DNA of 64,000 bases, taken from assembly GCF_038811545.1 (NCBI RefSeq), contig NZ_CP133319.1:310001-374000 (forward strand), in the 5' to 3' direction. Made by a program: the position numbers and the translations under genes. Source of the stretch: Rhodoligotrophos sp. CJ14 (GTDB lineage: Bacteria; Pseudomonadota; Alphaproteobacteria; Rhizobiales; Im1). Below are positions 1 to 64,000 of this stretch, piece after piece. Below the pieces are notes generated by a model. The model saw only the letters and a list, made by a program, of their open reading frames with translations. It made no database searches and was not told where the DNA came from. Positions within the stretch are counted from its first letter, which is position 1, and each line of letters starts with the position of its first letter.

Positions 1-486
1 CGGGCAGGGGTCGACAGCCATCTGAGCCTGCCGCGCGTGGATGCCGCGCGTGAGCGGCTTGCAAGCAGCGATTTTGCGCCATTCAAAGCGCTTGCCGACA
101 TGCCACTGGCCATGACGGCCCATGTGGTCTATTCCGCACTTGATCCGGACCGTCCTGCGACGACCTCGCCCACCATGATCGGCGATATCATCCGGGGCGA
201 GCTTGCCTATGACGGTCTGTTGATGACCGATGATCTCAGCATGCAGGCCCTTGATGGCCCGCTTGGCAAGCGCATCTCGCAGAGCATCGCGGCCGGCTGC
301 GACGTCGGGCTTCACTGCAACGGGTCCATGGCAGAAATGGTCGAGCTTGCTGCTGTTGCACCGAAGCTTGACGGCGATGCGCTCCGGCGGGCCCGGGCAG
401 CTCTTGCACGGCTTGAGCCCCCGGCGCCCTTTGATCAGGACCAAGCCTTTGCGGATCTCGCGGCGATGATGGGCGAATCGGTTTAA
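1..486 (+). CDS. nagZ: Beta-N-acetylhexosaminidase NagZ, C-terminal part (5' end outside window)
   Basis: Glycoside hydrolase family 3 enzyme that removes N-acetylglucosamine from muropeptides in cytoplasmic cell-wall recycling. The frame is open from base 1 and begins inside the family motif (R-A-G-V-D-S-H-L-S-L-P), so the start and the front of the barrel lie upstream. The visible 161 codons include LLMTDDLSM, the loop that carries the catalytic aspartate in NagZ, and the closing helix. It ends 35 bases before the earliest scpA start. The nagZ-scpA-scpB-tat order is usual in Rhizobiales, which supports the call. Confidence 0.9.
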   Translation, partial: RAGVDSHLSLPRVDAARERLASSDFAPFKALADMPLAMTAHVVYSALDPDRPATTSPTMIGDIIRGELAYDGLLMTDDLSMQALDGPLGKRISQSIAAGCDVGLHCNGSMAEMVELAAVAPKLDGDALRRARAALARLEPPAPFDQDQAFADLAAMMGESV

Positions 487-521
487 GCTGGTGCGATTCG
501 CATGAGCAGCGACGATCTGCG

Positions 522-1415
522 TTGGCGTGGAGTGACAGGCTTGGGGTAGATAGGCTTCGGCAAGACGATAGGGCGCTGGAGTGGCCCGATGGCGAGGGCC
601 CGCTGCGCCATCAGCCCTCTGCGGTTGAGCCGGTCAATTCCCACGCACAGGAGCCGCAGCTCATCATCGACGTCGATGGCTTCGAGGGCCCGCTCGATCT
701 GCTGCTCACGCTGGCGCGCAATCAGAAGGTGGACCTGTCGCGCATCTCGGTTCTCCATCTTGCGGAACAGTATCTGGAATTCATCGGCCAGGCTCGCCGT
801 ATGCGCTTGGAGCTCGCCGCCGATTACCTGGTGATGGCCGCTTGGCTTGCCTATCTCAAGTCGCGGCTGCTTTTGCCCGACCCTGAGCCCGACGAAGAGC
901 TGCCAGCCGAGGAAATGGCCGCGCGTCTCGCCTTCCGTCTGCGCCGTCTGCAGGGGGTGCGCGAGGCAACCGCAGCGCTCTTTGCCCGCGACAAACTGGG
1001 GGAAGAGGTGTTCGGCCGGCCTGCCGCCGCGGATGCGACCCTGAGTGGCGCAGCGCGAGTGATCCACGAGGACACCTTATTCGATCTCTTGCAGGCCTAT
1101 GCCACCCGCCGGCAGAAATCGGCATCCTTCCGCTCCTACAGCATCAAGCAGCCGGCCATTATTCCGCTCAAGGAAGCGCGCGACCTGCTCGAGCGCCTTG
1201 TCGGCGGACTTGCCGATTGGGCAAGGCTCGACGCGCTGCTCCTGCGCTATTTGGCCCGCCCGGGCCAGGAGCGCAGCGCGCTGGCCTCGAGCTTCAGCGC
1301 CAGCCTCGAAATGGCCCGCGACGGCCACATCGACATGCGCCAGGATGGGCATTTCGCGCCGATCTATATGCGCGCCCGCCCCACCACCATGGGTCCAGGA
1401 GTCGTTCGGACATGA
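522..1415 (+). CDS. scpA: Segregation and condensation protein A (ScpA)
   Basis: Kleisin subunit of the bacterial SMC-ScpA-ScpB condensin, which compacts and segregates the chromosome. The ScpA signature begins near residue 46 (VDGFEGPLDLLLTLARNQ), followed by the helical N-domain that binds SMC and a C-terminal winged helix. The start is uncertain. The only standard start codon in this frame before the conserved domain is TTG at 522, with a poor ribosome site. An ATG at 502 lies in another frame and hits a stop after 15 codons. The first 45 residues are probably poorly conserved or not translated. It overlaps scpB by four bases (ATGA), implying coupled translation. Confidence 0.88.
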   Translation: MAWSDRLGVDRLRQDDRALEWPDGEGPLRHQPSAVEPVNSHAQEPQLIIDVDGFEGPLDLLLTLARNQKVDLSRISVLHLAEQYLEFIGQARRMRLELAADYLVMAAWLAYLKSRLLLPDPEPDEELPAEEMAARLAFRLRRLQGVREATAALFARDKLGEEVFGRPAAADATLSGAARVIHEDTLFDLLQAYATRRQKSASFRSYSIKQPAIIPLKEARDLLERLVGGLADWARLDALLLRYLARPGQERSALASSFSASLEMARDGHIDMRQDGHFAPIYMRARPTTMGPGVVRT

Positions 1416-2134
1416 TCCTGTCTCGCTGCAAACCGGATCTGCCCCTTGAGCAAGCCGGCGATCACGACAATGTCACCCATCTTCGCCACGCCGATCGCAC
1501 GCGGCATCTGCGCATTCTGGAAGCCTTGATCTTCACCAGCACCGAACCGGTCTCAGCGGCCGATCTTGGCCGCAGCCTGCCCGAGGGGTGTAATGTCCAG
1601 GGCTTGCTCGGTGAATTGCAGGGACTTTATGCGGGCCGAGGCATCAATCTTGTCCAGGTCGCGGGCAAGTGGACATTCCGCTCAGCGCCGGATCTTGCCG
1701 ACGTCTTGCGGACGGAGAGCGTCGAGCGGCGCAAGCTGTCGCGCGCGGCCATGGAAACTCTTGGCATCATTGCCTATCACCAGCCAGTGACGCGCGGCGA
1801 GATCGAGGACATCCGCGGCGTTTCCCTCTCGAAGGGCACCCTCGATACCCTGATGGAGCTTGGCTGGGTGCGCATGCGCGGGCGCCGGCGCACACCCGGG
1901 CGCCCGGTCACCTATGGCACCACCGAAACGTTCCTCATTCATTTCGGGCTAAACTCACTCAGCGATCTGCCGGGACTTGCGGAGCTCAAGGGCGCGGGCT
2001 TGCTCGATGCCGCGCTTCCGCCCGATTTCGACATTCCCTTGCCTGGTGAAGAAGACAGCTTGGCTGCAGACGAGGATCCGTTGGAGGATGGTTTCGAGCA
2101 CGCATTGGAGCTTGAGCTGGCACAGGAGTCTTGA
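1412..2134 (+). CDS. scpB: Segregation and condensation protein B (ScpB)
   Basis: Winged-helix partner of ScpA in the SMC complex. The ATG at 1412 overlaps the scpA stop and gives 240 residues. A longer open frame begins upstream but only shadows scpA. Recognisable ScpB segments include 'ILEALIFTSTEPVS' at the first winged helix, 'METLGIIAYHQPVTRGEIEDIRG', and 'GRPVTYGTTETFLIHFGL'. The C-terminal tail is acidic (EEDSLAADEDPLEDGFE), as in many alphaproteobacterial ScpBs. In most relatives tatA follows directly; here an ABC ATPase gene intervenes. Confidence 0.93.
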   Translation: MILSRCKPDLPLEQAGDHDNVTHLRHADRTRHLRILEALIFTSTEPVSAADLGRSLPEGCNVQGLLGELQGLYAGRGINLVQVAGKWTFRSAPDLADVLRTESVERRKLSRAAMETLGIIAYHQPVTRGEIEDIRGVSLSKGTLDTLMELGWVRMRGRRRTPGRPVTYGTTETFLIHFGLNSLSDLPGLAELKGAGLLDAALPPDFDIPLPGEEDSLAADEDPLEDGFEHALELELAQES

Positions 2135-2220
2135 GGTTTGCACGGTCAAGGCGAGCGCGCGACATCCCGCTCCATCCGAAAAATCTGTCAAGTCGCGTGA
2201 AAGTTGCTAGGGTCCGCCCC

Positions 2221-3363
2221 ATGACCTTGCACACCAATATCCGAGGGGGCGAACCTGCGGGTTCACGCGCAGCCCCAATGCCGGAGGATCGCGCAGTCCG
2301 CCAAGGTGCCGCGCTCACCTTCGAACATGTGAGCCACGCTTACGGTGATGTTCTGGCTCTTTCCGATGTCTCCTTCGCGCTTGCGCCGCAGGAGATCGTT
2401 TGCCTGCTGGGACCTTCGGGCTGTGGCAAGACCACTTTGCTGCGCATAGCCGCGGGGCTCGAGCATCCGACATCGGGCTCGGTCCGGCTGGGCTCACGTG
2501 AATTGACGGGACCCGGCGTGATGATCTCGCCGGAGCAGCGTGGCATTGGCCTGATGTTCCAAGATTACGCGCTGTTTCCTCATATGAACATCCTTGAGAA
2601 TGTTGCCTATGGGCTGAAGCGCCTTGGCCGCGATGCCGCCCGTCGTGAGGCGCTTCTGGCCCTGGAGCGCGTCGGCATGCGCAGCTTCGCCAAGGCTTAC
2701 CCTCATGAGATCTCGGGAGGTGAGCAGCAGCGTGTGGCTCTTGCGCGTGCCATCGCACCCAAGCCCGGCGTCCTTCTCATGGATGAACCCTTCTCCGGCC
2801 TCGATCAGCGTCTGCGGGATGCGGTGCGCAGCGAGACGCTGGCGTTGCTCAAGGAGATCGGCGCGAGCGCGTTGCTTGTCACCCATGATCCCATGGAGGC
2901 CATGCGCGTTGCCGACCGCATTGCATTGCTGCGTGCAGGCCGATTGATCCAGATCGATCATCCCGAGGCCTTCTATCGCCGCCCGGCAGATGCGCAGACC
3001 GCGCGCTTTTTCAGTGATGTCAACGAGCTTATCGGCACGGTCAGAAACGGACGCGTTGAAACCGCGCTCGGGCACTTCGCGACGAATTTGCCGGAGGGCG
3101 CCGCAGCTCAAGTGCTCATCAGGCCGCAAGGCATCAAACTTGCATCGGACGAACCGGGATCTGCGGACCGAGCTGCCGAGCCGCAGGCGCAAGTGGCTGA
3201 TCTGCGCTTCTTCGGTGACGTGAACCTGGTCACCCTTGCGGTTGCCGGCCTTGATGCACCGTTGATTGCAAGGCTTCCCGCGGAGCAGGCGGTCAGCAAG
3301 GGCGAACGGGTCCGGCTGCGCTTCCGCGACCAGCATGTGCTGGTCTTCCCAAGCAGCGCGTGA
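2221..3363 (+). CDS. ABC transporter ATP-binding protein, Fe(3+)/spermidine (FbpC/PotA) type
   Basis: ATPase subunit of an importer. Walker A is GPSGCGKTT, the Q-loop lies in MFQDYALFPHM, the signature is SGGEQQR, Walker B is VLLMDEPFSGLD, and the switch histidine is in LLVTHDP. The last ~110 residues look like the TOBE regulatory domain of the iron, polyamine and maltose group. ATG 2221 is chosen as start; ATG 2278 is an alternative and upstream in-frame codons overlap scpB. No permease or binding protein lies nearby. The ferric-iron binding protein and permease at 55.2-58.0 kb have no ATPase, so this may be their missing subunit (inference). It sits where tatA is usually found. Confidence 0.88.
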   Translation: MTLHTNIRGGEPAGSRAAPMPEDRAVRQGAALTFEHVSHAYGDVLALSDVSFALAPQEIVCLLGPSGCGKTTLLRIAAGLEHPTSGSVRLGSRELTGPGVMISPEQRGIGLMFQDYALFPHMNILENVAYGLKRLGRDAARREALLALERVGMRSFAKAYPHEISGGEQQRVALARAIAPKPGVLLMDEPFSGLDQRLRDAVRSETLALLKEIGASALLVTHDPMEAMRVADRIALLRAGRLIQIDHPEAFYRRPADAQTARFFSDVNELIGTVRNGRVETALGHFATNLPEGAAAQVLIRPQGIKLASDEPGSADRAAEPQAQVADLRFFGDVNLVTLAVAGLDAPLIARLPAEQAVSKGERVRLRFRDQHVLVFPSSA

Positions 3364-3510
3364 GGTTTGCGCAGAGCCGGAGTGGAGGCTTGCCTATGCC
3401 ACCATGTCGCAGCGGGCTCTGCGAGTTGCGGAGCCAGAGCCGATCCGCGATAATATGACAGCGCGGCGGGTGGCACTGGCTGACGGCTCTGCGTCAAGGT
3501 AAGCAAGGAC

Positions 3511-4203
3511 ATGTTTGAAATCAGTGCGACCGAACTCCTGGTGATTGCCGCGGTGGCGCTCGTGGTTATCGGGCCCAAGGATCTGCCCGACATGCTGCGC
3601 GGGCTAGGGCGCTTCGTGCGCAAGCTGCGCAACATGGCCGGCGATTTCCAACGTCAGCTCGACCAGGCGGGCTTTGAAGATGTGCGCAAGGGCTTCGAAG
3701 AGGTCCGCAGCCTGACCTCGCCCTCCGGCGCCATCGCCCGCACCATCGCCTCGTCTCTCGAACAGGCCGATGCAAAGACCACCGTGGAGCAGAAGGCCCT
3801 AGGGCCGGCGCAGTCATCCACCGAGACGGACGGCACCTCGGCACAAAGCCCGGCGACACAGGCGGGGGTAACCACGACGCTCGCGCGGGTTTCCGAAGCG
3901 GGGACTGCCGGCATTACGGATGCGGGTAGCGCAGGTGCGAGCACCGGCGCTGAGAACACCCCAGCAGCGAGCGCCGCGCCGGGACAGGCAACGGCTGCAA
4001 CCGGAACCTACCAGGGCACGACGGCAGAGCCTGCCAGCGCGACGGCGCAGGACAATTCCATGGCCGCATCCCCGCCTGAGAGCGTCGCGCCAGTAAGCTC
4101 GCCACAAGCACAAGCGGAGCGCGAGACCGCGCAAGCCCGGGCCAGCGCGGCAGCTTCTGATCCGGTCACGGCAAATTCGGGCTCCGCACCAGGTACCGCT
4201 TGA
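3511..4203 (+). CDS. tatB: Twin-arginine translocase subunit TatB
   Basis: Membrane subunit that forms the signal-peptide receptor with TatC. The N-terminus (MFEISATELLVIAAVALVVIGP then KDLPDMLRGLGRF) is the TatB transmembrane helix, hinge and start of the amphipathic helix. From about residue 90 the protein is a long, disordered-looking Ala/Thr/Ser/Glu-rich tail, which brings it to 230 residues, long for TatB. An AAGGA ribosome site precedes ATG 3511. tatC follows 15 bases after the stop. No tatA is visible upstream. Confidence 0.92.
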   Translation: MFEISATELLVIAAVALVVIGPKDLPDMLRGLGRFVRKLRNMAGDFQRQLDQAGFEDVRKGFEEVRSLTSPSGAIARTIASSLEQADAKTTVEQKALGPAQSSTETDGTSAQSPATQAGVTTTLARVSEAGTAGITDAGSAGASTGAENTPAASAAPGQATAATGTYQGTTAEPASATAQDNSMAASPPESVAPVSSPQAQAERETAQARASAAASDPVTANSGSAPGTA

Positions 4204-4218
4204 GGCGAACGGGTTTCC

Positions 4219-5019
4219 ATGACCAAAGACGATATTGACGCCACGCAGGCTCCACTGCTCGACCATCTGATCGAGTTGCGATCGCGCTTGATTAAGTCGC
4301 TGCTCGGCTTGCTGGTCGCCTTCCTGGTCTGCTTCTATTTCGCAACCACCATCTTCAACATCCTGATTTGGCCCTATGAATGGGCGGTAGGGGATTCAAC
4401 CCAGGTGCGCCTGATCTATACGGCGCCGCAGGAATATTTCTTCACCCAGTTGAAGATCGCGCTCTGGGGCGGCGTCTTTCTGGCTTTCCCGGTGATTGCC
4501 TCCCAGATCTACATGTTCGTGGCGCCGGGCCTTTATAAGAACGAGCGCCAGGCCTTTCTGCCCTTCCTCGTGGCGACCCCCTTCCTGTTCCTGCTTGGGG
4601 CGGGGCTCGTCTATTTCTTCGTGCTCCCCATGGCGCTGGCATTCTTTGCCAGCTTTCAGCAGATGGGCGGGGGCGATGCCATTATCGAACTCTTGCCGAA
4701 GGTGAGCGAGTATCTCGACCTCATCATGACCCTGATGCTCGCCTTTGGCATGTGCTTCCAGCTGCCGGTGATCCTCACCCTGCTTGTCAAGGTGGGGCTG
4801 CTGAGCGCCGAGACGCTGCGCTCGAAGCGCCGCTATGCCATTGTCGTAGCCTTTGTCCTGGCCGCCGTGCTGACACCGCCCGATCCCTTCAGCCAGGTCG
4901 GTCTCGCTCTGCCGCTCATCGGCCTCTACGAGGTCTCGGTTCAAGTGGCGCGCATGATCGAAAAGCGCAGGGACGCTGAGGCTGCGGCCCGGGAAGCCAA
5001 TGAGGCGGGGGAGGCCTGA
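4219..5019 (+). CDS. tatC: Twin-arginine translocase subunit TatC
   Basis: Six-helix inner-membrane protein that recognises twin-arginine signal peptides on folded proteins. The start is typical (PLLDHLIELRSRLIKSLL), with the conserved acidic 'HLIELR' N-terminus, 'FVAPGLYKNER' in the first cytoplasmic loop, and 'FGMCFQLPVIL' in a later helix. At 266 residues it is normal length. The C-terminus is Ala/Glu-rich and cytosolic. It converges with the DUF1835 gene. A likely local client is the DUF1513 protein at the far end of the window, which carries an RRR-V-L-G-G-L signal. Confidence 0.95.
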   Translation: MTKDDIDATQAPLLDHLIELRSRLIKSLLGLLVAFLVCFYFATTIFNILIWPYEWAVGDSTQVRLIYTAPQEYFFTQLKIALWGGVFLAFPVIASQIYMFVAPGLYKNERQAFLPFLVATPFLFLLGAGLVYFFVLPMALAFFASFQQMGGGDAIIELLPKVSEYLDLIMTLMLAFGMCFQLPVILTLLVKVGLLSAETLRSKRRYAIVVAFVLAAVLTPPDPFSQVGLALPLIGLYEVSVQVARMIEKRRDAEAAAREANEAGEA

Positions 5020-5067
5020 GCGTCAGGCGCTCCCCATCATGCCGGCTCGATGGGCTTGTCCTTCGGC

Positions 5068-6099
5068 TCAGCTTGCCGGGCTGACCAGGCTTTGCGCGGC
5101 ATCATCCCACCGCCAGCAGCGTTGGTTGGTCAGATGGGTGCCGCCCCACCAGCGGTCTATCTCATTCTCGACCACGTGATCAGCTTGCCCTTCCAGCACC
5201 GCCCGCCCGAAATCGGTGAGCGAGAGCTCCGCGAAGAAATAGGCGTTCAGCCGGTCGGCATCCGGGGCCTGTGGGATCATGATTTCCGGTGTGAAGCTGT
5301 CAGACATCTCGCAATGAATATCACGGAAGCGCTCGGGTATTCCTGCGATCAGCGGTTCGGCCGTGAAGCACAGTCCGTCGAGCCGGCTCCAGAAACTCCA
5401 ATCGCCCAGGAAAACGGCCGTCTCGCTGCGCTGATTGTCGAGGAACAACGACTGCGGTGTCGTATGGCCTTCCGCAAGCGCCTGCAGCATGCGCCGCTCC
5501 GTGCGGCTGAGCCCATCCCTGGTGCCCGGCAATTCTTCGATCGCGCGCAACATCGCCGAGCGCAGGAAGGGAAAGCGCGCGAGGTCGGGATCCGTCGACA
5601 AAGCCGCCCAGGCCTCGGGGGTCGAACTGCAATAGGCAGTCCACACCTGGCTTGCGATCTCGAAATCGGTTTCGGTCAGGCTGCGCTTGGCCCCGGCAAA
5701 GCGGATGATCGTCTCCGCCGCGTGGCGCCCCAGATAGTCATTGGCCTGAACGAGATGCACATTGGTCACCGCCCCCCTGCGGTTTAGCGCATCGAGCGTT
5801 TGAAAGAGCTGGAGCTGATCATAGAGATCATGCTCGAACCACAATTCCACGGGCTGTCCCGGCGTGATTGCCTCGAGCTGTTCGCGACGCGCAGCGAATT
5901 CGTCTTCGATCTCGTGCAGAGGCACCGCAAAAGCATCGCTCAGAAAGGCCGCCCGGATCTCATCCAGCGTCGCAAGATCGCTCGTCAGCGGAACGGGGCC
6001 ATCGACCAGCGTGTCCCGCCAGGGAACGATGGTGGTGGCGATCCCTGCCGTCTTCAACGTATCCGCGACGATGTCGCCGTTGGTGATGATCAACGTCAT
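5068..6099 (-). CDS. DUF1835 domain-containing protein
   Basis: The 343-residue product resembles the DUF1835 family: MTLIITNGDIVADTLK at the N-terminus, 'VPWRDTLVDGPV', then 'VELWFEHDLYDQLQLFQTL' near residue 105. The second half probably matches the DUF3658-type C-terminal region. No biochemical function is established for the family to my knowledge. There is no signal peptide or membrane segment, so it should be cytoplasmic. GAGG lies about nine bases before ATG 6099. It is transcribed alone, convergent with tatC and divergent from eno across a ~200-base gap. In many relatives serS follows tatC, so this locus has been rearranged. Confidence 0.75.
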   Translation of the reverse strand: MTLIITNGDIVADTLKTAGIATTIVPWRDTLVDGPVPLTSDLATLDEIRAAFLSDAFAVPLHEIEDEFAARREQLEAITPGQPVELWFEHDLYDQLQLFQTLDALNRRGAVTNVHLVQANDYLGRHAAETIIRFAGAKRSLTETDFEIASQVWTAYCSSTPEAWAALSTDPDLARFPFLRSAMLRAIEELPGTRDGLSRTERRMLQALAEGHTTPQSLFLDNQRSETAVFLGDWSFWSRLDGLCFTAEPLIAGIPERFRDIHCEMSDSFTPEIMIPQAPDADRLNAYFFAELSLTDFGRAVLEGQADHVVENEIDRWWGGTHLTNQRCWRWDDAAQSLVSPAS

Positions 6100-6272
6100 T
6101 CACTGAACCTCTTTGTCCATGGGGTTCGTGACAATGACGGGAAAATGCGACCATTCCGCGGCTTCTTGCACGTCCTGAAAGGAGCAGCGCAGACGTCCCG
6201 CGCAAAACTTGCAAGGTCCACGGCCTGTTCCCCTTCACCGATCCACTCGCCACCGTTATAGAGACCCCTTGA

Positions 6273-7580
<1,308 letters not shown>

Positions 7581-7584
7581 GACT

Positions 7585-7613
7585 GCGAAGGGCAGGGGCG
7601 GCCTGCCCTTCGC
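7585..7613. terminator. Hairpin terminator after eno, probably bidirectional
   Basis: Perfect 12-bp stem (GCGAAGGGCAGG / CCTGCCCTTCGC) with a five-base loop, five bases after the eno stop. There is no clear T-tract. It lies between eno and the converging small gene ending at 7630, so it could serve both strands. Confidence 0.7.
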
Positions 7614-7629
7614 CTATCATGTTCCTAGA

Positions 7630-7884
7630 TCAACGCCCCCACAGGCCGTCCCCGTGATGATGGGCATCATAGGCCGGCGGCTCCTCCAAACGGAGCGAGC
7701 CAGTATGATATGCCGGCGGCGGATTATGGTAGCCCAATTCTAGCGGAGGCGCACTCGGCGCCGGGTGAAAAGCCGGGCGCGGTGCGGTGACCGACTCGCT
7801 CAGGGGCCGATAGGCCCCGGGGGTACCTAGTGAGCTTCCGCCATGTGTGGAAAAGGAATAACTTCCTGAACTGCCGAATAGCAT
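7630..7884 (-). CDS. Small Pro/Tyr/His-rich protein with two PPxY motifs and C-terminal DGLWGR (unrecognised)
   Basis: I do not recognise this family. The 84-residue product is low-complexity: Ser/Gly-rich N-terminus (MLFGSSGSYSFSTHGG), then Pro-rich, with two PPAY motifs (within NPPPAYHTG and EEPPAYDAHHH) and the C-terminus HHHGDGLWGR. There is no signal peptide or transmembrane helix. GAGGT sits about nine bases before ATG 7884, which supports translation. The last residues match those of the next gene upstream on this strand (HHNNDGLWGHR), and the PPxY motifs recur in the third gene of the cluster. It is probably a disordered protein that acts through short linear motifs. Function unknown. 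Confidence 0.6.
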   Translation of the reverse strand: MLFGSSGSYSFSTHGGSSLGTPGAYRPLSESVTAPRPAFHPAPSAPPLELGYHNPPPAYHTGSLRLEEPPAYDAHHHGDGLWGR

Positions 7885-8088
7885 AGAGTGGACCTCGTCA
7901 ATACAACTGTTCCCGCGGTCACCTATTGCGAGCCTCGACGCGAGTTAGGGCTGCACGAATAGAGTATGCCGGGGCGAAATGGCGCCGCCTCGACCTCCGG
8001 ACCCGCATTGGGCGGGGCTTTGGGGTGGCGGCAGGTGCGAACCTGGGAAGGATCCGTGGCGGCCCTTCCCAGCGATCCGTTTAGACGG

Positions 8089-8295
8089 TCAGCGGTGGCC
8101 CCACAGCCCATCATTGTTATGATGAGCGGTTTGGGTCACAGAGTGGGCATTGCGATCGAAATAAGCGAAGTCGCTGTGGCCGTGGTCCGTAACAGGATGA
8201 GCATTCGCGATCGCTCGCACATCCAGCGGTTTGTTCATCATCTCACGGGTGGCGTCGGACAGTTGGAAGTTAAATGGGTTTTTACCTGAAAACAT
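8089..8295 (-). CDS. Small protein with C-terminal DGLWGHR (unrecognised, same cluster)
   Basis: The 68-residue product begins MFSGKNPFNFQLSD. ATG 8295 is chosen because AAAGGA lies eight bases upstream; an in-frame ATG at 8328 would add 11 basic residues. The C-terminal third is His/Asn-rich and ends HHNNDGLWGHR, close to the C-terminus of the neighbouring gene at 7630-7884. There is no PPxY motif in this member, and no membrane segment. It starts 47 bases after the stop of the upstream cluster gene, so the two could be cotranscribed. The upstream DNA (about 8280-8340) is AT-richer than its surroundings. Confidence 0.55.
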   Translation of the reverse strand: MFSGKNPFNFQLSDATREMMNKPLDVRAIANAHPVTDHGHSDFAYFDRNAHSVTQTAHHNNDGLWGHR

Positions 8296-8342
8296 CGTAA
8301 ATTTCCTTTTAAATGTGACCTTCATCAAGTCGTTTGGTAGCT

Positions 8343-8900
8343 TTACTGTTCAAAGTGGTTCGATAGACCTTTGAAACAGTGGGCAGTTACTATGAAATCT
8401 GCCTGGTTTATGCATGTTAATATTTTGTCACTTGTTATCTGTTCACTTTTCGACGAGCGACCAGCGAGATTTGCCGGCAAACCCATTTTGCCATCCAGCC
8501 GCAAGTGAAGCGCGGACATATTGCCCGCTAGGTTTCGAGCCCCGCGCTCGCACCGACGGCGGTGGCACGCCAGAATTTGCTGCTTGAAAGCGCGGCTGCT
8601 AGCCGAAGGACCCGCCAACATCCCTTGCCCGTAGAGTCCGAAATGATCGGCATGGTGCGAGGACCCGGCAGGCTCCGACCAGAGACCACCTCCATGTCCG
8701 CTCTGACGGGAAAACAGTCCATGCCCGCCGCTATTCTGATTGTGAGAGTGAAGCACTTGGTAGGACGGTGGCAACAAGGCCTTCGAGGACTTCTCATCGT
8801 CATAGGAGGGTGGCGCGCCAAACAACCCCAGCACTTTCGATTTGTCATAGGTAGGCGCGGCCGACTTCATTCTTTCACTCTGGTCGGGATGATCCTTCAT
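8343..8900 (-). CDS. PPxY- and GL(F/W/Y)(G/S)-repeat protein (unrecognised, same cluster)
   Basis: The 185-residue frame has an N-terminal half with PTYDKSK, GLFGAPPSYDDEK and LPPSYQ, then a Gly/His-rich stretch carrying GHGLFSRQ, GGGLWSEP and HFGLYGQG. Four aromatic GLx(G/S) motifs and two PPSY motifs link it to the two genes downstream. The remaining ~90 residues are basic and differ in character (HRRRCERGARN and beyond), so the functional protein may be shorter. The start is uncertain: ATG 8900 has no clear ribosome site, ATG 8870 is an alternative, and the frame stays open and Pro-rich upstream without a start codon. Confidence 0.45.
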   Translation of the reverse strand: MKDHPDQSERMKSAAPTYDKSKVLGLFGAPPSYDDEKSSKALLPPSYQVLHSHNQNSGGHGLFSRQSGHGGGLWSEPAGSSHHADHFGLYGQGMLAGPSASSRAFKQQILACHRRRCERGARNLAGNMSALHLRLDGKMGLPANLAGRSSKSEQITSDKILTCINQADFIVTAHCFKGLSNHFEQ

Positions 8901-9270
8901 AAAGACGTAGCGCGGATAGAGCGGTTGTCCTGTGGGGCCTGTGGAAGGTGGTGGACATGATCATCATTTACTGACGGGCGAGTGCTCGAGGAAGATCCGC
9001 CCGCCACCAAGGACGCCGCATACTGAAAAAACGCAATGCTGATTTCCTTTCAACGACAGCCAATGCCACGCTCATCGAACCTGAAGGCTGCCCCTCTCGA
9101 TCGTCGTGGGCAGCACGAAGGCGGTATGGGTGGAGAAGGGGAAATATGCGCTGCCGAATGAATGCACAACTTAAAATTGTGTAAAGGGTCGATCCCATGC
9201 CCCACCTCGATAACGGCTTGCTAACCCTGTGCTGGTATTGAAACCTGGTCCTCCTCAGCGTCTGTGTGCC
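8901..9270. other. Intergenic region between the small-gene cluster and ftsB
   Basis: No convincing gene. The minus-strand reading frame that overlaps ftsB is a shadow. The AT-richer stretch near 9165-9185 could hold a promoter for ftsB, but no clear -35/-10 pair can be defended. Confidence 0.4.
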
Positions 9271-9597
9271 ATGCGTTTCAAATCCAAATCGGCAATCCTG
9301 TTCATGCTGGCTGCGATCGGCACCTTGGGATATTTTACCTGGCATGGCCTCCACGGCAGCCGTGGCGTCGAGAGGGTGGCTGAGCTCAGGCTTAAGGTTG
9401 AGCGCCTGGAAGGCGAGCTCGCTCAGCTGAAGGAGCAGCGTCTGGCTCTCGAGCGGCGCGTCGTTTTGCTTCGTCCAGAGAGTATCGATCCTGACATGCT
9501 CGATGAGGAAGCGCGAGCATTGCTCGGCTTCGTTCACGAGAATGACCGATCGATTCCCCTCGACCGCAGCGGTGGCGTGGCTGCCTTTGCCGAATAA
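9271..9597 (+). CDS. ftsB: Septum formation initiator FtsB/DivIC
   Basis: Bitopic division protein of the FtsQLB complex. ATG 9271 gives 108 residues: a short basic N-terminus (MRFKSKS), one transmembrane helix (AILFMLAAIGTLGYFTW), then a coiled coil (about residues 35-75, LKVERLEGELAQLKEQRLAL) and a short periplasmic tail. This architecture and the position just before pdhA match the alphaproteobacterial FtsB/DivIC gene. A longer frame from about 9229 exists but adds residues unlike the family. The ribosome site is weak. Confidence 0.82.
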   Translation: MRFKSKSAILFMLAAIGTLGYFTWHGLHGSRGVERVAELRLKVERLEGELAQLKEQRLALERRVVLLRPESIDPDMLDEEARALLGFVHENDRSIPLDRSGGVAAFAE

Positions 9598-9730
9598 CCT
9601 TAATCCAGTTAATCTGAAAATATACAGCAGAATCAGCAGCTTGATCTGATTTGAACAGGCCTACATCCCTATAGCTTTGAAGCATCGAAGGCGCTATCCT
9701 CTCGCCACGATTATCGCTTGGGAGATGTCG

Positions 9731-10825
9731 ATGGTGGCGCGCAAGGCCAAACCTGCAAGCACAACCCGCGAAGCCAAGAGCGAAGCGAGGAAGCCGGCCA
9801 GAAGCACGAGGACAGCGAAGACTACGCAGCCCCAGCCTCCCTTCGGCGTTGCTGACCTCACCCGGGATCAAGAGCTTCAGGCCCTGACCGATATGCTTCT
9901 GATCCGGCGTTTCGAGGAGAAGGCCGGACAGCTCTATGGCATGGGCTATATCGGCGGCTTCTGCCATCTCTATATCGGCCAGGAGGCCGTGGTCGTCGGC
10001 ATGCAAATGGCGCTGAAGCCGGGCGATCAGGTCATCACCTCCTATCGCGATCACGGCCATATGCTGGCAACCGGCATGGACCCGAAAGGCGTGATGGCCG
10101 AACTCACCGGCCGCCACAGCGGCTATTCCAAGGGCAAGGGCGGCTCCATGCATATGTTCAGCCGCGAGAAGGCCTTCTTCGGCGGCCATGGTATTGTCGG
10201 CGCCCAGGTGCCGATTGGCACCGGGCTCGCTTTCGCCAATAAATACCGGAATTCCGACGCGGTCTCGCTCACCTATTTCGGTGAAGGTGCCGCGAACCAG
10301 GGCCAGGTCTATGAAAGCTTCAACATGGCCTCCCTCTGGAAGCTGCCGGTGGTCTACATCATCGAGAATAACCAATATGCCATGGGCACCTCGGTCAGTC
10401 GGGCCGCGGCACATGCCGAGGAGCTTTGCCTCCGCGGCACGGCCTTCGGCATTCCCGGCGAGCGGGTCGATGGCATGGATGTGCGCGCCGTGAAGGCGGC
10501 TGGCGATTACGCGGTCGACTACTGCCGGTCGGGCAAGGGGCCGATCATCCTGGAGATGCGCACCTATCGCTACCGCGGCCATTCCATGTCGGACCCTGCG
10601 AAATACCGCACCCGCGACGAGGTGCAGCGTATGCGGCAGGAGCATGACCCGATCGAGCAGGTGCGCAAGCGCCTCCTTGAAAAAGGCCTCGCAACCGAGG
10701 ACGACCTGAAGGAGATCGACCGCAAGGTTCGCGAGCGCGTCACCGAGGCTGCCGAATTTGCGCAATCTGCGCCCGAGCCGGATCCATCGGAGCTTTGGAC
10801 GGATGTCTATGTCGAGAGCGCTTGA
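9731..10825 (+). CDS. pdhA: Pyruvate dehydrogenase E1 component, alpha subunit
   Basis: Decarboxylates pyruvate with thiamine diphosphate (ThDP) in the E1 alpha2-beta2 heterotetramer. ATG 9731 is chosen because GGGAG lies about six bases upstream; ATG 9725 and an upstream TTG are alternatives. The first ~35 residues are a basic, Ala/Lys/Thr-rich tail before the catalytic domain. Conserved pieces are 'GFCHLYIGQEA', 'SYRDHGHMLA', 'GKGGSMHMFS', the ThDP segment GEGAANQGQ...ENN, and 'RYRGHSMSDPAKYR' (phosphorylation-loop equivalent). The usual metal-binding GDG reads GEG here, as I recall for the branched-chain E1-alpha. First gene of the pdhA-pdhB-pdhC-lpd operon; the preceding ~130 bases are AT-rich and probably hold the promoter. 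Confidence 0.95.
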   Translation: MVARKAKPASTTREAKSEARKPARSTRTAKTTQPQPPFGVADLTRDQELQALTDMLLIRRFEEKAGQLYGMGYIGGFCHLYIGQEAVVVGMQMALKPGDQVITSYRDHGHMLATGMDPKGVMAELTGRHSGYSKGKGGSMHMFSREKAFFGGHGIVGAQVPIGTGLAFANKYRNSDAVSLTYFGEGAANQGQVYESFNMASLWKLPVVYIIENNQYAMGTSVSRAAAHAEELCLRGTAFGIPGERVDGMDVRAVKAAGDYAVDYCRSGKGPIILEMRTYRYRGHSMSDPAKYRTRDEVQRMRQEHDPIEQVRKRLLEKGLATEDDLKEIDRKVRERVTEAAEFAQSAPEPDPSELWTDVYVESA

Positions 10826-10979
10826 TGCGGGGTCGATGGGCGGGCATTGTCCCAAGGCTCATGCCGCGCCCCGGCATTCGCCGCCTTTCGGTGCCCCGCA
10901 GGATCGAACCTCACACAGGCGCGGATTTCTCCCGCGCTGAAGCCGCCACCCCCAATTGTCTGTCGGCAGGATAATCCGC

Positions 10980-12419
10980 ATGCCCATTCCTGTTCTGATG
11001 CCGGCCCTCTCTCCGACCATGGAAGAGGGCACCCTCGCAAAATGGCTGGTCAAGGAAGGTGACAAGGTCTCATCGGGCGATGTCATCGCCGAAATCGAAA
11101 CCGACAAGGCCACTATGGAGGTCGAGGCGGTGGATGAAGGGACCGTCGGCAAGATCCTCGTGGCCGCCGGCACCGAGGGCGTCAAGGTGAACACCCCGAT
11201 CGCCGTGCTGGTGGCGGAGGGGGAGGATGCATCAGCGCCTCTGCCTGAACGCGATGCTCCCAAGCCAGCCGATGAGCCGTCGACCGCCTCGCCGGAAGCG
11301 GTGGTGGAAAAGGCACCCTCCGAGGGCTCGGGCTCACGCCCCGTTGCGGAAAGCCACGGCCGGCCGGCCGCCCCCGGTGGGGAAGCGCGCATTGGAGCGG
11401 CAGTTGCCGGTGATCCCGAGATCCCTGAGGGAACCGAGCTCGTCTCGATGACCGTGCGCGAGGCGTTGCGGGATGCGATGGCGGAAGAGATGCGGGCCGA
11501 TGATACGGTCTTCGTCATCGGTGAGGAGGTCGCCGAATATCAGGGCGCCTATAAGGTCACGCAAGGCCTGCTCGATGAGTTCGGTGCGCGCCGGGTGATC
11601 GATACGCCGATCACCGAGCATGGCTTCACGGGCCTCGCGGTCGGGGCGGCCTTCGGCGGATTGAAGCCGATCGTCGAGTTCATGACCTTCAATTTCGCCA
11701 TGCAGGCCATGGACCAGATCATCAATTCCGCGGCGAAGACCCTTTACATGTCCGGCGGCCAGATGGGTGCGCATATGGTGTTTCGCGGGCCCAATGGCGC
11801 AGCCGCGCGCGTTGCCGCCCAGCACAGCCAGGACTTCTCGTCCTGGTATGCGCATATCCCCGGTCTCAAGGTGATCGCGCCCTATACGGCAGCGGATGCG
11901 AAGGGATTGCTCAAAGCCGCCATTCGCGATCCCAATCCTGTGGTCTTCCTTGAGAACGAGCTGCTCTATGGCCGTGCTTTCGAGGTGCCGAAACTCGATG
12001 ATTGGGTGCTGCCCATCGGCAAGGCGCGCATCGCCAGGCAGGGCAAGGACGTCACTCTCGTTTCCTATTCGATCGGCATGCAATATGCGCTCGAAGCCGC
12101 CGAGAAGCTGAGCGCCGATGGTATCGAGGCCGAGGTGATCGATCTGCGCAGCCTGCGCCCGCTCGATATCGACACGGTGATTGCCAGCGTGAAGAAGACC
12201 AATCGCTGTGTCACCGTCGAGGAAGGCTGGCCGGTCTGCTCGATCGGCTCGGAGATCGCCGCCCAGCTCATGGACAAGGCCTTCGACTGGCTGGACGCCC
12301 CGGTGCTGCGGGTCAATGGCAAGGACGTGCCCATGCCCTATGCTGCCAATCTCGAGAAGCTGGCACTGCCTTCGGTCGACGAGGTGATCGAGGCCGTGCA
12401 CAAGGTCATCTATCGCTGA
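10980..12419 (+). CDS. pdhB: Pyruvate dehydrogenase E1 component, beta subunit, with N-terminal lipoyl domain
   Basis: Partner of PdhA. ATG 10980 gives 480 residues. Residues 1-80 are a lipoyl domain with the lipoylated lysine at position 43 ([12 protein letters not shown]), then a Pro/Ala/Glu linker to about 150, then the E1-beta transketolase fold ([61 protein letters not shown]). The lipoyl fusion on E1-beta is typical of alphaproteobacteria. By my count the first 82 residues differ from those of PdhC at only eight positions. A 154-base gap separates it from pdhA. Confidence 0.96.
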
Positions 12420-12446
12420 TATCCCTCTTCGCTCAGGACGCTGCCC

Positions 12447-13874
12447 ATGCCCACGCCCATTCTCATGCCAGCGCTCTCCCCCACCATGGAAGAGGGAAAG
12501 CTCGCGAAATGGCTCGTCAAGGAAGGCGACAAGGTTGCCTCTGGCGACGTGATTGCGGAAATCGAGACCGACAAGGCCACCATGGAGGTCGAGGCGGTGG
12601 ACGAGGGCACAATGGGCAAGATCCTCGTTCCCGCCGGCACCGAAGGGGTAAAGGTCAATGCGCCGATCGCGGTCCTTATCGCTGAGGGTGAGAGCGCGGA
12701 TGATATTGGTGAGGTTGCTGGACAAGGGAAGGCGGAGGCCGCACCGAAGCCCGAACCGGCCGCCGCGGCCCCGCAACGCAGCGAGCCGCAACCAAGCGCG
12801 CGCGCTCCGGCAGCACCGACACAATCGCGGCGGCAAGAACCCGTTTCCCAGCCGGAAAAGGCGGAAGCGCCCAACAAGCCCAGCGCGGCCGCGCCGCAAG
12901 AGCATGACGGCCACGAGCGCATCTTTGCCTCACCTCTGGCGCGCCGCCTCGCCCGGGAAGCCGGCCTTGACCTTGCAACCCTCAAGGGATCGGGACCTCA
13001 TGGCCGCATCGTGAAAGCGGATATCGAGCTTGCCGCCCGCGGAGGCCCCCTCGCAAGGCAGCCCGCCGAGGCTCCGGGCGAGCCGGCCACTGGCGCACCG
13101 GCTCCCGCAAAAGCGTCAAGCGCGGTCCCGAGCATGTCCGATGCGGAGATCCGCAGGCTGTACGAGGAGGGCTCCTACGAGCTCGTTCCCCATGACAGCA
13201 TGCGCCGGACGATCGCGCGCAGGCTCACCCAGGCCAAGCAGACCATCCCGCATTTCTATCTGACGGTGGATGTCATCATCGATGCGCTGCTCGAAACCCG
13301 TACCCGCCTGAACGCGCGCGCGCCGAAGAACAAGGAGGGGTCGCCCGCTTACAAGATCTCGGTCAATGACTTCGTCATCAAAGCGCTCGGCGTTGCCCTG
13401 CAGCAGGTGCCCGATGCCAATGTGACCTGGACCGAGGAGGGGCTTCTCAAGCATCGCAGGTCCGATGTGGGTGTGGCGGTTGCCATTCCCGGCGGGCTGA
13501 TCACGCCGGTCGTGCGCAATGTGGAGGCGAAGGGGCTCGCGACCATCTCTCAGGAGATGAAGGACTATGCCGCCCGCGCGCGGGCCCGCAGGCTCAAGCC
13601 CGAGGAATATCAGGGCGGCACCACGGCGGTCTCCAATCTCGGCATGTATGGCGTGAAGGACTTCGCGGCAGTGATCAACCCGCCGCACGCGACCATTCTC
13701 GCGGTGGGGGAGGGCGAGAAGCGGCCGGTCATTGTCGATGACGAGATTGTCATTCGCACCGTCATGTCGCTCACCCTGTCGACCGACCATCGCGCTGTCG
13801 ATGGTGCGCTCGGGGCAGAATTCCTGCAGGTCATCAAGTCCCTGCTCGAAGACCCCACCATGATGCTGGTATAG
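12447..13874 (+). CDS. pdhC: Dihydrolipoamide acetyltransferase (E2 of pyruvate dehydrogenase)
   Basis: Core subunit that transfers the acetyl group from lipoamide to CoA. The 475-residue order is: lipoyl domain (1-80, lipoyl lysine 43), Pro/Ala linker, peripheral-subunit-binding domain (about 150-190, [16 protein letters not shown]...[14 protein letters not shown]), a second linker, then the catalytic chloramphenicol-acetyltransferase-like domain ending with the active-site motif '[10 protein letters not shown]'. Only one lipoyl domain is present. It starts 27 bases after pdhB and ends about 10 bases before lpd, fitting one transcript. Confidence 0.97.
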
Positions 13875-13884
13875 GATGAAGCCC

Positions 13885-15282
13885 ATGGCCGAGACTGCCT
13901 TCGACGTCATCATCATCGGCTCCGGGCCCGGGGGCTATGTCACCGCCATTCGCTCCGCCCAGCTCGGCTTCAAGACGGCGGTGATCGAGGAAAAGCATCT
14001 CGGCGGCATCTGCCTCAACTGGGGCTGCATTCCCACCAAGGCGCTCTTGCGGTCTGCCGAGGTCTATCACCTCATGCAGCACCCCGGCGATTATGGCTTG
14101 TCGGCGGAAAAAGTGAGCTTTGATCCGGCCGCGGTGGTGAAACGCTCGCGCAACGTGGCTGGACAGCTCAACCGCGGCGTCGCCCATCTCCTGAAGAAGA
14201 ACAAGGTGACCGTCATCGATGGCCACGGCCGGCTCGATGGCCCAGGCAAGGTCATTGTCTCGAAGGATGGCAAGGAGCAAGGCCGCTATATCGCCAAGCA
14301 TATCATCCTGGCAACGGGTGCCCGGCCACGGGCATTGCCGGGGCTCGAACCTGACCAGAAGCTGATCTGGACCTATTTCGAGGCCATGGTGCCGCAAGAG
14401 ATCCCGAAGTCGCTCCTGGTCATCGGCTCTGGCGCGATCGGCATCGAATTCGCATCCTTCTACCGGACTATGGGTGCAGACGTCACCGTCGTTGAAGTTC
14501 TGCCGCAGATCTTGCCGGCGGAAGATGCCGAGATCGCTGCCCATGCGCGCAAACGCTTCGAGAAGCAGGGCATCAAGATCATCACCTCTGCGAAAGTCGA
14601 GAGCCTCAAGAAGGGCCAGAACACTGTGACGGCGGTGATCGATGACGGCAAGAACCGCCAGGAGGTCACCGTTGATCGGGCGATTTCGGCGGTTGGCGTC
14701 ATCGGCAATGTTGAGGATATCGGCCTCGAGACCACCAAGGTGAAGACCGAGCGCGGCATCATTCTCTGTGACGGCTTCGGGCGCACCGCTGAGCCGGGCA
14801 TCTATGCCATCGGCGATGTGGCAGGTCCGCCTATGCTTGCCCATAAGGCCGAGCATGAGGGGGTGGTCTGTATCGAGAAGATCGCCGGGCTCGACCCGCA
14901 TCCCCTGGACAAGCTCAAGATCCCCGGCTGCACCTATTGCTATCCGCAGGTTGCTTCCGTCGGCCTTACCGAAGCCAAGGCCAAGGAGCACGGGTTCGAT
15001 CTGCGCATCGGCCGCTTTCCCTTCGTCGGCAATGGCAAGGCCATAGCGCTCGGTGAACCGGAGGGAATGGTTAAGACCATCTTTGACAAGGCCACGGGCC
15101 AGCTGCTCGGCGCGCACATGGTCGGCGCGGAAGTTACCGAGCTGATTCAAGGCTTTGTCATAGCCATGACCCTGGAGACCACGGAGGAAGAGCTGATGCA
15201 CACGGTCTTCCCCCATCCGACCCTGTCTGAGATGATGCACGAGTCGGTGCTTGACGCTTATGGACGGGTCATCCACATGTGA
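13885..15282 (+). CDS. lpd: Dihydrolipoyl dehydrogenase (E3)
   Basis: FAD- and NAD-dependent enzyme that reoxidises dihydrolipoamide. The N-terminus MAETAFDVIIIGSGPGGYV is the FAD dinucleotide fold; the redox-active disulfide is in GGICLNWGCIPTKALL; the NAD fold is VIGSGAIGIEFASFY; 'YAIGDVAGPPMLAHKAEHEG' is the second FAD contact; and 'HPTLSEMMHES' holds the C-terminal active-site histidine and glutamate. ATG 13885 is preferred because AGGA lies eight bases upstream; ATG 13876 adds three residues. The stop codon lies inside the 5' arm of a hairpin terminator. Confidence 0.96.
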   Translation: MAETAFDVIIIGSGPGGYVTAIRSAQLGFKTAVIEEKHLGGICLNWGCIPTKALLRSAEVYHLMQHPGDYGLSAEKVSFDPAAVVKRSRNVAGQLNRGVAHLLKKNKVTVIDGHGRLDGPGKVIVSKDGKEQGRYIAKHIILATGARPRALPGLEPDQKLIWTYFEAMVPQEIPKSLLVIGSGAIGIEFASFYRTMGADVTVVEVLPQILPAEDAEIAAHARKRFEKQGIKIITSAKVESLKKGQNTVTAVIDDGKNRQEVTVDRAISAVGVIGNVEDIGLETTKVKTERGIILCDGFGRTAEPGIYAIGDVAGPPMLAHKAEHEGVVCIEKIAGLDPHPLDKLKIPGCTYCYPQVASVGLTEAKAKEHGFDLRIGRFPFVGNGKAIALGEPEGMVKTIFDKATGQLLGAHMVGAEVTELIQGFVIAMTLETTEEELMHTVFPHPTLSEMMHESVLDAYGRVIHM

Positions 15283-15308
15283 CCCTGGCGTTTGCGACGC
15301 AGGGTCAC
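15279..15308 (+). terminator. Hairpin terminator after lpd
   Basis: GTGACCCTG and CAGGGTCAC pair around a ~12-base loop that can pair further (GCG/CGC). The lpd stop codon is part of the left arm. No T-tract follows. It marks the end of the pyruvate dehydrogenase operon. Confidence 0.6.
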
Positions 15309-15397
15309 AAGCCTCGATGCGTCACATGCGCCATGCGCAACACCGTCACGGGCATGAACCGTGGCATGGGATATGCTTGAAGAGAGGAGCGGGGGTG

Positions 15398-15652
15398 ATG
15401 GAGGGCGTCGGTTGGATCTCCTGGATCATTATCGGCATCATAGCGGGCTGGATTGCGGAAAAGGTCATGGACCGCAGCCATGGCCTGTTCACCAATTTCC
15501 TCGTTGGCGTGATCGGCGCCGTGATCGGCGGCTGGATTGCCCGCACCGCAGGCCTTCAAATCGCCCCCGGCTGGATCAGCTCGCTCATCGTGGCCACGAT
15601 CGGCGCGATCATTCTGCTGTTCCTGCTCGGCATCTTCTTCCGCAAGCGATAG
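15398..15652 (+). CDS. GlsB/YeaQ/YmgE family small membrane protein
   Basis: Transglycosylase-associated (GlsB/YeaQ/YmgE) family protein of 84 residues with three hydrophobic Gly-rich helices: 'ISWIIIGIIAGWIAEKVM', 'FLVGVIGAVIGGWIA', and 'ISSLIVATIGAIILLFLLGIFF', ending FRKR. AGGAG lies about eight bases before ATG 15398. Members are stress-associated inner-membrane proteins of unknown mechanism. The upstream in-frame extension is His/Arg-rich and not family-like. It precedes lipA by 20 bases and may share its transcript. Confidence 0.85.
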   Translation: MEGVGWISWIIIGIIAGWIAEKVMDRSHGLFTNFLVGVIGAVIGGWIARTAGLQIAPGWISSLIVATIGAIILLFLLGIFFRKR

Positions 15653-15672
15653 CAACCCGCGCGGCACATTGA

Positions 15673-16668
15673 ATGGTTACACTCGTCAATACACTGGAGC
15701 GGCAGACGGCGCGGCACCCGGAAAAGGTGCATCGCCCTGACAATCCGGTTCTGCGCAAGCCCGACTGGATAAGGGTGCGGGCGCCTGGCTCGCCCGTCTA
15801 CCAGGAAACGCGGGCGATCGTGCGAGAGAACAAGCTGGTCACCGTATGCGAGGAGGCCGGCTGTCCCAATATCGGCGAGTGCTGGTCGAAGAAGCACGCA
15901 ACCTTCATGATCATGGGTGAGATCTGCACCCGTGCTTGCGGGTTCTGCAACGTGCGCACCGGGCTGCCTCTGGCCCTTGATCCGGAGGAGCCCGCTCATG
16001 TCGCCGATGCGGTCTTCAAGCTCGGGCTCTCCCATGTGGTGATCACCTCGGTCGACCGGGACGACCTGCCCGATGGTGGCGCACGCCATTTCGCCGAAGT
16101 AGTCCGGGCGGTTCGCGCCCGCAATCCCGCGACCACCATCGAGATCCTGACGCCTGATTTCCTGCGCAAGGATGGCGCGCTCGAAATCGTCGTCGCGGCG
16201 CGGCCCGACGTGTTCAACCACAATCTCGAGACAGTGCCGGCCCGCTATCTGCGGGTGCGGCCAGGCGCCCGCTATTTCCACTCGTTGCGGCTTTTGCAGC
16301 AGGTGAAGGAGCTCGATCCTTCGATCTTCACCAAGTCCGGCATCATGGTGGGCTTAGGGGAGACCCGCGACGAGGTGCTCCAGGTGATGGACGATATGCG
16401 GGCAGCAGATGTTGATTTCATCACCATCGGGCAGTATCTGCAGCCGACTCGCAAGCATATCGCGGTCGACCGCTTTGTGACGCCTGACGAGTTCAAGGCC
16501 TATGAGCAGGTGGCCTATGCCAAGGGTTTCCTGATGGTCTCATCGAGCCCGCTCACCCGCTCCTCTCATCATGCCGGTGAGGATTTCGTGCGGCTCCGCG
16601 CCGCGCGAAATGCCAAGCTCGCCCGCAAGCCCGAAGCGGGCCCCAGGCCCGAAGCGAAGCTGATCTGA
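15673..16668 (+). CDS. lipA: Lipoyl synthase
   Basis: Radical SAM enzyme that inserts two sulfurs into octanoyl groups to make lipoyl cofactor, needed by PdhB and PdhC in this window. Both [4Fe-4S] sites are intact: auxiliary-cluster cysteines 59, 64 and 70 ([12 protein letters not shown]) and radical SAM cysteines 85, 89 and 92 (CTRACGFC). The C-terminal '[13 protein letters not shown]' contains the RSSxHA-type serine motif. Length 331 is normal. The last base of its stop region overlaps the coq10 start (ATG 16668), so the pair is probably coupled. Confidence 0.97.
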
Positions 16669-17153
16669 TGCGCCACTTCAAGACCAGCTACCGGATGCCC
16701 TACAGCGCGGACCACATGTTCGCGCTGGCCGCCGATATCGAGAGCTATCCGGAATTCGTGCCGCTTTGCGAAAAGGCGGTCATTCACAGTCGCGCGCCCT
16801 TGGGCGAAGGACGCGAGATCCTTAGGGCCTCCCTCAGCGTGGGCTATGAGAAGCTGCATCTCAACGAGACCTTCCTGAGCGACGTGACGCTCGACCCCGA
16901 TCGCGGCCATATCCGCTCGGTCTCCTCGACCGGTCCCGTCAAGCAGCTTGAGGCCGACTGGCTGTTCGTGCCTCTCACCGAGACAGCCTCCCGCATCGAT
17001 TTCAACCTGTCCTACCAGATGCGGTCCATGGCCTTGCAGATGCTGATGTCGATGATGTTCGACAAAGCCTTTCAGCGCATCGCGCATGCCTTCCGCTCGC
17101 GCGCTGATCAGATCTATGGCAACAGGCTGAAGCCCCAGGTCGCGAGCGTCTGA
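16668..17153 (+). CDS. COQ10/RatA-family START-domain protein
   Basis: Single-domain START-like protein of 161 residues (SRPBCC fold). The opening 'YRMPYSADHMFALAADIESYPEFVPLCEKA' and 'FNLSYQMRSMALQMLMSMMFDKAF' near the C-terminus are typical of the COQ10/type II toxin RatA group. In alphaproteobacteria it is usually next to lipA and is regarded as a ubiquinone-binding chaperone for respiration. The toxin name is inherited from E. coli RatA and is probably wrong here. It converges with cinA. Confidence 0.88.
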   Translation: MRHFKTSYRMPYSADHMFALAADIESYPEFVPLCEKAVIHSRAPLGEGREILRASLSVGYEKLHLNETFLSDVTLDPDRGHIRSVSSTGPVKQLEADWLFVPLTETASRIDFNLSYQMRSMALQMLMSMMFDKAFQRIAHAFRSRADQIYGNRLKPQVASV

Positions 17154-17173
17154 AGCGACTTGCGCACGCCCGG

Positions 17174-17689
17174 TCACGCGGTGGCGCTGGTCTCGCGTAG
17201 CTGCTCGGCAATGAGCACCAGGGCAGTCCTCACGCTCAGGATGCGGATGCGATGGCGTCCCTGGTTTCCAAACAACATGCGCCGATGGAGCGTTGGCTTG
17301 CCCTTGGCCGCGCAGGCCAGGTGAACGAGGCCCACCGGCTTGGCCTCGCTGCCGCCGTCGGGCCCTGCAATGCCGGTGACGCTCACCGCAATATCCGCGT
17401 GGGATCGCTCGAGCGCACCCTCCGCCATGGCCCGCGCCACCTGCTCGCTCACCGCGCCATGGGCCTCGATCATGTCGGCGGGAACGCCAAGCAAACCAAT
17501 CTTTGCTTCGTTGGAATAGGTCACGAAGCCACAATCCATATAGGTTGAGGCGCCCGGAAGTTCCGTGAGGCAGGCGGCAATCAGCCCGCCTGTGCAGGAT
17601 TCGGCGGTGGCAAGCATCATGCGCCGGCTGGCGCATTGCTCAATCACGGCCTGTGCCTCGCGAACGACCTCATCCTCGAACATGCTCAT
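17174..17689 (-). CDS. CinA C-terminal domain protein, nicotinamide-nucleotide amidohydrolase (PncC)
   Basis: Stand-alone CinA C-terminal domain of 171 residues, expected to hydrolyse NMN to nicotinate mononucleotide in pyridine nucleotide salvage. Motifs: '[23 protein letters not shown]', '[16 protein letters not shown]', '[22 protein letters not shown]'. The N-terminal molybdopterin-binding domain of full CinA is absent, as is normal for PncC. The ribosome site GAGGTGA overlaps the ispDF stop just upstream, so the gene is the second of an ispDF-cinA operon. Confidence 0.9.
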
Positions 17690-17693
17690 CTCT

Positions 17694-18872
17694 TCACCTC
17701 AGCGGCAACCGAACCAATGCGGTTGCATAGGCTACCATGCCTTCTTTGCGTCCGATGAAACCCATTTCTTCATTTGTCGTTGCCTTGATCCCGACGCGGT
17801 CGGTGGTCACGCCCAGCATGCGGGCAACCGCCTCCTTCATTTCTGCCAGATGTGGCTTGATCTTCGGGGCTTCGCTCACCAGCGTGATGTCGCAATTGGC
17901 GATAAGCCCGCCGAGCGCCTTCACCTTGCGCACGGCCTCCTCGACGAACACCGAGGAAGCGGCCCCCTTCCACTGGGGATCGCTGGGTGGGAAATGAACG
18001 CCGATATCGCCTTCGCCGATCGCACCGAAGATCGCGTCGGTGAGGGCATGCAGCGCCACATCCGCGTCTGAATGGCCCACAAGCCCGTGGCTGTGCGGGA
18101 TGCGCACGCCGCACAGGGTCACATGATCGCCCGGGCCGAACTGGTGGACATCAAACCCATGGCCCACGCGGATATCGGCCAGTGCCGCCCATTGTTCCTG
18201 GCGCAAGCGGGCATCCGCTGATGCGATGTCTTCCGAGGTGGTGAGTTTCACGTTCTGCCTTTCTCCGGAAATGACCGCGACGGGAATGCCGGCCCATTCG
18301 GCAAGAGATGCATCATCCGTGAAATCGCGGTGTTCACTTCTTTTGGCGCGGTCATGGATCTCGATGATGGCGTTGTAGCGAAAACCCTGGGGCGTCTGGG
18401 CCCCCCACAGGCCGTCCCGGTCGATGGTTGCCACAATTGTCCCATCGCGCGTGACCCGCTTGATGGTCTCCGCGATCGGTAAGGCAGGGATGACAGCTGT
18501 GTGCTCGCGCAGGGCTGCCACCACGTTTGAGATCAAAGCCGGGCTCACGAAGGGCCGCGCCCCGTCATGGATGAGCACGCCGTCCGGAGCATAGGGCTCC
18601 AGCGCGCTCAGCCCGTTGTGGACCGAGCCTTGGCGAGTATCCGCACCCGTCACGAAAGGCAACAGATCGAGCCCGCTGAGTGCGTCCTGGCAGATGGGCA
18701 AATGGTCCTTGCCAATCACCACCTGCACCTGACTGATTTCGGGATGATCGAGGAAGGCCTGAACCGTGTGGCGCAGCACCGGCACCGCACCGATCTCCTG
18801 ATATTGCTTGGGCAGGGGGCCGCCGGCACGAATGCCTGAACCTGCAGCGACGATGAGGGCAGCAATGACCAT
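17694..18872 (-). CDS. ispDF: Bifunctional IspD/IspF, MEP isoprenoid pathway
   Basis: Fusion of 2-C-methyl-D-erythritol 4-phosphate cytidylyltransferase and 2,4-cyclodiphosphate synthase, characteristic of alphaproteobacteria. The IspD half (about 1-230) has '[21 protein letters not shown]', the nucleotide loop, and '[11 protein letters not shown]'. The IspF half (from about 235) has '[12 protein letters not shown]' and '[19 protein letters not shown]' with zinc ligands. ATG 18872 gives 392 residues; the longer frame adds 49 residues unlike IspD. It lies divergent from dusB, with a ~200-base gap for promoters. Confidence 0.95.
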
Positions 18873-19072
18873 GGGTCTAAGACATGCCTTTCCTAGAACA
18901 GACGAGACTGAGGCTTTATACGATCTGGCGCAAAAGTCGACCGGTGCGACGAGCAAACCGCTCTGCGGCATGGCGCCCCCGGGCCAGGCCATCCATCGCT
19001 CGCGACTTGCTCTTCCCACGCAATTGCTGCAGATTGCTCACCAGTTAATCGGGACTGCCAGTTGCATAAAAT

Positions 19073-20086
19073 ATGAGCATTCGTATCGGGCCTCTTCAGC
19101 TGCGCAACCGGGTGCTCCTCGCCCCGATGTCGGGGGTCACAGATCTTCCCTTTCGCCGCCTTGCCTGCCGGCTCGGCGCGGGTCTCGTCGTCTCCGAAAT
19201 GGTGGCGAGCGAGGCCTTGGCGCTCTCGAATGCCGAAACCCTGCGCCGGGCTGCGGGCGCGGGTGAGGTCTCTCCGCTCGTCATCCAACTTGCCGGGCGT
19301 GAGGAGCGCTGGATGGGGGAGGGGGCCCGCATTGCGGAAAGCCTCGGCGCCGATGTGATCGACATCAATATGGGCTGTCCCGCCCGCAAGGTGACGAACG
19401 GTCTATGCGGCTCGGCCCTGATGCGCGATCTTGATCATGCGATACGGCTGGTGCGCGCAACCATCGCGGCAACCAGCCGGCCGGTGACCCTGAAGATGCG
19501 CCTCGGTTGGGATGAGGCCAGCATCAATGCGCCCGAGCTTGCGCGCCGGGCCGAGGCTGAAGGCGTGGCGCTGGTGACCGTCCATGGCCGCACCCGCTGC
19601 CAATTCTACACGGGCCGGGCCAATTGGGCGGCCATTCGCGCTGTCAAAGAGGCCGTGTCGATCCCCGTGATCGCCAATGGCGATGTCGGCACCATCGAGG
19701 ATGTGCGCCTCATGCTTGATCAGTCCGGCGCAGACGGAGTGATGATCGGCCGCGGCGCCTATGGGCGTCCCTGGGCACCCGGCGTTCTTGCCGAGGCGCT
19801 CGATCCCGGCCGCGGCCGGCCGATGCCGAGCCTTGCCGAACAGCACGCGCTGATTGCCGAGCACTATGAGGCGATGCTCGAGCATTACGGACGCGAGATG
19901 GGCATTCGCTGCGCCCGCAAGCATCTGGGCTGGATGGTGGAGGTGCTGCGGGACGCAGGCTATGTCTCCGAGGGTGGAGCGGCAATGTGGCGCCAACGGC
20001 TCTGCAGCGCTACAGATCCGGCCGCTGTCCGTGACGGGTTGGCGGCGCTCTACGGCGAGCTCCCGGGCAGGAAAGCCGCGGCATGA
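19073..20086 (+). CDS. dusB: tRNA-dihydrouridine synthase DusB (NifR3)
   Basis: FMN enzyme that reduces uridine to dihydrouridine in tRNA. Motifs: '[15 protein letters not shown]' at the start of the barrel, '[23 protein letters not shown]' with the catalytic cysteine, and '[13 protein letters not shown]' near the phosphate site. Length 337 is normal. The stop overlaps ntrB (ATGA), the classic nifR3-ntrB-ntrC arrangement, so it is the first gene of the nitrogen-regulation operon. Confidence 0.96.
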
Positions 20087-21210
20087 TCGCAAGGAGCGCC
20101 AAGACTCTGCCGCAGCGGGAGGCGACGGAAGCCGATATTCTGCTGAGCGCCTTGCCCGATCCCTTGCTCACGGTCGATCAAGACGGGCGGGTGCTGTTTG
20201 CCAATGTTGCCGCGGAAGGCTTCTTCCAGACCAGCACCCTGCTCCTGAAGCGTCATACCTTGGCCGAGCTCGTGCCGTTTGCAAGCCCGCTACTAGCCTT
20301 GGTCGAGCAGGTGCGCCAGACCGGCGCGAGCATCCGCGAATATGCGGTCGATGTCGGCACCCCGCGAACGGGCGGCGAGCGGCTGGTCGACCTGCAGGTC
20401 GCACCAGTGCCCGAGCGTGCAGGCGTGGTGATGATCGTCCTGCAGCCGCGCTCCATGGCCCATAAGATCGACCGTCAGCTCACCCATCGCAATGCGGCCC
20501 GCTCCGTGACCGGCATGGCCTCCATGCTGGCGCACGAGATCAAAAACCCGCTCTCGGGGATCCGGGGCGCCGCCCAGCTCCTGGAACCGGGCCTGTCCGA
20601 CGAGGACCGCGCATTGACACGGCTCATCTGCGAGGAGACCGACCGGATCTGCACGCTCGTTGATCAGATGGAGGAATTTGCCGATGAGCGGCCGGTCGAG
20701 CGCGCGCCGGTGAATATCCACGCCGTGCTCGATCATGTGAAGGCGGTCGCGCTCAGCGGCTTTGCCCGCGGGCTCAAGATCAGCGAGGAATACGACCCCT
20801 CGCTGCCGCCGGTCCTCGCCAATCGTGATCAGCTCGTGCAGGTCTTCATGAACCTGGTGAAGAATGCCGCCGAGGCGATCAAATCCGAAGGCGGCTCAGG
20901 TGATATCATCTTGTCCACCGCCTTCCGTCCCGGCATGCGCCTCAAAGTGCCGGGAACGTCGGAACGGGTGACCTTGCCGCTGGAATATTGCGTCCACGAC
21001 ACCGGCCCGGGCATCCCGGAAGAGCTGATGCCGCATCTCTTCGACCCGTTCGTCACCACCAAGCCGTCTGGCAAGGGCCTCGGCCTCGCCCTCGTCGCCA
21101 AGATCATCCGCGACCATGGCGGCATCGTCGAATGCACCTCCCAGGATGGACGCACCACCTTCCGCATTCTTATGCCCATGCACCATCAACCGCGCCGCGA
21201 GGAGGGCTGA
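20083..21210 (+). CDS. ntrB: Nitrogen regulation sensor histidine kinase NtrB (GlnL)
   Basis: Cytoplasmic kinase/phosphatase for NtrC, controlled by PII. Order: a PAS domain (about 20-125, [25 protein letters not shown]), a dimerisation/phosphoacceptor domain with the histidine in '[20 protein letters not shown]' (near residue 150), and a HATPase domain with the N-box '[14 protein letters not shown]' and glycine boxes 'DTGPGIP' and 'GKGLGLALV'. There is no transmembrane segment. It overlaps dusB and lies six bases before ntrC. Confidence 0.96.
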
Positions 21211-21216
21211 GGCGTA

Positions 21217-22668
21217 ATGCCCGCCAAGACCATTCTGCTTGCTGATGATGACACCGCGATCCGGACTGTGCTGAACCAGGCCCTGGGGCGCGCCGGCTAT
21301 ATCGTGCGCTCGACCGGCAATATCGGCACGCTGTGGAAATGGACGGCGGAGGGTCAGGGCGATCTCGTCATCTCCGATGTGATGCTGCCCGATGGCAATG
21401 CCTTCGACATGCTGGTCCGGGTGAAGCGCCACAGGCCCGATCTGCCGGTCATTCTCATGAGCGCCAAGAACACCATCATGACCGCGATCACGGCGGCTGA
21501 GCGGGGCGCCTATGAATACCTGCCCAAGCCCTTTGACCTGAACGAGCTTCTGGCGGTGACCGCCCGAGCGCTTGACCAGAGCAAGCGCAAGCCGGCGCAG
21601 ACCGACGCTGTCCTGAGCGAGGAGAAGCTGCCGATCATCGGCCGCTCCCAGGCGATGCAGGAGATCTACCGGATCATCGCCCGTCTCACCCAGACCGATC
21701 TCACCGTCATGATCATGGGCGAATCCGGCACGGGCAAGGAGCTGGTCGCCCGGGCGCTGCACGATTACGGCCGCAGGCGCAAAGGCCCTTTCGTTGCGGT
21801 GAATATGGCGGCAATTCCGCGCGAGCTCATCGAATCCGAGCTGTTTGGCCATGAGAAGGGGTCATTCACCGGCGCGCTGACCCGTTATGCCGGCCGGTTC
21901 GAGCAGGCTCAGGGCGGTACGCTGTTCCTCGACGAGATCGGCGACATGCCCATGGAGGCGCAGACGCGGCTGCTGCGCGTCCTGCAGCAGGGCGAGTTCA
22001 CGACCGTCGGTGGCACCCATCCGATCAAGGTGAACATCCGCATTATCGCCGCCACTCACCGCGACCTCAAGGCTCAGATCGCGCAAGGTCTGTTCCGCGA
22101 GGATCTCTATTTCCGCCTGAATGTGGTGCCCTTGCGCCTGCCGCCCTTGCGCGAGCGGCTGGAGGATATCCCCGACCTCGTTCACCACTTCCTCGGCCTT
22201 GCCGAACAGCAGGGCTTGCCGGCGAAGCAGATCGAACCCGAAGCCATGGAGCGGCTGAAGGCCTATCGCTGGCCGGGCAATATTCGCGAGCTTGAGAACC
22301 TCGTACGGCGAATAAGCGCGATCTATGTGGATGAAGCGATCACCGCGCGCATGATCGAGCAGGAACTGGCCGATGTGGAGGAGCCGCAAGGGCCATCCCC
22401 CGTCCGCGAGGCCCAGAGCCTGTCCGAATATGTCGAAAATCATCTATCGGAATATTTCGCACGCTATCGCAACGGCTCACCGCCGCCCGGCCTCTATAAT
22501 CGCTTCCTGGCGGAGGTCGAGCCGCCTTTGATCAGCGCCTCACTTGCCGCGACCAATGGCAATCAGATCCGCGCCGCCGAACTGCTCGGCATCAACCGCA
22601 ACACCCTGCGCAAGAAGATCAGGGACTACGGGATCACCGTGGTGAGGTCCCCCTTGCCCCAGCGCTGA
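21217..22668 (+). CDS. ntrC: Nitrogen regulation response regulator NtrC
   Basis: Sigma-54 activator of nitrogen-scavenging genes. The receiver domain has phosphoacceptor Asp54 (ISDVMLPDG). The AAA+ domain has Walker A GESGTGKE, Walker B '[11 protein letters not shown]' and '[22 protein letters not shown]'. The sigma-54 contact loop reads GSFTGA rather than GAFTGA. The Fis-type helix-turn-helix is at the C-terminus ([25 protein letters not shown]). 483 residues, typical of alphaproteobacteria. It works with the upstream NtrB. Confidence 0.96.
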
Positions 22669-22920
22669 GGCGAGCCGCAACAGCGCGCAACGCGCGCCCC
22701 CTGCTCACGCTTCTGTGGCATGAGCGCAACAATACTGTTGGATTTTCGCAACAGAATCGTCTATGACCTTGCCTTGGGGACGGGGCCGATTCAAAACTGC
22801 GGGAACAGGGGCAAATCGGCAGGGCACTGAGCAGCGTCATACGTTGGCGCCGTAAGTTACTCGTGCCTCCGAGCATGCGCGGAACGTGCGCTTTGCACCC
22901 TCGCAATCAGAGCGAGGTTC
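22669..22920. other. ntrC-ntrY intergenic region
   Basis: 252 bases with no convincing ORF. The gap suggests ntrYX has its own promoter. The only structure is a short GCGCG/CGCGC hairpin just after ntrC, too weak to call a terminator. Confidence 0.4.
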
Positions 22921-25371
22921 ATGGTCGTCGGGGTCGAAACAGCGAGACTGCCTGCTGCGGATTCACCGCGTCGTCAGGTCAAGATCGAGGCAGCGCCTAA
23001 CCAGCGCCGGATCCCAGCCAAGCTGGGCATCTTCCTGGTGGTCACCTCGATCATCACCGGTCTTGTCACCTATTCCATACTCACCGGGCTGACGCCGCTC
23101 GAGCCCACGCCGGACCTCATTGTCACACTGCTGGGGGTGAACCTCCTGCTGGTCGGCACCATGGCTGGCATGATCGCTTGGCAGGCCTATGTGCTCTGGC
23201 AGGCGCGCCGGCAGGGGATCGCCGGGGCGAGCCTTCATATCCGCATCGTCTCGCTGTTCTCGATCATCGCCGCCCTGCCGGCGATCATCGTGGCCCTGTT
23301 TGCGACCGTCACCCTCAATCGGGGGCTCGATACCTGGTTCTCCGACCGCACGCGCCAGATCGTCGATACGGCCGTGAACGTGGCCGAGACCTATATTGCC
23401 GAACATGGCGAGGTGATCAGGGGCGATGTGGCCGCGATCGCCTCCGACCTCAGCCGCAGGCGTGCCGAGTTCGACAGCGATCGGGAGCAGTTCACGCGCC
23501 GGCTGGCGACCCATGTGGCCATTCGCGGGCTCGCGGCTGCCTATGTCATCGACAGCGATCGCCGGCGCATCGAATCAAGCGTCACCATCAATGATCAGAT
23601 CCAGTTCCAGCCGCCGACGGAGATGGAGCTGTCGAAGGCCGCGCAAGGTGATCTGGTGGTGGATGGTCCCGGCCGCAGCAATGTCATTCGTGCGCTTCTC
23701 AAGCTCGATGGCTTCAACAATTCCTATCTCTACGTGCTGCGACTGGTGAACCCCAAGGTCATCGAGCATTTGCAGCGCACCCGCGAAGGGGTCATCGCCT
23801 ACGAGGCGATGCAGAACCAGCGCACCGGTGTGCAGGTGACCTTCGCGCTCATGTATATCGGCGTCTCCTTCATCTTCCTTTTGGCCGCGGTATGGCTGGG
23901 CCTGTGGCTCTCTGACAGGCTCGTCGAGCCCATCGTGCGGCTGGTGGATGCGGCGCGGCGCGTGTCATTGGGCGAGCTCGATGTGAAGGTTCCGGTCAAG
24001 CGCTCGGAGGGCGATCTCGCAACGCTCGGGCGCACCTTCAATCGCATGACGCGTCAGCTCAAGTCGCAGCATGGCGAACTGATCAATGCGAATGTGCAGC
24101 TTGATCTGCGGCGACGCTTCACTGAAGCCGTGCTCTCCGGCATCAGCGCCGGCGTGCTCGGGGTTGATCGGACCGGCTACATCACCCTCGCCAATAGCGC
24201 GGCCCAGAGCCTTCTCCATAAGAGCGAAGACGAGCTGACCGGAACCCTAGTCACCGATGCGTTGCCCGAGCTCGACGAGCTGTTCAGAAAAGCCTTGAAG
24301 AAGCGCTCGGGCTCAGCCGAAGGGCACATCAACACCCGTGTGGATGGGGAAGAGCGCAATCTGTTCGTCCGCATCACCACGGAGCGCGCCCGCGAGGACG
24401 AGCAGGGCTATGTGGTGACGATCGACGATGTGACAGAACTGGTCTCTGCCCAGCGCAATACCGCCTGGTCCGATATTGCCCGCCGCATCGCCCATGAGAT
24501 CAAGAATCCGCTGACGCCCATCCAGCTCTCGGCCGAACGCCTGCGCCGGAAATATGCCAAGGAGATCAGAACCGATCCCCAGGTCTTCGAGCAATGCACC
24601 GAGACCATCATCCGCCAGGTTGGTGATATCGGCCGCATGATCGATGAATTCTCGGCCTTTGCGCGCATGCCGAAGGCGGAGCTCGAGACCGCCGATCTTG
24701 CCACGGCCGTCAAGGAGGCCATGGTCCTGCAGCGGGTATCGAGCAGCGACATCGATATCGATGTCATTGTTCCCGACGAGCCGCTGCTGGTCGGCTTTGA
24801 CAGGCGCCTGATCACCCAGGCGATCACCAATCTCGTCAAGAATGCGCGCGAGGCGGTCGAGGCCAGGCTGCAGAAAGACCCGCGCCATCGTGGCCGCATC
24901 GACGTGAGGCTCGGGCGCGAGGGCGATCATGTGGTCATTGGGGTCGCGGATAACGGCATCGGGCTGCCCAAGGATAACCGGCAGCGGCTGCTTGAGCCTT
25001 ACATGACCACACGGCAGAAGGGTACGGGTCTCGGCCTTGCCATCGTCAAACGCATCATGGAAGAGCATGGCGGACAGATCACCCTGTCCGATGCTCCCGC
25101 CGATTACGACGGCGGCGCATTGGTGAAGCTCATCCTGCCCGCGCAGGGAGCCACATCAGCCGTCACAGCAGAACTGCAGGCGGAAGCACACACATACGAC
25201 CCGCAGATCGTGCCATTAGCCGTGCCGTTGAATGAACAGGAGCAGATGCCAGTCGCGACAGATCCGCAGACGGCGCTGCTTGAAGCCTCGCCAGCCGAGG
25301 CCATCGAGTGGAGAGAGAAGAGCGTGACAGGGGCGGTCAATCGAGAAACCGAGAACGAGAGGGACCAATAG
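22921..25371 (+). CDS. ntrY: Membrane sensor histidine kinase NtrY
   Basis: Sensor partner of NtrX, linked to nitrogen, redox and envelope responses in alphaproteobacteria. 816 residues: transmembrane helices near 35-55, 65-85 and 105-130, a large extracytoplasmic sensor region to about 305, another helix ('FALMYIGVSFIFLLAAVWLGLWL'), a HAMP domain ('LVDAARRVSLGELDVKVPV'), a PAS domain ('AVLSGISAGVLGVDRTGYITLANSAA'), the phosphoacceptor '[21 protein letters not shown]', and HATPase boxes 'NLVKNAREAV', 'DNGIGLP' and 'KGTGLGLAIV'. The last ~70 residues are an unconserved tail. ntrX begins at the next base. Confidence 0.95.
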   Translation: MVVGVETARLPAADSPRRQVKIEAAPNQRRIPAKLGIFLVVTSIITGLVTYSILTGLTPLEPTPDLIVTLLGVNLLLVGTMAGMIAWQAYVLWQARRQGIAGASLHIRIVSLFSIIAALPAIIVALFATVTLNRGLDTWFSDRTRQIVDTAVNVAETYIAEHGEVIRGDVAAIASDLSRRRAEFDSDREQFTRRLATHVAIRGLAAAYVIDSDRRRIESSVTINDQIQFQPPTEMELSKAAQGDLVVDGPGRSNVIRALLKLDGFNNSYLYVLRLVNPKVIEHLQRTREGVIAYEAMQNQRTGVQVTFALMYIGVSFIFLLAAVWLGLWLSDRLVEPIVRLVDAARRVSLGELDVKVPVKRSEGDLATLGRTFNRMTRQLKSQHGELINANVQLDLRRRFTEAVLSGISAGVLGVDRTGYITLANSAAQSLLHKSEDELTGTLVTDALPELDELFRKALKKRSGSAEGHINTRVDGEERNLFVRITTERAREDEQGYVVTIDDVTELVSAQRNTAWSDIARRIAHEIKNPLTPIQLSAERLRRKYAKEIRTDPQVFEQCTETIIRQVGDIGRMIDEFSAFARMPKAELETADLATAVKEAMVLQRVSSSDIDIDVIVPDEPLLVGFDRRLITQAITNLVKNAREAVEARLQKDPRHRGRIDVRLGREGDHVVIGVADNGIGLPKDNRQRLLEPYMTTRQKGTGLGLAIVKRIMEEHGGQITLSDAPADYDGGALVKLILPAQGATSAVTAELQAEAHTYDPQIVPLAVPLNEQEQMPVATDPQTALLEASPAEAIEWREKSVTGAVNRETENERDQ

Positions 25372-26760
25372 ATGGCTTCGGATATTCTCGTCGTGGATGA
25401 TGAGGCCGACATTCGGAATCTAATTGCCGGCATTCTGGAAGATGAAGGGTATGAGGCACGTCTCGCGCATGACAGCGACAGTGCATTGGCAGCGATCCAG
25501 GATCGGCGACCATCGCTGATCATCCTGGATATCTGGCTGCAGGGCTCGAAACTGGATGGGCTTGATCTTCTGAACGTGATCAAGAAGAACCATCCCGACC
25601 TGCCGGTCGTGATCATTTCGGGGCACGGCAATATCGAAACGGCGGTTTCCGCAATCAAACGCGGGGCCTACGAATATATCGAGAAGCCTTTCAAGGCCGA
25701 CCGGCTCATTCTGGTTGTCGGCCGGGCGCTCGAGGCGAGCCGTTTGCGCCGCGAGAACGAAGAGTTGAAGGAGCGGGCAGGGGCCTTGGCCGAGCTGATC
25801 GGCGAGTCCGGCGTCATGCGGCAGCTGCGCCAGCTCGTGAAGAAGGTGGCGCCCACCAACAGCCGCGTGATGATCTCAGGCCCCCTTGGATCAGGCAAGG
25901 AGCTGACCGCGCGCGTGCTGCATGCCTGGTCCCATCGTGCAAATGGACCATTTGTGATCCTGCCGGCCGCGACCATGGCGCCCGAACGCATGGAGGAAGA
26001 GCTGTTCGGGGTGGAAAATCCCGATGGCACCCTCGCCCGGGTGGGTGCGCTGGAGGAGGCCCATGGCGGCACCTTGTTCATTGACGAGGTGGCGGACATG
26101 CCGATCGAGACCCAGGGCAAGATCCTGCGCGTCCTGGTCGATCAGAGCTTCCAGCGGGTGAACGGCTCGAAGCGGGTGAGGGTGGATGTGCGCGTCGTGT
26201 CATCGACCTCCCGCGACTTGCCGCGGCTGATCGAGCAGGGCCTGTTCCGCGAGGATCTCTATCACCGGCTGAACGTGGTGCCTATCCGGGTGCCCTCGCT
26301 TGGCGAGCGGCGCGATGATATTCCGGCGCTGGTCCATAGCTTTTCCCGTCAATATTCCGCAATCTCGGGACAGCCGCTGCGCGAGATCGCGGAGGATGCG
26401 CTCGCGATCCTGCAGACCCTGGACTGGCCTGGCAACGTGCGCCAGCTCCGCAACAATGTGGAGCGGCTCATGATCCTCGCCGGCGGCGAGCCGGGCACGG
26501 AGATCAACGCCTCCATGTTGCCATCCGAGCTCGGGGGCGTGATGCCGCCCTTGGCCAATGGCAACGGCGCCGAGCAGCTCATGTCGCTGCCGCTGAGGGA
26601 GGCGCGTGAGATTTTCGAGCGGGAATATCTTGCAGCCCAGATCGCGCGATTCGGCGGCAATATCTCCAAGACGGCAACCTTTGTCGGCATGGAGCGCTCG
26701 GCGCTGCACCGCAAGCTCAAGCTTCTCGGCGTGGGCGAGAAGACGCTCGAGTTGCATTGA
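25372..26760 (+). CDS. ntrX: Response regulator NtrX
   Basis: NtrC-type regulator paired with NtrY. The receiver domain has phosphoacceptor Asp53 (IILDIWLQGS). The AAA+ domain has Walker A GPLGSGKE and 'GGTLFIDEVADMPIETQGKILRVL'. The GAFTGA loop is missing: LFGVENPDG runs straight on to VGALEEAHGG. This is a known feature of alphaproteobacterial NtrX and argues against sigma-54 activation. A Fis-type helix-turn-helix closes the protein (GNISKTATFVGMERSALHRKL). 462 residues. Confidence 0.95.
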   Translation: MASDILVVDDEADIRNLIAGILEDEGYEARLAHDSDSALAAIQDRRPSLIILDIWLQGSKLDGLDLLNVIKKNHPDLPVVIISGHGNIETAVSAIKRGAYEYIEKPFKADRLILVVGRALEASRLRRENEELKERAGALAELIGESGVMRQLRQLVKKVAPTNSRVMISGPLGSGKELTARVLHAWSHRANGPFVILPAATMAPERMEEELFGVENPDGTLARVGALEEAHGGTLFIDEVADMPIETQGKILRVLVDQSFQRVNGSKRVRVDVRVVSSTSRDLPRLIEQGLFREDLYHRLNVVPIRVPSLGERRDDIPALVHSFSRQYSAISGQPLREIAEDALAILQTLDWPGNVRQLRNNVERLMILAGGEPGTEINASMLPSELGGVMPPLANGNGAEQLMSLPLREAREIFEREYLAAQIARFGGNISKTATFVGMERSALHRKLKLLGVGEKTLELH

Positions 26761-26770
26761 TAGAGCGGAG

Positions 26771-26795
26771 CGGGCGGGTCCCACTCGCCCGCCCG
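26771..26795 (+). terminator. GC-rich hairpin after ntrX
   Basis: CGGGCGGG and CCCGCCCG flank a nine-base loop, ten bases after the ntrX stop. No T-tract. Probable end of the ntrYX transcript. Confidence 0.5.
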
Positions 26796-26822
26796 AGGCC
26801 GTTCTGGCCCCAAGCCGCAGTG

Positions 26823-26861
26823 GAGCATGATCGCGAGACGCGAGGCTTGTCGATCATGCTC
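26823..26861. repeat. Perfect 11-bp inverted repeat upstream of trkA
   Basis: GAGCATGATCG and CGATCATGCTC are separated by 17 bases and end 20 bases before the trkA start. It could be an operator, an RNA hairpin in the trkA leader, or a decayed copy of an intergenic repeat; 'GAGCATGATC' is a common element in Rhizobiales intergenic repeats. Confidence 0.6.
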
Positions 26862-26881
26862 GAACAGGACACATTCCCTAC

Positions 26882-28261
26882 ATGAAAATCCTAATTTGCG
26901 GCGCCGGGCAGGTCGGTCGCGGCATTGCCGAGCGCTTGGCCAATGAAGATAACGACGTTACCATCATTGACCATTCTCCAGGTCTCATCCAGGCAGTCAC
27001 CGACAATCTGGATGTCCAAGGCATTGTAGGCCATGGCTCGCATCCCGATACGCTGGAGCGGGCAGGGGCTCGGGATGCCGACATGATCATCGCCGTCACC
27101 TTCACCGATGAGGTGAACATGATGGCGTGTCAGATTGCCCATTCCTTGTTCGATATCCCCACCAAGATCGCGCGGGTGAGGGCTCAGGCCTATCTCGACC
27201 CGCAATGGCGCAACCTCTATTCCCGTGAAAATCTCCCCATCGACGTCATCATCTCGCCCGAGACGGCGGTAGGCGAGATGGTCCTGCGCCGGCTCGCCCT
27301 GCCCGGCGCCTTCGAGGCGGTCCATTTCGTCGACGAGCTTGTCATCGCGCTCGCCATTCGCCTCAACGACAATTGTCCGGTGGTCGACACGCCGCTCAAG
27401 CAGCTGACCGAGCTCTTCCCCGATCTGCAGGCGACTGTTGTCGGCATCGTCCGCAACGGCAAGCTGTTCGTGCCGCATGGGGCCGACCAGATGCTTGTGG
27501 GGGATGATGTCTATGTCATTGCCGACCGGACTCAGTCTGAACGGGTCCTTGGGCTGTTTGGCCATGAAGAAAAGCCGGCGCGCCGCGTCGTCATTGCCGG
27601 CGGTGGCAATATCGGACTGTACGTCGCGCGCAAGCTCGAAGAGCGCTATGGCCGTTCCGTCCACGTCAAGATCATCGAGAAGGACCGCTCACGCGCCGAT
27701 TTCATCGCCGAGGATCTCAAGCGCACCATGGTCCTCTATGGCAATTCGCTCGAGCAGGAATTGCTGCTGGAAGCCGGTGCCCAGGATGCGGATGCCTTCG
27801 TTGCGCTCACCAATGATGACAAGGTGAACATCCTCTCGGCGGTGCTGGCCAAGAACGAGGGGGCCGAGCAGAGCTTCTGTCTGGTCTCCAGCGCCGATTT
27901 CAATCCGATCCTCGGGACGCTGGGCATCGACACCTATATCAGCCCGCGCGCGGTCACGGTCTCGAGCATTCTCCGCCATGTACGGCGCGGCCGCATTCGC
28001 GGAGTGCACCCGATTCAAAGCGGGGATGGCGAGATTCTCGAAGCCGAAGCGCTCGAGACCTCGCCAGTGGTTGGCAAGGCGGTCCGCGACGCCGGGTTGC
28101 CGGATGGCGTGCGAATCGGCGCCATCGTGCGTAATGGCAAGGTGTTCATCCCCAATGGCGCCACCGAGATCAGGCCGCGCGACCGTATCGTCATTTTCGC
28201 CATGGCTGGCCTAGTGCGCGATGTCGAGCACCTCTTCCGGGTGAGCCTCGAGTATTTTTGA
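26882..28261 (+). CDS. trkA: Trk system potassium uptake protein TrkA
   Basis: Cytoplasmic NAD(H)-gated regulatory subunit of the Trk potassium channel. It contains two RCK units: a first Rossmann domain at the N-terminus ([20 protein letters not shown]) with RCK_C around 140-220, and a second Rossmann domain from about 232 ([19 protein letters not shown]) with RCK_C to the end. 459 residues, normal length. The gene commonly sits between ntrX and hfq in this group. No trkH/trkG channel gene is in the window. Confidence 0.95.
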
Positions 28262-28440
28262 GGCGGAATGCCCGATGCTGCGGCAGTGTGCTCTGTTGCG
28301 GATCGTGGCGCTCATCTATTTATGTTAGCCTCATTCGGGCTTTTGCCCCAATGCCGACAGCCTTTTTGTTTAGGCGTCGAAAAGGACGAGCACGACGTGT
28401 GTGTGTGCGGCATCGTCTTCAACATTACGCGGGAACGACA

Positions 28441-28692
28441 ATGGCATCAGAAAAGCAGCAAAACCTGCAAGACGTTTTCCTCAACAAGGTTCGGAAGGAA
28501 CATATTCCGCTCACGATCTTTCTAGTGAATGGCGTTAAGCTGCAAGGAAAGATCGTGTGGTTTGATAATTTCTGTGTGCTGCTGCGCCGGGACGACCAGT
28601 CTCAGCTCGTGTACAAGCATGCGATTTCGACCATTATGCCGAGCGCGCCGATTAAACTGTACGAGGAAGGCAACGGCGGTAGTGACGACTAG
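28441..28692 (+). CDS. hfq: RNA chaperone Hfq
   Basis: Sm-like hexameric RNA chaperone of 83 residues. ATG 28441 starts '[20 protein letters not shown]'. The Sm1 motif is '[30 protein letters not shown]' and the Sm2 motif is [11 protein letters not shown]. The frame is open upstream but that part is not Hfq-like. The C-terminal tail is short, as in alphaproteobacteria. Its 3' end overlaps the GTG start of hflX by 11 bases. Confidence 0.97.
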
Positions 28693-30076
28693 AGGCGGAC
28701 GAAGACATGGCGGAGACGGGCGCGGTGAGCCCGTCTCCTTCCAGATCGAAACACCCGAGGCCACACGGGCCTATGTGGTGCATGTCGGCTTCAGGCACAG
28801 GGCAGGGGAGCTGTCCAGCAGCGCCAGCGGTTTGCGCGACGAAACGGAACGTTTCGAGGAAGCCTGCGGCTTGGCCGCTGCCATCGATCTGGAAATTGTC
28901 GGCGCCACCAGTGTCACATTGTCGAAAGTCGTGCCCGCAACCCTGATCGGCGGCGGCAAGGTGGCCGAGATCGGTGAGGCGGTCAAGGCGCGCGAAGTCG
29001 AGCTGGTCGTGGTCAATGCCGCCTTGACGCCGGTTCAGCAGCGCAATCTCGAACGCGCCTGGGCGGCCAAGGTGCTCGACCGTACCGGCCTCATTCTGGA
29101 GATCTTCGGCCGCCGTGCCCGAACGCGGGAAGGGCGGCTGCAGGTCGAGCTTGCTCACCTCACCTATCAGAAGAGCCGGCTGGTCCGCTCCTGGACCCAT
29201 CTTGAGCGGCAACGCGGCGGCTTCGGTTTTCTCGGCGGCCCCGGCGAAACCCAGATCGAGGCAGACCGGCGCGTCATCCAGGAGCGCATCACCAAGATCA
29301 AGGCCGAGCTCGAGAAGGTCAAAGCGCGGCGCGAGCTGCACCGTCAGAACCGCCGCAGGGTGCCTTACCCCGTCGTGGCCTTGGTGGGCTATACCAACGC
29401 GGGCAAGTCGACGCTGTTCAATCGCCTGACACGGGCGAGGGTGCTCGCGGAAGACATGCTGTTTGCGACCCTCGACCCCACCATGCGCCGCCTGAACCTA
29501 CCCCATGGCCGCACGGTCATTCTCTCCGATACGGTCGGCTTCATCTCGGAACTCCCGACGGATCTCGTCGCGGCCTTCCGCGCAACCCTGGAAGAGGTGC
29601 TGGAAGCAACCCTTATCCTGCATGTGCGGGATATCAGCCATGCGGAAAGCGACGCCCAGGCCGCTGACGTGCTTCATGTGCTGAGCGCGCTTGGCATTGA
29701 CGAGGAGCGCTCGGACAGCATCATCGAGGTCTGGAACAAGATCGACCGGCTGGATGATGCAGACCGTTCGGCGCTCGCCAATCAGGCTGCCCGCCGCGAT
29801 GATGTGGCCATGGTCTCGGCTCTGACCGGTGACGGCCTCCCGGACCTCCTCAATCTCATCGAAGCCCGCCTTGCCAGCACCGCCGATATTCTCGAACTCA
29901 GGCTTGGCGCAGGCGAGGGGGCAAGGCTTGCCTGGCTCTATGAGACCGGTGAGGTGCTCTCGCGCGATGATCTGGAGGATGGCTCCGTGGCGGTCACCGT
30001 GCGTGTCCCGGTCGAAAAGGCAGGGCTGGTGCGCGCCCGCTATCAGGATGCTGTGCTGCGGCCAGCGGCAGAATAG
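28682..30076 (+). CDS. hflX: Ribosome-associated GTPase HflX
   Basis: GTPase that splits stalled or heat-damaged ribosomes. The N-terminal HflX domain contains '[21 protein letters not shown]' and the glycine-rich '[22 protein letters not shown]'. The G domain follows: G1 [10 protein letters not shown]3 '[10 protein letters not shown]', and 'NKID'. A C-terminal extension is present. The start is inferred as GTG 28682, inside the hfq 3' end (V-T-T-R-G-G-R), because no in-frame ATG occurs near the domain; an ATG at 28707 is out of frame. That gives 464 residues. It converges with mazG. Confidence 0.94.
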
Positions 30077-30091
30077 CCCTCGCTCTGTGGT

Positions 30092-31006
30092 CTATAGGCC
30101 CTTCGCCTTGGCCTCATCCCACAGGGCGTCCATACCTTCGAGGCCAGCAGCCTCAGGCGACTGGCCCATGGCTTCAAGTTTATCCTCTATATAGTTGAAA
30201 CGACGCGTAAATTTCGCGTTTGCCGATCGAAGCGCCTCCTCCGGGTCAACCTTGAGATGCCGCGCGACATTGGCGATCACAAAGAGGAGATCGCCGAGTT
30301 CCTCGGCCATATCGGCAGGATCGCCACGGCCAATCGCTTCCTTGAGCTCGCCCAGCTCCTCTGCGGCCTTGTCGAATACGGGCGTCAGCGACGGCCAGTC
30401 GAACCCGACCCGTGCGGCGCGCGCCTGCAGCTTCACCGCGCGGCTGAGCGCAGGCAGGGCCATGGGCACGTCATCGAGCAGGCTAGGGGCCTTGCCATCA
30501 TCAACGACTGGCTCCGCATCAAGCTCGCCTGCCCGCTCGAGCGTTCGTTCCTCGGACGCCCCGGACTTCGCGGCCCGCTCCTGCGCCTTGATTGCCTCCC
30601 AGAAGCCAGGCTGGACGCCAGCCGCACGCGCCGCCGCATCGCCAAACACATGCGGATGCCGGCGGATCATCTTGGTGGTGATGGCCTCGATCACATCCGC
30701 GAAGGTGAAGCTGCCGGCCTCCGCGGCAAGTTGTGCGTGATAGGCCACTTGCAGTTGCAGGTCGCCGAGCTCGTCGCGGAGATCATGCATGCTGCCGCGC
30801 GCGATGGCATCCGCGACTTCATAGGCTTCCTCGATCGTATAAGGCGCGATCGTCGCAAAGCTCTGCTGGAGATCCCAGGGGCAGCCCGTATCGGGATCGC
30901 GTAGGGCTCTCATGATCGCCAGCAGAGTATCGACCGAGCGGGGATCACCCAGCGGCCCATTGTCGTGGGCAGCGGCAGGACCGTCTGGCGATGTCTCATC
31001 CGTCAT
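30092..31006 (-). CDS. mazG: Nucleoside triphosphate pyrophosphohydrolase MazG
   Basis: Hydrolyses (d)NTPs to monophosphates. Two MazG helical domains: the first (about 25-120) has 'DLQQSFATIAPYTIEEAYEVADAI' and 'DELGDLQLQVAYHAQ', and the second (about 190-270) has 'EELGELKEAI' and 'EELGDLLFVIANVARHL', each with the E-x-x-E...E-x-x-D metal pattern. A ~40-residue acidic linker separates them. ATG 31006 is preferred because GGAGG lies about six bases upstream. 304 residues. Confidence 0.95.
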   Translation of the reverse strand: MTDETSPDGPAAAHDNGPLGDPRSVDTLLAIMRALRDPDTGCPWDLQQSFATIAPYTIEEAYEVADAIARGSMHDLRDELGDLQLQVAYHAQLAAEAGSFTFADVIEAITTKMIRRHPHVFGDAAARAAGVQPGFWEAIKAQERAAKSGASEERTLERAGELDAEPVVDDGKAPSLLDDVPMALPALSRAVKLQARAARVGFDWPSLTPVFDKAAEELGELKEAIGRGDPADMAEELGDLLFVIANVARHLKVDPEEALRSANAKFTRRFNYIEDKLEAMGQSPEAAGLEGMDALWDEAKAKGL

Positions 31007-31051
31007 GTGGCCCTCCGGCATCGGCAAGTCGCATAATTTATATTATGGAAA

Positions 31052-31888
31052 CTAAGACAGCCCCTGAAACGTCACCGGCAGCCGCATGCCGTCATATGCC
31101 GGCTCGATGTCATCCGGAAGGCTCTGGCGCAGCGCCTCGTAATCGAGGTCGATATGCATATTCGTGAGCACCGCATGGCGTGGCCGCATCCGCTTGACCC
31201 AGGCCAGCGCTTCCTCCACGTGGAAATGGGTCGGGTGCGGCGCCGGCCGCAGCGCATCGATCACCCAGGTATCGAGATTGGCGAGCGCCGGCAGCGCCGC
31301 CTCGGGAATGGCGCTCACATCGGGCGTATAGGCGAGGCCGCCAATGCGCAGGCCCAGGGCGATGATATCCCCATGGACGAGCTCGAAGGCCAGCACCTCA
31401 ATCGGCCCACCGGCGCCATCAATGGTGACGGGCGCTCCGGCAACCAGCCGATGCCCTTGCAAGATCGGCGGATAGCTCGATCCCGCCGGTGTTTCGAAGC
31501 AATAGCCGAACCGGTGCAGAAGTTCACGCATGGTGCGATCATCGGCCCAGACCGGCACGCGCCGCCGGGCATTGATGGCGACCGCGCGCAATTCATCGAT
31601 CCCGTGGCAGTGATCCGCATGCTCATGGGTAAAGATGACCCCGTCGAGCAGCCCGACATCGGCCGAGAGAAGCTGCTCGCGCACATCGGGTGTCGTATCC
31701 ACCAGCACACGGGTCACGCCGCCCTCGCCTTCGCGCTCTATCAGGATCGAGCAGCGCCTGCGGCGGTTCTTCGGGTTCTTGGGATCACAAGCCCCCCAAT
31801 GATTGCCGATACGCGGCACACCGGCTGATGAGCCACAGCCGAGAATCGTCACGGTGCCGCGGACAGGTTCAGGTGATGCGGTGGTCAT
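31052..31888 (-). CDS. Metallo-beta-lactamase fold hydrolase (PhnP-like)
   Basis: Hydrolase of the metallo-beta-lactamase superfamily, 278 residues. Zinc ligands are visible in 'FTHEHADHCHGIDELRA', and in a histidine near 'LVHGD' and 'DALRPAPHPTHFHVEEAL'. The N-terminus 'VTILGCGSSAGVPRIG' is typical of the PhnP/cyclic-phosphodiesterase-like group; the substrate is not known. It is the last gene of the metG-tatD-mbl run and overlaps tatD by four bases. Confidence 0.85.
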   Translation of the reverse strand: MTTASPEPVRGTVTILGCGSSAGVPRIGNHWGACDPKNPKNRRRRCSILIEREGEGGVTRVLVDTTPDVREQLLSADVGLLDGVIFTHEHADHCHGIDELRAVAINARRRVPVWADDRTMRELLHRFGYCFETPAGSSYPPILQGHRLVAGAPVTIDGAGGPIEVLAFELVHGDIIALGLRIGGLAYTPDVSAIPEAALPALANLDTWVIDALRPAPHPTHFHVEEALAWVKRMRPRHAVLTNMHIDLDYEALRQSLPDDIEPAYDGMRLPVTFQGLS

Positions 31889-32679
31889 GAGCGCGGCACC
31901 TTCGCGAACAGGCGGTGGAAATTCGCTGTTGTGATGTCAGCCATCTCCTGCACGGCAACGCCTTTGACCTCGGCGAGAACTTTCAGCGTGTGCACGACAA
32001 AGGCGGGCTCGTTGACCTTGCCGCGCATCGGCACCGGCGCCAGATATGGCGCATCCGTCTCGACCAGCAGCCGATCCATCGGGACGAAGGCTGCCACATC
32101 GCGCAAAGCCTGCGCCGTCTTGAACGAGATGATGCCGGAAAAGGAGACATAGGCGCCGAGGGCGAGCCCGCGCTCGGCAAGCCGCCCCTCGGAGGAAAAG
32201 CAGTGGAGGAGGGGCGTGAAAGCCCCCTTCCCCATTTCCTCCTCGATCACCCTGGCCGTGTCGTCCTCCGCCGAGCGGCTATGGATCACCAGTGGCAGGC
32301 CTGTTCGCCGCGCTGCCTCGATATGGGTGCGAAAGCCCGCGAGCTGGTTCTCGCGCTTGGCATAATCATAGTGATAGTCGAGCCCGGCCTCGCCGATGCC
32401 GATCACCTTCGGATGCCGGGATAGGGCCACGAGCGTCTCGACGCTGATGTCCACCTCCTCATCAGCATTGTGCGGATGGGTGCCGACCGTGCAAAAGATA
32501 TCGTCGTAACTTTCTGCAATGGCTTTGATTTTGTCGAACTGCCGCACCCGTGTCGAGATCGTCACCATCTTGGCGACGCCCGCATCGCGGGCGCGCGCCA
32601 CCACGGCGTGAAGCTCGGCAAATTCCGGGAAATCGAGATGGCAATGGCTATCGACGACGCCGGATACGGAGATGGTCAT
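31885..32679 (-). CDS. tatD: TatD family metal-dependent hydrolase
   Basis: TIM-barrel metallo-DNase of the TatD/YcfH type, 264 residues. Metal ligands: '[13 protein letters not shown]' (HxH), '[15 protein letters not shown]' (Glu), '[13 protein letters not shown]' (His), 'LLHCFSS' (His), and '[16 protein letters not shown]' (Asp). Family members act as 3'-5' exonucleases in DNA or tRNA quality control. Translationally coupled at both ends: its start overlaps the metG stop and its stop overlaps the downstream hydrolase start. Confidence 0.95.
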
Positions 32680-34235
32680 TGCGCGCCCTTGCCGTCCTCT
32701 TCCTTCTCCACATAGCGCGGGAACAGTCCCTGCGGTGGCGGCAGCGCCGTGCCGGCCGCAAGCGGCGCCTCGAAATCGGCAAATCCGCGTGTATTGGGCG
32801 GCACGCCGAGCAAGTCCAGAAGCTTCGCCGCAGAATCGGGCATGAAGGGCTGAATGAGGATGCCGATCCGGCGCAACAGCTCCGCCGTCACATAGAGCAC
32901 TGTCCCCATCCGCTCAGGATCACTCTTGCGCAAGGCCCAGGGCTCCTGCCGGGCGAAATAGCGGTTGGCCTCCGCCACGACCCGCCAGATCGCATCGAGG
33001 GCCTTATGGACCGCCTGCTCATCCATATGGGGTCGGATTTCCTGAAGCAGCCGCCCACTTTCATCGAGCATCGCCTGATCATCGGCTGATAGTGCGCCGC
33101 GCTGTGGCACCCGGCCTTCGCAATTCTTGGCGATCATCGACAGCGAGCGCTGGGCGAGATTGCCAAGATCATTCGCGAGATCCGCATTGATCCGGTTGAC
33201 GATCGCATCATGGCTGTAATTGCCATCCTGGCCGAATGGCACCTCGCGCATGAAGAAATAGCGCACCGGGTCGAGCCCGTAATGGTCGATCAGCGCCTGC
33301 GGGTCGATGACATTGCCCACCGACTTCGACATCTTCTCGCCCCTGTTGAACAGGAAGCCATGACCGAAGATGCGCTTGGGCAAGGGAATGCCGGCTGACA
33401 TCAGGAAGGCCGGCCAATAGATCGCGTGGAAACGCACGATATCCTTGCCGATCACGTGCACATCCGCCGGCCAGAACTGCTTGAACTGATCGGATTGCTC
33501 GTGGGGAAACCCAACGCCGGTGATGTAATTTGTGAGCGCATCGACCCAAACATACATCACGTGCTTCGGATTATCCGGAACCGGAACGCCCCAGTCGAAC
33601 GTGGTGCGCGAAATCGACAGATCGCGCAAACCGCCCTTGACGAAGCTGATCACCTCGTTGCGCCGAGTCTCCGGCCCGATGAATTGCGGATTGGCCTCGT
33701 AATGGGCAAGCAGCCGGTCCTGATAGGCGGAAAGCCTGAAGAAATAGCTCTCCTCCTCCACCCACTCGACCGGTGTCCCTTGCGGGGAAAGCCGTTGCCC
33801 ATCAGGGCCTTCGCTCAATTCGCTTTCATCGTAATAGGCTTCATCGCGCACCGAGTACCAGCCGGAATAGCTGGACAGATAGATATCGCCATTCGCCTCC
33901 ATGCGCCGCCAGATCTCCTGGCAGGACGCGTAATGACGCTGTTCGGTGGTCCGGATGAAATCGTCATTCGAGCAGTTGAGCGCCGCCACCATCTTCTGGA
34001 AGAGGGGGGTGTTGCGGTCTGCGAGCTCACGCGCGGTAAGCCCTTCCCTGCCCGCGGTCTGCAGCATTTTGATGCCATGTTCGTCGGTGCCGGTCAGGAA
34101 GAACACGTTATAGCCGTCCAGCCGCTTGAAACGGGCGAGCGCGTCGGTGACCAGCGCCTCATAGGCATGCCCGATATGCGGTGCGCCATTGGGGTAGGAA
34201 ATGGCCGTGGTGATATAGAAGTGCTTCTCGGACAT
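32676..34235 (-). CDS. metG: Methionyl-tRNA synthetase
   Basis: Class I aminoacyl-tRNA synthetase, 519 residues. HIGH motif in '[20 protein letters not shown]' and KMSKS in '[17 protein letters not shown]'. '[13 protein letters not shown]' and the C-terminal anticodon-binding helices are present. No C-terminal dimerisation domain, as is usual for alphaproteobacterial MetG. It starts 23 bases after the holB stop and belongs to the tmk-holB-metG-tatD operon. Confidence 0.97.
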
Positions 34236-34257
34236 CGGCTTTTTGTTTCCTCGGCAG

Positions 34258-35331
34258 TCAGGCGCCGGCGGCAGTGTCGATCAGGCGCAAGGCCTGGATG
34301 ATCACCTCGCGGCGATCGAGGTTTAGGGCATTTGCGCGCCCGATGGAATGGACGATTGATTGATGGATGTCGCTCCATCGTCCCAATCGGTGCGGCGCCA
34401 TGCGGCCGTTCCAGTCGTTAAGTCCGCGGGCGGCTTCACGAATGCGGCGCGACAGCCACTGCTCCATCAGGTCGGTGAACAGCCGGTAGTCGTCAAGCGC
34501 CTGTGCGCCACGCAGGCGGTCTGCGAAATCGAAAACGCGCGCATAGTCGAGCCCCGGCACCTGCTCAACAAGTGCCGAAAAATCCTTGAACAGCTTGAGC
34601 CCGCCGCCCTGCAGCAGTTGCAGTGCCCGGCCCGGGCTCCCCTCGGCCAATGCGATGGCGAGCGCCCGTTGCTCGGCCGCCGCGCCTGAACCGGGCTCGA
34701 GAACCGTGTCGAGCACCCTCTCCATTTCAGCCTCGCTGAGCGGTCCCATATCAAGCCTGAGGCAGCGGGAGCGAATGGTCGACAGCAGCCGGCCCGAAGC
34801 ATGGCTCACCAGCAGGAACACCGTGCGCGGCGGCGGCTCCTCCAGGCTTTTGAGCAGCGCATTGGCAGCGTTCGTGGTGAGTTCATCGGCCGCATCGACG
34901 ATCACCACCCGCCAGCCGCCCTCGCCTGCTGTACGAGCGAGGAAATGGCTTGCCTGGCGCGCCTCATCAACCCCGATCTCCGCCTTGAGGCGCTTGCTGC
35001 GCGTATCCCACACACGGGCAATGGTGATGAGATCGGCATGGCCCTGCGCTGCCACCCGATGGAAGACGGGATCATTGGGCTCGATCGCGCAGGTCTCGCA
35101 ATGCTCGCCGATCATCCGCGGCTCGGGATAGCGCAGCAGAAAGCGGGCGAACCGATAGGCAAGTGTTGCCTTGCCGATGCCGCGCGGGCCACTCAGGATC
35201 CAGCCGTGATGGAGCTTGCCCGAGCGGTAGGCATCGAGCAGCCGGCGCTCGGTGCGATCATGCCCGATGAGCACGGCGCGTTGCCGCGGATGCAGCCGGT
35301 CCTCGGTACCTTGTGCCAGATCATCGCTCAT
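34258..35331 (-). CDS. holB: DNA polymerase III subunit delta'
   Basis: Clamp-loader subunit. ATG 35331 gives 357 residues; the longer frame overlaps tmk and is not family-like. The N-terminal AAA+ domain has a modified P-loop ('[24 protein letters not shown]'), one Cys pair (EHCETCAIE) where the zinc module normally sits, '[21 protein letters not shown]', and the S-R-C motif in '[12 protein letters not shown]'. It follows tmk by 13 bases, the usual order. Confidence 0.93.
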
Positions 35332-35344
35332 GAGGGCGGGCGTA

Positions 35345-35977
35345 TCAGGCGAGTCCTCGTGACGCAACCACTTGCCAGATGCGCTCGGCCACCACCTCGA
35401 TCGCATCCTCGGCATTGATCACCACGCAGCGCTGAGGCTCGGCCCTTGCCCGCTCGAGAAACGTTTGGCGCAGCGCATTGTGATAGGAAAGATCTTTGGC
35501 CTCGAACCGTCCCTCGCCGGACCGGCGGGAGGCCGCTCGGGCAAGGCCGATCGTCGGCTCGATATCGAGCACCAGGGTGAGACCCGGCCAAGTCTCACCG
35601 ATGATGATCGTCTCCAAACTGTCGAGCAGGGCCGGATCAACACCACCGCCCGCGCCCTGATAGGCGCGGGTGGAATCAGCAAACCGGTCGCAGACGACAA
35701 AGGCGCCCCGTTCGAGGGCCGGCCGGATCACCCGCCGCAAATGATCATCACGGGCCGCGTAATTGAGCAGCGCTTCCGCCGTTGCCGACCAACGGTCGGT
35801 GCTGCCATTGACCAGCAATGCGCGGATCGCCTCGGCTCCGTCCGTACCGCCCGGCTCGCGAGTGAGCAGCACTTCACGGCCCGTGTCGCGGGCCAACCGG
35901 TCGGCCAGCAGCCGGGCCTGGGTGGACTTGCCCGTGCCCTCCCCGCCTTCGAAGGTGATGAACCGCTGTTGTCCCAT
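35345..35977 (-). CDS. tmk: Thymidylate kinase
   Basis: Phosphorylates dTMP to dTDP. P-loop 'FITFEGGEGTGKSTQARLLADRL', 'LTREPGGTDGAEAIRALL', the DR motif in 'VVCDRFADSTRAYQGAG', and the lid region 'SRRSGEGRFEAKDLSYH'. ATG 35977 is used; the TTG three bases upstream is unlikely. 210 residues. It lies 19 bases after dacC and 13 before holB. Confidence 0.96.
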   Translation of the reverse strand: MGQQRFITFEGGEGTGKSTQARLLADRLARDTGREVLLTREPGGTDGAEAIRALLVNGSTDRWSATAEALLNYAARDDHLRRVIRPALERGAFVVCDRFADSTRAYQGAGGGVDPALLDSLETIIIGETWPGLTLVLDIEPTIGLARAASRRSGEGRFEAKDLSYHNALRQTFLERARAEPQRCVVINAEDAIEVVAERIWQVVASRGLA

Positions 35978-35996
35978 CAACCTTTGCTCGCCGGTC

Positions 35997-37202
35997 TCAG
36001 CTGCCGAAGACCATGAGGCTCAGCGTATCGACGGCGCGGCGAAGCATGCCCTCGGCCGGCAAGACCTCATTTCCGGCATAGAGCGGCACCTGGACCAAGA
36101 GCTTGCCATCAAGGCTGAAGCGGATGATGCCGATCTCGTCACCCACGTTGACCGGCGCGTAGAGTGGCCCCTTATAGACGATCTGAGCGGTCGTGCGCGC
36201 GCGCTCATTATTGGTGAGCATCAGGCGGATGGGCTCATGCGCCACCAGGCTCACCCAGCTGCGATCTCCCCCCCAGACGCGCGCCTTGCCGACCGCCTCC
36301 TCGCTCTGGAAAAGGGTCCAGGTCTTGTAATGACCAAAGCCCCAGGCCAGAAGCTTACTGGCCTCGGCTTCGCGGTCCCGTGCTGTCTTCAAGCCCGCCA
36401 CCACCAGAATGAGGCGGCGTCCGTTGCGCTCGGCAGAAGCGACGAGGCCAAAGCCGGCCTCCTTTGTGTGTCCAGTCTTGAGGCCATCGACCCCTGGCAC
36501 CACCCCGAGCAACGGATTGCGGTTATGCTGCCTGATCTTGTTCCAGGTGAATTCTGGCCTGCCGAAATATGTCCGATACTCCTCCGGATAGGTCCTGATT
36601 ATGTAGCGCGCCATCTCGGCAAGCTCGCGCGCCGTTGTTCTCATCTGCGGATCAGGAAGCCCAGTGGCATTGGTGAAGACCGATCGGTTGAGACCGAGTG
36701 CGCGCGCCCGCTCCGTCATCTGGGTGGCGAAGGCCTCTTCCGAACCGGCGATCCCCTCGGCCAGGGCTATGCAGGCGTCATTGCCGGAGATGGTCAGCGC
36801 CCCCATCAACAGATTGTGAACCGAAATGCTCGAATTCACCTCCGCGTACATCGTGGAGCTGCCGGAAGGTGCCCCACCCTTCCGCCAGGCATTGACCGAG
36901 ATCGGAAATTCCTGCTCCGGGGTGATGTTCTTGTTTTTCAGCGCATCAAAGGCAAGGATCGCGGTCATGAGCTTGGCCATGCTCGCAGGTGCGAACAGGC
37001 TATCGGCGTCCTTTTCGTAGATCGTCTCGCCGGACGCGGCATCGATCAGGATGGCATGGGGCGCCGCCGAAACATATTCGCTGCGGTCCTCCGCTTCGGA
37101 ATCGGTTGCCGAAGGCTGCGCTGCGCTGACCACTGCGGTCATGAGCAGCCCGGCCATGCCTGCCACCCAGCATAGCAGCCAACCGCGCATCGCTGGCGTC
37201 AT
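35997..37202 (-). CDS. dacC: D-alanyl-D-alanine carboxypeptidase, PBP5/6 (DacC) type
   Basis: Trims the terminal D-Ala from peptidoglycan pentapeptides in the periplasm. An N-terminal hydrophobic signal (about 5-27) precedes the class-A low-molecular-weight PBP domain: active-site SxxK at Ser74-Lys77 (APASMAKLMT), SGN at 139-141 (TISGND), and KTG in 'GVDGLKTGHTKEAG'. A beta-rich C-terminal domain and a terminal amphipathic helix (MLRRAVDTLSLMVFG) suggest membrane anchoring. 401 residues. First gene of the dacC-tmk-holB-metG-tatD block. Confidence 0.94.
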   Translation of the reverse strand: MTPAMRGWLLCWVAGMAGLLMTAVVSAAQPSATDSEAEDRSEYVSAAPHAILIDAASGETIYEKDADSLFAPASMAKLMTAILAFDALKNKNITPEQEFPISVNAWRKGGAPSGSSTMYAEVNSSISVHNLLMGALTISGNDACIALAEGIAGSEEAFATQMTERARALGLNRSVFTNATGLPDPQMRTTARELAEMARYIIRTYPEEYRTYFGRPEFTWNKIRQHNRNPLLGVVPGVDGLKTGHTKEAGFGLVASAERNGRRLILVVAGLKTARDREAEASKLLAWGFGHYKTWTLFQSEEAVGKARVWGGDRSWVSLVAHEPIRLMLTNNERARTTAQIVYKGPLYAPVNVGDEIGIIRFSLDGKLLVQVPLYAGNEVLPAEGMLRRAVDTLSLMVFGS

Positions 37203-37367
37203 CTTTTGCGTTGCCTCACGTCTCTCCCGGGGTGGACTTTTAACAGTCCCCTTCGGGCTCCTGCCGCCGCTGAATTAACGTAACGAGCCGAGCGCTCGAA
37301 ATCAATAAACCCGCGGTTAACGGATCAAATGTTCACTGACGAAAGGCTACGATTTCGGTGCGACGTC

Positions 37368-38438
37368 TCAATAAGACGCCGCAGGCACGATGATCGCATC
37401 AGGATAGCCGGCCGCGATAACCCCCTGCAGAGCCGAGTCGGCCGAGCCCGGGTCGCTGATCGGGCCGATCCTGACGCGGAACAGCGTGCGTGAGCCCGTG
37501 TTCAGCGGCGAGACTTCGACAGGACCTATCCCTGACAGCTGGCTCCGCGCCCGCTGAGCGTTATTGGGATCAGAAAGCGCGGCCGCCTGGATATAATAGC
37601 GTCGGGCCCCTTCCCCGGTGATCACCGGCGCGGCCGAGCTCGCAGCTGGTGCGGCAGAGATCGAAGCCGTCTGAACCGGTGCGGGTGCATTGGCTGCACT
37701 TCGCGGCGCCTCGCTCGGGGCCGATTCGGCGACCATGACGGGAGCACTGCCTCCGCCGCCGCCCACGCGAGCATCGACCGCTGCGATCATGTATTTGAGC
37801 GAGGTGCCCCGCTTGAGCTCGTCATTCATGGCGAGCAGGTGGCGGCCCTTATCGTTGAGCGGTGCGGGACCAATGTACTGCACGCGCACCTTGCCCGTGC
37901 CCTTGTGCTTTACATCGAGCAGCTCAGCGCTGCGCTTGGAGAGATCGATGACGCGGTCCGCCACGAACGGCCCACGATCATTCACGCGCACGATCAGCGA
38001 CCTGCCATTGGCGAGATTGGTCACCTTCACATAGCTCGGCAAGGGCAATGTCGGATGCGCGGCGGTCAGGTAGTCCATGTCGAACCATTCGCCGTTGGAC
38101 GTCATCCGCCGGTGAAACTTCGGCCCGTACCAGGATGCAACGCCCGTCTTGTCGTAATTCGGATCTTCCCGCGGCACGAAGGGCTGCCCCGCCACCTCAT
38201 AGGGCTTGCCTATATGGTAACGGCCTCCGCCCCGCGGCAGCGGCCCATTGCCTGGATAGATGGGGCTGCCCTTGCCTGCGAAGGGATCTCGCTTCTGCAC
38301 GACCTTGCTGCTGGAGCAGCCACTCAGGCCGACGGCCCCGGTGATGGCGAGCAAGGCTGCGAATGCAATAAGAAACCGGGCCTCGCGCAGCTTAACTCTG
38401 CTGGCGAGCCAAGCCTGCCCAGACGTGATGTTACTCAA
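37368..38438 (-). CDS. rlpA: Septal ring lytic transglycosylase RlpA family lipoprotein with SPOR domain
   Basis: Outer-membrane lipoprotein acting on denuded septal glycan. The signal peptide ends at a lipobox, with Cys41 in AVGLSGC. The double-psi beta-barrel domain (about 95-190) has 'TGVASWYGPKFHRRMTSNGEWFD' and 'VNDRGPFVADRVIDLSKRSAELL'. A Gly/Ala/Pro linker leads to a C-terminal SPOR domain ('YYIQAAALSDPNNAQRARSQL' to the end). 356 residues. Transcribed on the same strand as dacC, 165 bases upstream of it. Confidence 0.92.
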   Translation of the reverse strand: MSNITSGQAWLASRVKLREARFLIAFAALLAITGAVGLSGCSSSKVVQKRDPFAGKGSPIYPGNGPLPRGGGRYHIGKPYEVAGQPFVPREDPNYDKTGVASWYGPKFHRRMTSNGEWFDMDYLTAAHPTLPLPSYVKVTNLANGRSLIVRVNDRGPFVADRVIDLSKRSAELLDVKHKGTGKVRVQYIGPAPLNDKGRHLLAMNDELKRGTSLKYMIAAVDARVGGGGGSAPVMVAESAPSEAPRSAANAPAPVQTASISAAPAASSAAPVITGEGARRYYIQAAALSDPNNAQRARSQLSGIGPVEVSPLNTGSRTLFRVRIGPISDPGSADSALQGVIAAGYPDAIIVPAASY

Positions 38439-38580
38439 TGTTCGTTACCCGACGCGAACTGCCGCGTGTGACGGGAGCAAGCCCTTAACACGCTGCCAAC
38501 TTCGCTCGACAGTGCTGGAAATGGGGTAAATGCCCCGTTTATGAGGCTGGTAAAAATTCGATTATTTCGGTGAGATCTTC

Positions 38581-39378
38581 CTAACGCTCGCCGCTTTCGC
38601 CCGAAGGCATGCGGCCGGCCTGTTGAATGGCGGCCAGCCGCTCGAGATTGCGCTTGGCTCCCGGATTGTCCTTGGCGGCCGCTGCCGCATAGAGGCGCTT
38701 TGCCTCATCCAGGTTGGCAGTCACGCCCCAACCGAGTTCATATAGCCCCGCCAGATTGTTTTGCGCCCAGTCATAACCTTGGTCGGCGGCTTGCTTGAAC
38801 AGCTTTGCGGCTTCGTCGTAATTGCGCGGCACGCCATTGCCCGTGAGATACATGAGCGCGAGGCTGTTCTGCGCCTCCGCAAGCCCATGCTCGGCTGCCC
38901 GGCGGTACCAGATGACCGCCTGCCCTGCATCCTTCTCGATACCGATGCCGTGCTGCAGCGCATAGCCCAGCCGATACTGCGCTTCGATCTGCCCATAGCG
39001 CGCAGCTGTCTGATACATGCTCACCGCGAAGGCAGGATCGGCAGGCAAGCGCTCGTCGCCCACCTCCAAGAGCCGCCCCAAGCGATATTGAGCATCCACA
39101 TTGCCGCTTTTGGCCGACTGCTGGTAGAGCTCCGCCGCGCGCCGGAGATCACGCTTTACGCCGTTCCCGGTTTCGTAGGCGATCCCCAACGCGCATTGCG
39201 CGACGTCATTGCCGCGGGAGGCCAGTACCGAATTTTCACCGAGCGAGAGGTCGTTCTGACACCGGCCTTCGGCCTTAGCCGCAGGCACCGCGGCCAGAAT
39301 GGTCAAGGCCAGCGAAAGGCTCAGCGTGGAGAGAAGCGGCCTTTGTTCAGCCCAGCAACGCCTATCCTTCCTCGTCAT
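38581..39378 (-). CDS. Secreted Sel1-like repeat protein
   Basis: Signal peptide to about residue 35 (ALTILAAVPAAKAEG), then tandem Sel1/TPR-like repeats: 'AQCALGIAYETGNGVKRDLRRAAELYQQSA', 'AQYRLGRLLEVGDERLPADPAFAVSMYQTAA', 'AQYRLGYALQHGIGIEKDAGQAVIWYRRAAE', 'AQNSLALMYLTGNGVPRNYDEAAKLFKQAA', and one more. Probably a periplasmic scaffold for protein interactions; the partner is unknown. 265 residues. Divergent from the acyl-CoA ligase gene. Confidence 0.85.
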   Translation of the reverse strand: MTRKDRRCWAEQRPLLSTLSLSLALTILAAVPAAKAEGRCQNDLSLGENSVLASRGNDVAQCALGIAYETGNGVKRDLRRAAELYQQSAKSGNVDAQYRLGRLLEVGDERLPADPAFAVSMYQTAARYGQIEAQYRLGYALQHGIGIEKDAGQAVIWYRRAAEHGLAEAQNSLALMYLTGNGVPRNYDEAAKLFKQAADQGYDWAQNNLAGLYELGWGVTANLDEAKRLYAAAAAKDNPGAKRNLERLAAIQQAGRMPSGESGER

Positions 39379-39488
39379 GCCTGCGCCCCGCCCTGGTCCT
39401 TGATGGAAGCCGCCGGTAATCTGCTTCTGATACAGTCCTCATGATAGTATGCGTTGAGCAACCATAGGACCACAAGGGGGAGGCTTCG

Positions 39489-41174
39489 TTGACGTCCGGC
39501 GACGACATCCGGGACATTCAGACATCCCAGCACAGGCCGAAAGCCTATCCACCGCAGATCGCCTGGGACAGCCCATTGGAGCCGACCACGCTGCCGGAGA
39601 TTTTCGAGCAATCCGTTCGCCGGTTCGAATCAAAGCCCTGCACGAATTTCTTCGGTCAGACAATGACCTATGGGGAGCTTGGTGCCATGACGGACGAGAT
39701 TGCCGCTGGCCTTTCGAAGCTCGGGGTCGGCATTGGCACCCATCTCGGTCTCGTGCTGCCGAACTGCCCCTATTTCATCGCGTTCTTCTATGCCGGCCTC
39801 AAGCTCGGCGCCACGATCATCAGTTTCAATCCTCTCTATACAGTCGATGAGCTTGCATTTCAGGCCAGGGATGCCGAGGTCACTCTATTGGTGACCGTCG
39901 ATATCGCGGCAATCTTTGACAAAGTGAGCGCGCTTGCCGATCGCGGCATCGTCCAGCACGTGATCGTTTGTCCCTTCGCTGCCCAATTGCCGCCGGTGAA
40001 ACGCCTCCTGTTCACCACCTTCAAGCGCGGCGAGCGAGCCTCTGTGCCCGACGGCGGCACATATCTGCGCTTGCAGGATCTGCGTGGCCACGGCCGCACA
40101 TATCCCCTGCCTGATCTCGACACCCAGGATATTGCCGTTCTGCAATATACGGGAGGCACCACCGGCACGCCGAAAGGCGTGATGCTGACCCATGCCAATC
40201 TGACCGTAAATGTGAAGCAGGTGCGTTTGTGGTTTCACGGGGTCGAAGAAGGTGGCGAGCGCATCATGGGCATCCTGCCCTTCTTTCACGTCTTTGCGCT
40301 CACTGGTGTGATGAATCTCGCAATCGCTTCTGGCTTCGAGCTTATCCTGATGCCGCGCTTCCAGCTCGTGGAGGCGCTCCGGCTCATCCGGCGCTGCCGA
40401 GCGACGATCCTGCCGGGGGTGCCGACCATCTTCAATGCCCTCCTCAATCATCCCGGACTCGATAAGGCAGACCTCGCCAGTTTGAAATATTGCATCTCCG
40501 GTGGCGCGCCTTTGCCCCTCGAGGTCCGCAAGGCGTTTGAAGCGCTGTCCGGCTGCCGGCTGGTCGAGGGCTATGGCTTGAGCGAGACCTCGCCCGTGAC
40601 CCATATCAATCCCTTCGACGGGCCGAGCCGGGATGGATCGATCGGTCTGCCGATCCCTGGCACGATCGCTGAAATCCGCTCACTCGATGATCCCAAGCAA
40701 GCGCTGCCGCCAGGAGAAAATGGCGAGCTCTGTATTTCCGGCCCGCAGGTGATGAAAGGATATTGGAAGCAGCCGGATGAGACGGCGAAAGTCTTCGTCG
40801 GCAAATTTCTGCGGACGGGTGATGTCGGTCATCAAGATGAAGATGGCTTCGTCTATTTGGTGGACCGCATCAAGGACATCATCATCGCCTCGGGCTTCAA
40901 CGTCTATCCGCGGCGGATCGAGGAGGCCATACATGAACACCCGGCCGTCGCCGAGGTGACCGTCATTGGCATCCCTCACCCCTATCGCGGTGAGGCGCCG
41001 AAGGCTTTCGTGAAATTACGCGATGGGGCGAGCCTCACCGAGAGGGAGCTTCTCGATTTCCTCCAGGCCAAGCTTTCGAAGATTGAACTGCCGTCGGCGA
41101 TAGAGTTCCGGGATGAACTGCCGAAGACGCTGATTGGCAAGCTGTCGAAGAAAGAACTACGCCAATCCCAATAG
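39489..41174 (+). CDS. Long-chain fatty-acid-CoA ligase (AMP-binding enzyme)
   Basis: Adenylate-forming enzyme that activates fatty acids to acyl-CoA. Motif A3 is 'LQYTGGTTGTPKGVMLTH', A5 'EGYGLSETSPVTHINP', A7/A8 'RTGDVGHQDEDGFVYLVDRIKDIIIASGFNVYP', and the catalytic lysine lies near the C-terminus (LPKTLIGKLSKKELR). 561 residues. TTG 39489 is preferred as start because GGGGGAGG lies about five bases upstream. FadD-type is likely; the chain-length preference cannot be read from sequence. Confidence 0.9.
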   Translation: MTSGDDIRDIQTSQHRPKAYPPQIAWDSPLEPTTLPEIFEQSVRRFESKPCTNFFGQTMTYGELGAMTDEIAAGLSKLGVGIGTHLGLVLPNCPYFIAFFYAGLKLGATIISFNPLYTVDELAFQARDAEVTLLVTVDIAAIFDKVSALADRGIVQHVIVCPFAAQLPPVKRLLFTTFKRGERASVPDGGTYLRLQDLRGHGRTYPLPDLDTQDIAVLQYTGGTTGTPKGVMLTHANLTVNVKQVRLWFHGVEEGGERIMGILPFFHVFALTGVMNLAIASGFELILMPRFQLVEALRLIRRCRATILPGVPTIFNALLNHPGLDKADLASLKYCISGGAPLPLEVRKAFEALSGCRLVEGYGLSETSPVTHINPFDGPSRDGSIGLPIPGTIAEIRSLDDPKQALPPGENGELCISGPQVMKGYWKQPDETAKVFVGKFLRTGDVGHQDEDGFVYLVDRIKDIIIASGFNVYPRRIEEAIHEHPAVAEVTVIGIPHPYRGEAPKAFVKLRDGASLTERELLDFLQAKLSKIELPSAIEFRDELPKTLIGKLSKKELRQSQ

Positions 41175-41202
41175 AAACGGCCCAGACGAATCTGGGCCGT
41201 TT
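41175..41202 (+). terminator. Terminator after the acyl-CoA ligase
   Basis: A perfect 12-bp stem AAACGGCCCAGA / TCTGGGCCGTTT with a CGAA tetraloop starts at the base after the stop. A-tract before and T-tract after make it usable from both strands. Confidence 0.85.
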
Positions 41203-41213
41203 CCCCCCGCATC

Positions 41214-41441
41214 TTACAAGGCCGCTATAAATCGCAGTCTCTCGCGCTGAGGCTGTCCAGCAGCCCCGTCTTTTGTGGAGCCAATGCCGCCTGCAGCTTC
41301 GGTCGCTCCACAAAGGGTGCGATCTGTGACAACGCGCGGCTTTGTTTGGCGATCAGCGGCACCGGCCGCTTGGGGCGGAGCCAGACTCTCGCCGTCATAT
41401 CTGCCGGTCATGGACGCTCTGATGTTTCGGCTGTGCAACAT
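41214..41441 (-). CDS. Hypothetical 75-residue protein with a perfect Shine-Dalgarno
   Basis: ATG 41441 is preceded by GGAGGTGA, a full match to the anti-Shine-Dalgarno, four bases upstream. This is the main reason to believe the ORF. The product (MLHSRNIRASMTGRYDGES..., ending RERLRFIAAL) is not recognised and has no membrane segment, signal peptide or domain motif. The ribosome site overlaps the stop of the 40-residue ORF just upstream, so the pair could form a coupled micro-operon ending at the bidirectional terminator at 41175-41202. Confidence 0.4.
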   Translation of the reverse strand: MLHSRNIRASMTGRYDGESLAPPQAAGAADRQTKPRVVTDRTLCGATEAAGGIGSTKDGAAGQPQRERLRFIAAL

Positions 41442-41445
41442 GCCC

Positions 41446-41568
41446 TCACCTCCCACCTTGTATCAGGGTCAAAATCGCAAAGACGACGGCTGCGGATGTC
41501 GAGTAGAACAGAACGTCTACAATGACATGCTTCCGCTCCCGCCCGAACGCCAATACCGCCCGTGCCAT
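41446..41568 (-). CDS. Hypothetical 40-residue single-pass membrane peptide
   Basis: Read directly from the minus strand: MARAVLAFGRERKHVIVDVL then FYSTSAAVVFAILTLIQGGR. A basic segment is followed by one hydrophobic helix (about residues 15-36), a typical small inner-membrane protein layout. A GGTGAG sequence just before the ATG could be a weak ribosome site. Its stop lies within the ribosome site of the 75-residue ORF. About 110 bases upstream is a three-unit operator-like repeat (41679-41705). No homology is claimed. Confidence 0.4.
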   Translation of the reverse strand: MARAVLAFGRERKHVIVDVLFYSTSAAVVFAILTLIQGGR

Positions 41569-41678
41569 AACTCACCCGATCAATATGATAAATCCGAAGT
41601 CGCATTATTTGAATATCGGGCAATTGTGGCGGCCCGGTGGTCGAGTATTCACAATTGTTCGTAGCTTAGTTAATAAAC

Positions 41679-41705
41679 TGTAACACTTGGTAACAAAGTG
41701 TAACA
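41679..41705 (-). promoter_or_regulatory. Three GTAAC units at exact 10-bp spacing, OmpR-family-like operator
   Basis: GTAACA occurs at 41680, 41690 and 41700, giving TGTAAC-N4-GGTAAC-N4-TGTAAC. Read on the minus strand this is three GTTAC(A/C) units one helical turn apart, the arrangement I recall for OmpR-type regulators (GTTACA-N4-GTTACA). It lies upstream of the minus-strand 40-residue ORF and between it and the phosphoketolase terminator. The regulator's identity is inference. Confidence 0.5.
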
Positions 41706-41729
41706 AAGCCTGTGGATGCGTCGCCCGCG

Positions 41730-41750
41730 AACACTTGTCCGGCAAGTGTT
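41730..41750 (-). terminator. Hairpin after the phosphoketolase gene
   Basis: AACACTTG / CAAGTGTT, 8-bp stem with a five-base loop, 22 bases beyond the minus-strand stop at 41772. T-rich sequence follows on the minus strand. Confidence 0.65.
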
Positions 41751-41771
41751 GCCGCTACGCCCCATGCCGGG

Positions 41772-44174
41772 TCAATGAGTGACCTCCTCAATGCCCCATT
41801 CCTCGATTTCGGGCATGTCCTTGCCATGAAGGCGGATATAGGACCGGTGCTCGGCGAGCTTGTCCTCCAGCCGCCGCACCAGCGCCCGGCCTGCAGCGCC
41901 CCCGCGATCGGGAAGCCTGTCCAAAGCTGAAATGGCCAAGTGAAAGCGGTCGAGCCTGTTCAGCACCACCATGTCGAAGGGGGTCGTGGTGGTCCCCTCC
42001 TCCTGATAGCCATGCACATGGAAGTTGTCGTGGTTCGGCCGCTTATAGGTGAGCCGGTGAATGAGCTGGGGATAGCCGTGAAAGGCGAAGATCACCGGCT
42101 GGTTTGTGGTGAACAGTGCTGAGAATGCGTCATCGGAGATGCCATGGGGATGATCCTTCGGCGAAACCAGCGCCATCAGATCGACCACATTGACCACCCG
42201 GACCGCGAGGTCAGGCAGATTCTGACGCAGAAGCTGGGCGGCCGCGACCGTCTCCATCGTCGGCACATCGCCAGCGCAGGCAAGCACCACATCGACCTCA
42301 CCGTCGCGCTCATTGCCGGCCCATGACCAGCGGCCGATTCCGGCCTCGCAATGGGCTGCAGCCGCATCGATGTCGAGCCATTGCGGCGAGGGCTGCTTGC
42401 CCGCCACGATGACATTGATGCGGTCATACGTTCTCAAGCAATGATCGGTGACCCAGAGCAGGCAATTGGCATCCGGCGGCAGATAGACCCGCACAATATC
42501 AGGCTTCTTGTTCACCAAATGGTCGATGAAGCCCGGATCTTGATGACTGAACCCATTGTGGTCCTGCCGCCAAACGTGGGATGTCAGCAGGTAGTTGAGC
42601 GAGGAAATTGGCGCGCGCCAGGAAAGATCGCGGGTCACCTTCAGCCATTTCGCATGCTGGTTGACCATGGAATCGACGATATGGATGAAGGCCTCGTAGC
42701 AGGAGAACAGGCCGTGGCGGCCGGTGAGCAGATATCCCTCGAGCCAGCCCTGGCAGAGATGCTCGCTCAAGACCTCCATCACCCTGCCCTGCGGCGCAAG
42801 CCCGAGATCCTCCGGCAGGATAGGCTCGCGCCAGACCCGGTCCGTCACCTCGAACACGGCATCGAGGCGGTTGGATGTGGTCTCATCCGGCCCCACCAGC
42901 CGGAAATTGCGCGCCTCTTCATTCCGCGCGATCACATCACGGAGAAAATGCCCCATCTGGCGGGTTGCCTCGCCGCGCGTGCCGCCGGGATGGCTCACCG
43001 GCAGCGCGTGCTCCCGGTAATCCGGCATGATCAGCGGCTTGCGAAGAAGCCCGCCATTGGCATGCGGATTGGCACCCATCCGGCGGGTGCCGCGCGGTGC
43101 CAGGGCGCGCAGCTCCGGCTTGAGCCGGCCGGTCGCATCGAACAGGCTCTCCGGCTCATAGCTCCGCATCCATTCTTCGAGCAGCTTGAGATGTGCGGGC
43201 TTTTCGGCAAGTTCCGCGAGCGGCACCTGGTGGGACCGCCAGAACCCCTCGACCTTCTCGCCATCGACCACCTTGGGGCCGGTCCAGCCCTTCGGCGAGC
43301 GCAACACGATCATTGGCCAGCGAGGGGTGCCCGTGGAATGATCCGCTGAACCCTCCCGCGCGGTTCTTTGGATTGCTCTTATCCGATCGAGAACCCTGTC
43401 GAGTGTCGCGGCCATGACCTTGTGCATGAACATGGGCTCGTGCCCTTCAACGAAGAACGGCTCATAGCCATAGCCTTCGAACAGCCGCCTGAGATCGTCA
43501 TCAGACATGCGTCCGAGAATGGTGGGATTGGCAATCTTGTAGCCATTGAGGTGCAGGATCGGCAGGACCGCGCCGTCGCCTCTCGGATCGAGGAATTTGT
43601 TGGAATGCCAAGATGCCGCGAGCGCCCCTGTCTCCGCCTCCCCATCCCCGATCACGCAGGCAACGATCAGCGAGGGATTGTCGAATGCTGCCCCGAATGC
43701 ATGGGCCAGCGCATAGCCAAGTTCGCCGCCTTCATGGATTGATCCGGGTGTTTCCGGTGCGGCATGGCTCGGTATGCCGCCGGGAAACGAGAATTGCCGG
43801 AACAGCCGGCGCATGCCCTCCACGTCTTCGCTGACCTCGGGATAGATCTCGGAATAGGTGCCTTCAAGATAGGTATTGGCCACCACTGCCGGCCCCCCGT
43901 GACCTGGGCCGCAAATGAAGATCATGTCGAGATCATCGCGGAGGATTACCCGGTTGAGATGGGCATAGATGAAGTTCAAGCCCGGCGTTGTTCCCCAATG
44001 ACCGAGGAGGCGCGGCTTGATATGAGCCAGCGTGAGCTCTTCGCGAAGCAGGGGATTGTCCAGGAGATAGATCTGTCCGACGGAGAGGTAATTGGCTGCG
44101 CGCCAATACGCATCGAGTTTCAAAAAATCTTGCTCTGACAGGCTCGCCGGCAGGGCCTGCTGTTTGTCCCTCAT
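41772..44174 (-). CDS. xfp: Phosphoketolase (xylulose-5-phosphate/fructose-6-phosphate)
   Basis: ThDP enzyme that cleaves xylulose-5-P or fructose-6-P with phosphate to acetyl-P plus glyceraldehyde-3-P or erythrose-4-P. ATG 44174 has AAGGAG seven bases upstream and gives 800 residues, the family length. Signatures: '[20 protein letters not shown]', '[17 protein letters not shown]', the ThDP-binding [19 protein letters not shown], and '[17 protein letters not shown]'. No ackA or pta is in the window, so the route from acetyl-P to acetyl-CoA must be elsewhere. Monocistronic, with its own hairpin terminator. Confidence 0.95.
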
Positions 44175-44331
44175 CGCAGTCTCCTTGCTGCAGCATGCTT
44201 GGCGAGAACCGCTGGAGCCAGCGGTTGGTTGCACGGCCGACTCCGACGCTTGAGACACGTCCCCGATGAAGTCACGAACCTGTGACCAGCCCCATGGAAC
44301 CATTGCGTTAACCGAGCGTTACCACATCATA

Positions 44332-44422
44332 CGATCACTGCCCCCGGTGATCGGAGATCAGGCTTCCTATCCCCGCGGAACCGATCTCAGAAAGGCCCCG
44401 GTGCTCCCCCCACCGGGGCTTT
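44332..44422 (+). ncRNA. Candidate structured small RNA or leader element upstream of xfp and DUF3096 gene
   Basis: Three hairpins in a row with no ORF: CGATCAC/GTGATCG (44332-44353), GAGATC/GATCTC with an internal GGCTTCC...GGAACC pairing (44354-44388), and GCCCCGGTG/CACCGGGGC (44395-44419) followed by TTTGTCTGT, a factor-independent terminator on the plus strand. No plus-strand gene lies upstream for it to terminate, which suggests a short RNA of about 90 bases. A weak promoter (TTGCGT at 44303, CATCAT about 16 bases on) is possible. The alternative is a folded 5' leader of the minus-strand xfp transcript. A further hairpin, AACCGCTG/CAGCGGTT (44207-44226), lies in that leader. Confidence 0.35.
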
Positions 44423-44510
44423 GTCTGTGTACTGTCTGCTGTCGGGATGGCTCCGACTCAGGCATGGTGCTTTGCTCCGCATTCCAACAGCCCGGAGAGC
44501 AAAACAGCCT

Positions 44511-44654
44511 ATGAGCATCACCATCGAACCCGCGATGATCCAGCCGCTGATCGCCCTGGTGGCTGGCATCCTGATCCTGCTTTTCCCGAAGCTTCTGAAC
44601 TATGTGGTGGCGATCTATCTGATCGCGGTCGGATTGCTCGGCCTTTTCCGATAA
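44511..44654 (+). CDS. DUF3096 family small membrane protein
   Basis: 47 residues, MSITIEPAMIQPLIALVAG then a hairpin of two hydrophobic segments (LIALVAGILILLFPKLLNYV and AIYLIAVGLLGLF). This matches the tiny DUF3096 family, whose members have an 'LLNYVVAIYLI..G' motif. An inner-membrane location is expected; function unknown. ATG 44511 has GGAGAG about 13 bases upstream, which is distant. Followed by a strong hairpin at 44661. Confidence 0.8.
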   Translation: MSITIEPAMIQPLIALVAGILILLFPKLLNYVVAIYLIAVGLLGLFR

Positions 44655-44660
44655 CGAAAA

Positions 44661-44685
44661 TGGGCCGAGCGATGCGCTCGGCCCA
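44661..44685. terminator. Bidirectional hairpin between the DUF3096 and BA14K genes
   Basis: TGGGCCGAGCG / CGCTCGGCCCA, 11-bp perfect stem, loop ATG. An A-rich stretch precedes it and TTGCTTT follows at a distance. It serves the plus gene ending at 44654 and the minus gene ending at 44715. Confidence 0.75.
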
Positions 44686-44714
44686 AGATGTTGCTTTCCG
44701 TACTGACTGCCTGC

Positions 44715-45266
44715 TTAGCGGCAGAACGCCTGTCGACCGGAATACGTGACGAAATATCCCGTATTCGGATCGAAGCTGCGATACCGGCTAGAGCAGTACC
44801 GGTACCATGCTGGCGTCCAAGGCTGCAGGCCGCCACCCACATACGCTGTCCGGTAGCCATAGCCATAGCCATAGACTGGAGCCGTGGCGAGCGCGGCCGC
44901 GCCCAATCCAAGCCCAAGCCCTAAGCCGACGAGCGGTCCGGGACCCCAGCCGCCACGCCAGCCGTGCCGGTGACCCCAGCCCCAACGCGGTCCGTGTCCC
45001 CAGCCTCCACGCCAGCCCCAACGCGGACCACCGCCCCAACGGGCGCCGCGCCAGCCGCCGCCATAGCCACCACGCCAGCCGCCGCCCCAGCGGCCACCAC
45101 CGCCGCCGCGCCAACGCACCTGTTCGGCGCCAAAGCTTGCGGACTGCCGCATGCTATCGCCCATCGTGATCGTGCTGATTGGAGAGGCGGCCGAGGCCGG
45201 ATTTGGCGCCGTAGCGGCCAGTCCGATGACCATCGCTCCTGCAATACCCAACATTAAGCTCTTCAT
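44715..45266 (-). CDS. BA14K-family secreted protein, Gly/Trp/Arg-rich
   Basis: Signal peptide (MKSLMLGIAGAMVIGLAATA...ASA), then a Gly/Trp/Arg-rich repeat region (RWRGGGGGRWGGGWRGGYGG and GPRWGWRGGWGHG-like units, about 50-115), a Gly/Leu hydrophobic segment (LVGLGLGLGLGAAALATAPV), and a C-terminal BA14K-like module with 'YCSSRYRSFDPNTGYFVTYSG' and a final Cys. BA14K was described as a Brucella surface protein with lectin-like activity. ATG 45266 is chosen because GGAG lies six bases upstream; ATG 45272 overlaps the ribosome site. Confidence 0.8.
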   Translation of the reverse strand: MKSLMLGIAGAMVIGLAATAPNPASAASPISTITMGDSMRQSASFGAEQVRWRGGGGGRWGGGWRGGYGGGWRGARWGGGPRWGWRGGWGHGPRWGWGHRHGWRGGWGPGPLVGLGLGLGLGAAALATAPVYGYGYGYRTAYVGGGLQPWTPAWYRYCSSRYRSFDPNTGYFVTYSGRQAFCR

Positions 45267-45711
45267 CGTCATCTCCTTCGGTCCAGGCGGAATCGCCGGG
45301 CCTGTGTGAAGACGCTCGCTGTCTGCCCCGTTCTCCTTCCGCCAGCACGTGATGTGGCCGGCGGACTAGGTCGGCGCTCCCCGGTGTATGTGTCACCTAA
45401 CGCCGGCCTGCTGAAAAAGCTCCCGACGAGTAATAAGATGATGATGTGCCTGAAACTGTGAACCGAGCCTGAACGCCGGGCGTGCAATACCGATGGCGCA
45501 TCCAGCAAGGCGCTGAGATGCCACCCATTCTTACCCAATCGTAAACGGCATCCAGGCAGATCGGTCGTTATGGACCGTCCGCCCCTTGCGGCGGCGGATT
45601 GACCGGATTTCTCCAGAGCCATTCCGCCGCCGCGGCCGGCCGCTCACCCCTTATTCATTGATCGCAGCGCCGAGGACAGAGGTTCCTCCCCGCGCGATTG
45701 TACTTCCACCC
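45267..45711. other. Intergenic region upstream of the BA14K-family gene
   Basis: 445 bases with no convincing gene. The reading frames on both strands lack ribosome sites and family-like sequence. It should hold the BA14K promoter. Confidence 0.4.
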
Positions 45712-45912
45712 TCAGGCGAGTTCGACATCCCGGGAGGGACCTGTATCCCGCAACCCGGAAGGACGAGGCCGCCGTTGATACGCGATGCCCATTGGCCGTG
45801 GCCCGCACAGGACCATCACCACTTTGCCCCGCTGTTGCAGTGCATAGCCTTTTACCGGGTTGGGCTCGTCAAGTTCAGAGAGACGCGGGCCGTCCTTCTC
45901 CGGCGCATTCAT
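45712..45912 (-). CDS. Hypothetical 66-residue protein
   Basis: Product MNAPEKDGPRLSELDEPNPV...; not recognised. Hydrophilic N-terminal half, then 'KVVMVLCGPRPMGIAYQRRP', then a basic/Pro-rich tail. AAGGGGA lies about eight bases before ATG 45912, and codons favour G/C in third position as in neighbouring genes. There is no signal or membrane segment. The overlapping plus-strand frame (45586-45930) looks worse. It could still be a chance ORF. Confidence 0.4.
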   Translation of the reverse strand: MNAPEKDGPRLSELDEPNPVKGYALQQRGKVVMVLCGPRPMGIAYQRRPRPSGLRDTGPSRDVELA

Positions 45913-45969
45913 CCGATTGTCCCCTTCTAGATGCCGATCGTTTGAGCCGAACGCCTCGGCCCCGACACT

Positions 45970-46521
45970 CTACGGAACTCGCATTCCACCGATGCCCTCG
46001 GGCGTGGGCCGGTCACCACCGTCATCCCACCCTCCCTGGATACCGCTCACAGCCTCGGATCGGGCGGTATCCACAAATCCGACCATTCCCGAGCCGCCGG
46101 CGATCGTTTGGATCCCTTTGGCCCGACAGAGCGCAATGGCGGTATCGGTTAATTGCCTGGCAATCATGGAGCGATATTTGGACCGCTTAATGACGAGTCT
46201 GTCCAAAATCGCCGTCCTGTCGACGGTGCGGACCCGTAGCGCGCCCACGACATCATTGCCGTCGCAAGCCATTAGGTGAGTTGCGCTAAGATCGCCCTCA
46301 TCGATATCGGTAACGTCCGGCAGGAGGCTGCCCGAAAGGCAGGCTGCCGTACGCAATGCGAATACCCGATTGAGCTCCTCAATTGATTCAACAACGGCAA
46401 CCGACAGTGATCGGTCGCCTCTCCTGCTGCCTACACGCCTCCGCTCGCTTGGTTTGGCTAAACGCGAATCCGCGTCACCCCCCTGCCGCGCGGTAAGGCG
46501 GAACAACCGGCTGCTCTCCAT
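45970..46521 (-). CDS. GNAT-like acyltransferase-fold protein
   Basis: 183 residues. After a basic N-terminal ~35 residues, the sequence follows a GNAT or acyl-homoserine-lactone-synthase-like pattern: 'ELNRVFALRTAACLS' (helix 1), 'THLMACDGNDVVGALRVRTVDRTAILDRLVIKRSKYRSMIARQLTDTAIALCRAKGIQTIAG' (central sheet and acyl-CoA-binding helix). The substrate is unknown. GAGGAGG lies five bases before ATG 46521, a strong ribosome site. The ~80 bases upstream are AT-rich with several GTTAAC-type sequences. Confidence 0.6.
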   Translation of the reverse strand: MESSRLFRLTARQGGDADSRLAKPSERRRVGSRRGDRSLSVAVVESIEELNRVFALRTAACLSGSLLPDVTDIDEGDLSATHLMACDGNDVVGALRVRTVDRTAILDRLVIKRSKYRSMIARQLTDTAIALCRAKGIQTIAGGSGMVGFVDTARSEAVSGIQGGWDDGGDRPTPEGIGGMRVP

Positions 46522-46601
46522 GTGGCCTCCTCGAGCAACAGCTGGCCTATACGCCGTCTTAACCTTACCGAAACGTTAACCAGACGGGTAACATTTGTTG
46601 A

Positions 46602-47123
46602 TTATTTGGTTAACCGCGGCGGTTTCCGGGCAAGTTTCTGTTCTGAGATCAGCTCACGACGCATGGGCGCCGGTTCGTCCTCGGGGAATGGAAAGGAAAC
46701 ACAGCCCTCGGTCACGCAGACCGCTGAGATCTCTCCTTGCGGGTCACGGCTCCATGTCAGCCGGCTGCCACAGAAGGGGCAAGGCACATCGCCCGCCGCA
46801 CCGGGGCTCTTGGGGGTCTTCGCAAGGGCGGCTCGGATCTTCATGGCCCGCTCCATCGCTTCATAGAGAAGACGAGCCTGCTCTTCGAGTTCTCGTGCGG
46901 AGGGTTCGGCATAAAGGGAACATTGAAAACACCCCTCCCCCTTCGAGTGGCACGGCCGATTCTCGATGGAGCTGTCCACCGCTACACATTGTTCCGCGAC
47001 AGGAACCCCCTTCTGACAGGGCATGCCGAGAAGGACTGAATCCCTGTAATGCTTGCAGATCCCGCGCTTTAGGAACACGTAAACGCCCTCGCTTGATCGA
47101 ACGAAGGAAGCTAGGCTTCTCAT
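46602..47123 (-). CDS. Cys-rich zinc-ribbon protein, unknown function
   Basis: 173 residues. Paired cysteines occur at C23...C36, CHSKGEGCFQC (about 58-68), and a C-terminal zinc-ribbon-like CPFCGSRL...CVTEGC (about 115-140). A helical segment rich in Glu/Ala/Met (ELEEQARLLYEAMERAMKIRAAL) lies between. Probably cytoplasmic and metal-binding; no named family recognised. The start (ATG 47123) has only a weak ribosome site. Divergent from the OmpA-family gene. Confidence 0.6.
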   Translation of the reverse strand: MRSLASFVRSSEGVYVFLKRGICKHYRDSVLLGMPCQKGVPVAEQCVAVDSSIENRPCHSKGEGCFQCSLYAEPSARELEEQARLLYEAMERAMKIRAALAKTPKSPGAAGDVPCPFCGSRLTWSRDPQGEISAVCVTEGCVSFPFPEDEPAPMRRELISEQKLARKPPRLTK

Positions 47124-47313
47124 CCTGCCGCAGCAAGCTCAGCCACCCATGATCGTTAACGAAGGGGCTGACTGGTTAATTTTTCCTTACTGCCAGACCT
47201 CACTTGCCGGAACCAGTGCTCTGTTCAGGGATTGTTCAGGGCCGACTGGGCGTCATGTCGTTAACGTTATCCGATTGTTATCCCTGCCCAATGGCGCGGG
47301 AGGAGGAGGCTAG

Positions 47314-49485
47314 ATGAAGAAAACCAATGCAATCGCGGCGCTGGCTGCCATTCTTCTTGTGGGCACCAGCCCCGCAGCGCTGGTCTATTCGCAAAGCTCC
47401 GACCAGCAAGAGCAGCAGGATCCGCGCCAGCAGCGACAGCAACAACGCCAACAGGAAAGGCAAGAGCGGCAGCAGCAACGTCAGGAACGACAGCAGGAGC
47501 GCGAGGAGCGTCCGCAACAGCGGCAGGAAAGACCTGAGCGTCAGGAGAGACAAGAGCGTCAACAGCAGCGTCAAGAGCGTCAAGAGCAGCGTCAAGAGCG
47601 GCCCGAACGACAGGAACGCCCCGAGCGGCAAGAAAGGCAAGAGCGACAGGAACGCCAGCAACGTCCTGAGCGGCAAGAAAGGCAAGAGCGACAGGAACGC
47701 CAGCAACGTCCTGAGCGGCAAGAAAGGCAAGAGCGACAGGAACGCCAGCAACGTCCTGAGCGGCAGGAGCGGCAAGAACGCCAGCAGGAGCGCCAGGAGC
47801 GTCAGCAGCAACGGCAGGAAAGACCTGAGCGTCAGGAGCGTCAACAACGCGAGCAGCAACAGCAGGAACGACAAGAACGCCAGCAGCAGCGCCAAGAACG
47901 ACAGCAGGAGCGCCAGCAGCAACAGCAGGAGCGGCAAGAACGCCAGCAGGAGCGTCAGCAGCAACAGCAGCAACGTCAGGAAAGACCCGAGCGCCAGGAG
48001 CGGCAACAGGGCGAGGAAAGGCAACAGCGCCAAGAGCAGCGCCAGCAACGAGAACAGCGCCAGCAGCCTCAGGAGCAGCAGCGGGAGGAGCCGCGCGATG
48101 AGCAGCAGCGCGAGCGCCAGCCCCGCGGCGAGCGGCAGGAGGAGCTGCGCAACCGTCTCGAACAACGCCGGGAACAACGCGAGACCGATCGGGATCAGCG
48201 TCGGCAAGAGCTGCAGGAGCGCATGCGGCAGAGGCAGGACGGCGAAACCCGCCCTGGACAGGCTGAAGAAGGAGAGGATACGCGGCGCGATCGGCGTGGT
48301 CGGCCTGGTCAGGATGGGGAGGAGCGCCCCAGCGCGGAGGATCGTCAGCGTCCCGAGCGCGAGGGCCAGACCAGCCAAAGGCCCGCCCGCGAGCAGCAGG
48401 AAGAACGCTTCCGTCGCTGGCGCGAGCGGGACAATCCCGAATTCAATCGGGACCGTGAGCAGCGGGCGCGGGAAATCATCGAAGACAATCGCCGGTCCGA
48501 AGACCTCGATGAGCGCGCGCTGCGGCGGCGTCTCGATGAAAACCGCGATGCCCTCCAGCGCCGGGACATGAACGAGCGTGAACGGGCGCGCCTGCTCGAG
48601 CGGCTTGAGCGTGACCGTGAGGCGCTGCGCCAGCGCGTTGATCGGGACGACTGGGAATTTGATCCGGACCGCTTCGAGAGGCGCCGCGACCGCTCGGAGA
48701 TCGTCGAGCTACGCCGGCGCTATCTGGATAATCCGCGCCGCCGGGACGAGCTGGACGAGCGTGACCTGCGCAGGCGCGCTTATGACATCGAATGGATGAT
48801 CGAGCACGGTGACTTATCGCCCGCCGAGCGCCGCCGCCTGAGCGAATTGCTGGAGGAAGACCGGGGCTATCTCCGCCGCGAGCTACGCGAGGAGCGTGAG
48901 CGCCGTTGGCGCGAGCGCGATCGCTGGCGTTATCGCGATAGAAATGCCGAGATCTATATCGAGCCGGGCGTCGTGTTCGTGCCCCAGCCCTATATCTCGG
49001 CCGCGGAATATCCGGAGGAGGTCATCTATGGCCAGCTCTCGGCGCCGCCGCTCGCACCGGTCCAGCAGCGCTACGACTATCAGCAGATCGTCCAGGAGGA
49101 CGATGTGCGCGAACTGATGCCGGCCATCGACCTCGACAACATCAATTTCGGCTTCGGCGAGGCCTTCATCCGTCCCGAGGAGGTCGAGAAGCTCGATGCG
49201 ATCGGCATAGCCATGGAGCAGATGGTCGCGCAGAATCCGGAGGAGGTGTATCTCATCGAGGGTCACACCGACGCGGTGGGCTCTGATGAGGCCAATCTCG
49301 AGCTCTCCCGCCAGCGCGCGGAAGCCGTGAAGGAGGCGCTCCTCGAATATTACAATCTCAAGCCCGAGAACCTGCAGACGGTCGGCTATGGCGAGCGATA
49401 TCTCAAGATCCCGACTGATGGGCCTGAGCAGGAGAACCGTCGCGTGAGCGTCCGCCGCATCACGCCGCTGATTGCGGGTCAGTGA
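47314..49485 (+). CDS. OmpA-family protein with a large Gln/Arg/Glu repeat domain
   Basis: 723 residues. A signal peptide (MKKTNAIAALAAILLVGTSPAALVYS) is followed by about 300 residues of almost only Gln, Arg, Glu and Pro in an (E/Q)RQ(E/Q)-type pattern, then a charged Arg/Glu/Asp region to about 540, a short segment (IYIEPGVVFVPQPYISAAEYP), and a C-terminal OmpA peptidoglycan-binding domain (about 600-720; 'LDAIGIAMEQMVAQNPEEVYLIEGHTDAVGSDEANLELSRQRAEAVKEAL'). GGAGGAGG precedes the start. The repeat part is likely an extended coil in the periplasm. Three exact 45-bp repeats lie inside it. Confidence 0.85.
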   Translation: MKKTNAIAALAAILLVGTSPAALVYSQSSDQQEQQDPRQQRQQQRQQERQERQQQRQERQQEREERPQQRQERPERQERQERQQQRQERQEQRQERPERQERPERQERQERQERQQRPERQERQERQERQQRPERQERQERQERQQRPERQERQERQQERQERQQQRQERPERQERQQREQQQQERQERQQQRQERQQERQQQQQERQERQQERQQQQQQRQERPERQERQQGEERQQRQEQRQQREQRQQPQEQQREEPRDEQQRERQPRGERQEELRNRLEQRREQRETDRDQRRQELQERMRQRQDGETRPGQAEEGEDTRRDRRGRPGQDGEERPSAEDRQRPEREGQTSQRPAREQQEERFRRWRERDNPEFNRDREQRAREIIEDNRRSEDLDERALRRRLDENRDALQRRDMNERERARLLERLERDREALRQRVDRDDWEFDPDRFERRRDRSEIVELRRRYLDNPRRRDELDERDLRRRAYDIEWMIEHGDLSPAERRRLSELLEEDRGYLRRELREERERRWRERDRWRYRDRNAEIYIEPGVVFVPQPYISAAEYPEEVIYGQLSAPPLAPVQQRYDYQQIVQEDDVRELMPAIDLDNINFGFGEAFIRPEEVEKLDAIGIAMEQMVAQNPEEVYLIEGHTDAVGSDEANLELSRQRAEAVKEALLEYYNLKPENLQTVGYGERYLKIPTDGPEQENRRVSVRRITPLIAGQ
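47623..47757 (+). repeat. Three perfect 45-bp tandem repeats in the OmpA-family gene
   Basis: Units at 47623-47667, 47668-47712 and 47713-47757 are identical and encode ERQERQERQERQQRP. The flanking DNA is a degenerate form of the same pattern. Identity at the DNA level points to recent unit duplication and probable length variation between strains. Confidence 0.9.
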
Positions 49486-49514
49486 CAGGCTGAACCGGCC
49501 ATTTGACGTTGAGA

Positions 49515-49540
49515 GCCTCTCCCGAGCGATCGGGAGAGGC
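49515..49540 (+). terminator. Terminator after the OmpA-family gene
   Basis: GCCTCTCCCGA / TCGGGAGAGGC, 11-bp perfect stem with a GCGA tetraloop, followed by CTTTCCTTAT. It may also serve prfC, which ends at 49560 on the other strand. Confidence 0.8.
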
Positions 49541-49559
49541 CTTTCCTTATGCAGGAGGC

Positions 49560-51194
49560 CTATGTCCGCTCGCGCGTATCGGTGAAGCGGATCTTGGGCC
49601 AATCCTCGATGGAGCGGTTGAGGTCCCAGATCGATCGGGCGAGGAACACGGGAAAGCCGTCGCGGTCTTCAGCCATGGCCGAGCGGTTATACTCGGCGAA
49701 GCGCTTGAGCTCATTGGCATCATCGCTCGCGATCCACCGGGCGGTTTCGAACGGGGCGGCCTCGAAGCCCATGGCCACCTTATATTCCTGCTCGCAACGC
49801 GATTTCAGCACATCAAGCTGCAGCTGTCCCACAACGCCGACAATCCAGTTCGAGCCGATCAGCGGCTTGAAGATCTGGGTCACGCCCTCCTCCGCTAGAT
49901 CCTCCAGCGCCCGCCGCAGCTGCTTCGACTTCATCGGATCATCGAGACGGATGCGCCGCAGGATTTCCGGTGCGAAGTTCGGGATGCCGGTGAAGCGAAT
50001 ATCCTCACCCTCCGTCAGCGCGTCCCCGACCCTCAGCACACCGTGATTGGGAATGCCGATAATGTCGCCGGGCAGCGCATCCTCGGCGAGATCCCGCTCC
50101 TGGGCGAAGAAGAAGATCGGGCTGTGGATGGCGATGCTCTTGCCTGACGCCACCTGGCGCAGCTTCATGCCGCGCCGGAACGTGCCCGAGCACAACCGCA
50201 TGAAGGCCACCCGGTCGCGGTGGTTCGGATCCATATTGGCCTGGACCTTGAACACGAAGCCGGTGACGCGATCCTCGCTGGGCAGGATCATGCGTGGCTC
50301 GCCGGGCTGCGCGCGTGGTGGCGGCGCAAAGCGGGAAAGCGCCGAAAGAAGTTCTGCGACGCCATAGGCGCGCAGCGCGGAGCCGAAGAAGACCGGCGTC
50401 AGGTGCCCTTCCCGATAAGCCTCCACATCGAATGGCTTATAAGCGCCCGCGGCCAGCTCGACCATTTCCCGGAACGGCCCCGTCACATAATCCGGTACGC
50501 GGGCATCGAGTGCCGGATCATCGAGGCCAGTGAGCTGTATGATGCGGTCATGCACTTGTCCCCTGCCCTGGTCCGAGGTCAGGAACCGGTGCGTTTCCGC
50601 GTCGTAAAGCCCGTGAAAGTCAGCGCCCATGCCCACGGGGAAGACCTGAGGCGACACATCGAGCGCCAGGGTTGCCTCGATCTCGTCCAGGAGCTCGAAG
50701 CCATCCCGCCCTTCCTGGTCCACCTTGTTGATGAAGGTGATGATCGGAATGTCGCGCAACCGGCAGACCTCGAACAGCTTCCGGGTCTGGCTCTCGATGC
50801 CCTTGGCGGCATCGATGACCATGACTGCGGAATCGACTGCGGTCAGCGTGCGGTAGGTATCCTCGGAAAAGTCTTCGTGGCCCGGCGTGTCCAAGAGATT
50901 GAAGGTCAGCCCTTCCCGCTCGAAGGTCATGACCGAGCTTGATACCGAGATGCCGCGTTGCTGCTCGATTTTCAGCCAGTCCGAACGCGTGCGCCGCTGC
51001 TCACCGCGCGCCCGCACGGCACCGGCCGCCCGGATCGCACCGCCGGCCAGCAGCAGCTTCTCCGTCAGCGTCGTTTTGCCCGCATCCGGATGCGAGATGA
51101 TCGCGAAAGTGCGGCGCGACTCATAAGGTGCGGGTGCTGCCTCGCCGCTGCTTTTGGTGAGCGGGGCCGCGGCTGGGGAAGAGCTATCTGTCAC
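49560..51194 (-). CDS. prfC: Peptide chain release factor 3
   Basis: GTPase that recycles RF1/RF2 after termination, 544 residues. G1 'IISHPDAGKTTLTEKLLL', G2 region 'QRGISVSSSVMTF', G3 'LLDTPGHEDFSEDTYR', G4 'NKVD'. The C-terminal domains ('ILPSEDRVTGFVFKVQANMDPNHRDRVAFMRLCSG', 'GVVGQLQLDVLKSRCEQEYKV') match RF3 rather than EF-G. The start is GTG 51194. Divergent from xth. Confidence 0.96.
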   Translation of the reverse strand: MTDSSSPAAAPLTKSSGEAAPAPYESRRTFAIISHPDAGKTTLTEKLLLAGGAIRAAGAVRARGEQRRTRSDWLKIEQQRGISVSSSVMTFEREGLTFNLLDTPGHEDFSEDTYRTLTAVDSAVMVIDAAKGIESQTRKLFEVCRLRDIPIITFINKVDQEGRDGFELLDEIEATLALDVSPQVFPVGMGADFHGLYDAETHRFLTSDQGRGQVHDRIIQLTGLDDPALDARVPDYVTGPFREMVELAAGAYKPFDVEAYREGHLTPVFFGSALRAYGVAELLSALSRFAPPPRAQPGEPRMILPSEDRVTGFVFKVQANMDPNHRDRVAFMRLCSGTFRRGMKLRQVASGKSIAIHSPIFFFAQERDLAEDALPGDIIGIPNHGVLRVGDALTEGEDIRFTGIPNFAPEILRRIRLDDPMKSKQLRRALEDLAEEGVTQIFKPLIGSNWIVGVVGQLQLDVLKSRCEQEYKVAMGFEAAPFETARWIASDDANELKRFAEYNRSAMAEDRDGFPVFLARSIWDLNRSIEDWPKIRFTDTRERT

Positions 51195-51342
51195 GTTCGA
51201 TCTCGACTTGGTGCCAAGTTATGGGCGAAAGACCCTTGGCGCAGCACATATCGGCATTCTGGGTTCAAGCGCAACCGCCCGACCTGTCAATGACGCGCAA
51301 ACGGCGATGACAGTTCGTGTGAGGCCATGCAATAAGGGGCAT

Positions 51343-52125
51343 ATGAAGATTGCGACCTACAACATAAATGGGGTGAAGGCCCGCCTGGACAACCTGCTGC
51401 AATGGTTGAAGGAAGCCGCGCCTGACATCTGCTGCCTGCAGGAGATCAAATGCGAGGATCACGCCTTCCCGCGAGGTCCCGTCGAGGATCTCGGCTATAA
51501 TCTCGCCGTGCATGGGATGAAGGGCTTTCACGGGGTTGCGATCCTCTCCAAATTCCCGATGGACGAGGTTTTGCCGCGGCTCGACGGCAATGAGCAGGAT
51601 ATTCAGTCCCGTTATGTCGAGGCCGTGATCTCGACCACATGGGGAGCGGTGCGGGTGGCCTCTCTCTATCTACCCAACGGCAATCCCATCGGTACGGACA
51701 AGTTCACCTACAAGCTCGAGTGGATGCGCCGGCTGATCACTCGAACGAAGCAACTGATGGGCCTCGAGGAGGCCTTCGTGCTGGCGGGCGACTACAACAT
51801 CATTCCCACCGAGATTGATGCGCGCTTTCCCGAGGCTTGGGTGAATGATGCGCTGTTTCAGCCGGAGTCGCGGGCGCTCTATCGGGAGCTGTGCAATCTT
51901 GGGCTCACCGACGGCTTCCGTGCCTGCGCCCCCGAGCCCGGCCATTATAGCTTCTGGGATTACCAGGCGGGCGCCTTCCAGAAGAACAATGGGATCCGCA
52001 TCGACCACCTGCTGCTGTCGCCACAAGCGACCGACCGGCTCGTGGCAGCCGGCATCGACCGCCATGTGCGTGCGTGGGAACGCCCATCCGACCATGTTCC
52101 GGTATGGATCGAGCTGCGCGATTAG
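51343..52125 (+). CDS. xthA: Exodeoxyribonuclease III
   Basis: AP endonuclease and 3' exonuclease in base-excision repair, 260 residues. 'MKIATYNINGVKARLDNLLQWL', the metal-binding Glu in CLQEIKC, 'SLYLPNG', 'VLAGDYNIIPTEID' and the catalytic 'SDHVPVWIEL' are intact. ATG 51343 has AAGGGG about five bases upstream; the longer frame runs into prfC on the other strand and is not family-like. Confidence 0.96.
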   Translation: MKIATYNINGVKARLDNLLQWLKEAAPDICCLQEIKCEDHAFPRGPVEDLGYNLAVHGMKGFHGVAILSKFPMDEVLPRLDGNEQDIQSRYVEAVISTTWGAVRVASLYLPNGNPIGTDKFTYKLEWMRRLITRTKQLMGLEEAFVLAGDYNIIPTEIDARFPEAWVNDALFQPESRALYRELCNLGLTDGFRACAPEPGHYSFWDYQAGAFQKNNGIRIDHLLLSPQATDRLVAAGIDRHVRAWERPSDHVPVWIELRD

Positions 52126-52150
52126 AGCAGTTTTGCTGCTTCCGGGGAGA

Positions 52151-52257
52151 CTAGAGCATTTTTGATCGAAGTGGATACCGGTTCGCGTCAAGAAAATGCG
52201 ACCAAGCAAGACCTTGAGACGCGGTTTCGCGACTGAAAGAAAAGCGGAACGCTCTAG
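52151..52257. repeat. ~105-bp dispersed intergenic repeat, copy 1
   Basis: Begins CTAGAGCATTTTTGATCGAA and ends CGCTCTAG, so the ends are inverted. It is nearly the same as 57955-58060. It sits between converging genes (xthA and the ExoR-like gene). A short partial start of the same repeat (TAGAGCAGTTTTGC) lies just before it. The 'AGAGCATTTTC..CGAAG.GGATACCGGTTCGCG' pattern is widespread in Rhizobiales genomes. Confidence 0.85.
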
Positions 52258-52269
52258 GAGCTGCCGATC

Positions 52270-53142
52270 TCAGGGGGAGGCGCTCTGCATCTGCTTGGGA
52301 AACTTGGCCGCCCAATCCTGAGCACGGCCCTCGGCATCCGCGCGCTCGGCCGCGCTCGCCTCGCTCATCAGATGATCGTAACGATCGAAAATCTCGGGAT
52401 TTTCTTCGGGTCGCGCGCTCTGCTGCGCCAGAATGTACCACATGAGCGCGCGGATCCGGTCCTGGCGGACGTAGTCGCCATCCCAATACATATCGCCAAG
52501 CAGTGCCTCGGCCGGTGCGAAGCGTTTGCGGGCGGCGAGCATGAGCCAGCGCACCGCCTGCTCTCGGTTGCGCGTCACGCCCTCGCCCTTGAAATACATG
52601 AGCCCCAAGGCGTATTGCGCTGCCGGATGGCCGTAGGTTGCGGCAATCTTATAGATGTCGAGCGCACGGCTCGGATCGGCCTCTATGCCGGCCTGCTGAT
52701 CGCCGAGGCGATAGTAATTCGCGACCTGCACCAGGGAATCGATGCACACGCGCAAGAGGTTGCGATCGCTTTCGTCCGGATTGAAGGCGGCCGCGACCTT
52801 CTGGTAATAATTCATGGCGGTTGTATTATCCGCCTTCACACCCTGCCCTAGGCGATACATATGGCCGAGATACCAGGTGGCGATCAGGTCGCCATCATCG
52901 GAAGCCTCTTTCAGAAACACCAGGGCAGTGCCGAAATCCCCATTGCGATAAGCGGCACGCGCGCGCTCCCGCTCGTCCATCCAGCTCGGCGGCACCAGGT
53001 TCTTGGGATTGAGTTTCGGCGCCGCGGGAATAAAAGAATAGAAATGTGCGGCAAGGTCGTTGAGTTCACTGGACCGAGCCGGAGAAATAAGGACGCCCGA
53101 GAAGAATCCGGAGGCCAAAAGCACGGCCAATGACGCCTTCAT
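52270..53142 (-). CDS. ExoR-like periplasmic Sel1-repeat protein
   Basis: ATG 53142 gives 290 residues with a signal peptide (MKASLAVLLASGFFSGVLIS). Sel1-like repeats follow: 'AYRNGDFGTALVFLKEASDDGDLIATWYLGHMYRLGQGVKADNTTAMNYYQKV', 'QAGIEADPSRALDIYKIAATYGHPAAQYALGLMYFKGEGVTRNREQAVRWL', 'APAEALLGDMYWDGDYVRQDRIRALMWY'. The order and the 'VQVANYYRLG' segment resemble ExoR, the periplasmic inhibitor of ChvG/ExoS-ChvI signalling in Rhizobiales. The symbol is withheld because Sel1 proteins diverge fast. Longer in-frame starts upstream are not signal-peptide-like. Confidence 0.7.
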   Translation of the reverse strand: MKASLAVLLASGFFSGVLISPARSSELNDLAAHFYSFIPAAPKLNPKNLVPPSWMDERERARAAYRNGDFGTALVFLKEASDDGDLIATWYLGHMYRLGQGVKADNTTAMNYYQKVAAAFNPDESDRNLLRVCIDSLVQVANYYRLGDQQAGIEADPSRALDIYKIAATYGHPAAQYALGLMYFKGEGVTRNREQAVRWLMLAARKRFAPAEALLGDMYWDGDYVRQDRIRALMWYILAQQSARPEENPEIFDRYDHLMSEASAAERADAEGRAQDWAAKFPKQMQSASP

Positions 53143-53723
53143 TTCCGACCCCAAGCGCTCCAGTCCGACGTCTACTCTTGTCCACCTAGAACACAACGTA
53201 AACAACTCCATCGGAGCACTCATACGACCGCAACCGAGCGGCAACAATTATCATTGCGTCAAACGCGCTTCCAGCAGGCTTAGCCGAAACTGCATGGGAG
53301 AAGACGCTTTTATCGCGATATGGTCACAGGTTGGTTTATAACCTGCATTTCTCCGAAACCGCGGGACTTCGCAAGTATATCATTTCCATAGCCGCCTCCG
53401 TTATTACGGAGACCTTCCCTTGACCACCATAGCTGGCCGATCAGACATCATGACGCTAGTCCGCTTTTGGGGCGGAAAAAAGGAGTGGCAAGTCAGCGAT
53501 CCCGTCATGAGAATGAAATCAGGTGCGCGTGCTATTTTTGCAACCAAAGTACCAGCCTCGGTGTAACATCCGAGACCACCATTATCCCCGGATAGTGTTC
53601 ACGAAGGGTCGCTCCGCCGACGATTATTGGGTATCTTTCGGCAAGTCAGTCCCACTTTCCCCCAAGGAACAACGTAACCCCTCGAGCACTATTCTCGAGA
53701 GGTGAAAAGCTGGACATGAGACG
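53143..53723. other. Long intergenic region, no gene found
   Basis: About 580 bases, AT-richer than the surroundings. Short frames exist (for example 53523-53705 plus strand) but none has a ribosome site and family-like sequence. A 6-bp hairpin CTCCGT-TATT-ACGGAG lies at 53396-53411. It should contain divergent promoters for the ExoR-like gene and the DUF2937 gene. Confidence 0.4.
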
Positions 53724-54233
53724 ATGCTTGCACGGACGCTCGCGCTGGCGGTTGGGCTATTTTGTGGGATCGTGACCTCGCAGCTCCCCGAGTTCGGACA
53801 GCAATATCGACAGCGCCTGGGCGGCGCCATCGATGAGCTGCGCGGTGTCATGAGGAATTTTGATGCCGATGCTCAAGCCTCAGGCTTCGATCAGGCTCAG
53901 GCCCTGCAGCATCTGGAGAAGAGCACCGACCCGTTTCTCCAGCGTCGGGCGGCGAGCATCAGTCAGACCGTTCAGCGTCTGGACAAACTGGAGCGTCAGC
54001 GCCTTGCCTTTGACACAGCCGGACGCTTCGGACGGCTGATCACGCTCATCGAAAGCCCCGACAGCCAGATCCTTAACAATACCGTCCACGATTTCGAGCC
54101 CGCCGTCCCCGTAACCTCCGAAGGGTTCATTATCGGAGGTGTCGGCTTCGTGACGGGCTGGCTGGTGTTGCGGCTGCTCGGATTTATCTTGCGAGGGCGG
54201 CGCCGCAAGCGCGCTGCCATCAACAAAGCATAA
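53724..54233 (+). CDS. DUF2937 family membrane protein
   Basis: 169 residues. An N-terminal hydrophobic helix (MLARTLALAVGLFCGIVTSQ) runs into the family motif 'LPEFGQQYRQRLGGAIDELRGVMRNFDADA'. A long helical region follows, then a C-terminal transmembrane helix ('GFIIGGVGFVTGWLVLRLLGFIL') and a basic end (RGRRRKRAA). Function unknown. Converges with the PCuAC gene. Confidence 0.85.
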   Translation: MLARTLALAVGLFCGIVTSQLPEFGQQYRQRLGGAIDELRGVMRNFDADAQASGFDQAQALQHLEKSTDPFLQRRAASISQTVQRLDKLERQRLAFDTAGRFGRLITLIESPDSQILNNTVHDFEPAVPVTSEGFIIGGVGFVTGWLVLRLLGFILRGRRRKRAAINKA

Positions 54234-54288
54234 GAATAATGCAGGCTCGACAATCGCCGCCGAGCGCGCGGGCTTCACGGCGAGCGCA

Positions 54289-54780
54289 TCAATTCAGGGA
54301 TTGGCCCTGTGTGTCAGCTGTGGGATCACGCCTGACCGGGATGAAGAGTTCGAGCGCGCCTCCTCGCTCGAAGGTCACGGTGACCGGAACCTCGTCCCCT
54401 TCCCTTAAGGGTGCCTTGAGGCCGAGAAACGCGAGATCACGTCCGCTCGGTGGGAATAAGACGGTGGCAAGCCCTGGCACCTCGAGCCCCCGCAGGAGCT
54501 CACTCTTTTGCTTTTCAGGCTCGTGCCGGTCGCCCTGCCCCGCATCATTCACGGTCACCCTTTCCGCCGCAGGACTTTCGATCGCGAGGATTCGGTCGGC
54601 CTCACCGCTCATGTTTCGGATCTTGATATAGCCGGTGGCCTTGGTCGCTCCTGTGCTGGGCGGCCTGATCCAAGCGGCGAGCACCGCAAGCCTGCCGGTG
54701 GGGCGGGCATCGAATGCGAGCGCGGCAATGCTACCGAGGGTTAGACCCACCGCGACACCCACTTTGACACTGAACCGCAT
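54289..54780 (-). CDS. PCuAC-domain protein lacking the copper ligands
   Basis: ATG 54780 (AAGGAAA about eight bases upstream) gives 163 residues: signal segment (VKVGVAVGLTLGSIAALAF), then a PCuAC/DUF461 fold with 'TGYIKIRNMSGEADRILAIESPAAERV', 'LEVPGLATVLFPPSGRDLAFLGLKAPLREGDEVPVTVTFERGG'. Typical members deliver Cu(I) to cytochrome oxidase with His/Met ligands in HEM and H(L/I)M motifs. Here those positions read NDA and RDLAF, so copper binding by the usual site is unlikely. A Met-poor, degenerate or repurposed member. Confidence 0.75.
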   Translation of the reverse strand: MRFSVKVGVAVGLTLGSIAALAFDARPTGRLAVLAAWIRPPSTGATKATGYIKIRNMSGEADRILAIESPAAERVTVNDAGQGDRHEPEKQKSELLRGLEVPGLATVLFPPSGRDLAFLGLKAPLREGDEVPVTVTFERGGALELFIPVRRDPTADTQGQSLN

Positions 54781-55031
54781 GCGCGCGTGTTTCCTTGAAA
54801 GCTGAATGGTGGCGCCCTCGTCGAGCCTGCCGATCCAAGATCGGCCGAATGGAAAAGCCGCACCTTCAGGTATCGGCGTAACGACGTTCTGCCTCACGGC
54901 CATTCGTGCCAGCTCGCAACTTGCCATTCCAATATCCGGAGCTCGCCTTCCCAGATCAATGCGACCGAACGGAGCGCGTCAGCCTGCCTCATAGGCTAAC
55001 CATCGCGCGGAACCAGCCATTTGGGTTCACT

Positions 55032-55046
55032 TTGGAGTAATTCTAA
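55032..55046. promoter_or_regulatory. Irr-box-like (ICE) palindrome upstream of the ferric-iron transporter
   Basis: TTGGAGTAATTCTAA, 145 bases before the binding-protein start. It matches two other sites (58651, 59212) under TTRGAR-N3-YTCTAA, close to the Irr/ICE pattern TTAGAA-N3-TTCTAA I recall from Rhizobiales. No other structure stands out in the ~410-base gap 54781-55190. Confidence 0.6.
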
Positions 55047-55190
55047 TGTAACCCGCTGAAAATAAATAGGATTCTTCAATTTAGCCGCATCAGAAACAGT
55101 TGCGAGGCCAGCGCGCTGCGCCTACTGTGCGGCCAGAGTGAACTAGCGTTGCCCAGCATGGCAGCGGCTCTTCCCGCATTTGGAGGTCAC

Positions 55191-56231
55191 ATGCGTTTGC
55201 ATCGGTGGATGACAGCGGCGGTATTGGGAGGCGTGATTCTGGCCGGCCACATGGCGCCGGCTCAGGCGGAGGAGGTCAATGTCTACTCCTACCGGCAGCC
55301 CTTCCTCATTGAGCCCCTTCTCAAGGCCTTCACCGAGGAGACTGGCATCAAGACGAAGGTGCTGTTCGACGACAAGGCGCTGATCGAGCGCATGGTTCAG
55401 GAGGGGGCAAGCAGCCCGGCCGACATCCTGCTCACCGTCGATATCGGGCGCCTGCAGGCAGCCGTACAGAGCGGCGTCACCCAGCCTGTGAAGTCGGAGA
55501 TCCTGGACGCGAACATTCCGGCGGATTTCCGCAGCCCCGATGGCGAATGGTTCGCGCTCACCACCCGGGCCCGTGTGGTCTATGCATCCAAGGACCGGGT
55601 GAAGCAGGACAAGATCACCTATGAGGAACTCGCCGATCCCAAATGGAAGGGCAAGATCTGCATCCGCTCCGGGCAGCATGTCTACAACACCGCCCTGATC
55701 GCCGCGATGATCGCCCATCACGGCGAGGAGAAGACCAAGACTTGGCTCGAGGGGCTGAAGGCCAATCTCGCGCGCAAACCGGCCGGTGGTGACCGCGATC
55801 AGGTCAAGGGCATCTTTGCCGGAGAATGCGATATCGCGCTTGGCAATACTTACTACATGGCCAAGATGCTGACCAACGACAAGGAGCCTGAGCAGAAGCA
55901 ATGGGCAGAGGCGAGCCGCATCATTTTCCCAACCTTCGAGAATGGTGGTACGCACGTGAACATCTCTGGGATCGCCCTTGCCAAGAATGCGCCCAACCGC
56001 GAGGCAGCGATCAAGCTGATGGAGTTCCTGTCGAGCGACAAGGCCCAGAAGCTTTATGCCGAGGCCAATGACGAATATCCGATCAAGCCCGGCATCGAGC
56101 CGTCAACCATTGTGAAGGCCTGGGGTGAGTTCACACCGGACAATGTCAGCCTCGATGAGATCGCCGAATTGCGCGATGAGGCAAGCAAGCTTGTAGACGA
56201 AGTTGACTTTGACGCTGGCCCCCAGTCGTAA
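55191..56231 (+). CDS. Fe(3+) ABC transporter substrate-binding protein (FbpA/FutA type)
   Basis: Periplasmic iron-binding protein, 346 residues. TGGAGG precedes ATG 55191. Signal peptide to about residue 25 (VILAGHMAPAQAEE), then 'VNVYSYRQPFLIEPLLKAFTEETGIKTKVLF', 'ADILLTVDIGRLQAA', and the tandem-tyrosine iron site 'ALGNTYYMAKM'. 'GTHVNISGIALAKNAPNREAAIKLMEFLSS' closes the fold. The permease follows 19 bases after the stop. Probably Irr-controlled through the upstream box. Confidence 0.92.
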   Translation: MRLHRWMTAAVLGGVILAGHMAPAQAEEVNVYSYRQPFLIEPLLKAFTEETGIKTKVLFDDKALIERMVQEGASSPADILLTVDIGRLQAAVQSGVTQPVKSEILDANIPADFRSPDGEWFALTTRARVVYASKDRVKQDKITYEELADPKWKGKICIRSGQHVYNTALIAAMIAHHGEEKTKTWLEGLKANLARKPAGGDRDQVKGIFAGECDIALGNTYYMAKMLTNDKEPEQKQWAEASRIIFPTFENGGTHVNISGIALAKNAPNREAAIKLMEFLSSDKAQKLYAEANDEYPIKPGIEPSTIVKAWGEFTPDNVSLDEIAELRDEASKLVDEVDFDAGPQS

Positions 56232-56250
56232 GACGCAGATCAACGAGCAG

Positions 56251-57957
56251 ATGACGGATGCGCCGTTCTCGTCCGAGGCGTCGACGCGCGCGTCCGCTGA
56301 ACAGGCGCAACGTTCGCGCACGATCAGCCGCGCGGGCGGCTCATGGACGGTGGCGGCTGCCCTCATAAGTGCCCTGGCAATCGCGCCCATCATTGCGCTG
56401 GTCTGGATTGCCGTCATTCATCCAACCGCGAATGCCTGGCCGCATCTTCTGGCCACCGTGCTGCCAGGCAGCGCCCGCACCACTGCCTTGCTTCTCCTGG
56501 GCGTGCTCGGCGTGGTTCTGGTGGTGGGCACCTCCACCGCCTGGCTCGTGTCCATGTACGATTTTCCGGGCAGGCGCGTCTTTGACTGGGCGCTGGCGGT
56601 GCCGCTGGCCATGCCCACCTATCTCTCCGCCTTCGCCTATCTCGAGATCTGGGATTACGCTGGCCCCATTCAGACTGCTCTTCGCAATACCTTTGGTTGG
56701 CGGAATGCGACCGATTACTGGTTCCCCGACATTCGCACGCTCGGCGGCGCGATCCTGATCCTCGCTTTCGCCCTTTATCCCTATGTGTACTTGACCGCGC
56801 GGGCGAGCTTTGCCCAGACCCCCGCGCAGCTGATGGATGCAAGCCGCGCGCTCGGCCATTCGGCGCTTGAGACCTTCTGGCGTATTGCCCTGCCCTTGTC
56901 ACGCCCCGCGCTCGCGGCCGGCAGCGCGCTCGCCATGATGGAGTGCTTGAATGATATTGGGGCGGTCGGCTTCCTGGGCGTGCGCACGCTGACCGTCAAT
57001 GTCTACAACACCTGGCTTGAGCGGAGCAATCTGGGGGGTGCTGCTCAGCTTGCCTGCGTGATGCTGGTCTTCGTCATCTTGCTGCTCTGGATCGAAAGGC
57101 GCAGCCGCCGCCAGCAGCGCTATCACACCTCTGGCCGCACCGTTCGTACCCAGAGCCGCCAACGCCTTGGGCCAATTGGTGGTCTGGTTGCGGCGCTAGC
57201 CTGCGCCTTGCCGATTGCAATCGGCTTCGGCACGCCCCTTTTCGTGTTCCTGGATGCGGCCTTCCGCCATTGGGATGCGGTGCTCGACCCAGACTTCTGG
57301 ACCCTGCTGAGGAACAGCATCCTGCTTTCTTCCGGGGGTGCGCTACTGGCAGCCCTTGCCGGCCTGGTTCTGGTCTATGCCCGCCGTTCCAGCAGCAATG
57401 TCATTCTGTCTGCCGCAACCCGGCTTGCCTCGATTGGCTATGCGGTTCCCGGCACCGTCTTGGGCCTTGGCATTCTGGTGCCACTTGCCGCCCTCGACAA
57501 TCTCGTGGCGGGCTGGGCGCACAGCCTGTTTGGCATATCGACAGGGCTTCTCATCACCGGCAGTGCCGGTGCGATCATCATGGCCTATGCCATTCGGTTT
57601 CTCGCGATGTCACAAGGCTCCATCGAGGCCGGCTTCTCCCGGCAGTCGCCCAATCTCGATGCGGCTGCGCGCAATCTCGGCCGCACGCCCCGGCAAGTGC
57701 TCTGGGAAATTCATCTGCCGCTGATCAGGCCGGCGCTTGGGGCCGCCGTGGTGCTCGTCTTTGTCGATGCCATGAAGGAATTGCCGGCAACACTGCTCCT
57801 GCGCCCCTTCGATTTCGACACGCTGGCAACTCACGTTTATACGCTTGCCTCATTCGACATGTTCGAAGAGGCATCCCTCTCGGCCCTCGCCATCGTCGCC
57901 GTCGGCTGCCTACCCGTCTTCCTGCTCCAGCGGCTGCTGATGGCGCGGCGCACTTAG
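56251..57957 (+). CDS. Fe(3+) ABC transporter permease (FbpB type, fused double permease)
   Basis: Inner-membrane permease, 568 residues with about twelve hydrophobic segments in two halves, the usual FbpB/SfuB fusion. Each half has an EAA loop that contacts the ATPase: 'QTPAQLMDASRALGHSALETFWRIALPLSRPAL' and 'SPNLDAAARNLGRTPRQVLWEIHLPLIRPAL'. ATG 56251 is chosen; an upstream TTG at 56203 overlaps the binding-protein gene. No ATPase gene follows. Instead a dispersed repeat begins at the stop codon. Confidence 0.92.
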   Translation: MTDAPFSSEASTRASAEQAQRSRTISRAGGSWTVAAALISALAIAPIIALVWIAVIHPTANAWPHLLATVLPGSARTTALLLLGVLGVVLVVGTSTAWLVSMYDFPGRRVFDWALAVPLAMPTYLSAFAYLEIWDYAGPIQTALRNTFGWRNATDYWFPDIRTLGGAILILAFALYPYVYLTARASFAQTPAQLMDASRALGHSALETFWRIALPLSRPALAAGSALAMMECLNDIGAVGFLGVRTLTVNVYNTWLERSNLGGAAQLACVMLVFVILLLWIERRSRRQQRYHTSGRTVRTQSRQRLGPIGGLVAALACALPIAIGFGTPLFVFLDAAFRHWDAVLDPDFWTLLRNSILLSSGGALLAALAGLVLVYARRSSSNVILSAATRLASIGYAVPGTVLGLGILVPLAALDNLVAGWAHSLFGISTGLLITGSAGAIIMAYAIRFLAMSQGSIEAGFSRQSPNLDAAARNLGRTPRQVLWEIHLPLIRPALGAAVVLVFVDAMKELPATLLLRPFDFDTLATHVYTLASFDMFEEASLSALAIVAVGCLPVFLLQRLLMARRT

Positions 57958-58060
57958 AGCATTTTCGAGCGAAGCGGATACCGGTTCGCGTGAAGAAAAT
58001 GCGACCAAGCAAGACCTTGAGACGCGGTTTCGCGATTCAAAGAAAAGCGGAAACGCTCTA
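57955..58060. repeat. ~105-bp dispersed intergenic repeat, copy 2
   Basis: Begins TAGAGCATTTTCGAGCGAAG (the TAG is the permease stop) and ends AAACGCTCTA. Near-identical to 52151-52257. Again located between converging genes (permease and bfr), so it may act as a two-way terminator. Confidence 0.85.
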
Positions 58061-58088
58061 AGGCGCCAGCCATCCCCAGTCGATGGTC

Positions 58089-58580
58089 TCAGTGATCGTC
58101 TACATCATCGGCGCTATCGGCCTGGAGCTGGCCGTAATTCTGCACGCCTACCTTCGCCAGGAGATCAAGCTGGGTTTCGAGAAAGTCGATGTGCCCCTCT
58201 TCATCGGCCAGGAGCTCCTCGAAGAGCTTCATCGAGACGTAATCGCCCGCATCATGGCAGATCACCCGGGCTTCCCGGTAGAGCTCCCGGGCCGCTTGCT
58301 CCGCCTTCAGATCGCACTCGAGCACCTCCTGGATGTTCTGACCGATCATCAGAGGGTCGAGCTGCTGCATATTCGGGAGCCCCTCGAGGAAGATGATGCG
58401 CGTTGCGAGCTTGTCCGCATGGTGCATCTCCTCGATCGATTCTTCGCGCGCCTTCTTGGCAAGCTTGGTGTAACCCCAGTCGTCGAGCAGCCGGTAATGG
58501 AGCCAGTACTGGTTGATGGCGGTCAGCTCCGACCTGAGCGCCCTGTTGAGATACTCGATGACTGTACGGTCGCCCTTCAT
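58089..58580 (-). CDS. bfr: Bacterioferritin
   Basis: Heme-containing iron-storage 24-mer subunit, 163 residues from ATG 58580. Ferroxidase ligands are in place: Glu18 (RALRSEL), Glu51 and His54 (IEEMHHAD), then later glutamates in '[15 protein letters not shown]' and '[15 protein letters not shown]'. Met52 is the expected heme ligand. GGAG lies five to six bases before the start. An Irr-like box lies 71 bases upstream. bfd is next upstream on the same strand. Confidence 0.96.
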
Positions 58581-58650
58581 GCTCTGCTCCATAGAAGGCC
58601 AAGTGTGGTATGTCGCAACCTTACTCTGTCGAGCGGTGACGTCAAGCACT

Positions 58651-58665
58651 TTGGAATGATTCTAA
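58651..58665. promoter_or_regulatory. Irr-box-like palindrome upstream of bfr
   Basis: TTGGAATGATTCTAA, 71 bases before the bfr start on the minus strand. The best of the three boxes by similarity to the remembered ICE consensus apart from the G at position 3. Confidence 0.65.
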
Positions 58666-58800
58666 TCAAGAGATAAAGCACAGGCATGACCCGGAACTCG
58701 TCGCGCCGGAAGGATGCGACCAACGGGGACCTTCGCGCAATTTCGCAATGAGACGCGAGGCGCAACAGTGGCAGAAATGGACTTGTGGGAAGAGAGGTGT

Positions 58801-59037
58801 CTAGGCGCTTTCGGCCAAGGAATAGTCGTCCTCGAGCACCAGGTGGGCACCGGTTTCCTCGGCCGCGGCAATCAGCATGCTGACGTGAGGCAGGCACGAG
58901 CCGCATCGTGGACGATAGCCCATGCTTCGGTATACCGAGCCCGGGGTGATGACGCGCAATGGGTCTGCCTTCAGCAGCTCGATGATGGCACGCTTGATCT
59001 CAAGGGCCGTAATGACGTTGCAAGAGCAGATATACAT
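58801..59037 (-). CDS. bfd: Bacterioferritin-associated ferredoxin
   Basis: [2Fe-2S] protein that reduces bacterioferritin to release iron. 78 residues starting MYICSCNVIT; the four cysteines are Cys4 and Cys6 (CSC) and the pair in 'YRPRCGSCLPHV', the BFD/Fer2_BFD pattern. The C-terminal ~20 residues are an acidic tail longer than in E. coli Bfd. It sits upstream of bfr on the same strand with a box in between, so bfr may have its own promoter. Confidence 0.9.
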   Translation of the reverse strand: MYICSCNVITALEIKRAIIELLKADPLRVITPGSVYRSMGYRPRCGSCLPHVSMLIAAAEETGAHLVLEDDYSLAESA

Positions 59038-59211
59038 CGCGGGGGGCTCTCTCCGGAGCGGCTAAGCACTTGTATTAGCGGTACGGACAGCCAGTAGGAC
59101 CACACATTCGGTCTCTCTATAGCGGCAGCCACGCTAATCTTGCAATAAAAAGTTGGGAATTCGACGGGCGCGCGTCAATCGGGCTCGGACCCAGGACACC
59201 ACGGACCATAA

Positions 59212-59226
59212 TTAGAACTACTCTAA
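59212..59226. promoter_or_regulatory. Irr-box-like palindrome between bfd and the imelysin operon
   Basis: TTAGAACTACTCTAA, within a perfect 7-bp inverted repeat AATTAGA-N5-TCTAATT. It lies 175 bases upstream of bfd and 227 upstream of the imelysin gene, so it could control both. Nothing else in the ~414-base gap looks like a gene. Confidence 0.65.
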
Positions 59227-59452
59227 TTCCAAGCAGCTGAATCTGTTGGACTATTCAAGGTGCCTCTGTCACACCCGTCAAATGAGCCTGATGCGCATAT
59301 CGCGCAGCGGGGATCGCTGGAGGTCGCGCCTCGGGCCGATCGAATTGCTGGCTCGGCCGAGGTCATGCGGCGGCGTGTCTCAAGGATCGGCCATGATGCG
59401 GCCCCATATGGCGGCCAAGGAACAGCGGAGCTGGTAAACAAGGGGTATTGAC

Positions 59453-60724
59453 ATGAGGGTTGCCGTTAAAGCGGCCGTGATCGGCATAGGGTCATTGCTG
59501 GCAATGTTCGGCCCGGCAAATGCCGTCGAGGTCAAGGACGTGCTGACCACTTACGCGGATATCGCGAAGGCGGCTTATGACGATTCCCTCAATTCGGCGC
59601 GCAGTCTGAACGAGACTGTGAAGCAATTCCTCGCAACGCCCAATCAGGAGAACTTGAACAAGGCGCGCGAAGCCTGGATCGCCGCCCGTGTTCCCTACCA
59701 GCAGACGGAAGTCTTCCGCTTCGGCAATCCCATCGTTGATGAATGGGAGGGCAAGGTCAATTCCTGGCCATTGGACGAGGGACTGATCGACTATGTCGAC
59801 GCCGAGAGCTACGGCGAAGAATCCGACGAGAACCCGCTTTACACGGCCAATATCATCGCCAACAAGTCACTCACGGTCGGCGGCGAAACAATCGATGCCT
59901 CGACCATCACCCCTGAGCTGCTCGAGCGGCTACAGGAGGCGGGCGACATCGAAACCAATGTGACGACGGGATATCATGCCATCGAGTTCCTGCTTTGGGG
60001 ACAGGATCTCAACGGCTCCGGGTCTAGCGCCGGAAATAGGCCGCCCACGGACTATGACCAGGCCAATTGCACCAATGGCAATTGCGACCGCCGGGCCGCC
60101 TATTTGCAGGCCGCGACCGACCTTCTCATCAAGGATCTGGCTGAAATGGCTGAGGCCTGGGGGCCCGATGGCAAGGCGCGCAAAGCAGTCCTCGATGGTT
60201 CGCCTGACCAGGGGCTGCGTGCGATGCTCGTCGGCATGGGGAGCCTGTCCTATGGGGAGCTGGCAGGCGAGCGCATGAAGCTCGGCCTCTTGCTGCACGA
60301 TCCCGAAGAGGAGCATGACTGCTTCTCCGACAACACACCCGCCAGCCACTATTATGACGCTCTCGGCATCGACAATGTCTATCGCGGCCGCTATCGCCGC
60401 ATCGATGGCGGCGAGGTGAAGGGGTCAAGCCTCTCGGAGCTGGTCGCGGCGAAGGATCCCGCGGTGGACGAGGATCTGAAATCGAAGCTCTCCGTCACTC
60501 TCGCCGCCATGAAAGCTCTGGTCGACCGCGCGAAGGGCGGCGAGCACTATGATCAGATGATCGCGGCGGACAATGCTGAAGGCAATGCGGTGGTGCAGGC
60601 AGCGATCACGGCGCTGTTGAACCAGACCCAGTCCATAGAGAAGGCCGTCAACGTGCTGGGCTTGCAGGATGCCACATTCGAGGGCTCCGAGAGCCTCGAC
60701 AATCCCGAGGCCGTCTTGCAGTGA
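59453..60724 (+). CDS. Imelysin-like iron-regulated periplasmic protein (IrpA/ICMP type)
   Basis: 423 residues: signal peptide (VIGIGSLLAMFGPANAVE), then the imelysin helical fold. The conserved GxHxxE motif is in 'VTTGYHAIEFLLWGQDLNGSG', with the N-terminal 'AREAWIAARVPYQQTEVFRF' typical of the IrpA/insulin-cleaving-protease-like group. Family members are tied to iron uptake; proteolytic activity is doubtful. First gene of a four-gene operon whose next start (GTG 60721) overlaps its stop. Confidence 0.92.
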   Translation: MRVAVKAAVIGIGSLLAMFGPANAVEVKDVLTTYADIAKAAYDDSLNSARSLNETVKQFLATPNQENLNKAREAWIAARVPYQQTEVFRFGNPIVDEWEGKVNSWPLDEGLIDYVDAESYGEESDENPLYTANIIANKSLTVGGETIDASTITPELLERLQEAGDIETNVTTGYHAIEFLLWGQDLNGSGSSAGNRPPTDYDQANCTNGNCDRRAAYLQAATDLLIKDLAEMAEAWGPDGKARKAVLDGSPDQGLRAMLVGMGSLSYGELAGERMKLGLLLHDPEEEHDCFSDNTPASHYYDALGIDNVYRGRYRRIDGGEVKGSSLSELVAAKDPAVDEDLKSKLSVTLAAMKALVDRAKGGEHYDQMIAADNAEGNAVVQAAITALLNQTQSIEKAVNVLGLQDATFEGSESLDNPEAVLQ

Positions 60725-62244
60725 GCTTGCGCGACCTCCTGCTGGCGGTTCCGGCGCTGATCACGGGATGCGTCCTGTCGCTCGGAACCGTCGCGCTGGC
60801 AAGCGGCGCGGCGCCTGCGGTACCGAGCAAGGATGGCGAACTGTTGCCGGAATGCGTCGTGCCGCCGGTGCGGGAGAGCGAGGCTCTTCCCGGCGGTAGC
60901 GCCACCTCGCCTCATCCGGCTGACCGCAACGCCTTTTCCCATTCGTCCGCGAACCTGCCCTTCGACCGCGAGTTCGACTTCAAGATCGGCAACGGCGTCT
61001 TTCGCAAGCAATGGGTCTCGGCCCCCTCCTCCACCAAGGCCTCCGACGGGCTTGGGCCGCTTTACAATGCCCGCGCCTGCCAGAACTGCCATCTGAAGGA
61101 TGGGCGCGGGCGACCGCCGGTGACCGATAATGCCGATGATCGAGCCGTCTCGATGCTTCTGAAGCTCGCCATACCGCCGCGCGATGAGGCGGAACGCGCC
61201 AAGCTTGCCTCGGGCACGCTCAGCATGATCCCCGACCCGACTTACGGCGCCCAGCTTCAGGAATTCGCCGTTCAGGGCATGGAGGGCGAGGGACGCCTGT
61301 CTCTCTCTTATGAGGATCTTGCACCGATCACCCTGCCGGGCGGCGAGACGGTCAGTTTGCGCAAACCGCATTATGAGATCAGCAAGCTCAAATATGGCGC
61401 ACCCGCGGACGGGCTGACGACCTCGCCGCGCGTTGCGCCACAAATGATCGGACTGGGCCTGATCGAGGCCATTCCAGACAGCGAGATCATCGCCGGCCCG
61501 GAACTGCCCGCGGCACGGGCAGATGGCATTGTCGGCAAGCCCAACCGTGTCTGGAGCGCGGCCAATGGGAGGGTGATGCTCGGTCGCTTCGGCTGGAAGG
61601 CCGGCCAGCCCACCATAGCCGACCAGGCGGCAGTGGCCTTTGCCGGCGATATGGGCTTGTCGACCAAGCTCATTTCCGCCCATTCCGGTGATTGCACGCA
61701 GGCGCAGCCCGAGTGCCTCTCCGCTCCGAACGGCGTCACGCGGAAGCTCGGCAAGGCGGAGGTGGCCGACAGCATGTTCGACCTCGTTGTCTATTATTCC
61801 CGCAATCTGGCGGTGCCCCGCATGCGCGATACCGCCGGTCCGGAAATCAAGCAGGGCCGCGAGCTCTTCTATCGCAGCGGCTGTGCGGCCTGTCACAGGC
61901 CAAGCTTTACCACCGGCACCGGGCCGGATATCCAGCCGGAACTCGCGGGCCAGACTATTTGGCCCTATACCGACCTTCTGCTGCACGATATGGGCCCGGA
62001 ACTTGCCGATGGTTTCACTGAAGGCGCAGCCAATGGACGGGAGTGGCGCACCGCACCGTTATGGGGCATAGGTTTGACCGAGACCGTTGCCGGGCATAGC
62101 ACGTTTCTCCATGATGGCCGCGCCCGAAACATCCTGGAAGCCATTCTGTGGCACGGTGGCGAGGCCGAAATCGCGAAGCAGCGGGTCATGAGGCTCTCTC
62201 CTGAAGAGCGGGCCAGTTTGCTGGCTTTCGTCAACTCGCTCTAA
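60721..62244 (+). CDS. Di-heme oxidoreductase (DUF1111 / putative thiol oxidoreductase family)
   Basis: 507 residues from GTG 60721. An N-terminal signal-like segment, then two c-type heme sites: CQNCH (in YNARACQNCHLKDGRG) and CAACH (in YRSGCAACHRPSF). 'GRFGWKAGQPTIADQAAVAFAGDMGLS' and 'LLLHDMGPELADG' are typical of the family, which is related to MauG/cytochrome c peroxidases. The redox role alongside imelysins in iron handling is inferred from the recurring gene neighbourhood; the substrate is unknown. Confidence 0.88.
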   Translation: MSLRDLLLAVPALITGCVLSLGTVALASGAAPAVPSKDGELLPECVVPPVRESEALPGGSATSPHPADRNAFSHSSANLPFDREFDFKIGNGVFRKQWVSAPSSTKASDGLGPLYNARACQNCHLKDGRGRPPVTDNADDRAVSMLLKLAIPPRDEAERAKLASGTLSMIPDPTYGAQLQEFAVQGMEGEGRLSLSYEDLAPITLPGGETVSLRKPHYEISKLKYGAPADGLTTSPRVAPQMIGLGLIEAIPDSEIIAGPELPAARADGIVGKPNRVWSAANGRVMLGRFGWKAGQPTIADQAAVAFAGDMGLSTKLISAHSGDCTQAQPECLSAPNGVTRKLGKAEVADSMFDLVVYYSRNLAVPRMRDTAGPEIKQGRELFYRSGCAACHRPSFTTGTGPDIQPELAGQTIWPYTDLLLHDMGPELADGFTEGAANGREWRTAPLWGIGLTETVAGHSTFLHDGRARNILEAILWHGGEAEIAKQRVMRLSPEERASLLAFVNSL

Positions 62245-62259
62245 GCCGGTGGGATCCTG

Positions 62260-63459
62260 ATGAGAACAGCCTATATCGTGAATGGGAAGGCTTACATCAT
62301 TGGCGCTGTGGCGCTCGGCCTGGCCTTATTCGCGCCGCATTCTGCTTTACCCGCCTTCGCCCAGTCAGCGCCTGCCGCCCAGTCGCCCGGTGCGTCCGCG
62401 CCGAAGGTGACGCAAAGTGCCGTGGTATCCGTCGTTGATCTCGCCAAGAGCCTCGTGACCGATCACGCGGCCCCGGGCTACCGCAGCTTTGCCGCTGAAA
62501 CCGCCAAGCTTGCCGCCGCCACCGCCGAGCTCTGCGGCGCTCCGAGCCCGCGCCGGTTGGAGAATGTGCGCAACACCTTCACGGCTGCCTTGCTCGCTTG
62601 GCAGCGGATCCAGCATGTTCATTTCGGTCCCATCATGCAGGAGGACCGCCTCTATCGCATCGAATACTGGCCGGACAGGCACGGCCAAGGCGAGAAGCAG
62701 CTGCGCAAACTGCTTGCCTCTGCCGGGCTCGAGCGTTTCGATGTGAACAAGCTGACTGAGGCAAGTGTCGCCGTGCAGGGCTTCCCAGCCTTAGAGCGCA
62801 TTCTTTATGCCTCTGATGCCGACGGCCTGGGTGAGGCTTCGTCCAACAGCGCTCCACATTGCAACCTGGCTCTTGCAGTCTCCCGCAATCTTGCGGCCAT
62901 GGCTAAGGCCACGGCCGAAGCCTGGCAACGTGACTATGTGGCCCCGTCGGCCAATTTCACCGAGGAGCAGGCGCACGCGATTGCGACCGATTTCTACAAG
63001 GCATTCGTCGAGCAGCTCGAAACGGTTCGCGATGTCAAGATCGGCACCCCTCTGGGCACCTCCCCTGCAACGGCCAGGCCGAAAAGCGCCGAAGCCTGGC
63101 GCAGTCACATGACCGAGCGCAGCATCGAGACCAATCTTCGCGCTCTCAGCGAGCTATTCTCCGGACCGAAAGACGGAAGCCAGCCGGGCCTTGCCCATAT
63201 GGTGGACCCTGAGATGAGGACCAGCAGCGGGGGACCGGCAGCCGATATGCGCAAGACGGCGGCGGAAGGTTTGACCTATGGCGCGGAATTCATTGCACAG
63301 CATCCTGATCTGCTCGGCGAGCCGCTGTCCAGCGAAGCGGGCTGGAAATCCGCCAATTTCCTCAAACTGCATTTGGGCGGTGTGCGAGACCATGCGGTCG
63401 AGATCCTGGGCCCTGCCCTGAATGTCTCGCTGGGGTTCAACGCGCGCGATGGAGACTGA
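62260..63459 (+). CDS. Second imelysin-family periplasmic protein
   Basis: 399 residues with a signal peptide (AVALGLALFAPHSALPAFAQS). Imelysin-like helices include 'AALLAWQRIQHVHFGPIMQEDRLYRIEYWPDRHGQG' and 'SVAVQGFPALERILYASD'. The latter replaces the GxHxxE of the first imelysin with GFPALE, so the histidine is missing, as I recall for this second subgroup. Starts 15 bases after the di-heme gene. Probably a partner of the first imelysin. Confidence 0.88.
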   Translation: MRTAYIVNGKAYIIGAVALGLALFAPHSALPAFAQSAPAAQSPGASAPKVTQSAVVSVVDLAKSLVTDHAAPGYRSFAAETAKLAAATAELCGAPSPRRLENVRNTFTAALLAWQRIQHVHFGPIMQEDRLYRIEYWPDRHGQGEKQLRKLLASAGLERFDVNKLTEASVAVQGFPALERILYASDADGLGEASSNSAPHCNLALAVSRNLAAMAKATAEAWQRDYVAPSANFTEEQAHAIATDFYKAFVEQLETVRDVKIGTPLGTSPATARPKSAEAWRSHMTERSIETNLRALSELFSGPKDGSQPGLAHMVDPEMRTSSGGPAADMRKTAAEGLTYGAEFIAQHPDLLGEPLSSEAGWKSANFLKLHLGGVRDHAVEILGPALNVSLGFNARDGD

Positions 63460-64000
63460 CGCCTTGTCTTTGCCGACCATCCCGAATGTGAACCGGCGCC
63501 GCGTTCTGGGGGGCCTCGCCGCCCTGCCCTTCATGGACGCGTCCCATGTGCTGGCCAAGGCGCCCGAGAGCCCGCTCTATCTCTCCGCCTTGTCGGATGA
63601 TGATGAGGGCCACTTTGGCGTTATCTTCGAGGAGACGGGCGAGATGCGCGCGCGCATCGAGCTCCCTGCCCGCGGTCACGGCGGCGCCTTCTCGCCCATG
63701 GCCGCCGAGGTTGTGATCTTTGCCCGCCGCCCGGGCACCTTCGCCGTGGTTTTCGAGCCACGTTCAGGCCGCATCATCGCGAGCCTCGCCTCTCCCGAGG
63801 GTCGGCACTTCTTCGGCCATGGCATTTACTCCCGCGATGGGCGCCTGCTCTATACGACCGAGAATGACTATGAGACCGGCGATGGGATAATCGGTATCTG
63901 GGATGCGGCCCATGGCTATCGACGGGTCGGCGAGTTCCCCTCCTATGGGATAGACCCGCACGATATTCGCCTGATGCCCGATGGTCATACCTTGGCGATT
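63449..64000 (+). CDS. DUF1513 family Tat-exported protein, N-terminal part (runs off the window)
   Basis: Read directly to the last base without a stop (184 codons). ATG 63449 overlaps the imelysin stop by 11 bases. A twin-arginine-type signal is visible (NRRRVLGGLAALPFMDASHV), then beta-propeller-like repeats: 'GVIFEETGEMRARIELPARGHG', 'EVVIFARRPGTFAVVFEPRSGRIIASLASPEGRHFFGHGIYSRDGRLLYTTENDYETGDGIIGIWD'. DUF1513 genes usually close imelysin operons. Function unknown. Export would need the TatBC encoded at the start of the window. Confidence 0.85.
   Translation, partial: METDALSLPTIPNVNRRRVLGGLAALPFMDASHVLAKAPESPLYLSALSDDDEGHFGVIFEETGEMRARIELPARGHGGAFSPMAAEVVIFARRPGTFAVVFEPRSGRIIASLASPEGRHFFGHGIYSRDGRLLYTTENDYETGDGIIGIWDAAHGYRRVGEFPSYGIDPHDIRLMPDGHTLAI

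What the first reader, a model, noticed from the sequence alone, without database searches (positions are those of the whole stretch)
7630..8900. Cluster of three unrecognised small genes with PPxY and GL(W/F/Y)(G/S) short motifs
Three consecutive minus-strand ORFs share a His/Gly/Pro/Tyr-rich, disordered-looking composition. Two carry paired PPxY motifs (PPAY twice, PPSY twice), and all three carry GLx(G/S) with an aromatic x (GLFG, GLFS, GLWS, GLYG, GLWG twice). PPxY is the ligand of eukaryotic WW domains and is rarely repeated in small bacterial proteins. The pattern suggests a family that works through repeated linear motifs, perhaps assembly, surface display or host interaction. No known family was recognised.
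Basis: partly seen in the sequence, partly recalled or inferred. Interest (0 to 1): 0.7.

Follow-up and report, generated by a model that had tools for sequence, protein, structure and literature searches.

The report
Orphan small proteins with shared tail
Three neighbouring small genes in one alphaproteobacterium appear to encode unstructured proteins sharing a short glycine-leucine-tryptophan tail, which a small gene in a sister species also seems to carry; their job is unknown, and nothing shows that they act on a host.

Summary
The three minus-strand ORFs and their motifs are real. They fill a 1.69-kb gap between an enolase and an ftsB-like gene. Motif sharing is beyond chance: HH-x(0-5)-GL[WFY]G occurs in 3 of 4,011 ORFs of 30 aa or more in 362 kb of this genome, all three of them these. 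ORF1 and ORF2 end in DGLWG-R and DGLWG-HR. ORF1 and ORF3 each carry a PPxY pair 13-14 residues apart. Synonymous codons vary, so the motifs are not fresh DNA copies. Corrections: ORF2 most likely starts at 8295, and ORF3 looks coding only over its first ~92 residues. No family, structure, phage or plasmid match was found, and no credible full-length homologue in 397 genomes of the order. A re-check found one candidate relative in a congener: a 63-aa gene ending DGLWG-H, with a good ribosome-binding site and native codon statistics, next to another orphan gene. A host-effector role is not supported: no type III or type VI marker was found, and the two VirB4-like loci look like Trb conjugation operons. 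Best reading: a genus-restricted family of small disordered proteins that share a C-terminal docking tail. Function is unproven.

The parts
7630..7884 (-). ORF1, 84 aa, Pro/Gly/Ser/His-rich, no Cys; PPAY at residues 56 and 69; ends AHHHGDGLWG-R
   Evidence: start ATG behind GACGAGGTCCACTCT; own frame is the best of six by native codon statistics
8089..8295 (-). ORF2, 68 aa from the ATG at 8295 (one search lists a TTG start at 8328); His/Asn-rich, no Cys; ends AHHNNDGLWG-HR
   Evidence: AAAAGGAAATTTACG before the ATG
8343..8900 (-). ORF3, 185 aa as an open frame; PPSY at residues 30 and 44; GLFG, GLFS, GLWS, GLYG; no clear ribosome-binding site at either of its first two ATGs
8622..8900 (-). 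coding-like part of ORF3 (residues 1-93): no Cys, all the motifs; the rest (8343-8621) has 4 Cys, none of the motifs and no coding signal
7636..7665 (-). C-terminal box of ORF1, AHHHGDGLWG
   Evidence: (29-nt repeat 7637-7665 / 8099-8127, 76%)
8098..8127 (-). C-terminal box of ORF2, AHHNNDGLWG
8628..8660 (-). corresponding box of ORF3, SHHADHFGLYG, internal in the open frame
7669..7719 (-). PPxY pair of ORF1 (residues 56-59 and 69-72, start-to-start 13)
8760..8813 (-). PPxY pair of ORF3 (residues 30-33 and 44-47, start-to-start 14)
6297..7580 (+). left border of the slot: enolase gene (named by my reading of the translation)
   Evidence: tblastn finds it at 70-92% identity in 13 of 20 related loci
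9271..9597 (+). right border of the slot: ftsB/DivIC-like gene (named by my reading)
   Evidence: relatives in 39 of 41 genomes, own included

Best explanation
A real, very young or fast-evolving family of small, cysteine-free, disordered proteins (about 68-93 aa here), held in a variable slot between two housekeeping genes, with one candidate relative in a sister species at another place. The bodies differ, while the C-terminal part is shared: HH-x(2-4)-GL[W/Y]G in the three, and DGLWG-[H/R] at the very end of ORF1, ORF2 and the sister-species protein, whose body starts with a hydrophobic stretch. Two bodies carry a PPxY pair. Mechanism, inferred: the tail is a docking tag that brings different bodies to one shared bacterial partner (a scaffold, assembly or export component), and the His, Tyr and PPxY elements add weak multivalent contacts. 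Shown: the shared box, its rarity, its place at the stop, the PPxY pairs, synonymous codon variety, and gene-like signals of the sister-species gene. Inferred: expression, docking, the partner, common descent with the sister-species gene, and that ORF3 once ended near its box.
For: Box in 3 of 4,011 ORFs, all here. A profile of the box finds these three at E 5e-7 to 4e-5 in the own genome, matched by construction, and one further place up to E 10 (E 0.43), which lies 484 codons before the end of a 507-codon frame. Of 8,803 neighbouring same-strand ORF pairs, 9 share a 10-residue stretch with 8 or more identities. ORF1/ORF2 is one; at least half of the other eight read as tandem paralogues or shadow frames opposite them (my reading), and only in ORF1/ORF2 do both matches end within 2 residues of the stop. 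ORF1/ORF2 alignment score reached by 0 of 2,000 shuffles each way; ORF1/ORF3 by 31 and 138. Varied synonymous codons, e.g. GL as GGC CTG, GGG CTG, GGG TTG, GGA CTG, GGT CTC, GGA CTC. Own frame best of six for ORF1, ORF2 and ORF3 residues 1-92. Congener G001: 63-aa ORF ending DGLWGH, start behind TAGGAGCGTTGC, 9 bases after the stop of a 374-aa orphan ORF, own-frame margin 6.8 against 7.3 (sd 4.2) for native pieces; score with ORF2 reached by 3 and 5 of 2,000 shuffles, with ORF1 by 56 and 24.
Against: Codon evidence for the three is weak. The share of shuffled ORFs with an equal or better frame margin is 0.064 (ORF1), 0.163 (ORF2), 0.301 (whole ORF3) and 0.027 (ORF3 residues 1-92). Against a plain local-composition model ORF1 and whole ORF3 score lower, and ORF2 and ORF3 residues 1-92 only 0.7 and 1.7 higher, where native pieces average 11.6. 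ORF2/ORF3 similarity is not significant (812 and 822 of 2,000), nor ORF3/congener (1,151 and 1,170). By raw alignment score the ORF1/ORF2 pair is not special: 132 of 6,416 pairs reach 50, against its 54. The congener gene was picked from 67 pattern places in 13 genomes; another congener has a 149-aa, ordinary-looking ORF ending DGLWG, so such an end can arise by chance. No full-length homologue, so no dN/dS. No promoter or terminator consensus. Nothing shows expression or a partner.
Confidence: 0.46

Rival explanations
1. Relics: the three ORFs are decaying pieces of one or more older genes whose protein carried repeats of a His-Gly-aromatic module, and are no longer functional.
For: ORF3 loses coding signal and changes composition after residue ~92 and has no clear ribosome-binding site. 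Coding statistics are poor throughout. The open frame of ORF3 runs on 20 codons upstream of its first ATG and is Pro/Tyr-rich there.
Against: ORF1 and ORF2 are complete, start behind purine-rich ribosome-binding-like sequences, and place the box at nearly the same distance from the stop. A congener has a gene-like ORF with the same end.
Confidence: 0.2
2. Not genes: a non-coding spacer in a GC-rich genome in which open frames arise freely; the shared box comes from a short DNA duplication.
For: Open frames this long are common in shuffles; a 29-nt direct repeat underlies the ORF1/ORF2 box; no full-length homologues.
Against: The box and the PPxY pairs recur with varied synonymous codons, in three ORFs on one strand and in no other ORF of 362 kb; motif counts in ORF3 were reached by 0 of 20,000 shuffles.
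Confidence: 0.14
3. Metal handling: small His-rich proteins that buffer or deliver a transition metal through the HH and HxH clusters, with the GLWG tail as a cap or docking point.
For: 7, 7 and 8 His in 84, 68 and 93 residues, with an HH pair in each of the three boxes.
Against: No Cys in ORF1, ORF2 or ORF3 residues 1-93; a pure metal binder does not explain the conserved GL-aromatic-G; no metal gene recognised next door (my reading).
Confidence: 0.11
4. Host-directed effectors that recruit WW-domain ubiquitin ligases through paired PPxY motifs.
For: Two PPxY pairs with 13- and 14-residue spacing.
Against: No type III or type VI marker; only Trb-like conjugation loci for type IV; no PPxY in ORF2 or in the congener candidate; no signal peptide recognised by eye in the three; no lifestyle evidence. 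The two bacterial effectors read up act on NEDD4-type ligases without a canonical PPxY of their own (PMC5768648, PMC12720080, passages).
Confidence: 0.03

Closest known systems
Taxonomically restricted (orphan) small bacterial genes, including de novo genes (papers seen only in the listing, e.g. PMC4765031)
   Same: short, no full-length homologues found, atypical composition, found between housekeeping genes, no confident fold
   Different: here three neighbours share a C-terminal box, two share a motif pair, and a sister species has a candidate with the same last residues, so the set shows internal family structure (that this is unusual is my judgement)
C-terminal targeting-peptide cargo, such as encapsulin cargo (recalled)
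   Same: different small bodies with a short common C-terminal tail
   Different: no encapsulin shell (PF04454) found in the own genome or 3 relatives; the sequence is not the recalled encapsulin tag
PPxY adaptors of NEDD4-type ligases (eukaryotic NDFIP2, TMEM127; passages of PMC12720080)
   Same: one or more PPxY or PY motifs
   Different: bacterial protein with no known export route and no WW-domain partner in evidence; PPxY is absent from ORF2
FG/GLFG nucleoporin repeats (recalled)
   Same: repeated Gly-Leu-aromatic-Gly units in a disordered-looking chain
   Different: only 1 to 4 units per protein, and no pore or condensate evidence; works-like at most

Membership tests
Any curated protein family (Pfam, NCBIfam, PHROGs, PADLOC) | profile match for ORF1, ORF2 or ORF3 | tested here: not met
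   0 families for 3 of 3 proteins in Pfam (E up to 5), NCBIfam, PHROGs and PADLOC, the last three at E up to 1
Known structure family (PDB sequences) | significant sequence match | tested here: not met
   at E up to 1: best E 0.5 for ORF3, none for ORF1, 0.28 for ORF2
Lineage-restricted orphan gene cluster | no full-length homologue in related genomes | tested here: met
   397 genomes of the order, own included. ORF1+ORF2: 49 places at E up to 0.05, 47 outside the cluster (best 9.8e-5), of which I translated 4. ORF3 residues 1-93: 5 places at E up to 0.01, 4 outside (best 3.5e-4), all 4 translated. All 8 look compositional; the other 43 were judged by E-value only
Lineage-restricted orphan gene cluster | translated product | not testable with these tools
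   needs ribosome profiling or proteomics
Single paralogous family | all members share sequence beyond composition | tested here: inconclusive
   ORF1/ORF2 0 of 2,000 shuffles; ORF1/ORF3 31 and 138; ORF2/ORF3 812 and 822; the box is shared by all three
Tail family reaching a sister species | the same C-terminal end in a gene of a congener | tested here: inconclusive
   63-aa ORF of G001 ends DGLWGH; 3 and 5 of 2,000 shuffles against ORF2, 56 and 24 against ORF1, 1,151 and 1,170 against ORF3 residues 1-93
Type III secreted effector | a type III system in the genome | tested here: not met
   TIGR01399: no match in the own genome or two congeners; over the cut-off in G003
Type VI secreted effector | VipB sheath in the genome | tested here: not met
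   PF05943: 0 of 4 genomes
Type IV secreted effector | effector-type VirB/D4 system | tested here: inconclusive
   two VirB4-like genes in the own genome; their neighbours read as trb conjugation operons by order and sequence (my reading, no family scan)
Encapsulin cargo | encapsulin shell gene in the genome | tested here: not met
   PF04454: 0 of 4 genomes
NEDD4-type PPxY adaptor | binding to WW domains | not testable with these tools
   motif only

The most novel reading that the evidence does not exclude
A previously unseen bacterial tail-tag system of this genus: small proteins with different bodies, some disordered and one with a hydrophobic start, are all addressed to one partner by a C-terminal DGLWG-[H/R] peptide, and gaps such as eno-ftsB are nursery slots in which each species builds its own set.
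Probability: 0.15. Interest if true: 0.65.

Novelty: new member of a known kind. Interest (0 to 1): 0.4.

Why it matters
Most orphan genes give no handle on function. A set whose members share a short tail but little else offers one: the tail can be used as bait. The eno-ftsB gap also gives a fixed place where gain of new small genes can be followed between close species. If the tail proves to be an address tag, it would be a new way for bacteria to sort small disordered proteins.

Tried and rejected
Full-length homologues: ORF3 in 31 genomes, ORF1+ORF2 and ORF3 residues 1-93 in 397 genomes of the order, ORF3 in genome contigs, plasmids and phages, and each ORF in viral contigs. The one viral hit shares little beyond GSYSFSTH in an otherwise different frame. 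Of the weak genome hits I translated 9 (1, 4 of 47, 4 of 4); they look compositional or shadow frames.

C-terminal GL-W-G before a stop as a genome-wide tag: the DNA pattern gave 67 places in 13 genomes, of which 30 came as loci. My first reading of these and of the profile places looked at one strand only and missed minus-strand places. redid both strands: 14 of 30 loci have the tail in frame, and 4 of them in an ORF of 40 aa or more from a start codon. These are ORF1, the 63-aa congener ORF, a 149-aa congener ORF that looks like an ordinary protein, and a 45-aa ORF of G003 ending GFWG. Three more places of the genus, fetched later, hold no ORF of 40 aa or more with the motifs. The pattern allowed at most one residue after GL-W-G, so tails like that of ORF2 would be missed.

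The congener 63-aa protein and its 374-aa neighbour: no convincing Pfam or PHROG match (best E 0.76 and 0.033, both for the 374-aa one) and none in viral contigs. The 374-aa protein is not similar to the 339-aa ORF of the other congener (439 and 440 of 2,000 shuffles).

RNA: no Rfam match at 7000-9700 up to E 1. No tRNA in the window, so no tRNA-linked integration site there.

Common origin with the two orphan ORFs in the G002 slot: ORF1 against the 173-aa ORF 95 and 132 of 2,000 shuffles, the rest weaker; no significant DNA similarity inside the slot. Left open.

Host-effector, encapsulin-cargo and type VI readings: lowered.

Naming the organism: the ftsB scan of genome contigs returned 9 loci at 39-49% identity, titled Hyphomicrobiales, Alphaproteobacteria or Rhodospirillaceae, with no close relative among them.

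Full report
What is there. The window lies in a single-contig genome of 4,813,108 bases. Between a plus-strand enolase gene (6297-7580) and a plus-strand ftsB/DivIC-like gene (9271-9597; both named by my reading) lie 1,690 bases with three minus-strand open frames: ORF1 7630-7884, ORF2 8089-8328 and ORF3 8343-8900.

Better boundaries. ORF2 most likely begins at the ATG at 8295, after AAAAGGAAATTTACG, giving 68 aa. ORF1 begins after GACGAGGTCCACTCT. ORF3 has no clear ribosome-binding site at either of its first two ATGs. A codon model trained on 156 long ORFs (218,100 bases) prefers the own frame over the other five for ORF1, ORF2 and ORF3 residues 1-92, but not for the rest of ORF3. Against ORFs from 300 shuffles of the region, the fractions with an equal or larger margin are 0.064, 0.163, 0.027 and 0.763 in that order, and 0.301 for the whole of ORF3. 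Against a plain local-composition model ORF1 and whole ORF3 score lower, and ORF2 and ORF3 residues 1-92 only 0.7 and 1.7 nats per 100 bases higher, where native pieces average 11.6. ORF1, ORF2 and ORF3 residues 1-93 have no cysteine; ORF3 residues 94-185 have four. So ORF3 may be a protein of about 90 aa with a relic or chance extension.

Are the motifs more than chance? As a control I used the window plus 15 stretches of the same genome, 362,002 bases. Of 2,059 ORFs of 60 aa or more, 13 have a PPxY and 3 have two: ORF1, ORF3 and an enzyme-like ORF with two overlapping ones. GL[WFY][GS] occurs twice or more in ORF3 and in one membrane-protein-like ORF. Residue shuffles: 80 and 557 of 20,000 for ORF1, 39 of 20,000 for ORF2 (GLx[GS]), and 0 of 20,000 for each motif in ORF3. 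The box HH-x(0-5)-GL[WFY]G occurs in 3 of 4,011 ORFs of 30 aa or more, exactly these three. A profile of the box, which matches its sources by construction, finds one further place in the own genome up to E 10, at E 0.43. On its matched strand that place reads HHHQDGLGW near the start of a 507-codon frame, so it is not a tail.

Are they related to each other? ORF1 and ORF2 share AHHHGDGLWG and AHHNNDGLWG, one and two residues from the stop. Of 8,803 neighbouring same-strand ORF pairs in the control, 9 share a 10-residue stretch this similar. Of the other eight I read at least half as tandem paralogues (such as the two lipoyl-domain genes in the window) or shadow frames opposite them, and none of the eight lies so near both stops. 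Shuffles of either partner never reach the ORF1/ORF2 score (0 of 2,000 each way). ORF1/ORF3 is weaker (31 and 138 of 2,000) and aligns the two PPxY pairs, spaced 13 and 14. ORF2/ORF3 is not significant (812 and 822 of 2,000). Told against: by gapped alignment score alone the ORF1/ORF2 pair is not special, since 132 of 6,416 pairs reach 50 or more while it scores 54.

Protein-level or DNA-level? A 29-nt repeat at 76% identity underlies the ORF1/ORF2 box. But the six GL units use GGC CTG, GGG CTG, GGG TTG, GGA CTG, GGT CTC and GGA CTC; the PPSY pair uses CCA CCC TCC TAT and CCA CCG TCC TAC; and the conserved residues of the ORF1/ORF2 box differ at third positions. That is what protein-level constraint or old divergence gives, not fresh copying. 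It was read on motifs chosen for their amino-acid match, so it is not a dN/dS test.

A candidate relative in a sister species. Re-reading the pattern places on both strands brought up a 63-aa ORF in congener G001 (L014 1501-1692, minus; the same as L125 9673-9864) that ends DGLWGH and has SHSH upstream of the tail. It starts behind TAGGAGCGTTGC, 9 bases after the stop of a 374-aa orphan ORF on the same strand, and its own frame leads by 6.8 (native pieces 7.3, sd 4.2). Its N-terminus is hydrophobic, and it has no PPxY. Its score with ORF2 is reached by 3 and 5 of 2,000 shuffles, with ORF1 by 56 and 24, with ORF3 residues 1-93 by 1,151 and 1,170. The tail codons differ from those of ORF1 and ORF2. 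Among 956 ORFs of 30 aa or more in seven other stretches held (six from G001-G003 and one of the own genome) it is the only one with GL[WFY]G in the last 8 residues, but its region was fetched for that reason. Told against: it was picked from 67 places in 13 genomes, and a 149-aa ordinary-looking ORF of congener G002 also ends DGLWG. I call it a candidate, not a homologue.

Other relatives. No family in Pfam, NCBIfam, PHROGs or PADLOC and no solved structure. No credible full-length homologue in 397 genomes of the order, in genome contigs for ORF3, in plasmids or phages for ORF3, or in viral contigs for all three. Of the weak genome hits I translated 9, and they look compositional; the rest were judged by E-value. 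Own-genome and near-identical records may be left out of some collections, as those outputs say. Single-sequence AlphaFold models have mean pLDDT 45.8 (ORF3) and 62.3 (ORF1), with no confident fold; with no alignment this is weak evidence for disorder. ORF2 was not folded.

The slot. In 20 related loci I looked for eno upstream of ftsB within the DNA held (1.3 to about 10 kb on that side); 13 have it. The approximate gap runs from 67 to 2,097 bases, and 4 of the 13 exceed 1 kb. In congener G002 (enolase 92% identical) the gap is about 2.0 kb and holds two other minus-strand ORFs of 339 and 173 aa, with no family match. The best match to the 339-aa one in 20 other genomes has E 0.028. Their own frames are the best of six. 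In the 15-kb regions of G001 and G003 eno was not found beside ftsB. So this is a place where species-specific genes turn up.

Host interaction? The own genome gave no match to the type III export gate model. That model also rings for control genomes with flagella, so this species and two congeners may lack flagella too (inference). Type VI VipB: none. Two VirB4-like genes exist; their neighbourhoods read as trb conjugation operons. The published bacterial cases I opened concern effectors acting on NEDD4-type ligases: Ehrlichia TRP32 is said to lack a canonical PPxY (PMC5768648, passages), and Salmonella SteD is said to lack one and to work with the host adaptor TMEM127 (PMC12720080, passages). 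Three other searches found no paper joining this tail, or PPxY with GLFG or with bacterial genome motifs, to a bacterial family (one search listed one plant serpin paper).

Conclusion. The family idea is plausible, the host idea is not supported, and function remains an inference. I put 0.46 on a real family with a docking tail, 0.20 on relics, 0.14 on non-genes, 0.11 on metal handling and 0.03 on host effectors.

Noticed in passing
L053 (congener G002) 7801-8820 and 9011-9532, minus strand: Two further orphan ORFs (339 and 173 aa) in the same eno-ftsB slot; the 173-aa one has three imperfect copies of G-T-[HN]-[LF]-D.
   Followed up: partly
L125 (congener G001) 9874-10998, minus strand: 374-aa orphan ORF directly upstream of the 63-aa tail gene, with a coiled-coil-like Gln/Glu/Lys-rich middle (my reading); no convincing family.
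   Followed up: partly
L125 (congener G001) 17712-19676, minus strand: Three further ORFs (193, 160 and 228 aa) that I did not recognise, two of them with low third-position GC for this genus.
   Followed up: no
window 47314-49485, plus strand: 723-aa protein with a long Gln/Arg/Glu tandem-repeat region behind a signal-like N-terminus, ending in what looks like an OmpA-type domain (my reading); repeats seen.
   Followed up: partly
window 44932-45113: GC-rich tandem repeats of 24-54 bases in an ORF rich in His, Arg, Pro and Ser.
   Followed up: no
L092 and L093 (own genome 3043000-3062000 and 2680000-2699000): Two similar trb-like conjugation operons, probably two related integrative elements (my reading).
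   Followed up: partly
L055 (G003, same family): A match over the cut-off to the type III export gate model, with a second sub-cut-off match elsewhere in that genome (L058), while the three genomes searched of the window's genus have neither.
   Followed up: no
L085 and L088: Gaps of about 2.1 and 1.1 kb between eno and ftsB in named Hyphomicrobiales MAGs; contents not examined.
   Followed up: no
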